The translations under genes were made by a program, and so were the position numbers. Below the pieces are notes generated by a model, which had not been told where the DNA came from, searched no databases, and saw only the letters and a list, made by a program, of their open reading frames with translations. A DNA stretch of 34,357 nt from an uncultured Bacteroidota bacterium (GTDB lineage: Bacteria; Bacteroidota; Bacteroidia; Chitinophagales; Chitinophagaceae), in assembly GCA_903881585.1 (NCBI GenBank), contig CAIRTW010000211.1, forward strand, positions 1 through 34,357, written 5' to 3'. This document shows positions 1 through 34,357 of the stretch, one piece after another (the first letter of the stretch is position 1; each line of letters begins with the position of its first letter).

Positions 1-135
1 GTAAAACGAATAAGTATCAAGACCAGACGTAAAAAATCAAGTTGGAGCAAAGATTACCTAATGGCCGTCCTAACTGGGGTTGACAAATTTTAATGCGTTT
101 GCCCTGATCAATATCATAAAGTTTATCGCCATTCC

Positions 136-163
136 TTTTTACTTTTGAATTTTTACTTTTGAA
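136..163 (+). promoter_or_regulatory. Tandem 14-bp repeat with two -7-type boxes
   Basis: A 14-bp unit, TTTTTACTTTTGAA, is repeated twice head to tail just before the first gene. Each copy contains TACTTTTG (140-147 and 154-161), which fits the Bacteroidota primary sigma factor -7 consensus TAnnTTTG. The second box ends ten bases before the ATG, so its transcript would have almost no leader. No clear -33 TTG element is seen at the expected distance, so the promoter role is an inference. Confidence 0.4.
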
Positions 164-171
164 TTTTACAC

Positions 172-1482
172 ATGCAGTTCAACTCCCGATTAGCCTTCGA
201 GTCATTACACACCCAGGATGCCTGGCAGGCAGAAGCGCTGAAAAAGCTGCTGGTGTACCTGCAGGGGCATTCTCCGTTTTATAAAAAGTTGTTTGCACAG
301 CACCACATCGATATACACAACATCAACTCCCTGCACGATCTGCGTTTTTTACCAACAACGTCCAAGAGCGATATGCAGGAGCACAACTGGGAGTTTCTCT
401 GCGTGCCCGGCCATGAAGTAAAAGAATACACAGCCACATCAGGCACCATGGGTAAGCCGGTAGAAATAGCCCTTACCGAAAACGACCTGCAGCGCCTGGC
501 CTACAACGAGCACCAGTCGTTTCTCTGTGCCGATGGTACTCCTTCAGACACCTACCAGCTCATGCTCACGCTCGACCGGCAGTTTATGGCGGGCATCGCC
601 TACTACATGGGCATTCGTCAGCTGGGCGCAACACTCATTCGCACCGGACCGGGCCTGCCATCTATGCAGTGGGACACGATAAACAGGTTGCAGCCCACCA
701 GCATCGTCGGCGTGCCGTCTTTCATGCTGAAACTCATAGAGTGGGCGCAGGAGCATAAAATAGACCTGAAGAATACACCGGTGCAAAAAGCAGTATGCAT
801 AGGCGAAAGCCTCCGCGGCGCCGATTTTGAGCTAAATGCCCTCGGACAGAAAATATCCGGCGACTGGCCCATAAAGCTCTACAGCACCTACGCCTCTACC
901 GAGATGCAGACCGCGTTTACCGAGTGCGGTGCCGGCACGGGCGGCCACCAGCAGCCCGATCTCATTATCCTGGAGATATTGAATGAGCAAGGCGATGTGC
1001 TCAAATCGGGCGAATATGGTGAGGTCACTATTACCACTCTTGGCGTAGAGGGTATGCCGCTACTTCGCTACCGTACCGGCGATATCTGCACATTTTACGA
1101 TTCTGTATGCAGCTGCGGCAGGCATTCGCGCAGGCTCAGCCCGGTGCTGGGTCGCACGCAGCAAATGATAAAGTACAAGGGCACCACTATTTACCCACCT
1201 GCCATTTTCGACATCCTCAATAATATTCCGTTCATAAAAGAGTACGTGGTCGAAGTATTCACCAACGATCTTACCCTGGACGAGATACGCCTGCACCTGA
1301 ATACGCCGCTGCCTATTGATGAGTGCGAAGCGAAGCTACGGCCCATGCTGCAGTCGAAACTGCGGGTTATGCCCCTGCTGCAGTTTCATTCCGCCGCTGC
1401 TATCCAGCAAATGCAATTCCCCGCCAACAGCCGCAAGCAGGTGAAGTTCACAGACAACCGAACAACCACTCCCCAATTCTAA
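172..1482 (+). CDS. PaaK/CapK-like adenylate-forming enzyme (phenylacetate-CoA ligase family)
   Basis: This 436-residue protein has the layout of the phenylacetate-CoA ligase family, which activates a carboxylic acid as acyl-AMP and usually passes it to CoA. Visible motifs are the phosphate-binding loop TATSGTMGKP near residues 88-97, a YASTEM adenine-site segment near residue 240, YRTGDIC near residue 305 followed by CSCGR, and a C-terminal SRKQVKF segment that could supply the catalytic lysine. The length matches the family. No phenylacetate degradation genes lie nearby, so the substrate is unknown; related proteins called CapK occur beside polysaccharide genes. It is the first gene of a three-gene plus-strand group with DedA and MFS genes. 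The family call is firm and the substrate is not. Confidence 0.88.
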   Translation: MQFNSRLAFESLHTQDAWQAEALKKLLVYLQGHSPFYKKLFAQHHIDIHNINSLHDLRFLPTTSKSDMQEHNWEFLCVPGHEVKEYTATSGTMGKPVEIALTENDLQRLAYNEHQSFLCADGTPSDTYQLMLTLDRQFMAGIAYYMGIRQLGATLIRTGPGLPSMQWDTINRLQPTSIVGVPSFMLKLIEWAQEHKIDLKNTPVQKAVCIGESLRGADFELNALGQKISGDWPIKLYSTYASTEMQTAFTECGAGTGGHQQPDLIILEILNEQGDVLKSGEYGEVTITTLGVEGMPLLRYRTGDICTFYDSVCSCGRHSRRLSPVLGRTQQMIKYKGTTIYPPAIFDILNNIPFIKEYVVEVFTNDLTLDEIRLHLNTPLPIDECEAKLRPMLQSKLRVMPLLQFHSAAAIQQMQFPANSRKQVKFTDNRTTTPQF

Positions 1483-1551
1483 ACTGTAAACTGTAAACTG
1501 GTTAGGCAGTTCGCGTTATTTTTTCTATTTTCACCGCCCAAGTTTTACTTT
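1483..1551 (+). repeat. Short tandem ACTGTAA repeat in an intergenic gap
   Basis: Immediately after the PaaK-like stop codon the heptamer-like string ACTGTAA is repeated (about 1484-1500), giving a short simple-sequence tract. The remainder of the gap is T-rich and leads to the DedA start. I see no confident terminator here, so the two genes may be co-transcribed. Confidence 0.4.
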
Positions 1552-2214
1552 ATGCACTATTTCATTGACATGTTCCATAACCTTACCAATCCCGATTGGA
1601 TAAGTGCGCATTATGGATTGTACTTAGTTGTATTCATCATTTTTGCAGAGACCGGCCTGTTTGTCGGCTTCTTTCTGCCCGGCGACTCGCTGTTGTTCGT
1701 AAGCGGCATGATGATCTCAAGAATGAATACTCCTTTCTCATCGCCTATCATGAATCTGTTGTACTGGGTGCTCATCATCTCGGTTGCCGGTATATTGGGT
1801 AACATGGCCGGGTACTGGTTTGGCAACAAGTCCGGTCATGCACTGATGAAGCGGCCAGACTCCTTACTGTTTAAAAAGAAGTACGTGCACCAGGCCCACG
1901 ATTTTTACGAGAAAAAGGGTGGAATGGCTATTTTGCTTGCGCGCTTTCTCCCCATCGTCCGCACGTTTGCGCCTATCGTAGGCGGCATGGTGGACATGGA
2001 TTACAAAACATTCATCAAGTACAATATCCTCGGCTGCCTGGCCTGGGTCATCAGCATGACCTCCATCGGTTTCATACTGGGCGAAAACGAATGGGTTAAA
2101 AATAACCTCGACAAAATTGTCATCGTGGTTATCCTGGTCACCACAGGTCCGGTGCTGTTCAAAATGTTCTTTGGCAAAAAGAAACCTTCTCCTGCCGATG
2201 GCGGCACCGTATAG
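1552..2214 (+). CDS. DedA family membrane protein (VTT domain)
   Basis: This is a 220-residue integral membrane protein of the DedA/VTT (SNARE-associated) family. Diagnostic features are an early acidic segment in AETGLFVGFFLPGDSLL (about residues 31-48) and the conserved ARFLPIVRTFAPIVGGM stretch near residues 126-142, with an internal glycine-rich G(N)MAGYWFG. Several hydrophobic segments follow the usual pattern of partly re-entrant helices. Bacterial DedA proteins are linked to lipid-carrier recycling (some act as undecaprenyl-phosphate flippases), membrane potential and cell division. A role with the polysaccharide genes 12 kb away is possible but unproven. Its stop lies three bases before the next ATG, so it is probably co-transcribed with the MFS gene. 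Confidence 0.9.
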   Translation: MHYFIDMFHNLTNPDWISAHYGLYLVVFIIFAETGLFVGFFLPGDSLLFVSGMMISRMNTPFSSPIMNLLYWVLIISVAGILGNMAGYWFGNKSGHALMKRPDSLLFKKKYVHQAHDFYEKKGGMAILLARFLPIVRTFAPIVGGMVDMDYKTFIKYNILGCLAWVISMTSIGFILGENEWVKNNLDKIVIVVILVTTGPVLFKMFFGKKKPSPADGGTV

Positions 2215-2217
2215 CTT

Positions 2218-3447
2218 ATGAAGCAAAATCACTCTATTGCCATACTGAGTATTCCCGTTCTGGTAGCCGCACTCGGCTACTTCGTGGATATTTACGATCT
2301 GTTGCTCTTCGGCATGATCCGCAACAACAGCCTGCTCAGCATGGGTTTGACCGGCGACGAAGCCTTTAAAACAGGGCTCCAGATAATGAGTGTGCAGATG
2401 TATGGTATGCTCATAGGCGGTGTTATATGGGGTGTAATGGGCGATAAAAAAGGCAGGTTAAGCGTGCTTTTTGGTTCTATTATCATGTATTCGCTGGCCA
2501 ACATCGCCAACGGAATGGTGCATACTGTGGATCAATACAAGATCTGCCGGTTCATAGCAGGCGTTGGTCTCGCTGGTGAACTGGGTGCAGGCATCACCCT
2601 GGTCAGCGAGCTTATCTCCAAAGAGAAAAGAGGTATTGCGACCTCTATCGTGGCGGGTGTAGGCCTGACCGGCGCGGTCGTGGCCTACTTTATTTCCCGC
2701 GCGTTCGACTGGCGTACCTGTTTCTACATAGGTGGTGCGCTGGGGCTACTGCTACTGTTGCTCCGGGTTAGTGTGTTTGAATCGGGTATGTACCATGGGC
2801 TGAAAGAGAAGCAAGTGCAGCGGGGCAACATACTGATGTTTTTTACGAACGGCAAACGTTTTAAAACCTACCTGCTGGCTATTCTCATTGGGCTGCCTAC
2901 GTGGTATGTGATAGGGCTGCTGATACAGGTGTCAGATAAGTTTGGCAAGGAGTTCGGCATACCCGAAAAGATAAACCCTGGCAAAGCCGTAATGTATGCC
3001 TATATTGCTATCTCCATCGCCGACCTGCTCGTGGGCCTTGTGAGCCAGGCTTTGAAAAGCAGGAAGAAGGCGCTTTACATTTTTTATGCGATCACAATAG
3101 CCGGAATAGTGCTTTATTTTAACCAGCGTGGCGGCACCGCTGCCGGCATGTATGGTATATGTGCGCTCATGGGCTTTGGCACTGGTTTCTGGGCGTTGTT
3201 TGTAACTATGGCCGCAGAGCACTTTGGTACAAACCTCCGCGCTACAGCGGCCACTACAGTGCCCAATATGGTGCGTGGCTCATTGCCGCTTATCCTTCTT
3301 TTATTCGGTTACCTGCAAAGCAGCTTTGGCTACAGCTTCATTACCTCTGCGGCCATTACCGGTGCCGTGGTTATGGCCATCAGCACCACAGCGGTCTTTA
3401 TGACCGATGAGACCTTCGGCCGCGACCTGAACTTTATTGAAGAGTAA
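2218..3447 (+). CDS. MFS transporter
   Basis: This 409-residue protein has about 12 hydrophobic segments and the layout of a major facilitator superfamily secondary transporter. The cytoplasmic loop between helices 2 and 3 carries WGVMGDKKGRLSVL (about residues 74-87), matching the MFS signature GxxxDxxGR. A second conserved piece, ICRFIAGVGLAGELGAGI near residues 110-127, resembles helix 4 of the metabolite:H+ symporter branch. The start follows the DedA stop by three bases, indicating an operon. The substrate cannot be read from the sequence. A carboxylate would fit with the adenylate-forming enzyme two genes upstream, but that is a guess from context. Confidence 0.85.
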   Translation: MKQNHSIAILSIPVLVAALGYFVDIYDLLLFGMIRNNSLLSMGLTGDEAFKTGLQIMSVQMYGMLIGGVIWGVMGDKKGRLSVLFGSIIMYSLANIANGMVHTVDQYKICRFIAGVGLAGELGAGITLVSELISKEKRGIATSIVAGVGLTGAVVAYFISRAFDWRTCFYIGGALGLLLLLLRVSVFESGMYHGLKEKQVQRGNILMFFTNGKRFKTYLLAILIGLPTWYVIGLLIQVSDKFGKEFGIPEKINPGKAVMYAYIAISIADLLVGLVSQALKSRKKALYIFYAITIAGIVLYFNQRGGTAAGMYGICALMGFGTGFWALFVTMAAEHFGTNLRATAATTVPNMVRGSLPLILLLFGYLQSSFGYSFITSAAITGAVVMAISTTAVFMTDETFGRDLNFIEE

Positions 3448-3466
3448 TCTCCCGGCAGTAAAAATA

Positions 3467-3542
3467 TTTCTCGCAAAGTCGCAAAGGCGCCATCCCGATT
3501 GCTACACCGACTCATTACGTTTTTAAGACCGCTAAGCGCGAG
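3467..3542. repeat. Dispersed intergenic repeat, copy 1
   Basis: The segment reads TCTCGCAAAGTCGCAAAGGCGC, about 35 unrelated bases, then GTTTTTAAGACCGCTAAGCGCG. The same order of blocks recurs at 5109-5230 and 27117-27192, also between genes. This copy has no inserted palindromes and is the simplest form. It sits between the convergent MFS and receiver/PAS genes. Similar TCTCGCAAAG...CGCAAAGGCGC repeats are, from memory, widespread in environmental genomes; function is unknown. Confidence 0.65.
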
Positions 3543-3564
3543 TTATCTGTGAATGGTCTCCGGC

Positions 3565-4866
3565 CTAGATGATCGTATGATTAGTGATCCTCCTCGTTAT
3601 CTCATCAAGTTTCTGCGTGGCTTCCCTTATATTTTCCATCAGCTCCACATTAATTGGATCTGAGAAATCATCAAAATTGAACAGCAGCAGCAATCCTTGA
3701 ATATTGGCAACAGGGGCTCTTACTTCGTGTGATTGTATCCAGGCTATTTCCCGCAGGCGCTTGTTTTGCGTTTGTATCATGTCCACATGGTGGCGTTGCT
3801 CTGTCACATCCACGAAGTAGACGGTAAGGCCTTCGTCGGTAGGGTAGGCGTTTACAGACACCCATATACCCAGCGGGGCATATTCTTCTTCAAAGTGTAC
3901 GCTTATATTTTCCGCCTTTGCGCGCTGGTATTCCTCGTAAAATTTGTTGTGCCGGGCCTCTGGGAAAATGTCCCACATGGTTTTGCCCAGCAGCTCGCCT
4001 TTCTTATGCTGGAAAGTCTTCTCCGTTTCCTTGTTCACATACGTGAATTTCCACTCGTTGCTGAGGGTGTAGAAGCCGTCGGTGATGCTGTCCAGAATGT
4101 TTTCTTTTTCTTTCGTGCGCTCTATCAGCGCCATCTCGGCAGCTACTTTCTTGTCTATGTTTATGGCCGATATCACCCATGCCCGCTTCCCTTCAAACCA
4201 GGTATGGTGGGCGTAAATATGCACGAAAAAGATCTTGCCTTTTTTATGGATGTGCCGCCACTGGCCTACATCGAAATAAGATTCGTTGATGTTTTGTATC
4301 GCTGCATTAAACGTATCGCGGTCTTCTGCAGGCCAGATATCGTTGGCCGTCAGCGCCAGGAACTCATCTGCAGTATAGCCATACTGCAGCATAGCCGCAG
4401 TATTGATACCCAGGAATTTTAAAGTGCTGCTGTCGAATACATACATGGGCACCGGGCTCTCTTTAAAAACACGCGTGTAATCATTGGCTATCTTCTTACG
4501 CTCTATGGCATAGTTGATGGCCTTATCCAGCATTTTCTGGTCGAAATCACCTTTTACCAGGTAGTCTTGTGCGCCGTTTTGTATTGTCTTGATGGCAAAT
4601 GCGATCTCATCAATACCAGTGAGTACAATGATGGGAGTATAGTTGAACTTATCATGCACCTTATCAAAAGTCTCCGCATAGTCCGAATCTGGAAGGGACA
4701 GATCGGTAAGCACAATTTCTATGTCGTGCACATCCTCAAAAGCCATTACTTCAGCCATGTCGGCACATCTGATGATGTCTTCCTTGGCATAGCCAATGCC
4801 TTTGAGCAGCTGCGTTATTTCGAGATAAGCAAATGGATCGTCCTCTATCAGTAATAATTTATTCAT
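3565..4866 (-). CDS. Hybrid receiver-PAS-PAS-HisKA protein lacking a kinase ATPase domain
   Basis: The 433-residue product begins with a receiver domain (about 1-120) with acidic residues E8, D9 and D10, phosphoacceptor D55 in LTDLSLPD, T83 and K105. Two PAS domains follow (about 130-235 and 255-360). It ends with a HisKA dimerisation segment holding the H-box IQSHEVRAPVANIQG with H380. The protein stops about 53 residues after the histidine, so the HATPase_c domain needed for autophosphorylation is missing. No continuation is visible downstream on the minus strand before the MFS gene, and the reading frame ends cleanly. It may act as a phosphorelay or dimerisation partner for another kinase. 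It stands alone as a transcription unit. Confidence 0.88.
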   Translation of the reverse strand: MNKLLLIEDDPFAYLEITQLLKGIGYAKEDIIRCADMAEVMAFEDVHDIEIVLTDLSLPDSDYAETFDKVHDKFNYTPIIVLTGIDEIAFAIKTIQNGAQDYLVKGDFDQKMLDKAINYAIERKKIANDYTRVFKESPVPMYVFDSSTLKFLGINTAAMLQYGYTADEFLALTANDIWPAEDRDTFNAAIQNINESYFDVGQWRHIHKKGKIFFVHIYAHHTWFEGKRAWVISAINIDKKVAAEMALIERTKEKENILDSITDGFYTLSNEWKFTYVNKETEKTFQHKKGELLGKTMWDIFPEARHNKFYEEYQRAKAENISVHFEEEYAPLGIWVSVNAYPTDEGLTVYFVDVTEQRHHVDMIQTQNKRLREIAWIQSHEVRAPVANIQGLLLLFNFDDFSDPINVELMENIREATQKLDEITRRITNHTII

Positions 4867-4970
4867 ACCTGTGCCTTCTTCTTCCTGCGGTTATGTGCAG
4901 GGAGCACGAAAGTACAAAATAGTCGGTAGTCGTTAGTATTTAGTCGATAGTCGTTTAGTAAGTGGTTCCC

Positions 4971-5021
4971 GGCTGTAGTCTTTTAATATAAATAATGGGT
5001 TTGTAGTGTGAATTTGCTCAC
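4971..5021 (+). repeat. 51-bp direct repeat, left copy
   Basis: This sequence, from GGCTGTAGTC to TTTGCTCAC, differs from 6046-6096 at only two adjacent bases. Both copies are preceded by degenerate TAGTCG-type simple repeats and a GGTTYCCGGCTG junction, so the true duplicated unit is longer but less conserved. The pair encloses about 1 kb of noncoding DNA. It may mark the ends of a duplicated or inserted segment. Confidence 0.8.
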
Positions 5022-5108
5022 TTCATGTAGCTGTAGTATCGTGTATCCACATTTTTTTGCCTTATACCAATTGGGCATCTAAATCATGCGAAGGTATTTC
5101 GCAAAAAA

Positions 5109-5230
5109 TCTCTCGCAAACCTGCCTGTTGGCAGACAGGGGCAAAGGCGCCCGCCCGGCCAAGCCCGGTCGGAGGCAGCCCACTTATTTTGTTTTTAAGA
5201 CCGCCCGCCTGCCTGCCGCCGTGCGAGTGA
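5109..5230. repeat. Dispersed intergenic repeat, copy 2, interrupted by palindromes
   Basis: The core blocks TCTCGCAAA, GGCAAAGGCGC and TTTGTTTTTAAGACCGC match copy 1 at 3467-3542. Extra GC-rich stretches break up the core: a 20-bp near-perfect inverted repeat at 5120-5139, a second GC-rich stretch at about 5151-5179, and a third at about 5204-5221. They look like small palindromic units inserted into an older repeat. Confidence 0.65.
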
Positions 5231-5447
5231 GGGTTTTTGATGCAAATATTAGTTGGCTAAATGGTTTTTCTCATTTTTAAAATTCCATGCCTGAGCTACC
5301 TCATTTGCGTAATGGGTAGACCGCTCAGGGGCATATCTTCATGAGAAACAGAGGTTACTACAAAGCGGTAGCTCCTAACGTAGCAGTCCATATTATATAA
5401 AACAACTTGTGGGTACGCGGTAGGATAAGCTATAGGGGAGTGCTGTT

Positions 5448-5601
5448 TTGCTCACTTTGATGAAAATTTTTCTTGCTCACTATTCTTGCTCACATTGTAG
5501 TTGATAATCAGCAAAGTAGCGCAGGTTATCCACAAATTCTTGCTCAAAAGTTGCTCATTTCTTGCTCAAAAGTTGCTCATTTCTTGCTCACTTCTTGCTC
5601 A
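5448..5601 (+). repeat. TTGCTCA iteron-like array (six copies at 11-bp spacing)
   Basis: TTGCTCA occurs at 5448, 5473, 5486, 5540, 5551, 5562, 5573, 5584 and 5595. The last six start exactly 11 bp apart, with variable spacers AAAG, TTTC, AAAG, TTTC and CTTC. Two more copies lie in the flanking 51-bp repeats (5014 and 6089). The sequence TTATCCACA, the consensus DnaA box, is at 5526-5534, next to the regular array. The array could be a protein-binding iteron set or a slipped-strand minisatellite; no replication initiator gene is in the window. Confidence 0.75.
5526..5534 (+). promoter_or_regulatory. Consensus DnaA-box sequence TTATCCACA
   Basis: The 9-mer is an exact match to the bacterial DnaA-box consensus. 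A one-mismatch variant, GTATCCACA, lies at 5043-5051 and a two-mismatch variant, AAATCCACA, at 5838-5846. A single perfect box can occur by chance, so function depends on the adjacent array. Confidence 0.35.
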
Positions 5602-6045
5602 CTTCAGAATCGCCGATTTGCCGGATTTTAAGATTTCGCTGAATTAGATAATCCTGATTTTTTTCTTACACGCTCCTGCAATTGCGGGATTAGTCCTGAA
5701 TAAGGTTTACACTGCTTTTTGGTACTCCTGATTTTGGTTTACAGCAGGTACTAAATGGGCAAACCCTCCTTCGCGGTAGCTATGGCGGGTAAATCGGCCA
5801 CAAATTTAGGACGGAAAATGGCAGGTGCCAAATAAAGAAATCCACAAATTTGGGCGAAGCAATACAGGGCACCGAGATACCTAGCTATCGCTACGTGTGT
5901 AGTCCTGGCGCTACCCTGTTTGTGTATTGTTTATTGTAACGTAGCCCTATACCGCGATCAGCCATTTCTTTCCTCCAGGACGTCATGAGACGGCGCAACA
6001 ATAGTCTGTAGTCAGTAGTACGTAGTCGTTTATTAAGCGGTTTCC

Positions 6046-6096
6046 GGCTGTAGTCTTCAAATATAAATAATGGGTTTGTAGTGTGAATTTGCTCAC
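6046..6096 (+). repeat. 51-bp direct repeat, right copy
   Basis: This is the second copy of the sequence at 4971-5021, with CA in place of TT near the start. It ends in TTTGCTCAC, so it also carries one TTGCTCA heptamer. The sequence diverges immediately after this point (CTCCAGCTAGC here, TTCATGTAGCTG in the left copy). Confidence 0.8.
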
Positions 6097-6220
6097 CTCC
6101 AGCTAGCTATTTGGCTTGATAATCAGTTATATCTTTGGCAGTTATGGATGGCATGGCCTCAGACCCATGGCGGCCTTGACCGGTGGCTTTCGTTATTATA
6201 TCTTATTTGCTTTAATTTTC

Positions 6221-8653
6221 TTATCGCTCCAGTACCAGTTTTACCGATGCTGAACTACCATCATTGCCTATGCAGGTGCATAGATAAGTACCTGTGGTAC
6301 AAGCAGGGGGCAGCGAGATGTTTGTGGCGCCCTTAATGAGTTTATAGCTGCCGGCTTCGCGGCCGTCTATGGTATATATTGTGAGCTGGCCATCGGTTGC
6401 GGCATTAATGGTAAAGTTGTCTGAGGCTGGGTTAGGGTAGATGCTGATGCTGTTTGTGAGCGCCTTTTCAATGCCTTTTACACCAAGGTAGGGGTCGCGC
6501 GAAAAGCGGGCAAGAAATGCGTCTCCCAAAGATGTGCCTCCGCCAAACGCGCCCTGTAACGCCCCGGTTGAGGCTATGCCGGATGTGCTTAGGGTGTTTC
6601 CTGTAATGTAGATATTCCTTGCAGCATCTATGGCTATGCCATAGGCCTGGTCCACATCACTGCCTCCAAAATAGGTGGCCCATTGTCTTGCTCCCGAGCT
6701 ATCCAGTTTTGCGATAAAGGCATCGTAAGACCCACCTCCATAAGCTCCCGAGGTGGCGATACCGGAGGAACTTGTTGTCCACCCGGTAATACATACATTG
6801 CCTGAATCGTCGGCTGCCAAGGCAAAGGCATTATCATCGGTGCCACCTCCATAGTAAGTGCCCCAGGTCCTTCCGCCTGCATTATTGAATTTGGCCAGGA
6901 AGCAATCATAACCACCGCCTAAGATGCCCTGATAGCAGCCGGGTGTGGCCATATTTGTTGTGCTTTTTGTATAGCCGGTAATGTAGACATTGCCTAGGGT
7001 GTCTGCCGCAACAGCAGTTGCCTGGTCATCCTGGGTGCCTCCATAAAAGGTACCCCAAAGCCGGGTGCCGGAGGTGTTGAATTTGGCCAGGAATGCATCA
7101 TATCCGCCAGCATTATTCACGGTCTGGAAAACCCCGGAGGATGCAAGCCCGGTGTCGCTTAATGTTATGCCGGTAATATAAACATTGCCGGAGATGTCTG
7201 TGGCTATGCCGTTGCCGAAGTCCTTATCGTTGCCGCCATAATAAGTGGCCCATTCCAGGTCGCCCATGCTGTCATATTTCGCGAGGAAAGCATCTTCTGT
7301 GGCCCCAATGCCATCGCCAATAGTGGGTTGCCAGGCAGTTGGAGTTGCAATGCCGCTTGTGCTTCTCGTCTGGCCACCGACAAATACGTTGCCCGCATGG
7401 TCTGTTGCAACGGACCATGCAAAGTCGGCATCATTGCCGCCCAGATAGGTGCCCCATTTTAATGTGCCTGAGGTGTTAAATTTTGCGAGAAAAGCATCAT
7501 AACTACCGCCTCCAAAGCTGTTTTGAAACCCTGCGGCTGTGGCTATGCCTGATGTGCTGTTTGTGAAACCTGTAACGTATGCATTACCTGCGGCATCAAC
7601 CGCCACTGATGTCATTCCGTCTGCACCGCTTCCGCCAAAGTAGGTAGCCCACAGCCGTGTGCCGACACTGTTGAACTTAACAATAAAGCCATCGTAGCTG
7701 CCACCGGCGAATGTGTCCTGATAGGCCCCGGTTGTAACTATGCCTGATGCGCTGGACGTGCTGGAGGCCATATATACATTGCCCGCAGTATCTGTAGCAA
7801 CTGCTGAACCCTGCTCATCGCCACTGCCGCCATAATAAGTAGCCCATGCAAACTCGGGATCGATTACGAGTGTGCCGGAGTATTTCCCCGTTTCATAGCT
7901 CAGTATATTGCCGTCCAGTTTAAAACGGCTGGTTATCTCTTTGCCATCAGCCTGGTATGCGTGAGGGGCATTTTCTGTTATTGTGCCTTGAGGGCAAGAG
8001 GATAGCAGTGCGCCGGTTTTATCCAGTTTGAAACCGGAACAACCGCTATACCTGATCTTTATATCGCCAACTTTGCCACCTTTGTTAATCACAAATTCCT
8101 GCTCTACGTGAGCGCCATTTATATACATCACCCAGTCTATATGCGGGTAGATATCTTTACAGGTGATGCGCCCATAGGAATGAGCTGTTGCGCCCTTGGA
8201 CGGCATAGCGGAGGTGAAATAACGCTCATAGTAATCACCTGACTGCGCGGTAACTATTTTAGCATTTTTGTTAGCGCCCACCAATTCTGCATCTATACGG
8301 GATGTGGTATACCTGTCATGCTCTGCGGATGAAGGCAGAAGAAAATCAGCATCGTGTGAAGTTCTCTGCGAAACAGATTTACCCGCAGCACTTTTTGTAC
8401 TGAACTGGTAATGTATGGCTCCGCTGCCAATAAAGATGCTCAGCCCGTGTGCGGCAGGGACCATGAACTGAATATCATTTCCTGGCTTGCCGTATTGATC
8501 GTGCAACTGACCTTTGTTTTCAATAAACGATAGCGGCGCGGGCTTTTCGGCATGGGCTACAGGCCCACTATAATCCGGAGGGGTAAATGAATGGGACTGC
8601 GCATTATCAGCGCAGAGCAGAGCGAATAAAAAGAGGTAGCTTTTGTTTTTCAT
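6221..8653 (-). CDS. Secreted SBBP beta-propeller repeat protein with T9SS sorting domain
   Basis: The frame is open to 8701, but I place the start at the ATG ending at 8653 because it begins a clear signal peptide (MKNKSYLFLFALLCADNAQS). The resulting protein has 810 residues. The N-terminal third, starting at SFIENKGQLHDQYG, is the conserved domain often found ahead of SBBP repeats (DUF7948-type). Seven SBBP repeats of about 60-65 residues follow, each built on WATYYGG...D..GNVYITG.T.S.SGIAT...YDAFLAKFN. The C-terminus has the type A T9SS sorting signature IYPNPASDNF and a beta-sandwich tail ending in KLVLER. It is predicted to be exported by T9SS and retained at the cell surface or released. 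Seven repeats suggest a seven-bladed propeller. The ligand is unknown. Confidence 0.88.
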   Translation of the reverse strand: MKNKSYLFLFALLCADNAQSHSFTPPDYSGPVAHAEKPAPLSFIENKGQLHDQYGKPGNDIQFMVPAAHGLSIFIGSGAIHYQFSTKSAAGKSVSQRTSHDADFLLPSSAEHDRYTTSRIDAELVGANKNAKIVTAQSGDYYERYFTSAMPSKGATAHSYGRITCKDIYPHIDWVMYINGAHVEQEFVINKGGKVGDIKIRYSGCSGFKLDKTGALLSSCPQGTITENAPHAYQADGKEITSRFKLDGNILSYETGKYSGTLVIDPEFAWATYYGGSGDEQGSAVATDTAGNVYMASSTSSASGIVTTGAYQDTFAGGSYDGFIVKFNSVGTRLWATYFGGSGADGMTSVAVDAAGNAYVTGFTNSTSGIATAAGFQNSFGGGSYDAFLAKFNTSGTLKWGTYLGGNDADFAWSVATDHAGNVFVGGQTRSTSGIATPTAWQPTIGDGIGATEDAFLAKYDSMGDLEWATYYGGNDKDFGNGIATDISGNVYITGITLSDTGLASSGVFQTVNNAGGYDAFLAKFNTSGTRLWGTFYGGTQDDQATAVAADTLGNVYITGYTKSTTNMATPGCYQGILGGGYDCFLAKFNNAGGRTWGTYYGGGTDDNAFALAADDSGNVCITGWTTSSSGIATSGAYGGGSYDAFIAKLDSSGARQWATYFGGSDVDQAYGIAIDAARNIYITGNTLSTSGIASTGALQGAFGGGTSLGDAFLARFSRDPYLGVKGIEKALTNSISIYPNPASDNFTINAATDGQLTIYTIDGREAGSYKLIKGATNISLPPACTTGTYLCTCIGNDGSSASVKLVLER

Positions 8654-8733
8654 AATCACATTTTTAGCAGTTAGTGAATTAGTATTGATTAATATTTGCA
8701 CCGTTGATTACAACCGGCTATAGCCCCAATGAA

Positions 8734-10341
8734 CTATGGTAAATAGACAATCTTAAAAGTCTGCACTGCATCATTGTTTACTACCCGGAGCAGGTACATG
8801 CCGGGCGGAATATTTCCCAGGCTTATTGTTCTGTACAAGCCATGGTCGCCAGGGAATACAGCTTCTGTCTGACCTGTGGCACAGACTATATTTACCTTTG
8901 CATTTTCATAGCCTTCGGGCATTGAGATATGTATTGTGCCGTTTGTAATTGCAGGGAATACATTTACTGGCTGGGTGGTGGCCGCATTTGTTATTGCTGT
9001 TGTTACGGCAGTATCCGGCTTGTACAATTTCACGATCCAGTAATCCTCAACGCCGTGGTTTCCGGTAACCTGTCCATCAAAGGATGCGGTAGCTCCCGCC
9101 ACTACGAAACCGCTGTCCGGCGTTTGTATAACAGCGAACGCGGTATCGTAGCCACTTCCGCCAAGGCACTTCTGCCATACAAGCGCTCCCGAGGCGTTAA
9201 CATCGATAAGCCAGAAATCGGCATCTCCGTGGGACCCGGAGACATCACCATTATTATAAACGGCGAGACCCGCAATCACATAAGTTCCGTCATATGCCTG
9301 TATCATACTGATTGCATATTCTGCGCCATTACCACCGTAACAATTTTCCCATTGTATAACGCCTGTGTCATTGATCTTTACAACCCATATATCGGGATTA
9401 GTTGTGCCCCCATGAAAGCCGGTAACATCTCCGTCATCAGAATAAGTGCTGGCTGAAAAAACATACCCGCCTCCCGGGGCTGGCAATACAGATGCTGCCT
9501 GCTCGTAGCCGCTGCCGCCGTAAGTTTTCTGCCATTGTATAGTGCCGGTGTCATCCAGCTTTATGATCCATGCGTCGCCGTAGCCGCCGTGGAATTCAGT
9601 AACATCACCACCATTATACCCTGCCTGTGCACTGATAATGAAACCTCCGCCTGCTGTAGGATAGCCTGTGAGCCCGTAATCGGTGCCAATGGTTCCATAT
9701 ACTTTATCCCATAGCAATACGCCTGCTTTGTCCAGCCGTATTATCCAGACATCATTTGATCCGTGAAGTCCGGTTACATCCCCGTCATTTGCGCCGGCTG
9801 ATCCGGTTATCAGATAACCGCTGTCGGAAGTATTTATTGACGTGTTAGCAAAGTCATAGCCTGATGAACCCATTACTTTTTGCCACAGGATCGCGCCGGT
9901 ATCATTTATCTTAATGATCCACGCATCTCCGCCACCGTGGTTGCCGCTCAAATCGCCGTCGTTCGAATAGGTGGTACCCGTGATAATGTAGCCGCCATTT
10001 ACATCGTTCACTATATAAGCGCCAATGTCGTCCATGGACCCGCCATAGGATCTTTCCCATTGTATCATCCCGGTATCATCGGTCTTTACTACCCAGCAAT
10101 CCATGCCGCCGTGATTGCCGGTAACCTCTCCGTCTCCGGAACCGGAGTATCCCGCAAATATATAACCGCCATCGCGTGTTCGCTGCACAGAATTGGCGCC
10201 ATCGACACCGCTGTAGGTATAAAAAGCGCTGCCGCCATAAGTTTTTTGCCAATGTATTGAGGGCTGTGCCATCGCAATATCCCGGCCAAGAAATGATAAG
10301 ATAAGCAGTGCCGTTTTGGATAATTTTGTCATGGGTTTCAT
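8734..10341 (-). CDS. Secreted seven-repeat protein with T9SS-type C-terminal domain
   Basis: This 535-residue protein starts with a signal peptide (MKPMTKLSKTALLILSFLGRDIAMAQ; M4 is an alternative start). Seven repeats of about 58-62 residues follow, each of the form IQWQKTYGGSGYE...GGYIITG.T.SNDGDVTGNHGG.DAWIIKINDTG. Each repeat has an aspartate-rich DGDVTGNHG loop that might bind calcium or another ion. The last 80 residues contain VNVFPAITNG and PGMYLLRVVNND, the pattern of a type A T9SS sorting domain. The repeat differs in sequence from the SBBP repeat of the downstream gene, but number, size and overall plan agree. The two genes are 80 bases apart on the same strand and probably form one surface-protein unit. 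Function is unknown. Confidence 0.85.
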   Translation of the reverse strand: MKPMTKLSKTALLILSFLGRDIAMAQPSIHWQKTYGGSAFYTYSGVDGANSVQRTRDGGYIFAGYSGSGDGEVTGNHGGMDCWVVKTDDTGMIQWERSYGGSMDDIGAYIVNDVNGGYIITGTTYSNDGDLSGNHGGGDAWIIKINDTGAILWQKVMGSSGYDFANTSINTSDSGYLITGSAGANDGDVTGLHGSNDVWIIRLDKAGVLLWDKVYGTIGTDYGLTGYPTAGGGFIISAQAGYNGGDVTEFHGGYGDAWIIKLDDTGTIQWQKTYGGSGYEQAASVLPAPGGGYVFSASTYSDDGDVTGFHGGTTNPDIWVVKINDTGVIQWENCYGGNGAEYAISMIQAYDGTYVIAGLAVYNNGDVSGSHGDADFWLIDVNASGALVWQKCLGGSGYDTAFAVIQTPDSGFVVAGATASFDGQVTGNHGVEDYWIVKLYKPDTAVTTAITNAATTQPVNVFPAITNGTIHISMPEGYENAKVNIVCATGQTEAVFPGDHGLYRTISLGNIPPGMYLLRVVNNDAVQTFKIVYLP

Positions 10342-10463
10342 ATCAGCCTGGTATTAGAATACCAAATTAGAAAGTTATAGTTCACGATTCATAAGAATGT
10401 GATGGAATGAAACCGAATAGTGACGAATTGCAATTTTCCTGTGATGGGATTTAAGAGCACTTG

Positions 10464-11198
10464 CTACCGCACATCAAGGAGTTTCAAAAGGCCTTCGCGA
10501 TAGTTACCTGAAACCGGAACTTCCTTGCCATTTATTACAACATTGGAAGCATTTATCTTTTCTATTTTACCAAGATTGACAACAAAGCTGCGGTGAATAT
10601 GAATGAAACGGGCAGGGTCAAAATTTTCGAGAAAATCATGCATTGTTACCCGCACAATAAATTTCTTTTGAGCGGTATGAACTGTAACATAATTCCCTTC
10701 ACTTTCCAAGTACAGTATTTCATCAAATACAATCCTATGGAAGTATTCACCTGATTTAGTGAAGAAAAAATATTTAGCGTTCTTATTCTCATTTTCCGCC
10801 GGGCCAGTCTTCGCTTTTCGGGTTTTGTTGAAATTGTATAGCGCTATTTCGATCGCTGAAAATAAGCTGTCCCTATTGAACGGCTTAAGCAGGTATGCAT
10901 CCGGCATCGTCTCTTTGGCTTTTGAAACAGTTGCCGGGTCGCTGTTTGCCGTAAGGTAGATAAAGGGCATATCCAGCTTGCTCCGTATGTACTTGCCGAT
11001 TTTTATTCCTTCATTTTTGTCATCCAGGTTTATGTCCAGTATCACGAGATCCGGCCCGGTGGTTGTCAGCATTTCAACTGCGTCCGCATAATTATGTACA
11101 GGCTCAAAAGCGGTGTATCCAAGCGAAGTCAGTTTTGCCTGGATGTCGTATGCAATGATCACTTCATCTTCAACAATACCTATTTTTATCGCAGTCAT
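10464..11198 (-). CDS. LytTR-family response regulator
   Basis: The open frame extends to 11243, but the ATG ending at 11198 starts directly at the receiver domain (MTAIKIGIVEDE) and avoids overlap with the upstream gene, giving 244 residues. The receiver has the acidic pair E10-D11, a phosphoacceptor aspartate in LVILDINLDD and a lysine in YLLKPFNRDSLF. The C-terminal 100 residues are a LytTR DNA-binding domain, with ILYLESEGNYVTVHT and FIHIHRSFVVNLGKIEKI as hallmarks. It lies 28 bases after a histidine kinase gene on the same strand, so the two are very likely partners. LytTR proteins bind DNA near promoters. Its target genes are not known; the two secreted repeat proteins downstream are candidates by position only. 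Confidence 0.92.
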   Translation of the reverse strand: MTAIKIGIVEDEVIIAYDIQAKLTSLGYTAFEPVHNYADAVEMLTTTGPDLVILDINLDDKNEGIKIGKYIRSKLDMPFIYLTANSDPATVSKAKETMPDAYLLKPFNRDSLFSAIEIALYNFNKTRKAKTGPAENENKNAKYFFFTKSGEYFHRIVFDEILYLESEGNYVTVHTAQKKFIVRVTMHDFLENFDPARFIHIHRSFVVNLGKIEKINASNVVINGKEVPVSGNYREGLLKLLDVR

Positions 11199-11226
11199 GG
11201 CAGTGAATTGTTTTGTAAAAATATAT

Positions 11227-13140
11227 CTAAGTTTTGTCTGCAAAAGTTATGATAAATGATCCGTTTGCCCCTTCATTGTATGTTGCCTTTCCCTTTATTT
11301 GTTTGGCCAGGCCGGTCACCAGCCTCAGCCCGAGGCTGTTGCTACGGGCTATATCCAGCCCCAGCGGCAGCCCGGGGCCGTTGTCTGAATATTTCAGCCT
11401 GTAATGGCTTTGTTGCCCTGTCAGATTTATTCTTATTTGCGGGGTGGCGTTTTTATCAAAAGCGTACTTGTAGGAATTGGTTATTAGCTCATTGAGTATT
11501 AAACCAAGTGGAACAGCTACATCGTTGTCGAGGAAAATGCCCGGAATGTCGTTTGTGAAATTGACGCCCGGATCTTTTTTGCCAAGCGCACTGTTCAACT
11601 GCATGAACAGCTCGTCTGCAAGTGATGAAATATTTACCTTATCAGGTTTGTCGTCCTGGTAGAGTTTTTGGTGAATAAGTGCAATTGTTCTGAGCCTGTT
11701 CTCTCCCTCCGACAAAGCGGCTTTTGCCGCAGGGTCTTTCAGCGTATCCGATTGCAAGCTAAGCAGGCTGCTGATCACCTGTAGGTTATTTTTCACGCGG
11801 TGGTGTATTTCTTTCATCAGCATGTCCTTTTGACTGTTAGCCTTTTTCTGCAGGTTATAGTTGCGCGCTACCACCAAAGTTACGGCAGCCAGAAGGCCTA
11901 TGCCGCCTATAAACAACGTTCTTTCATTTCTTTTTTTAATTTCCAGTACTTTGTTTATCTCCACCTGTTTTTCCCGGAGTTCGGTTTCTCTTTTTACGTC
12001 CAGGTTGGCTATTTGTATTTTACTGTCGGCGCTGAATGCAGAGTCTTTTATTGCTAAGGCTTGTTCGTAGTCATCAATTGCAAGCTCGTCTCTGCCCGCC
12101 AATTCCTGCGCCCTGGCAAGGCATATATATGCCACAGCAACTCTGTCCATGTTGCCTGCTTTTTTTTCAATTGTGATGGCGCTGTCTGTGTACTTGATGG
12201 CGCTCGAAATATATTCAGCATTCTTTGTGTGGGAAGACAGTTGTTCATGATAAGCCATAAGCCTGTAAAATTGCCCCAAATGGCCGTAATCCCTAGCCAT
12301 ACCTACTTGATAATTGATTCGCCTGTCTATCTTTAAAGCGTTAAAAACATAATCGAGCGCCTTCAGGGGGTGGTTCTCAACTTGATAGACGGTGCCGATG
12401 TTCATGTATGCAAATGCAAGTCCCCGTTGATTGCCGATGTCTTCATAAAGTGTCCTTGCTTCCTGATAATATTTTAATGCGTCAACATAATTTTCCTGCT
12501 GTATATATGCTGTGCCAAGATCCATAAGATTTTTCGCACTCAGGCTTTTGTTATTCAGCTCAATGCATAGTTTCATCGCTTTGAAATGATAATCCATAGA
12601 TCTTGGAAAATTATGCTGAAGCCTGAAGATGTTACCAATGTTTACATAGTTCTTTGCGATGAGGTATTTATCTTCAAGCTCTTCGGCCGACTTTAATGAG
12701 TTGAACGCATATTCGAGCGCTTTTGTGTAGTCGCTCAGACGAAAGTAGATTACTCCAAGATCACAGAGAGACCTTGCTATGCCTGCATTATTGCGCAGGT
12801 CCTGGTATATTTTTAATCCCTTGTTCAGGCGATCTGAAGCGCTGTCATACTCCAGATTCTCCGTAAAATTAACCCCCAAAGCATTTAGCGCAGAAGCAAT
12901 TCCTGGCTTCCAATATAACTTTTCAGCGAGTGCCAGATCTTGTTTTCCATATTTTATACCTTCTTCGGGATCAATATCTTCAAATGCAAATGATATACTG
13001 TTCAGGAGTTTCGCTTTTGCTGTATCTTTTTTACGGGTTTGCAGCTCATGCAATAAAGAGTCTATCATTGCCTTGCCGGTTTTTTGGCTGTATAGCGGTT
13101 GTGATATCAGCAACATGAAAAAAATGAGCGCATTTTTCAT
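11227..13140 (-). CDS. TPR-containing sensor histidine kinase (HisKA_2 type)
   Basis: I choose the ATG ending at 13140, which gives a signal peptide (MKNALIFFMLLISQPLYSQ) and 637 residues; the frame is open 42 codons further but that part is not protein-like. About nine TPR-like units span residues 40-370, then a coiled coil (370-405) and one transmembrane helix (about 408-425). The kinase core has the HisKA_2 motif EIHHRVKNNLQVISSLLSLQ near residue 444, and an HATPase domain with N-box LNELITNSYKYAF, G1 box DNGPGLP and a final NGSFIITF. The sensor TPRs should face the periplasm, where they could bind a protein or peptide. It is followed by its probable LytTR partner. Confidence 0.92.
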   Translation of the reverse strand: MKNALIFFMLLISQPLYSQKTGKAMIDSLLHELQTRKKDTAKAKLLNSISFAFEDIDPEEGIKYGKQDLALAEKLYWKPGIASALNALGVNFTENLEYDSASDRLNKGLKIYQDLRNNAGIARSLCDLGVIYFRLSDYTKALEYAFNSLKSAEELEDKYLIAKNYVNIGNIFRLQHNFPRSMDYHFKAMKLCIELNNKSLSAKNLMDLGTAYIQQENYVDALKYYQEARTLYEDIGNQRGLAFAYMNIGTVYQVENHPLKALDYVFNALKIDRRINYQVGMARDYGHLGQFYRLMAYHEQLSSHTKNAEYISSAIKYTDSAITIEKKAGNMDRVAVAYICLARAQELAGRDELAIDDYEQALAIKDSAFSADSKIQIANLDVKRETELREKQVEINKVLEIKKRNERTLFIGGIGLLAAVTLVVARNYNLQKKANSQKDMLMKEIHHRVKNNLQVISSLLSLQSDTLKDPAAKAALSEGENRLRTIALIHQKLYQDDKPDKVNISSLADELFMQLNSALGKKDPGVNFTNDIPGIFLDNDVAVPLGLILNELITNSYKYAFDKNATPQIRINLTGQQSHYRLKYSDNGPGLPLGLDIARSNSLGLRLVTGLAKQIKGKATYNEGANGSFIITFADKT

Positions 13141-13153
13141 AATCGCTAATGTA

Positions 13154-13161
13154 CAAATATA
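13154..13161 (-). promoter_or_regulatory. -7-type promoter box ahead of the histidine kinase gene
   Basis: On the minus strand the bases read TATATTTG, an exact fit to TAnnTTTG, starting 21 bases upstream of the chosen ATG. This supports both the start at 13140 and a promoter for the kinase-regulator pair. No -33 TTG is seen at the usual distance. Confidence 0.4.
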
Positions 13162-13246
13162 TCTGACTGGTGGCTTTTTTTGGATATAGCCGTTTGGGCT
13201 GGTACAATCAATATTTTTATAAAGGCAGGATGGGATTAGAGCACTC

Positions 13247-14023
13247 CTATTTGCGCTCGTCCGCAACTGCCAGCCGCTGTATTAGCGATGCAACGATAAG
13301 CCCCACCAGCCCGCCGGTAATAACCATATCTATAGCGAGTACGATGGAGAGCTCGTAGGTGTTGAAGGTGAGGGCCATGAAGATGGTGGCGATGGCTACA
13401 ATGGAGACGAGGATCCAGTATTTAAGCTTGTCGGTGATGGTGGTTTCGCGGGCGCTGATGGCGAATATCATTTTTTCGGTTTGTTGTTCTTCTTCGGGCT
13501 GCGTGGCGGGCATTTTGAGTATGTACCAGGTGATGATAATGATGCCAAGCAGGGAGTCGGCGTCCTGTAGTATCTTGAAGACCTGCACATGGCCTATGTA
13601 GATAGGTGAGTCAACTGCATCGGGGTTGAGGAGGTTGAGGTGGGTGAATGCATCCCACACCAGGTGCAGGAAGATACCCAGAAGCATAGAAGTGATGAAC
13701 GCGACGAGGTGTTTGAGTATATAGGTGTTCCATTTGAGGCCTATGAAGCGGGTGAATTTGTTCTTAGGGAAATCGGGTAGGTTAAGTATAAGCGGGTCGC
13801 GGACGATGTTGTGAAAAATGAAGGCGACTAAAATGCCCAGCGGCAGATCGAACCAGAACATGCCTGGCCAGGTGTGGCCATATATCTTGTGCTCATTGAG
13901 CCGGATAAAGGATTCAAAATCGGGCACGATGCTGCCCACCACGAGGGCTGTGGCTGAAAATATTTTTCTCCTTTTGTGGAGAAAGGGTATGATGATAGCG
14001 GGGTGGGAGAAAGTGAATGGCAT
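13247..14023 (-). CDS. DUF4184 family membrane protein
   Basis: This 258-residue protein opens with MPFTFSHPAIIIPFLHKRRKIFSATALVVGSIVPDFESF, the characteristic N-terminus of DUF4184 proteins, including the histidine and aspartate residues (H7, D35, E37) that resemble metal-binding positions of membrane metal-dependent hydrolases. Several hydrophobic helices follow, with FHNIVRDP and LHLVWDAFTHLN as additional His/Asp-rich pieces. The family has no established function to my knowledge; the pattern recalls the YdjM/LexA-regulated hydrolase group. The gene stands between the kinase operon and the divergent polysaccharide locus, and has a good promoter-like sequence upstream. Confidence 0.82.
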   Translation of the reverse strand: MPFTFSHPAIIIPFLHKRRKIFSATALVVGSIVPDFESFIRLNEHKIYGHTWPGMFWFDLPLGILVAFIFHNIVRDPLILNLPDFPKNKFTRFIGLKWNTYILKHLVAFITSMLLGIFLHLVWDAFTHLNLLNPDAVDSPIYIGHVQVFKILQDADSLLGIIIITWYILKMPATQPEEEQQTEKMIFAISARETTITDKLKYWILVSIVAIATIFMALTFNTYELSIVLAIDMVITGGLVGLIVASLIQRLAVADERK

Positions 14024-14074
14024 TAATTAATAGATATTTTTCCGGAACCCGCTATTAGTCTCGCAACTATGAAA

Positions 14075-14082
14075 TAAATTTG
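14075..14082 (+). promoter_or_regulatory. -7-type promoter box upstream of the receiver/sugar transferase genes
   Basis: TAAATTTG fits TAnnTTTG exactly. It would give a leader of about 135 bases before the receiver gene ATG at 14223. A matching -33 element is not evident, so this is a candidate only. Confidence 0.3.
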
Positions 14083-14103
14083 AGCGTTATTACTTTTACT
14101 GCG

Positions 14104-14134
14104 CAAAAGTATTGATTATTGCTTTTTCGGACAA
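14104..14134 (-). promoter_or_regulatory. Bacteroidota-type promoter for the DUF4184 gene
   Basis: On the minus strand TTG (14132-14134) is followed after 20 bases by TACTTTTG (14104-14111), matching the TTG / TAnnTTTG arrangement of Bacteroidota promoters. Transcription would start about 75 bases ahead of the DUF4184 ATG. Confidence 0.45.
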
Positions 14135-14222
14135 TGTTTTTACCGTCCGGGCAGTATTCTGTGCGGAGTTTCTTTTTCTTTTATATATTTATACGAAAAC
14201 TGAGAAGACAATTAATATTCTG

Positions 14223-14639
14223 ATGGAGAAAATAACCCCCGCTCTTGAGAAGATAGTGATCATAGAAGATGATATAGCTATCAAGATGTTGCTCAGTACC
14301 GTTTTGGAATATAATTTTGAGGTCCACTCTTTTGAGAACGGGCTGGAGGCTCTTGCCTATTTGCAGGCGGGTAATATGCCGGTCATTATCATCTCTGACC
14401 TGAACACGCCGGAGCTGAACGGGTATGACCTGCTGGTGCAGCTAAAGGACAGCAGTTTTTTTAGCGCTATCCCGGTGCTGATACTGAGCGGTGAGGAAAG
14501 TTCTGAGACGCGTATCAAATGCCTGGAGGCCGGAGCCGATGACTACTTGTTGAAACCGTTTAATCCGCGTGAGCTGGAAGCTAGGATCAGCGTTATTCTG
14601 AAACGCTATGGCAAATCACCAATAACCAAGCAGTACTAA
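14223..14639 (+). CDS. Single-domain response regulator of the polysaccharide locus
   Basis: The frame is open from 14112, but the ATG at 14223 starts a compact 138-residue receiver (MEKITPALEKIVIIEDD); the upstream extension is unlike a receiver. All phosphorylation residues are present: E15, D16, D17, phosphoacceptor D59 in IIISDLNTPELNG, S89 and K111 in YLLKPFNPRELEARI. There is no output domain. The next gene, a sugar transferase, begins seven bases after the stop and carries a receiver-like N-terminus with a matching C-terminal pattern. The regulator is therefore probably dedicated to that enzyme, acting by protein contact and not through DNA. The cognate kinase is not adjacent. Confidence 0.9.
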   Translation: MEKITPALEKIVIIEDDIAIKMLLSTVLEYNFEVHSFENGLEALAYLQAGNMPVIIISDLNTPELNGYDLLVQLKDSSFFSAIPVLILSGEESSETRIKCLEAGADDYLLKPFNPRELEARISVILKRYGKSPITKQY

Positions 14640-14646
14640 ACGATCT

Positions 14647-15825
14647 ATGCCGGATATTAATGCAGGTATCATAGCGCTTCTGAACGGCAGCATAGCCACT
14701 AACGAATTGTTTCAGCAATGCGACCTCGGCAATAATAAAGTTGTGCTGTTCAATAGTTTCAACGAACTGGCCAGGGATCACGAAAGACTGCACCTGAATA
14801 TAGTGGCCATTATTTCAGAGAGCGAAGTAATGGAACCTACGGGCCTCAGCCTCTTTGATCAGATAAAGAAAAAGAAACTGGACACAATTCCTTTCTTCCT
14901 GTTGCCAGGCAAGCTGGATGGCAGCCTCGCCGCACTTTGCCTGCAGGCGGGCGTTGCCGAAGTCTTTGTACAGCCGCTCAGACGCGACCGGCTGGAAAGC
15001 AGGATCAACTTCATTGTAAAGCATTGGGCGCAACTACAGCAACAGGCGGACCGAAAGGTAGTGACACAGTACAAGACGCCATTTCTTAAAAGGTCGTTTG
15101 ATGTAATATTCTCCAGCTGCGCGCTGCTGGCGCTCTCACCTGTGTTGTTGGTGGTGATGCTGTGTATGAAGCTGGAGTCGAGAGGGGCGGTGTTTTATTA
15201 TTCGCTGCGGGTGGGTACCGGGTACCGGATATTTAAGTTTTATAAGTTCCGCTCGATGTATGTGAACGCCGACAAGCGGCTGAAAGAACTGCAGCACCTG
15301 AACCAATACAATAATGAAAAGGTGACGGAAGAACTGCCGGGTATGGAGCTATGTGCAGAATGTAAGGCCGTGGGTAAAAAATGCAGAAACCAGCTTCATG
15401 CAGATGAGAATATCTGGTGCGAGAAGCAATACCTGACATCGCGGAAACAACAGAGCGGTTCGGCGTTCTTTAAGCTGAAGAATGACCCGCGCATTACGAA
15501 GGTTGGGGCGTTCATACGCAATACAAGTATAGATGAGCTGCCGCAACTGTGGAATGTGCTGAAGGGCGATATGAGCATAGTGGGCAACCGGCCGCTACCG
15601 CTGTATGAAGCAGAGAAACTGACTGCCGATAAATATGCGCTGCGCTTCCTGGCGCCTGCAGGCATCACTGGCCTGTGGCAGGTGGAGAAGCGGGGCAAGG
15701 GCGAAATGAGCGAAGAAGAACGCCTGATGCTGGACAATGTATATGCAGAGAAGCATAGCTTCTGGTATGATATAAAGCTGATACTGAAAACCATTCCTGC
15801 ACTGTTTCAAAAAGAGAATGTGTAG
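14647..15825 (+). CDS. Sugar transferase (polyprenyl-phosphate phosphoglycosyl transferase) with N-terminal pseudo-receiver
   Basis: Residues 145-392 form a bacterial sugar transferase of the WcaJ/PglC-like monotopic class, which transfers a sugar phosphate to a lipid carrier to start polysaccharide synthesis. Evidence is [20 protein letters not shown] (membrane hairpin), [38 protein letters not shown] and [15 protein letters not shown]. Residues 1-130 have the helix-strand order of a receiver but lack key residues: the phosphoacceptor position falls in IVAIISES and the conserved lysine is replaced in [15 protein letters not shown]. An inserted segment between YKFRSMY and FFKLKND has four cysteines (C236, C239, C246, C258) that could bind zinc. 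It forms a tight operon with the receiver upstream and the GT2 gene downstream. Confidence 0.88.
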
Positions 15826-16656
15826 ATGAGACCGATAGGGATACCCGCATACATAAGGCAACTCATGGACCCGGTAAACACTGATGCCATGCGTACTGTC
15901 TTTATCATGGAGCACTACCAAAAATTACTTAAAGGCAAGCCAGAAGTGTCTGTGGTGATACCTGCCTATAATGAGGAGAAGGATATTCTAAGAACCTTGC
16001 ACTCGCTGAGCGCTAATGTTACCGGTCGTTCGGTAGAGATAGTAGTGGTGAATAATAATTCAAAGGATAACACAGAAGCGCTGGTGAGGGCCGCTGGTGT
16101 AACCTGCGTGAATGAAACTATACAGGGTATAACCGCTGCAAGAAATGCCGGTCTGGCAGCAGCTACAGGGAAGTATGTGCTCAATGCAGATGCAGACACC
16201 TTGTATCCCAAAGACTGGATAGAGCAGATGGTTGCTCCGCTGGCGAATAATGAGGGTGTGTCTATTACCTATGGCCGGTTTTCGTTTATTCCTACTGGTG
16301 TTACCTCCAGGTTTACTTATTTTTTCTACGAATATACGGCAGATGTGATCAGGCGGGTGAACCGTTCCTTCAGGGAAGAGGCGGTGAATGTGTATGGGTT
16401 CAATTCGTGCTACCGCCGTGAACAGGGTCTGCAGGTGGAGGGCTACAACCACCCCAAGGGCGCTAATGAAGACGGCTGGCTGGCGCTAAAACTAAGAGAG
16501 AAGGGATTTGGTAAGCTGCACTATGTGACCAATATAAAAGCCCTCGTCTGGACCACCGACCGCCGTATACAACTGGACGGCGGGCTGGTGAAGGGCATCA
16601 TCAAGCGGGTAAAGCGGGTGGTGTTTGGGAAGGCTGAGGCGCATGAGGGCCTGTGA
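15826..16656 (+). CDS. Family 2 glycosyltransferase
   Basis: The 276-residue product has a GT-A fold of family GT2: VSVVIPAYNEEKDI (about 41-54), the nucleotide-site acid near NNNSKDN, and the metal-binding DAD motif in LNADADTLYPKDW near residue 122. The ATG directly follows the stop of the sugar transferase gene; M28 (base 15907), just ahead of the conserved domain, is an equally possible start. The C-terminal EDGWLALKLREKGFG (about residue 215) holds the likely catalytic acid. It should add a sugar from a nucleotide donor to the lipid-linked glycan in the cytoplasm. No transmembrane segment is evident. Donor and acceptor cannot be told. Confidence 0.85.
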   Translation: MRPIGIPAYIRQLMDPVNTDAMRTVFIMEHYQKLLKGKPEVSVVIPAYNEEKDILRTLHSLSANVTGRSVEIVVVNNNSKDNTEALVRAAGVTCVNETIQGITAARNAGLAAATGKYVLNADADTLYPKDWIEQMVAPLANNEGVSITYGRFSFIPTGVTSRFTYFFYEYTADVIRRVNRSFREEAVNVYGFNSCYRREQGLQVEGYNHPKGANEDGWLALKLREKGFGKLHYVTNIKALVWTTDRRIQLDGGLVKGIIKRVKRVVFGKAEAHEGL

Positions 16657-16660
16657 GGAA

Positions 16661-16693
16661 CTCACCCCGGCCCTCTCCGAAGGAGAGGGTGAG
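16661..16693. terminator. Palindromic hairpin between convergent glycosyltransferase genes
   Basis: CCCTCTCC, a three-base loop and GGAGAGGG form a perfect 8-bp stem (16671-16689), enclosed by CTCA/TGAG arms. There is no T-run, so it is not a textbook terminator, but the position between convergent genes suits one. From memory, the CCCTCTCC-GGAGAGGG palindrome is a common mobile intergenic repeat in many bacteria. Confidence 0.55.
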
Positions 16694-16728
16694 GTGGAAT
16701 GAGTTATGTGCTCAGGTTCCCTAAGTTA

Positions 16729-17895
16729 TCATTTGCGTTTTGATTTTTCCCAGGTGGCGCTTTGCTGCTTCATGAAGTAGCGTTTTATACCGGCGATCAC
16801 GGCATAGTTCATCATACAGAAGTAGTAGGGTATGAAGAACGCCTTTATTTTCATTTGCCGTTTCTCCAACAACCAGCCCAGCAATGAGGCTATGTAAAAC
16901 AGGGCCTGTAGCGCAAAGAGCGCTTTGTAAAAGTTGCCGGGGCACCAAAAAGCGATGATGGCATTTAATACTAAGGCGAGGATCATCAAGAAGGGCGTGA
17001 TCGTCCAGCGGAGGACGCGGTGGCTGATGTACTGGAAGCAGAGTACGAAATTGCTGAATGGGTTTAGCAGTCCCTTCAGCCGGACGATAGACTGTATGCC
17101 GCCTGCGGCGATGCGTATCTTTCTTTTCAGTTCTTCCTGTATGTTCTCTGAGCCGGTTTCGGTGGCGTATGCGGCGGGTTCGTAGATGATGCGGTAGCCC
17201 TTCTGAGCTATCAGCAGGGAGATCATGAAGTCGTCAAGGATAGTATCGGGTGGCACTGGCACGAAGAGTGACTTGCGTACGCTGAAAAGTTCTCCGGCTG
17301 CACCTACTACAGAATACAATTCCGAGTCCCAGGTTTTGAGTTTTGATTCGTACTTCCAGTAAAAACCTTCGCCGGCTGTGGCATCTGATACATCCTCTAT
17401 ATGCACTCTTTTCTCACCAGATACTGCGCCCACCTTGGCATCGTGGTAATGGCGGCAGATGTTGAGCAGGGCATCTTTGTTGAGCATGGTATTGGCATCT
17501 GTGAAGATGACGATCTCGGTGCCCACTTCGTGCATGGCGCGGTCTATGGCTGCTATTTTGCCGTTGCGTTCGGGGCGATGCATCAGTTTTATCTGCGGGT
17601 ATTTGCTGATGATATCTGGCGTGCTGTCTGTAGAGCCGTCGGTTACAAACAGGTAGTTGATCTTATCGGCAGGGTAGGAGAGTGATAGTGAGTTTCCTAT
17701 TTTTTCGGCGATGCAATTTTCTTCGTTGTATGCCGAAACGATGAGTGTTGCCGTAGGCCAGTTTCCCGCATTGTCGGGGGGCAGCCTCTTGCCTTTTATC
17801 AACTGGCGCAGCTTTACGAGACCATATAGCACAATGCCGTAACCGAAGAAGGTGTAAAAAACAAGAAACAGGCAGATCCAAAGGGTAATGACCAT
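16729..17895 (-). CDS. Membrane-associated family 2 glycosyltransferase
   Basis: This 388-residue protein has an N-terminal membrane helix (about 4-26), a GT2 catalytic domain and two to three C-terminal helices, the plan of cellulose- or chitin-synthase-like enzymes. Motifs are TLIVSAYNEENCIAEKI (50-66), TDGSTDST (85-92), the metal-binding FTDAN with D133, and an acidic pair in TILDDFMISLLI (D221, D222). At the place of the usual QxxRW acceptor motif it has RKIRIAAGG (259-267), so it probably adds single sugars and is not processive. It is the last gene of a three-gene minus-strand group with another GT2 and a GT14-like gene. Sugar specificity is unknown. Confidence 0.85.
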   Translation of the reverse strand: MVITLWICLFLVFYTFFGYGIVLYGLVKLRQLIKGKRLPPDNAGNWPTATLIVSAYNEENCIAEKIGNSLSLSYPADKINYLFVTDGSTDSTPDIISKYPQIKLMHRPERNGKIAAIDRAMHEVGTEIVIFTDANTMLNKDALLNICRHYHDAKVGAVSGEKRVHIEDVSDATAGEGFYWKYESKLKTWDSELYSVVGAAGELFSVRKSLFVPVPPDTILDDFMISLLIAQKGYRIIYEPAAYATETGSENIQEELKRKIRIAAGGIQSIVRLKGLLNPFSNFVLCFQYISHRVLRWTITPFLMILALVLNAIIAFWCPGNFYKALFALQALFYIASLLGWLLEKRQMKIKAFFIPYYFCMMNYAVIAGIKRYFMKQQSATWEKSKRK

Positions 17896-17903
17896 ATTTA
17901 GTC

Positions 17904-18836
17904 TTACTGGGGTTTATTTTTTTTCGACAGATCCCATCCCAGGCGGGTGCTGTAGATTGTGTTGGTCATGTTCCAGATAATAGCCTTGAAAAGGACTGCA
18001 ATGAATTTCCATTGCCTGTCGCGGATGTAGTGTAGTGTGTTGCGCGGCGCCACCAAGAACAGGAAGTAAGGCCAGAATGCCATCCTGACCTTTAATGAGC
18101 AGTTGCGGCGCACGAACAGTATCCGGTTCCTGTTCATAAAGTATTCTTTCATGGCACTTTTGGCGCCCACGGATATCGACTCTTTGTGATAAATAACAGC
18201 CTGCATATTTACCCATACCGTGAAGCCGGCTTTCCTTATTTGTTCACACCAGTCCATCTCTTCGTAGTAGAGGAAATAAACATCAGGCAGCGGGCCGGCT
18301 GCTTTGATTGCTTCTTTTGTTATCATCATGGCTGCACCATGCGCATAGCCGGTTTCGCCGGTGAGGTTATCATATTGGCCGTTATCTTTTTCGAACTCGC
18401 CTACGCAGGTATTGCTTGCTGTGTAGTAGTTCATTTTGGTGTACCCGGCATACTGCAATATATCCGGCCGGTCGAAGTACCGGATCTTTGGGGATACAAT
18501 GCCTACTTCGGGATTTGAATCAAGAGTTTCTACCAGCTTATCGATCAATTCTTCGGTAAATTCGGTGTCGTTGTTAACCAGGAAGATATAGTCGCCAATG
18601 GCCTCGCGAATGCCAAGATTGTTGCCGCCGGCAAAGCCGAGATTGGTCTCCGAGCGAATGAAATTAACTGCGGGGTATTTTATTTTCCAGGGGTGCAGCG
18701 GGTCAACAGTACTTCCGTTATCAACAACAATTATCTCCATAGAGAAATACGTGTTGGTGTTAAATATAGATTCCAGCAGGGCTTCGGTAGCCGCAGGCTG
18801 GTTATAATTAACGGTAATAACGGAAACTTTTTTCAT
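17904..18836 (-). CDS. Family 2 glycosyltransferase (rhamnosyltransferase-like)
   Basis: The 310-residue product begins with MKKVSVITVNYNQPAATEALLESI, then VDNGST, NLGFAGGNNLGIREA and the metal-binding LVNNDTEF near residue 92. That order is typical of GT2 enzymes annotated as rhamnosyltransferases or dTDP-Rha:GlcNAc transferases. FLYYEEMDWCEQIRKAGF (near residue 195) holds the probable catalytic acids. A hydrophobic stretch near residue 265 (FWPYFLFLVAPRN) may anchor it to the membrane. It is eight bases upstream of the next GT2 gene on the same strand, so they form an operon. The rhamnose assignment is by resemblance only. Confidence 0.85.
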   Translation of the reverse strand: MKKVSVITVNYNQPAATEALLESIFNTNTYFSMEIIVVDNGSTVDPLHPWKIKYPAVNFIRSETNLGFAGGNNLGIREAIGDYIFLVNNDTEFTEELIDKLVETLDSNPEVGIVSPKIRYFDRPDILQYAGYTKMNYYTASNTCVGEFEKDNGQYDNLTGETGYAHGAAMMITKEAIKAAGPLPDVYFLYYEEMDWCEQIRKAGFTVWVNMQAVIYHKESISVGAKSAMKEYFMNRNRILFVRRNCSLKVRMAFWPYFLFLVAPRNTLHYIRDRQWKFIAVLFKAIIWNMTNTIYSTRLGWDLSKKNKPQ

Positions 18837-18880
18837 CGTAAAAATTCGTGGGGCATTTAAGGCCCTGCGAAGATAGAAAA

Positions 18881-19720
18881 TCAGATGTGTTTGTCAAGGT
18901 AATCCAAAATTTCCGAATCTGCCAATGAACTGAATTTACGCGCAAATAATTTATCTGAACTGATCAATTTGCCCGCATCGTTCATGGTGAGCACTTTTGG
19001 GCTGGCGCCTCCCGCAGACCAGTCGGTGTAAACGAGATTATCATTTACCATGGCGTTTTTATGCGGTGAGTTGTACAGGATAGTCTGGAAGATCATCTCG
19101 TCTGGCGCCCAGCTGTGTTTAAAGAAGCTTACCAGGACAGGGTTTTGCAGCAGGTAGTCAATAATATAGGCTGCACAAGTTGGGGTGATGGTAAACCACT
19201 GCGACCTACCGAATGGGTTTAAACCGAGCGGCATTTTTCGTTTAGGTAGCAACGCATTTACGGCTTTCAGCACGAAATATTTTCCCGGAAAGTCACTGTC
19301 GGGAAGGTGATAGTCTGTGATCCGGGCTATTGCTTCCGGCCACTCATTTTCAACAGATAATGAATGCATAAAATTCTGCTCCTTTCTTTCGGCAAAGAAC
19401 TTATGTATTTCTGATGTGCTTTTCAGTGGGTAATCCTGCCCGCTTAGCAGGTTAATGTGGCTGTATTCCTTGCCTGATGCGAGTATTTCAGTGAGGCCGT
19501 TCAGAGTGGCCTGAACTATTGTATAGCCGGCCCAATTGACCTTTACTCTTTTATTAATGAAGTAGATATTCTCTATGTTCCTTAGTCTTAGAAATGGAGC
19601 AATGTCTGTTTTGAGATCCACATGAACGTAGATATCGGCCCCTTCGCAAGCCAAACGGGATATGAGCCGTTCACATTGAGCGGGATTGGCATGAGTTAGT
19701 AGCAGGTGGGCCAACCTCAT
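18881..19720 (-). CDS. GT14-like beta-1,6-N-acetylglucosaminyltransferase
   Basis: The 279-residue protein starts MRLAHLLLTHANPAQCERLISRL and continues with IYVHVDLKTD, VNWAGYTIVQATLNGL, INLLSGQDYPLKS (near residue 95) and HSWAPDEMIFQTIL (near residue 203). This is the pattern of the core-2/I-branching enzyme family (GT14), which in eukaryotes adds GlcNAc or xylose branches. Bacterial members are common in polysaccharide loci and their reactions are mostly uncharacterised. Length matches bacterial members. It is the first gene of the three-gene minus-strand group and is divergent from the ATP-grasp gene across a 128-base gap. Confidence 0.88.
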   Translation of the reverse strand: MRLAHLLLTHANPAQCERLISRLACEGADIYVHVDLKTDIAPFLRLRNIENIYFINKRVKVNWAGYTIVQATLNGLTEILASGKEYSHINLLSGQDYPLKSTSEIHKFFAERKEQNFMHSLSVENEWPEAIARITDYHLPDSDFPGKYFVLKAVNALLPKRKMPLGLNPFGRSQWFTITPTCAAYIIDYLLQNPVLVSFFKHSWAPDEMIFQTILYNSPHKNAMVNDNLVYTDWSAGGASPKVLTMNDAGKLISSDKLFARKFSSLADSEILDYLDKHI

Positions 19721-19813
19721 AACTTGCTGTCGTTTATCATGGTATTGTTGGCGGTAAAGTTAATATATTTTTCGAGCCATTAAACCCTGTTGCCAAAAAT
19801 CAATCTCATGTCC

Positions 19814-19840
19814 TTGGCTTATAAATAAAGTCTAAATTAG
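19814..19840 (+). promoter_or_regulatory. Promoter for the ATP-grasp gene
   Basis: TTGG (19814-19817) and TAAATTAG (19833-19840) are separated by 15 bases, close to the TTG / TAnnTTTG arrangement with one mismatch. The -7 box ends eight bases before the ATG, implying a very short leader. Confidence 0.4.
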
Positions 19841-19848
19841 CGTCCCGA

Positions 19849-21006
19849 ATGTACAGAGTATTGCTCATTTCCCTGGTAAACTGGGATTCACTTATTGAGG
19901 TTCCGGCGATGCTTAGTGATGGCGGTTGCACTGTTGATATAATGGCAGGGAAGGGGTCGTGGGTGTTGCAGAACAAACGTTTTGAGAAGTGGATACCTGC
20001 TAGTGAAGAGCCGGACGCTTTTCTAAAAGAATTACTTGCATATATAGATAGCCATGGGCATGAGTATAAATGGCTTATACCTGCAGATGACATCATTGTC
20101 AGGGTGCTCAATGCCCACATCCTGTCTCCGGAGCTTTTTAACAAGATAATGCCTCTTACGAAGATAGAAAACCGGGCGCTTTTAGGGTCGAAAGCAGGCT
20201 TGTCGGACCTATGCATCAAGTATGACCTTAAGACGCCGCGTTACCTTGTTTACAATAACTCGCTCACACCCGCCGACATTGGTAAGTATGTCGGGTATCC
20301 CATGCTTGTGAAACTTGATAAGAGTGAGGGCGGGTATGGTGTTTATATGTGCCATGATGAGCGCGCCCTAACCGAGCAATTAGGCAAAATTACCAATAAG
20401 GACCAACTCGTATTTCAGCAATTCATCAAAGGATATGATGCAAATACTGATGCGCTTTATAAAAACGGTGAACTCATTGTATATAGCTATTCCCGCACAT
20501 TGACCGTAATGCGGGAGTTTGGAGTTTCCACGCAACGGATGTTTTACCAGAATGAGGATGCAGAGCAGGAGCTGATAAAAATGGGGCGGACACTCGGCCT
20601 GAGTGGTTTTGCCAATATCACCTTCATGTTTGATGAAAAAGACGGCCAGCACTACCTGATAGAAATAGATATGCGCCCGAATGCGTGGATGTACTATGGT
20701 AAATTCAGAGGAAATGATTTTTCAGATGCGATAAGAAGAGTTATTAACAGCGATCTGTCACTGAAAAAGCCGGACAAAAGGTATGCCAATAAACGAATAA
20801 AGATCAGCTTGTATAAAAAGGATGTTTACCGTTGTCTTGTGGAGAAAGATATAAAAGGTCTTTTGGGGTGGATGTCTAATACTGGTGCAAAGTGGCGATA
20901 TATTCCATTACACGATAAGAAGGTATTTTCGTCATGTACGGGATTCCTGTTCAGGACGTTTGGCGAATTGGCCGGGAAGAAGGTCAGGAAGGTATTTAGC
21001 AGATAA
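19849..21006 (+). CDS. ATP-grasp domain protein
   Basis: This 385-residue protein has the ATP-grasp fold: an N-terminal Rossmann-like part (1-110), an ATP-binding central part with VKLDKSEGGYGVYM (K155, E160-G164), VFQQFIKGYDAN (188-199), and metal ligands in LIEIDMRPNAW (E272, N278). ATP-grasp enzymes join a carboxylate to an amine or thiol through an acyl-phosphate. Members of this type, resembling carbamoyl-phosphate synthase large chains, occur in polysaccharide loci and may attach amino acids to sugars or make unusual precursors. The last 60 residues are basic and may contact membrane or substrate. It is divergent from the glycosyltransferase operon, with its own promoter. The substrate is unknown. 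Confidence 0.82.
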   Translation: MYRVLLISLVNWDSLIEVPAMLSDGGCTVDIMAGKGSWVLQNKRFEKWIPASEEPDAFLKELLAYIDSHGHEYKWLIPADDIIVRVLNAHILSPELFNKIMPLTKIENRALLGSKAGLSDLCIKYDLKTPRYLVYNNSLTPADIGKYVGYPMLVKLDKSEGGYGVYMCHDERALTEQLGKITNKDQLVFQQFIKGYDANTDALYKNGELIVYSYSRTLTVMREFGVSTQRMFYQNEDAEQELIKMGRTLGLSGFANITFMFDEKDGQHYLIEIDMRPNAWMYYGKFRGNDFSDAIRRVINSDLSLKKPDKRYANKRIKISLYKKDVYRCLVEKDIKGLLGWMSNTGAKWRYIPLHDKKVFSSCTGFLFRTFGELAGKKVRKVFSR

Positions 21007-21036
21007 AAGACTTTTTTCTTTTCAGTATTGAAGAAG

Positions 21037-21060
21037 TTGCCAGATGCTATTATCTGGCAA
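21037..21060. terminator. Hairpin between convergent ATP-grasp and Fic genes
   Basis: TTGCCAGAT (21037-21045), a six-base loop and ATCTGGCAA (21052-21060) form a perfect 9-bp stem. The downstream sequence on the plus strand is TAAAATAATT, with a T-rich stretch on the other side as well, so it may serve both genes. Confidence 0.65.
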
Positions 21061-21085
21061 TAAAATAATTCAGGCCAATTTCTTA

Positions 21086-22468
21086 TTAACTTCGCCAGTC
21101 TTCCTTCCATTTTTTAAACTGCGCCGGGCTGATCCAATAGCGGGCAAAATTCCCGTCATGCAAGTTCATTAGCTCGGTTTCTACGGCCTCAATAAATTTA
21201 TGCTGGTCGTTTTTTGGGACTTGTTTTGCCGCTTCTTTTATTTTTATGGCAGCTTCTTTTCGTGGGGTTGCGGCAGAAACAAGCTCTGCCATAAGCGCCC
21301 GAATTGGTTCGCGATATTTCAGGCGAAATGGGTCTGGCTCACCAAGAGATTGACGGATAACTGCGTAGCGTGCTGCAGACCGTTCGTAGGCCCAAAGGAA
21401 TACGTCCTTCAAAAGAGTCGTATTATTGAGTTCATAGACGCCTTTAATTCCCTGCACGTACAGATCGTTGGGTACATCAACAAATGACAATGGCGCCAGG
21501 TTGTGACGATTCAGGGGAATATTGGCAGCAAGGCGGGAAACACGCTTGTTTACATCATCGAAAGGTTGCAGATAGGGCAGATGTACCATGATGAAAAACG
21601 CCTGTTCAAATGGATTTTTGATTTGACCGGCTTTTGCGAGCATCAACTCAAATAGCTCTTCAATCAATTGGGGTATGGCCAGAGGAATATATGTGGATTC
21701 GCCAATCCGAACTTCAATAGAACGCAATCGCCCTGCAGCTGCAGGGTTTGGCAGCAGGTTATTTGATAAGAGTGCATGAAGGTTTAGTATCGTATATCGG
21801 TTGAATCCGATGTCTGTTACGTCCCGCACAAGAAATTCAATAGCATCTTTGTGATTAAGGATCATCTGCGCTTCAGCGGCTGATTTGCTATCCGAAGTTT
21901 CGCCGAACGAGATCAGGCGTTCGGTATCAAGCAAAGAATATGTATTGCCTTCCATTCGGCTGGAGTTCCAGGAAAGATCTATAAGCAACCTGTTCATGAT
22001 TTCTTTGGCATAGGTTCCGGCTGGCTGGTCGGTTTTGGTGGTTTCCCCGATCTCTGCCAGCTTCATCATTTCGCTCACCTCCAGGTAGCTGTCCTTATTC
22101 GGGCGGTATTGTTCCAGGAATTTGCGGTTGTATCCTGCCGGCTGGCGATGCTGTATTGGCTGTAAAACTGTGGAAAGTATTTTTCTACCCTCCTTTGAGA
22201 GGGGTATTAATTCCGTTTTTGGTTGAGATTCATTTTTGTCTGCTGCGTCCGGATTAGCAAACTTATAAAGTGTTGAGCGCGTACTTCCTACGATGGTCAC
22301 AGCCCCCAATTCGTGCAATTTTTTCAACCGTCTCTGTAGTGTGCGTAATCCTATTTCAAGACCTGCGGCCTCATTAATTTCTTCAATAGAAGCGCCCTTA
22401 GTGAACTGTTTCACTGCATTTTTAATTGCTTCCAGCTCCTGGTAGGTCTTTTTATTACTGTTTTTCAT
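21086..22468 (-). CDS. Fic family protein with N-terminal winged-helix-like region
   Basis: The 460-residue protein carries a Fic core motif HLPYLQPFDDVNKRVSR (296-312), keeping the catalytic histidine H296 and the phosphate-binding NKRxxR. Fic enzymes usually transfer AMP from ATP to hydroxyl side chains. An inhibitory helix motif SSRMEG (169-174, form SxxxEG) lies N-terminal to the core, so the protein should inhibit itself (class II). Residues 8-70 look like a winged helix: QELEAIKNAV, SIEEINEAAGLEIGLRTLQRRLKKLHELGAVTIVG and TLYKF. This suggests it binds DNA, most simply at the TTGTCGTAA boxes directly upstream of its own gene. No toxin-type partner is next to it. The target of AMPylation is unknown. 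Confidence 0.88.
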   Translation of the reverse strand: MKNSNKKTYQELEAIKNAVKQFTKGASIEEINEAAGLEIGLRTLQRRLKKLHELGAVTIVGSTRSTLYKFANPDAADKNESQPKTELIPLSKEGRKILSTVLQPIQHRQPAGYNRKFLEQYRPNKDSYLEVSEMMKLAEIGETTKTDQPAGTYAKEIMNRLLIDLSWNSSRMEGNTYSLLDTERLISFGETSDSKSAAEAQMILNHKDAIEFLVRDVTDIGFNRYTILNLHALLSNNLLPNPAAAGRLRSIEVRIGESTYIPLAIPQLIEELFELMLAKAGQIKNPFEQAFFIMVHLPYLQPFDDVNKRVSRLAANIPLNRHNLAPLSFVDVPNDLYVQGIKGVYELNNTTLLKDVFLWAYERSAARYAVIRQSLGEPDPFRLKYREPIRALMAELVSAATPRKEAAIKIKEAAKQVPKNDQHKFIEAVETELMNLHDGNFARYWISPAQFKKWKEDWRS

Positions 22469-22495
22469 TTGCCCATTGCAATTTACGCGACAAAT

Positions 22496-22597
22496 TTACG
22501 ACAAAAAAATTATTTTATTTGTCGTAATTGTGGAATACAGCCTGTTGTTTTAGGATTACGACAAGTAATTGTCGTAATAAGCTTGATTTTGTCGTAA
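22496..22597. promoter_or_regulatory. TTGTCGTAA operator array upstream of the Fic gene
   Basis: Five copies of TTGTCGTAA lie in 102 bases: inverted at 22496-22504, direct at 22519-22527, a head-to-head pair at 22555-22578 forming a 24-bp palindrome with a 4-base centre, and a direct copy at 22589-22597. A degenerate copy (TTACGCGACAAA) is at 22482-22493. The array lies 27-130 bases ahead of the Fic ATG, where an operator would be. The presumed ligand is the winged-helix region of the Fic protein itself. Confidence 0.75.
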
Positions 22598-22875
22598 AGT
22601 AGATAGGTAGACCTTGGTGGAAATCAACTTTCGTTCTCCGATCGCGGCGAGCATCTAAAAAATGAGGTTCATCAGAGCCGAAATCATAGTTGCTTATTGT
22701 TGCCTGCCGATGGCTTCCTGCCATTCATACAATCCATCATCATCAAAAACATTGCCCCGCAGAAATCTTTCCAGGAATTCGTATAATGAGCGCGTTAGTA
22801 TAGTTTCTTTTTCGCCAACGGGGTTGGCAATTTCATATGTGCCATTACATTTTTTTCTCAAAAACCACATATCCG

Positions 22876-22883
22876 AGTAGATC
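22876..22883. repeat. Target-site duplication, left (AGTAGATC)
   Basis: AGTAGATC directly precedes the left terminal repeat and is repeated exactly at 23249-23256 after the right one. One copy belongs to the original SUKH gene, as the restored reading frame shows. Confidence 0.85.
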
Positions 22884-23248
22884 GGTAGTGTCCCAGTTTG
22901 AAACTGAGACACTACCCCCTTTTTTATTACCTTTAGCTTTATGAAAAAATACTTGATACTTCTTTTATTTAATGTAGTAGGGTTAATAATTGTATTTTTT
23001 ATGATTATTAGAAATGGAGACGGAGGCAATAGCGACCCAGCCGCAGCATTTATTGGCATGCCCTTGCTCGGTATTATTTCATTTGTGTGGCTTATTATTA
23101 TTTCTGTTATTTACAGGAAAACTATTTTTCAAAACAAATGGAGTATGTTACCCGCCATAATTGTTCTTATTATTAATGTGCAAGAATTGCGGATTTTGTA
23201 TTACCTGCTACGAAGTAAATACCGATAATTTCAAACTGAGACACTACC
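22884..23248 (+). mobile_element. 365-bp non-autonomous element carrying one membrane-protein gene
   Basis: The ends are 20-bp terminal inverted repeats, GGTAGTGTCYCAGTTTGAAA, with a single mismatch (22884-22903 and 23229-23248), flanked by the 8-bp duplication AGTAGATC. There is no transposase. The left end continues into a 33-bp palindrome (22884-22916) that looks like two terminal repeats fused tail to tail; with the following CCCTTTTTT it also has the form of a terminator. The rest of the element is one gene, whose stop codon abuts the right terminal repeat. Mobilisation in trans by an IS transposase elsewhere is the likely mechanism. IS families with 8-bp duplications exist, but I do not assign one. 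Confidence 0.85.
22941..23228 (+). CDS. Small membrane protein carried by the element
   Basis: The 95-residue product has three hydrophobic helices (about 4-23, 35-57 and 68-87) separated by a charged loop (IRNGDGGNSDP) and a basic loop (YRKTIFQNK), and a basic C-terminus (RSKYR). It matches no family I recognise. It begins 25 bases after the left palindrome and its TAA ends exactly one base before the right terminal repeat, so the coding region fills the element. The intact frame and protein-like composition argue that it is maintained. It could be a passenger gene with its own role, for example as an immunity or regulatory membrane protein; this is speculation. Confidence 0.65.
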   Translation: MKKYLILLLFNVVGLIIVFFMIIRNGDGGNSDPAAAFIGMPLLGIISFVWLIIISVIYRKTIFQNKWSMLPAIIVLIINVQELRILYYLLRSKYR

Positions 23249-23547
23249 AGTAGATCATGTATTCTGAAAAATAAAACCAATTTTTGCCGTAATTGTTTGT
23301 GTGGGAAAGGATGTCTTCGAGCGGACTAAAATTGAATATGTCTTCATTGCATTCAAAACCGTTGCAAATAGAGTAGAATTCAATAAAATCCTGCGGTAAA
23401 TTAACCCCAATTGCCGCCTCAAAATGGTGTATGTCGTCAACTGAAGCGGGAGGATGGACTGTGATTCCCTGTTCTTTATGCTTAAAGGCTATTGCAGACA
23501 CTAATTCTTTCATTGTCATACGAAAGATGTTCGGTTGGCTAAAAGAA

Positions 23548-23577
23548 AGAGCGAAGAACGTTATCGCTCTTCGCTCT
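23548..23577 (-). terminator. Terminator after frr
   Basis: AGAGCGAAGA (23548-23557) and TCTTCGCTCT (23568-23577) form a perfect 10-bp stem with a 10-base loop. On the minus strand the stem is followed by TTTCTTTTA, as expected for intrinsic termination of frr transcription, just ahead of the SUKH start. Confidence 0.7.
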
Positions 23578-23598
23578 CTATACTTCACTCTTCTTCTG

Positions 23599-24162
23599 TT
23601 ATACCGTCATTATCTCCTTATCCTTATCCTTGCAATGCTGGTCAACAAGAGCTATGAACTTGTCTGTGATTCCCTGGATGCGGGTTTCGCCGTCTTTGGC
23701 TATGTCTTCGCTGAGGCCGTCTTTCTGTAGTTTTTTTACTTGTTCTATACAGTCGCGGCGTATGCTGCGCACGGCCACTTTGGCTTGCTCACCCTCGCCC
23801 AGCACGCGTTTTACCAGTTCTTTGCGACGCTCTTCTGTGAGGGGCGGCAGGAACAGGCGTATGAAATTGCCATCGTTCTGCGGGTTCAGGCCTATGTTAG
23901 ATGCAATGATTGCTTTTTCAATGGGGTGCAGCATGCTCTTTTCCCAGGGCTGAATAGAGAGGGTACGCGCATCGGCTACCATCACATTGGCTACCTGGCT
24001 TAGCGGGGTAGGGTTGCCATAGTAGTCTACATATATGCCGTCCACTATCTGCGGAGTTGCTTTGCCGGCGCGTATTTTGCTGATCTCGACCTCAAGATGG
24101 CCTATAGCTTTCTTCATTTGTACGGATACGTCATCAATTACCGTTTCTAATGCTTCGCTCAT
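23599..24162 (-). CDS. frr: Ribosome recycling factor
   Basis: This 187-residue protein is ribosome recycling factor, which with EF-G splits the post-termination ribosome. Length and motifs agree with the family: MKKAIGHLEVEISKIRAGKATP (16-37), YYGNPTPLSQVANV, LSIQPWEKSMLHPIEKAI, and NDGNFIRLFLPPLTEERRKELVKRV. The conserved arginine of the RAGKA segment, needed for ribosome binding, is present. The gene stands alone, divergent from the iron-sulfur carrier gene. pyrH, often next to frr, is not beside it here. A clear terminator follows. Confidence 0.98.
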   Translation of the reverse strand: MSEALETVIDDVSVQMKKAIGHLEVEISKIRAGKATPQIVDGIYVDYYGNPTPLSQVANVMVADARTLSIQPWEKSMLHPIEKAIIASNIGLNPQNDGNFIRLFLPPLTEERRKELVKRVLGEGEQAKVAVRSIRRDCIEQVKKLQKDGLSEDIAKDGETRIQGITDKFIALVDQHCKDKDKEIMTV

Positions 24163-24187
24163 GGTTAATAATTCAGAATTTGAAAAT

Positions 24188-24195
24188 CAAAAGTA
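24188..24195 (-). promoter_or_regulatory. -7-type box ahead of frr
   Basis: On the minus strand the bases read TACTTTTG, an exact TAnnTTTG match, 25 bases upstream of the frr ATG. A TTG lies 28 bases further upstream, longer than the usual spacing. Confidence 0.4.
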
Positions 24196-24312
24196 ATAAA
24201 AAACCCCATCCGCATAAAGCCAACGTATAAATTTAGATTTTTCAAAAGTTCTGGATTAGTAATTTTGATGTGGCTATTTTATTTTATTAGTCTCGCTCAA
24301 GGTGTTTTACCG

Positions 24313-24320
24313 TAAATTTG
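24313..24320 (+). promoter_or_regulatory. -7-type box ahead of the IscA-like gene
   Basis: TAAATTTG fits TAnnTTTG and ends 15 bases before the chosen ATG at 24336. It supports that start over the in-frame ATG at 24318, which overlaps the box. Confidence 0.45.
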
Positions 24321-24335
24321 CATAAATACCTTGGT

Positions 24336-24680
24336 ATGGAAACAATGACAAGCGCTCCGGTGAAGCTGAGCCCCAATGCAATAGCGGAGCTGAAACGACT
24401 AATGGATGAACCCGGCTTTGATGCTACGCAGCAGCTGCGTATAGGAGTGAAAGGGGGCGGCTGCTCCGGGCTGAGCTATGTGCTGGGTTTTGATAAGCCG
24501 GAAGCCGACGATGAGGTGTATGAAATAGAGGGTATCCCGGTAGTAATGAAAAATGCCCATGGTATATACCTCTTTGGCATGGAAGTGGACTATTCCGATG
24601 GGCTGAATGCTAGGGGTTTTGTATTTAAGAACCCTAATGCAAGCAGCTCCTGTGGCTGTGGCAGCTCGTTTGCGGTCTGA
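24336..24680 (+). CDS. IscA/HesB-type iron-sulfur carrier
   Basis: The 114-residue product is an A-type iron-sulfur assembly protein. The three conserved cysteines are present: one in VKGGGCSGLSYVLGF and two in the C-terminal SSSCGCGSSF. Length is typical. These proteins accept a nascent cluster from the ISC or SUF scaffold and pass it to client enzymes. I choose the ATG at 24336 because the upstream in-frame ATG at 24318 overlaps a promoter-like box. No other ISC/SUF genes are near, so the paralogue type (IscA, SufA or ErpA) cannot be decided. Short TAGTCGTAAGTCGTAA repeats follow the stop. Confidence 0.93.
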   Translation: METMTSAPVKLSPNAIAELKRLMDEPGFDATQQLRIGVKGGGCSGLSYVLGFDKPEADDEVYEIEGIPVVMKNAHGIYLFGMEVDYSDGLNARGFVFKNPNASSSCGCGSSFAV

Positions 24681-24748
24681 TTTAGTCGTAAGTCGTAAGG
24701 CATAAGTTGCGTGCCGATTTACTAAATTACTCTCTACTCTTTACCATT

Positions 24749-25087
24749 ATGCAATTCACGTCATTTACATTAGAAGAAGCTGAAGAGATCCGTGAAGATT
24801 TTGAGGATCTTGGGGATACCGAGTTTAAAATTGGGAGTTCGCCGCTGATGTTTATAGATGCGGTTCTGATATCGCCATTTGGCGAGGCGGATAAAAATAG
24901 CTTTGCGGAGCGTTATTATGCTACCAAAGACTGCAACGGCTTGCTAAGTTCGTATTCGGGTAATGTATACGATGTAATGCTCATTACGTGTGAGGCCAAT
25001 GATGAAGCAAATTACTCTTTCATATGCATCAGGGAGTTTGCCGAGCTAAGAGGTATAAAATATGAGTTTCCGGTAAAAGAAGAATAA
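24749..25087 (+). CDS. Uncharacterised small protein
   Basis: I do not recognise this 112-residue acidic protein. It starts at MQFTSFTLEEAEEIREDFEDLGDTEF; the open frame goes back to 24707 but that part overlaps simple repeats. It is soluble, rich in Glu and Asp, with no signal peptide or membrane segment. The pattern of alternating hydrophobic strands (PLMFIDAVLISPF, VYDVMLITC, YSFICIREF) suggests a small alpha/beta fold. It follows the IscA-like gene by 68 bases on the same strand and ends at a strong bidirectional terminator. Codon use resembles its neighbours, so it is probably a real gene. Confidence 0.65.
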   Translation: MQFTSFTLEEAEEIREDFEDLGDTEFKIGSSPLMFIDAVLISPFGEADKNSFAERYYATKDCNGLLSSYSGNVYDVMLITCEANDEANYSFICIREFAELRGIKYEFPVKEE

Positions 25088-25116
25088 AAAAGGGCGAAAT
25101 AGATTTCGTCCTTTTT
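25087..25116. terminator. Bidirectional intrinsic terminator
   Basis: A 13-bp stem (25087-25099 with 25104-25116, one G-T pair) encloses the loop TAGA. A-runs on one side and T-runs on the other make it work for both the plus-strand gene ending at 25087 and the minus-strand gene ending at 25129. Confidence 0.85.
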
Positions 25117-25128
25117 CTTAACCAAAAT

Positions 25129-25356
25129 TTAATCAATTGGTAATAGCTCGAGAAGAATGTCGGCATTTAAATAGCTGCAATCTTTTTGGCTGTTAATATC
25201 ATGCACCAGTTTTTTTAGCTTTGCAGCCCGTGCATTTTCCGCAGTGCTTCTCAGCATCTGGCCTACCTCTGTAGTAAATTGTCGCTTGTTCTCAAGGCTC
25301 AGCTCATCATAGATCCTGCAAGCCTCATTGTCCATTTCAAGTGTTATCGTTTTCAT
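25129..25356 (-). CDS. Small antitoxin-like protein
   Basis: The product from the ATG ending at 25356 has 75 residues; an in-frame ATG at 25398 would add 14 residues of poor quality. MKTITLEMDNEACRIYDEL resembles the strand-helix start of ribbon-helix-helix-like antitoxins, followed by a charged helical region and the C-terminal NADILLELLPID, similar in kind to tails of VapB-like proteins. No toxin gene follows: the downstream neighbour is convergent and separated by a terminator. It is either an orphan antitoxin or an unrelated small protein. The family call is tentative. Confidence 0.5.
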   Translation of the reverse strand: MKTITLEMDNEACRIYDELSLENKRQFTTEVGQMLRSTAENARAAKLKKLVHDINSQKDCSYLNADILLELLPID

Positions 25357-25749
25357 GGTATTTGATTTAGGTGTGGTAAAAATAGGGTATTTTTTCATTC
25401 AATAGCACATTATTAACGAATTTATTTCAATTGATTGACTATCAATTTATTGTGATAATTTAAGCCAGATAAAACGCAATTATTTTTGTAAACCGTTGGT
25501 TATCAATTAACACCGAGAGGAAGTGGGTTATGTGCTTTTTTGCTATTGCTTTTTATAATTATGCGTTTGTTTTGCTCTATATTTTCAGCTTTTTAGACCA
25601 TCGTCTGCGGCTTTTCCAACGCCCGTTATTCCAGGATAAATGCCTTTAAAGAGGAATTCTGCACAAAGCATAGATGCTAAAAACACAGTACCTACTACAG
25701 GGGTTATTTCAACAACGTTCCTTAACTTCGCACTCCATTTTAAAGTACC
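25357..25749. other. Intergenic region upstream of ffh
   Basis: These 393 bases are AT-rich and hold no convincing gene. Visible elements are a small inverted repeat TTGAT-ATCAA near 25430-25446, a plus-strand TATTTTTG box at 25481-25488, and TAACTTCG at 25723-25730, a one-mismatch -7 box 19 bases before the ffh ATG. A 69-codon minus-strand frame at 25585-25794 overlaps the ffh start and is not protein-like. Confidence 0.5.
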
Positions 25750-27084
25750 ATGTTTGATAATCTGAGTGAGCGGCTCGATGCCGCGTTTAAGCAACTGAAA
25801 GGTGAAGGCCGTATTAATGAGATAAACGTAGCGGCAACCGTGAAGGATATTCGCCGTGCGCTGGTGGATGCGGATGTGAATTATAAAATAGCCAAGGAAC
25901 TCACCGACCGGGTGAAGGAAAAGGCGATGGGCGAGAAGGTACTTACGGCAGTCAGCCCCGGCCAGCTGATGGTGAAAATAGTGAAGGATGAGCTGGCAGA
26001 GCTCATGGGTGGAAAGGAAGAAGAACTAAACCTCACCGGCAAGCCTACGGTAATATTGATTACTGGCCTGCAGGGTTCGGGTAAGACTACTTTTTCTGGT
26101 AAGCTGGCTAATTTCCTGAAGAGCAAGAAGGGGCGCCAGCCATTGCTTGTGGCGGCAGATATATACCGCCCCGCCGCGATGGAGCAACTGCGTGTGCTGG
26201 GCGAGCAAATAAAGGTACCAGTATTCCTGGAGCTGGAAAATAAAAGTGCCGTATCGATAGCGCAGAACGCGATAGCCTACGCAAAGCAGAATGGCAATAA
26301 TATAGTGATCATAGATACTGCTGGCCGCCTGGCAATAGACGAGGCGATGATGCAGGAGGTGGCCGATATACGCGCTGCGGTGAACCCACAGGAAATACTG
26401 TTTGTGGTGGACTCCATGACGGGGCAGGATGCAGTAAACACTGCGAAGGCCTTCAATGACCGGCTGGATTTTACCGGAGTGGTACTTACCAAGCTGGACG
26501 GTGATACCAGAGGTGGTGCGGCATTGTCTATCAGATATACTGTTGACAAGCCCATCAAGTTTGTGAGCATGGGCGAGAAGCTGGACGCACTGGACATTTT
26601 CTACCCAGAGCGTATGGCACAGCGTATCCTGGGCATGGGTGATATAACCACACTTGTGGAGCGCGCCCAGGCACAGTTTGACGAGGTGCAGGCCAAAAAA
26701 CTGGAGAAGAAAATAAGGGCTAATAAATTTGACTTTGAAGATTTTAAGGAGCAGCTGGGACAGATAAAGAAGATGGGTAACATAAAAGACCTGCTGGCCA
26801 TGATACCTGGTGTAGGCAAAGCGATAAAGGAGATAGATATATCCGATGATGCTTTTAAGGGTATCGAGGCAATGATCAATTCAATGACACCGTTTGAGCG
26901 CACCAACCCTGATGTGATAGACGGCAGCCGCCGCAAGCGTATAGCCAAGGGCAGCGGCAAGGATATAAACGAGGTAAATGCCTTCATGAAGCAGTTTGAC
27001 CAGATGAAGCAGATGATGTCTCATATGAACAAAATGAAGGGTGGTGGTATGGGTATGCCAGGCATGATGCCGGGACGCAGGTAG
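25750..27084 (+). CDS. ffh: Signal recognition particle protein Ffh
   Basis: This 444-residue protein is the SRP54 homologue that binds 4.5S RNA and signal peptides and delivers ribosomes to FtsY. The N domain (1-95) is followed by the GTPase domain with G1 GLQGSGKTT (106-114), G3 DTAGR (189-193), G4 TKLDG (247-251) and the closing GMGD near 295. The M domain (about 310-444) is rich in methionine and has the RNA-binding segment NPDVIDGSRRKRIAKGSG. It ends in the flexible GGGMGMPGMMPGRR tail. Length is standard. It lies alone on the plus strand and is followed by a dispersed repeat. Confidence 0.98.
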   Translation: MFDNLSERLDAAFKQLKGEGRINEINVAATVKDIRRALVDADVNYKIAKELTDRVKEKAMGEKVLTAVSPGQLMVKIVKDELAELMGGKEEELNLTGKPTVILITGLQGSGKTTFSGKLANFLKSKKGRQPLLVAADIYRPAAMEQLRVLGEQIKVPVFLELENKSAVSIAQNAIAYAKQNGNNIVIIDTAGRLAIDEAMMQEVADIRAAVNPQEILFVVDSMTGQDAVNTAKAFNDRLDFTGVVLTKLDGDTRGGAALSIRYTVDKPIKFVSMGEKLDALDIFYPERMAQRILGMGDITTLVERAQAQFDEVQAKKLEKKIRANKFDFEDFKEQLGQIKKMGNIKDLLAMIPGVGKAIKEIDISDDAFKGIEAMINSMTPFERTNPDVIDGSRRKRIAKGSGKDINEVNAFMKQFDQMKQMMSHMNKMKGGGMGMPGMMPGRR

Positions 27085-27116
27085 TGTTAGTTTTTCCCGT
27101 TAAGGTGTAAAAAGGG

Positions 27117-27192
27117 TCTCTCGCATAGGCGCAAACCTGCCTGCCGGCAGGGGCGCAGTTCACTGATTGTGTGTTTAAGGCCGCCAAGTGCG
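27117..27192. repeat. Dispersed intergenic repeat, copy 3, with inserted palindrome
   Basis: The blocks TCTCTCGC, GGCGCA and GTGTTTAAGGCCGCCAAGTGCGG match the copies at 3467-3542 and 5109-5230. A perfect 12-bp palindrome, CCTGCCGGCAGG (27140-27151), interrupts it at the place where copy 2 also carries one. It fills the space between the convergent ffh and glycosyltransferase genes and could end transcription. Confidence 0.65.
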
Positions 27193-27199
27193 GGTATAT

Positions 27200-28408
27200 T
27201 TACCGAGGCCGTGAATTGATAGCTGCATAAATTTCTTTCACACTGTTTTCCCAGGTGTGAGATGATGCGAATGTTTTCCTGTTTTCGCGGAGCGCGGGGG
27301 AATCTTCTGCTAGCGCTTTTTCTATAAGTATTGGATATTCTTCTTTTGATGCTGCGAGATAGGTGTGGGCGGCAAAGATGCTCATAGCTTCGGTAGTCGT
27401 GGCTACCACGGGCTTCCCCATGGCAAGGTACTCATCTATTTTTCTGGGATAGTTACCTATGGTTACCTGGTTCACGATCTGTGGGTTCAGGCATACATCG
27501 AATGCATTGATGTATGCCGGTAATTCAGAAGGTTGTTTGGAGCCAAGGAAATGAATATTCTTTATCCCGTGCAGGCTACTCTTTTTAAATGCTTCATCTT
27601 CGGGGCCTACCAGTACTATACTCCATTCAGGTTTTTGCGTGGCAAGATATGCCAGCAGTTCAATGTCCAGCCGTATGCTTTGCAATGCACCTACATAACC
27701 GATAATCGGTTTTGATATGCCGGAGATGTCGCGCGGCGCTTCGTTGCTGGCAAGATTGGTGAACATATCCAGCTCGCAACCCTGGCCTACGTAATAAGAA
27801 TCTGGGTTGTATTTTTTGCAATAGTTGGCGAGATAGGTGGAGTTGGCCATGCAGATGTCGCTTTTGGCAATCAGCTTTGGTTCTAGTATTTCACCATGGT
27901 ATTTCCAGTAGTCCACGGCTAGCATATAGTCGCGGGAATAGTAAATGCTAACGGTAGGGTGCAGTAGTTCTTTCAGGTAAAACGACCGGAACATATCATT
28001 ATCATTGAAGAGGATAATGTCTTTGAAACCTAGGGTAGCCATGGCTTTACTGATAGCGTTTGCAAAGCGGCGGTTATTGATCTTGTTTAGAGCATTGAAC
28101 AGCGCATGACTTTTTATCCATGTTATTGATTCAATGAGGCGGTCGGGGTAGAGGTTCCAGAGATTGGTGCTTATTGACTCCAGGCCATTTACTTTTCCGT
28201 TGATCACCGCCGCGCGTTTTTGAACTTTCTGATCACCTTTATTCCGCATTAATGTGATCCGGTCGAGTGGGGAGTTAACATACAAAACACGATTGTTCTT
28301 GCTGAATTCCTGTGCAATGTTTTTGCAGTTGCTGCCTATTTCCGTATCCCAGGGCTGCTGGCCCACGATCACAAAATCCCGGCCCTGAACGAGTTTATTT
28401 TGCGTCAT
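27200..28408 (-). CDS. Family 4-type glycosyltransferase
   Basis: From the ATG ending at 28408 the protein has 402 residues; an AGGA-like sequence precedes this ATG. It has a two-domain GT-B layout: an N-terminal acceptor domain starting GRDFVIVGQQPWDTEIGSNCKNIA and a C-terminal donor domain with PIIGYVGALQSIRLDIELL, SIVLVGPEDEAF, IHFLGSKQPSELPAYINAFDVCLNP and the nucleotide-sugar site YPRKIDEYLAMGKPVVATTTEAM. The last matches the E-containing motif of GT1/GT4 enzymes. The gene overlaps the end of the ligase/polymerase gene by 14 bases, so translation is probably coupled. It should add a sugar to the growing lipid-linked glycan on the cytoplasmic side. Confidence 0.87.
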   Translation of the reverse strand: MTQNKLVQGRDFVIVGQQPWDTEIGSNCKNIAQEFSKNNRVLYVNSPLDRITLMRNKGDQKVQKRAAVINGKVNGLESISTNLWNLYPDRLIESITWIKSHALFNALNKINNRRFANAISKAMATLGFKDIILFNDNDMFRSFYLKELLHPTVSIYYSRDYMLAVDYWKYHGEILEPKLIAKSDICMANSTYLANYCKKYNPDSYYVGQGCELDMFTNLASNEAPRDISGISKPIIGYVGALQSIRLDIELLAYLATQKPEWSIVLVGPEDEAFKKSSLHGIKNIHFLGSKQPSELPAYINAFDVCLNPQIVNQVTIGNYPRKIDEYLAMGKPVVATTTEAMSIFAAHTYLAASKEEYPILIEKALAEDSPALRENRKTFASSHTWENSVKEIYAAINSRPR

Positions 28409-29906
28409 CAGGAAGTCCTTTTTGTTGGTTATCAAGCCGCTTTGTAATGCCGATCAGTGCGAGCACCAGGTAGAAATAAACATTGGATGGATACTGTACC
28501 AGTGCCTCCTGCGGGAAGTTGGCGATATGAAATGCGAAGACGATCAGTATCATAGCAAAGCACCACGAACGCAGTTCGGGATCTTTGATAGTGTAGTAGT
28601 TGTTGATGCCTGTTTTGAGCACGATAAACATGAGCGTACACAGCAGGAACAGTCCGATCCAGCCCATCTCCACAGCTACGCGCACATAGCCGCTATCGGG
28701 CGGGAAGTTTGCCAGCATAGTGCCGGGAGAGAATTTTTGGCCCCAGGTACCTGTTGAGCCCAGGCCACCGCCCATGGGGTGCGACAAGATGAACGGCTGT
28801 ATCCTTTTCTGGTTTATTTTCCTCACTTTATAAGAGGCGTCGTCTGATGGCTTAAATGCGCTCTGGAAACGGTACAGGGTTCCGTTGTTGGTAGGGATAA
28901 CAATGAGTATGGTCATGATGGCAGCAGCAACAAGGCCTATGACGAGTATTTTCTTTGAAAATTTCAGGATGGCATACAATATCATTGCTGCAGGCACTAA
29001 TACAAACGCACCACGTGTGCCGGAATACAGCATAGCGCTGAGGTAAAAGCAGATAAGGCAGAACAAGATGATCTTTTTCTTCTTTGAAATGGGGCCGGTC
29101 ATTAGCCCTACGCATAGCAGGCTGGATACCGCCATCGTATAAGCAAATACTACCGGGTCGGAGAAGATAGAGAACTTACGCCATACACCACCAATGAAGA
29201 GCAGCAACTGGATGTTAGGGTCGGAATGCAGGTAGGCTTCCTCGAATGGGAAAAAGCCAAAGTACTGCTGCTTGGTAGCATAAGCCGCACCCAGAAATGC
29301 GAGCGCCAGCCAAAGTTTAAAAATGAAGCGGATAAATTCTTTTGTGCGGATATTATACAGGAAAACAAAGTACATCACCATTACCAGCGCTACTGTTCTT
29401 ACCGTATAAGCCCAGGCGGTGACGGAGGCAGCACTGGGGTTGACCATCTCCAGCAGGTTATAAAGTATCCAGACGACGATGATGGCTGTAAGCGGGCCTT
29501 TGAATATGGTCCAGTCCCTTTTCTTTTTTTGCTGAATAAATAAATTAAGGACGAGCAATACCTCCATGCCATCCATGAGTGTGCCCAGTGGGAAGTGAAT
29601 AACGTCCAGCCGGAGTATCCACATGATGAGGTATGCCATAGTGAGCACAATGGTCATGCCCACCTTGGGATATACCACCAGGCAATAAAGGATAGGAACC
29701 GCAATGACTAGTGCCAAAACCGCAGCGCTCACTATGATACCCGCCTTGGCTGTCGCCACAGCAATGAATACAGATATCGCCAGTATTAACAAATAACCGA
29801 GCGGGGTATTCATTTTCTTTATTAAAAAAAAGTCGCGCAAGCGGCTGCGAAACGAGGGCCTCGCAGTTTCCATTTGTACAACCGGTAGCAACTGTGTTTT
29901 GCCCAT
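28395..29906 (-). CDS. O-antigen ligase/polymerase family membrane protein (Wzy/WaaL-like)
   Basis: This 503-residue protein has 10-12 predicted membrane helices and a large periplasmic loop (about residues 320-400) in the last third, the layout of the Wzy_C family, which includes O-antigen polymerases and ligases. The loop contains FILSHPMGGGLGSTGTWGQKFSPGTM and NFPPDSGYVRVAVEMGWIGLFLL, typical of this family, with conserved glycine and histidine. It should join glycan repeat units on the outer face of the inner membrane. Polymerase and ligase cannot be separated by sequence alone; the context with a Wzz-like protein favours polymerase. Its ATG shares one base with the stop codon of the small membrane gene upstream. 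Confidence 0.87.
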   Translation of the reverse strand: MGKTQLLPVVQMETARPSFRSRLRDFFLIKKMNTPLGYLLILAISVFIAVATAKAGIIVSAAVLALVIAVPILYCLVVYPKVGMTIVLTMAYLIMWILRLDVIHFPLGTLMDGMEVLLVLNLFIQQKKKRDWTIFKGPLTAIIVVWILYNLLEMVNPSAASVTAWAYTVRTVALVMVMYFVFLYNIRTKEFIRFIFKLWLALAFLGAAYATKQQYFGFFPFEEAYLHSDPNIQLLLFIGGVWRKFSIFSDPVVFAYTMAVSSLLCVGLMTGPISKKKKIILFCLICFYLSAMLYSGTRGAFVLVPAAMILYAILKFSKKILVIGLVAAAIMTILIVIPTNNGTLYRFQSAFKPSDDASYKVRKINQKRIQPFILSHPMGGGLGSTGTWGQKFSPGTMLANFPPDSGYVRVAVEMGWIGLFLLCTLMFIVLKTGINNYYTIKDPELRSWCFAMILIVFAFHIANFPQEALVQYPSNVYFYLVLALIGITKRLDNQQKGLPDDAK

Positions 29907-30058
29907 TATAAAAACAGCAACTTAATAAAGAAGAAAAATACACCTACAAAAGCTACGACCAGCGCTACGATGCGCGTGACCGCATCTATCTTCTTCTGTT
30001 TCAACAACAGTTTTTCGGCAGCCTGTTCTTTTTTTCGGTATGGAAAACTGTAGCTCAT
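29906..30058 (-). CDS. 50-residue membrane protein in the polysaccharide operon
   Basis: This short gene lies exactly between the GT2 and the ligase/polymerase genes. Its ATG overlaps the GT2 stop as ATGA, and its TAA overlaps the next ATG as TAATG. The product starts MSYSFPYRKKEQAAEKLLLKQ, a basic amphipathic N-terminus, continues through DAVTR, and has one membrane helix from about residue 30 to 50 (IVALVVAFVGVFFFFIKLLF). The basic half should remain in the cytoplasm. The double overlap gives strong support for translation. It could be an accessory subunit of the synthase or polymerase, as small proteins are in other polysaccharide systems. I recognise no family. Confidence 0.8.
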   Translation of the reverse strand: MSYSFPYRKKEQAAEKLLLKQKKIDAVTRIVALVVAFVGVFFFFIKLLFL

Positions 30059-31242
30059 TTTTTTATTTCATTTATAGTTTTGTCACTGAAATGATTTGTA
30101 GCGACGGATAATTTATTTGCATTCCTGCTGCGCATTAATGAAAGCACCTGGTAAAATATGAACACCGGGATACTTATAAGGGAACGCACAATGCGCTTAT
30201 CCGGCTTAGCGTAGATGATGGCGATCATAAACCCGCCAATGAAACAGGCAAAGCCGGCAAGCCATAATATGAGCGCCAGATTACTTACCCATATACTGAT
30301 GACCGTAAAGAACATAGCCAAAATAAGAAAAATAAAAAGTGGTGGGCGTAGCAAAATGACACCAAACAAAATACGGTTGAAATCAAACTTCCTGATGCCC
30401 GCACCCACCAATGAGAACCCGAATTTAAAATAGCGGAACCACGTATTTATCCAGCGGGCGCGCTGCTTTACCAGTTGGTCCGACTTGGTGGTCTTTTCGT
30501 CATAGACAATAGCGTGCTCGTTAAATGCGATGCGGTAGCCACGGCTCAGTATCTCCATCTGCAGCACCTTGTCAAACCCTGCTCCTGTTATGTCCAGGTG
30601 CTCGAGGCATTCGCGGTAGAGGCTGGTTTTAAATGCCATGCCAGAGCCGGCCAGTGTAGCCGAAGAACCTATATTGAAGAGCACCTCGCCATCATAAAAG
30701 TGGTAATAGATGTCGCGGGATGCATCGAGGCAGGCAAAGGTAGTGTCCAGGTTCTTGGCCATTCTTATGCCCTGCACTGCAGAAAAACCGGCGTCGAAAT
30801 ACCTGTTCAGCTCATTGAGGTATTGCGGATCCGCAAGGTTGTCTGAATCGATAATGGTAAGCACATCGTGCGGGCGGATAAAATTGCGGATGGCATAGAA
30901 GTGCGACCTCGTATTGCTGGCAAGTGTTTCTGGCGGGCGAAGTACTATTACCCGGGCATCGTCAAATTTCAGTCCGGAGATGTCGCATTTATCTGCAACG
31001 ATATAAATAATGTAGTTGGTATAATTGAGCTTCAGCAATGAATCAACAACGGAATGCAATGAGCCCGTTTGTTCGTAGGCCGTAACTATTATAGCATAAT
31101 CGTGTTTTTGGCTGCTTGCTTCGGCAGGCTTCACTTTTCGCTTTACGACCCACAGCAGGAAGAGGATAAAGGGGACAAACAAATTATACCCTATTACCAG
31201 CTGGAGCAATATCCATATTCCGTAAAGAATTTTCGTGGGCAT
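30055..31242 (-). CDS. Processive-type family 2 glycosyltransferase
   Basis: The 395-residue protein has an N-terminal hydrophobic segment (about 8-33), a GT2 domain and three to four C-terminal membrane helices (about 288-370). It keeps the full motif set of processive synthases: D84 in IVADKCD, DSD at 132-134, an acidic residue near D224, and the acceptor motif QRARW (260-264). That set is shared with cellulose, chitin and hyaluronan synthases, which couple polymerisation to membrane passage, but also with some single-addition enzymes. Its stop overlaps the start of the small membrane gene, and its start lies seven bases after the BY-kinase-like gene. Product unknown. Confidence 0.87.
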   Translation of the reverse strand: MPTKILYGIWILLQLVIGYNLFVPFILFLLWVVKRKVKPAEASSQKHDYAIIVTAYEQTGSLHSVVDSLLKLNYTNYIIYIVADKCDISGLKFDDARVIVLRPPETLASNTRSHFYAIRNFIRPHDVLTIIDSDNLADPQYLNELNRYFDAGFSAVQGIRMAKNLDTTFACLDASRDIYYHFYDGEVLFNIGSSATLAGSGMAFKTSLYRECLEHLDITGAGFDKVLQMEILSRGYRIAFNEHAIVYDEKTTKSDQLVKQRARWINTWFRYFKFGFSLVGAGIRKFDFNRILFGVILLRPPLFIFLILAMFFTVISIWVSNLALILWLAGFACFIGGFMIAIIYAKPDKRIVRSLISIPVFIFYQVLSLMRSRNANKLSVATNHFSDKTINEIKK

Positions 31243-31249
31243 TGCCGGG

Positions 31250-33478
31250 TTATTTTTTAGGGTTATCGTTCTCGTCCACCTTGTTCAGTACCCATCCCAC
31301 GAATTTGCCGTTTATTGCTTTCAGGTATTCTACCTGGTCGCTCTTTTCGTAAGTGATATTCGTATTGGCCTCGAATACACACAGCATCCGGTCTGCCACT
31401 ACAATCCATTCTTTAGACTGATTGAGGGTATTAAGCGCGGATGCTTCTATAATGACCATTTCAAAAATATCTTTCAGCTCCATCAACTTTTGTTCGATAT
31501 CATAGAGGTTATTGATCTCAAACAATGAGATGTCGTTACCCTTATTGCCAAGTACGGTAACGTTGCCAGCATCAATGATATCATCGAGCGTAGTGTTGCC
31601 GGTGAGATAGTCTTCAATAAAAAACTGTGGTTGTGTGATAGAGGTGATACCGGGATTGAGAAAATTGCCATCTATGAGCAGCACTTTTTTGTTCATCATC
31701 TGGTACGCGCTTATGAGACTGAGGGCCAGCAGTGTTTTACCCTCGCCGCGGGTCATGCTCGTAATAACAAGGCTTCGTGCGCCGGCCATGGCCATATTTA
31801 CTTCAAAACGTGTGGAGCGCAGTAATTTTTTGAAAGCAATATTCGAGAGGTTAATAGATTTTTTGCGTGTTATCTTCTGAATATCCATTTTTGTGGAGCG
31901 CAGTAACTTTCTGAACTCATTGTTCATAGGGTCTATGTTCCAGAGCTTCTGAATATCGAGGAATGAGCTTCTGACTATAGGCAGATAGCCAAGCACTGGT
32001 ATGTCTGTGCGGGTAAGCAGGTCATTGGAGGTCTTTACCGTGTTATCTAAATAATAAAGAATGAACAGGATGAAAAAATAAAGGACAGCAGTGACCATGC
32101 CACCTACGACCACTAAAACGAGTTTCATAGAACCTTGTTTCTTTCCTGGCACACCTCCTTCGATCACTTTTATATGCACATTGGTATTATAGTCGATGTT
32201 TGACTGGTTGAATTTTTTCAGCATCTCGATATACTCCTGGGCATCCACGCTTATTTCGTTTTCAGAAGCCTGTATCACAGCCTCGTTCGGCACCATGCCA
32301 TTCAGGCGCTTGTTGAGGCCGGATATTACATCCTCGAGAGAAGTAATACTGCTTTTTGCAAGGCCCAGTTCCACTTCCAGGCGCAGCTTTTCGCTGATGA
32401 GCTCCGTTTTTGCAGAATTTGGATTGGACGAATTCTTGTCAACGCCCTGGCTGATCCGCTGATTGATCTGGTTTCTCAGCGCAGAGATCTTCTGTTTTAT
32501 GTTCTCGTCATAATTGCTCCTGATGTATTTGTCGTTGTATGATTCCAGCAATTTCTGATCGGCAACAATATCGCGGGCTACGAGATTTTCTTTAGTTTCA
32601 CTGAGTTGTTTTTCATTTTCGCTGAATTTTGAGTCGATGGTTTCAATGGCGCCCATGTTGGCAGCCACTTGTTTGTGAGCAATACCCAGCTGGGTTTCAA
32701 AGTCTGCAATTTCTCCATAGAGCACTTTTGCCTGGTCGCTGATGTTGAGTACCCGGTTTTGTATTTTGTATGCTTTCAGTCGCTCATTCCGTGCATCCAG
32801 CGAATCCTTTTTCTGCCGCATTACCTGGCTGAGGTAGTCTATGTTCTTGCGCTCATTGTCCTGCGTGAAGTAGCCGTAGTAACTGATGAACTCAGAGCAC
32901 ATGGCATTGACAACAAATGCAGAAAGAAGGGGATTCTCAGAGTCGTAGTCCACATCAATGAAATCGCTGCTCTCAACACGGTATATGTGTATTTTCTTTC
33001 TCAGCGCGTCATAGTCGTAACCCATGGATACAAGTACCTGGTAAAGGCCATTCTGATCTTTATCAAAAAGAGAGAGGGGGAGACGTTCCCTGTAAAGCCG
33101 TGTATATACGTCTATCGCATGAGCCCTTGCATCTGGGTTAAGGTAGCTGAGGAGCTTGCTTGGTTTCCGGAAAGGGGTGGTGGAGGTGAGGTCATGAATT
33201 ATAAGCTGATAAGACACTTCGTCTGATACGGCCTTCAGCTGCATGGTTTGTATGAGGTTACTGAAGTTCTGGTTTATTTTCAGTTCTCCCATATCCTGGG
33301 TATTTTGCAGCAGCTGTTGTGATTTTTCGGTGATGCCGGAAGACAAACGGGCTTTCGACGCATAAGTATCGGGCAGCTTACGCACCAGGAACCAGGTAAG
33401 TATCATCATAAGAATGGGGATCACAATGAGCCCATACTTATGTTTCTTTACAATGTTGAAATACTTTAATACCTCCAT
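31250..33478 (-). CDS. Wzz/BY-kinase-like chain-length protein with altered ATPase motifs
   Basis: The 742-residue protein has an N-terminal Wzz domain with membrane helix 17-33, a long coiled-coil region (about 205-400), a second helix (452-477), and a cytoplasmic ATPase-like domain (about 520-742) related to bacterial tyrosine kinases of the Wzc type. Walker A is present as SMTRGEGKT (574-582). In Walker A' the second acidic residue is missing (LLIDGNFLNP), and Walker B reads IFEMVIIEAS with E678 where an aspartate is usual. The C-terminal tyrosine cluster is absent. A motif before Walker A is duplicated 27 residues apart (FRKLLRSTKM, FKKLLRSTRF). It probably controls chain length and export, perhaps without kinase activity. 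Confidence 0.87.
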   Translation of the reverse strand: MEVLKYFNIVKKHKYGLIVIPILMMILTWFLVRKLPDTYASKARLSSGITEKSQQLLQNTQDMGELKINQNFSNLIQTMQLKAVSDEVSYQLIIHDLTSTTPFRKPSKLLSYLNPDARAHAIDVYTRLYRERLPLSLFDKDQNGLYQVLVSMGYDYDALRKKIHIYRVESSDFIDVDYDSENPLLSAFVVNAMCSEFISYYGYFTQDNERKNIDYLSQVMRQKKDSLDARNERLKAYKIQNRVLNISDQAKVLYGEIADFETQLGIAHKQVAANMGAIETIDSKFSENEKQLSETKENLVARDIVADQKLLESYNDKYIRSNYDENIKQKISALRNQINQRISQGVDKNSSNPNSAKTELISEKLRLEVELGLAKSSITSLEDVISGLNKRLNGMVPNEAVIQASENEISVDAQEYIEMLKKFNQSNIDYNTNVHIKVIEGGVPGKKQGSMKLVLVVVGGMVTAVLYFFILFILYYLDNTVKTSNDLLTRTDIPVLGYLPIVRSSFLDIQKLWNIDPMNNEFRKLLRSTKMDIQKITRKKSINLSNIAFKKLLRSTRFEVNMAMAGARSLVITSMTRGEGKTLLALSLISAYQMMNKKVLLIDGNFLNPGITSITQPQFFIEDYLTGNTTLDDIIDAGNVTVLGNKGNDISLFEINNLYDIEQKLMELKDIFEMVIIEASALNTLNQSKEWIVVADRMLCVFEANTNITYEKSDQVEYLKAINGKFVGWVLNKVDENDNPKK

Positions 33479-34179
33479 TATTTTATATCTTCAAGTTTTG
33501 ACCCGATGATCTCTTCAAGGTTACTTTTCGCTATCAACAATTGTGTTTCCGATTGTATTTTTGCCTGCACGGTGCTGGCGTAAGCCTGGTAAGTACTGTT
33601 GTAGGTGTCGAACGGCACTTCTCCTTTTTCGAATTTGTGTTTTGATTCCTGGTAGATACTGTCTGAGCTTTCTACGTTGCGGGTGCTCCAGTTAACAAGC
33701 GACTGCTGCTGCACGTATATGTAATACCTCTGTTTTACGATCGCAGCGATATTGAGCAGATATTCCTCCTCATTCAGTTTTGCTATGTCTAATTCCTGTT
33801 TGGCAATTTTCACTTGCCCGGGTTTCTGAAGAACGTTGCCTATGCTGGTGCTGAAACCTACCGAATAACCACCCAGGAAGGACTGGCCACCACCGGTGAC
33901 CACCAGGGAGCCGCCGCCGGACTGGGCCGGGCTATATAGGTAATTGAGAGAGAAGATATTAAACCAGTCCTGCCGCGCTTTCTGGATATTGATGTGCGCG
34001 ATATTTACGCGGTCCTCATAGGTTTTCGCCTTGGGGTAGTGCAGCTTCGCAGAGGCGATCAGTTTTTCGATAAAAGTGTCGGAGATATTTGGCAGAATTG
34101 ACTCTTGTGCCGATTCCTGTGCCCTGCCTATATTTACTATGAACAAAAACAGTATAAAAAGAATATACCTTGAATTCAT
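33478..34179 (-). CDS. Half-length TolC-like outer-membrane protein
   Basis: The 233-residue product has a signal peptide (about 1-20, ending GRAQ) and long helices with the pattern of TolC-family outer-membrane efflux proteins: VNIAHINIQKARQDWFN, QVKIAKQELDIAKLNEEEYLLNIAAIVKQRYYIYVQQ and LLIAKSNLEEIIGSKL. Full TolC proteins have two such repeats and about 450 residues; here there is only one. The SGGGSLVVTGGGQSFLGGYSVGFS segment could be membrane-embedded beta strand. The stop TAA overlaps the ATG of the Wzz-like gene as TAATG. Its place at the head of the operon suggests it forms an outer-membrane exit channel, with more copies per channel than TolC. Confidence 0.8.
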   Translation of the reverse strand: MNSRYILFILFLFIVNIGRAQESAQESILPNISDTFIEKLIASAKLHYPKAKTYEDRVNIAHINIQKARQDWFNIFSLNYLYSPAQSGGGSLVVTGGGQSFLGGYSVGFSTSIGNVLQKPGQVKIAKQELDIAKLNEEEYLLNIAAIVKQRYYIYVQQQSLVNWSTRNVESSDSIYQESKHKFEKGEVPFDTYNSTYQAYASTVQAKIQSETQLLIAKSNLEEIIGSKLEDIK

Positions 34180-34357
34180 TAAAATAATTTATCTGTATAG
34201 AAATAAGCGCAAAATGCCCTGAAAATTATAAGAGATTTCAAGTACACGTAAAAATATGCAGTAAAATTAAGACATTTAAACCCAGATTACGTATTAGCGA
34301 TAAAATGCCTAAATTGATCTTCAAATCCTAATGCGTAGCAATAGAGAAATTGAACGA
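34180..34357. other. Upstream region of the second polysaccharide operon (window end)
   Basis: These 178 bases are AT-rich, carry no gene, and should hold the promoter of the minus-strand operon. TATAAT (minus strand, about 34225-34230) is visible, with TATAATTTTC around it near the -7 pattern, but no confident -33/-7 pair is seen. Confidence 0.35.

Follow-up and report, generated by a model that had tools for sequence, protein, structure and literature searches.

A transposase-free one-gene insertion in a SUKH gene of a Chitinophagaceae bacterium, probably a mobile insertion cassette of an IS1-family transposon

Introduction

In an uncultured Chitinophagaceae bacterium, a SUKH gene is split by a short insertion that has the ends of a transposable element and carries a single small gene in place of a transposase. 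What kind of element is this, what could move it, and is its gene more than an accident of the sequence? The locus lies in a stretch of 34,357 nucleotides (contig CAIRTW010000211.1 of assembly GCA_903881585.1), which we call the window. A first-pass annotation of the window had described a mobile single-gene cassette and suggested that the gene may belong to a selected passenger family. We asked how far these proposals hold when the ends, the gene and possible full-length relatives are sought in other genomes.

Results

The element is 365 bp long (window 22884-23248) and has a G+C content of 34%, vs 46% for the window. Its terminal inverted repeats of 20 nt (22884-22903 vs 23229-23248) are complementary at 19 of 20 positions and are flanked by an exact 8-bp target duplication; the coordinates in the first-pass annotation were right. 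The features are as follows.

22694..22883, minus strand: interrupted SUKH gene, 3' part
22876..22883, no strand: left target-site duplication AGTAGATC, exact match to the right copy
22884..22903, plus strand: left terminal inverted repeat, 20 bp
22884..22916, plus strand: left palindrome, 33 bp, the end plus an inverted copy of the end; predicted RNA hairpin
22941..23228, plus strand: 95-aa cargo ORF with three hydrophobic segments; no credible homologue
23229..23248, minus strand: right terminal inverted repeat, 20 bp
23249..23256, no strand: right target-site duplication AGTAGATC, exact match to the left copy
23249..23519, minus strand: interrupted SUKH gene, 5' part (PF09346)

The 5' part of the interrupted gene matches PF09346 with an E-value of 9e-10. 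When the element and one duplication were taken out in silico, an open SUKH frame of 150 aa resulted, in agreement with the earlier claim that the target gene is restored in frame. The N-terminal 90 aa of this frame, used as a query, matched in 2 of the 35 genomes of the window's genus, the window itself among them. The other match, in genome G023 (L119), is the kind of uninterrupted SUKH homologue that the first-pass annotation had proposed as confirmation: its alignment spans the insertion point, with 76 of 146 residues identical (52%). The insertion of a 365-bp transposase-free unit into the SUKH gene is confirmed. A 460-aa ORF adjoining the insertion site (21086-22468, minus strand) is, by eye, a candidate Fic-type protein.

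The end sequence matches at three places in the window (at most 3 mismatches), vs none in 100 shuffles. The third match, at 22897-22916 on the minus strand with one mismatch, is the inner half of the left palindrome. Because the left side thus holds an inverted second copy of the end, the right-end sequence flanks the cargo gene on both sides, in direct orientation. As RNA, the palindrome is predicted to fold into a hairpin of -20 kcal/mol (z -4.06), which is followed by three C and then a T-run.

The cargo ORF starts 24 bases past the palindrome, close to it as had been described, and its stop codon abuts the right end (gap 0). It covers 78% of the element and is longer than expected by chance (P 0.002; comparison with 2000 first-order-Markov shuffles in which the ends stayed fixed). 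Hydropathy analysis gave three segments above 1.6, at residues 5-23, 36-54 and 68-86, consistent with the three-helix membrane protein that the first-pass annotation had predicted. The annotation was also correct that the element holds no transposase: neither transposases nor the small KGG protein of the full-length relatives described below match within it, and no remnant of either was found.

We then looked for homologues of the cargo protein. Among the 35 genus genomes only one matched, namely its own. A search of 79 genomes at the family level (E 0.1) gave matches in 18, and these were rejected; the best one outside the window (E 8.5e-4) has three internal stops. Pfam gave only the sub-cut-off matches MARVEL (E 0.1) and DUF805 (E 0.66), PHROGs one weak match (E 0.0087) and NCBIfam none, and no credible homologue emerged from peptide-pattern scans of genome and viral contigs or from tblastn on phages. 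The check proposed in the first-pass annotation, whether homologues of the 95-residue protein sit between similar ends, thus met with no credible homologue in the genus, the family, phages, Pfam and NCBIfam. Since the protein has no credible homologue, a passenger family cannot be demonstrated for the window cargo.

The ends gave a different picture. With at most 2 mismatches allowed, 67 occurrences (three of them in the window) were counted in 23 of 60 genomes, vs 3 for a reversed control; other copies, whose absence the first-pass annotation had named as the outcome that would tell against it, are thus present in related genomes. All 23 genomes are among the 35 of the window's genus, and none is among the 25 others. 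The exact 20-mer occurs in 11 of the 35 genus genomes, vs an exact 19-mer in 7 of 395 phylum-wide genomes (own genome included). The window's genus is rich in these ends. End counts at 3 mismatches carry no weight here, since the reversed control produces matches at that level as well; only exact matches were taken from that scan.

Paired ends were found at 13 of 80 genus end-loci (L037-L116). The 67 without a pair are contig-edge cases, relics, chance matches or unexplained, and a partner search for lone ends with ungapped and gapped scoring left only L051 clearly paired. Several loci (L044, L050, L053, L061, L083 and others) have perfect or near-perfect ends and no partner detected over several kb. 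In the window's own genome, near-ends at 3 mismatches lie at L005-L007 and at C5:8714. Of these, L005 (C110:451-470, also seen as L140) is a solitary perfect match to the variant end GGTAGTCCGTCAGTTTGAAA, and the first 12 kb of its contig hold no partner.

Eight short elements of the genus lack a transposase: the window element (365 bp), L042 (457 bp), L043 (542 bp), L051 (387 bp, right end decayed), L054 (1022 bp), L055 (699 bp), L066 (577 bp) and L068 (478 bp). The duplication agrees at 7 of 8 bases in L043, L054 and L055 and at 8 of 8 in the other five. By the same shuffle test (2000 first-order-Markov shuffles, ends kept), the longest ORF is beyond chance in seven of the eight (P at most 0.004), L051 having P 0.043. 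Its stop lies at most 5 bp from the inner edge of the end in six of the eight, an arrangement seen in 0.5-4.6% of the shuffles of each element, and at 28 bp in L054 and 32 bp in L055. Above the Pfam cut-offs, DoxX_2 was matched in L042, DUF1801 in L043 and DUF5808 in a second ORF of L054, whereas the cargo of L051, L055, L066 and the window gave no match. Genes with known domains thus do lie between such ends in sister species, which supports the proposal of mobile passenger genes but does not extend to the window cargo itself.

The cargo of L068 is a homologue of the L042 DoxX (79% identical). Neither blastn nor tblastx found a common flank for the two, and the DoxX cassette recurs at two unrelated sites. 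The pair shows pN 0.15 vs a nearly saturated pS of 0.71, suggesting purifying selection. The two genes resemble one another more than either resembles any further DoxX gene of the genus (66% at most). They may nevertheless represent two independent captures of close relatives. Outside the cassettes, six DoxX genes (L140-L145) were inspected, and no pair of ends encloses any of them even when 5 mismatches are allowed. A single variant end is found 3.3 kb from L140, and L142, L143 and L145 have single matches at 5 mismatches.

An autonomous element with the same ends, the search for which the first-pass annotation had proposed, was found in sister species, where four large elements hold an IS1-type transposase: L037 (4.1 kb), L038 (3.6 kb), L039 (3.8 kb) and L040 (5.3 kb). 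The duplication is 8/8 in the last three and 6/8 in L037. The L038 transposase matches Pfam DDE_Tnp_IS1 at 30.5 bits (cut-off 24.1), and PF03400 was above its cut-off in the three transposases scanned. The NCBIfam IS1 model NF033558 gave E 1.1e-16 and 61.4 bits, below its cut-off of 100, and PGAP annotates 'IS1 family transposase' in four of six plasmid relatives. A transposase match, remnants included, is present in 10 of the 35 genus genomes, and none was found in the window's own genome, whose assembly is 96.6% complete.

With six aligned transposases as the query, at least 547 stretches of genome contigs were found to encode relatives, and the best 80 were kept. Pairs of ends scored 26 or more at 61 of these; three (L197, L201, L208) were dropped as unrelated repeats, so that 58 of the best 80 loci lie between such ends with an 8-bp duplication, in elements of 2.2-5.9 kb that all have room for cargo. 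Judged by their record titles, members of Bacteroidota, Alpha- and Betaproteobacteria, Acidobacteria, Desulfarculus, Nitrospirae, Verrucomicrobia and Phycisphaerae are among the 58. For a set of 61 complete elements, we joined 57 of them to L037-L040, omitting L163, whose contig and element are the same as L039. All 61 hold a transposase by construction of the sample. They measure 2186-5883 bp (median 3220), with an exact 8-bp duplication in 58; in 55, neither end departs from the 19-nt consensus at more than 3 positions. The transposase is a single ORF of about 270-310 aa. In 27 of 60 elements (L159, L166 and L168, for example), it terminates at the TGA contained in the right end, which makes the coding sequence run into the terminal repeat; 30 of 60 have another 169-1443 bp after the transposase. 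ORF clusters 2-6, 8 and 9, antisense over the transposase, were judged spurious by eye.

A second gene is nearly as constant. Of the 61 complete elements, 57 have a KGG-cluster ORF close to their left end, ahead of the transposase, and in 56 of these 57 it is on the same strand as the transposase (L159:2459-2698, L174:3926-4165 and L038:1586-1825 are examples). The protein is small (about 79 aa) and basic, with the motif ..NQLAK.IVDIATGE.. or KGPKGQKRPADVI.., then ..GGLKGGKARA..L....R.EIAKKAA..RW. A few copies are visibly truncated (L176, L212), and L039 and L040, counted as lacking it, retain an N-terminal piece. No Pfam or NCBIfam model matched in the copies scanned (three for NCBIfam), and one PHROG of unknown function matched weakly; the protein may be a transposition or regulatory partner.

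The gene order is kgg, variable genes, transposase. Of 101 passenger ORFs, 100 were scanned. Pfam gave HTH_3 (17), Peptidase_M78 (13), P63C (7), SDH_protease (4), SocA (3) and GmrSD (1), and PADLOC gave RmrA models (up to 12), PD-Lambda-2_B (10) and RmrT (6), Rmr being what we take to be the RosmerTA system. The recurrence of HTH with Peptidase_M78, P63C and RmrA/RmrT matches indicates that the full transposons may spread defence genes of toxin-antitoxin type.

Two genus elements were kept apart from the eight short cassettes because they retain remnants. L041 (1268 bp) has some 23 residues left from the KGG start and 64 from the transposase end, as well as an ORF of 273 aa. The other, L082:1084-6773 (5690 bp), has the variant ends GGTAGTCCGTCAGTTTGAAA, an 8/8 duplication and no transposase match, and holds a KGG start together with Type ISP restriction-modification domains in two ORFs. 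The remnants of both genes in L041 and of KGG in L082 favour an origin of cassettes by loss of the transposase around a passenger.

In viral contigs, 80 loci were kept among the matches listed, and pairs had to share at least 7 duplication bases. There were 22 pairs, all with 8/8; seven of them had no transposase match and three had only 24-43 residues of one. In these ten short or emptied elements, the ORF was beyond chance at 5% in two (L262, L284), although the test is weaker here because G+C is higher. The general remark of the first-pass annotation, that short transposase-free elements mostly have no clear coding content, is borne out in these other hosts; within the sample studied, it is the window's genus that stands out by its coding cassettes. 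Two viral-contig elements, L252:3863-4316 (454 bp) and L296:179-574 (396 bp), have mutually reverse-complementary duplications and look like one insertion site with different internal lengths.

Discussion

Taken together, these data make it very probable that the window element is a mobile insertion cassette (MIC) derived from an IS1-family transposon with cargo, of which two ends and a single gene remain. It has IS-type inverted ends with a duplication, no transposase and a predicted passenger ORF, and its full-length relatives have an IS1-type transposase and 8-bp duplications. An IS1-type transposase supplied by a full-length relative would bind the 20-bp ends and move the unit in trans, inserting it at an 8-bp staggered target, here within the SUKH gene. 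The 95-aa protein would be produced and retained by selection, and the left hairpin may shield its gene from read-through. The unit probably arose when a full element lost kgg and transposase and the passenger remained, as L041 and L082 suggest. Against the MIC reading we count that the own genome gave no transposase match, that the cargo is an orphan, that 67 of 80 end-loci are unpaired, that no remnant of kgg or transposase is left, and that the NCBIfam IS1 score is below its cut-off.

A different origin is conceivable though unlikely: the gene may have been trapped between two minimal end-elements, the left palindrome being a collapsed mini-element, so that the outermost ends move the whole as a tiny compound transposon. 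The inverted end copy at 22897-22916, which puts the gene between direct copies of the right end, and the missing remnant of kgg or transposase keep this idea alive, whereas no such palindrome occurs in the terminal 55 bp of the other seven genus cassettes, and L041 and L082 point to internal deletion. Such a capture alters the origin of the window element, not its class. It is rather improbable that the element is an ordinary non-coding MITE with an accidental ORF, for which the orphan protein and the two of ten short viral-contig elements with an ORF beyond chance could be cited. A MITE is short and has no coding capacity, but the window element holds a 95-aa ORF at P 0.002 whose stop abuts the end; moreover, seven other genus elements are similarly built, with cargo that includes DoxX_2, DUF1801 and DUF5808, and the DoxX pair is under constraint. 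It is hardly credible that the ends are those of some other transposase family and enclose IS1-type genes by coincidence: weak NCBIfam matches to IS6 and IS1595 exist too, but ends of this type enclose 58 of the 80 best IS1-type loci, from several phyla, and 27 of 60 elements have the transposase stop within the right end.

Both 'mobile insertion cassette' and 'transporter IS' are terms in established use, and PMC3129680 defines MIC. The type case is MIC231 of Bacillus cereus (a reference in PMC2266710), MICs with qnr are on record (PMC3913671, PMC5444012), and, in the account given in PMC2266710, no other family had been seen by 2008 to carry modular passengers like those of the IS231 group. 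Like the MICs so described, the window element has a passenger gene between IS ends, no transposase and related autonomous elements (PMC3129680). It differs from MIC231 in that its ends and presumed transposase are of IS1 type, not IS4/IS231 type, and from MICs in that the genus has several different one-gene cassettes, with the stop at most 5 bp from the end in six of eight. Full-length relatives of the window element, like transporter ISs, carry non-transposition genes beside the transposase (PMC3129680), whereas the window element itself has no transposase and the full-length relatives share the small KGG gene. With the IS1 family, the relatives have in common a transposase above the DDE_Tnp_IS1 cut-off and 8-bp duplications, as in ISCaa4 (PMC3196728); they differ in their single ORF of about 270-310 aa and in their length, 2.2-5.9 kb vs 732 and 759 bp for two IS1-family elements (PMC3196728).

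MITEs resemble the window element in being short, with two inverted ends and no transposase, but one ORF fills most of the latter. The target duplication of the IS1 family is 8 or 9 bp. Integron gene cassettes, like the window element, hold one compact gene per mobile unit; here, however, there are inverted ends, a target duplication, a DDE-type transposase and scattered sites, and no array or integrase was seen. We found no description of this transposon family or of the end sequence in a literature search that had ISfinder and most subscription journals outside it. MICs are known already; what appears to be new is an IS1-type cargo-bearing lineage with unusually many coding cassettes in one genus.

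A broader and more tentative reading, to which we give somewhat less than even credence, is that the genus keeps a pool of one-gene cassettes on shared IS1-type ends, moved in trans by rare full elements: an integron-like economy run by a DDE-type transposase. Its cargo would comprise the small membrane protein, DoxX, DUF1801, putative lipoproteins and others, and the parent would be a pan-phylum transposon of the order kgg, cargo, IS1-type transposase, often with toxin-antitoxin-like or defence genes.

The tight packing of single genes between transposon ends, and the signs of purifying selection on one cassette that recurs, suggest that non-autonomous elements can act as carriers of genes and are more than debris. 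The well-kept 20-bp end is a handle for listing cassettes in any genome, and it also leads to small unknown proteins that selection keeps mobile. In the parent family, defence-type genes are among the cargo that is linked to an IS1-type transposase and to a small, conserved protein without a name.
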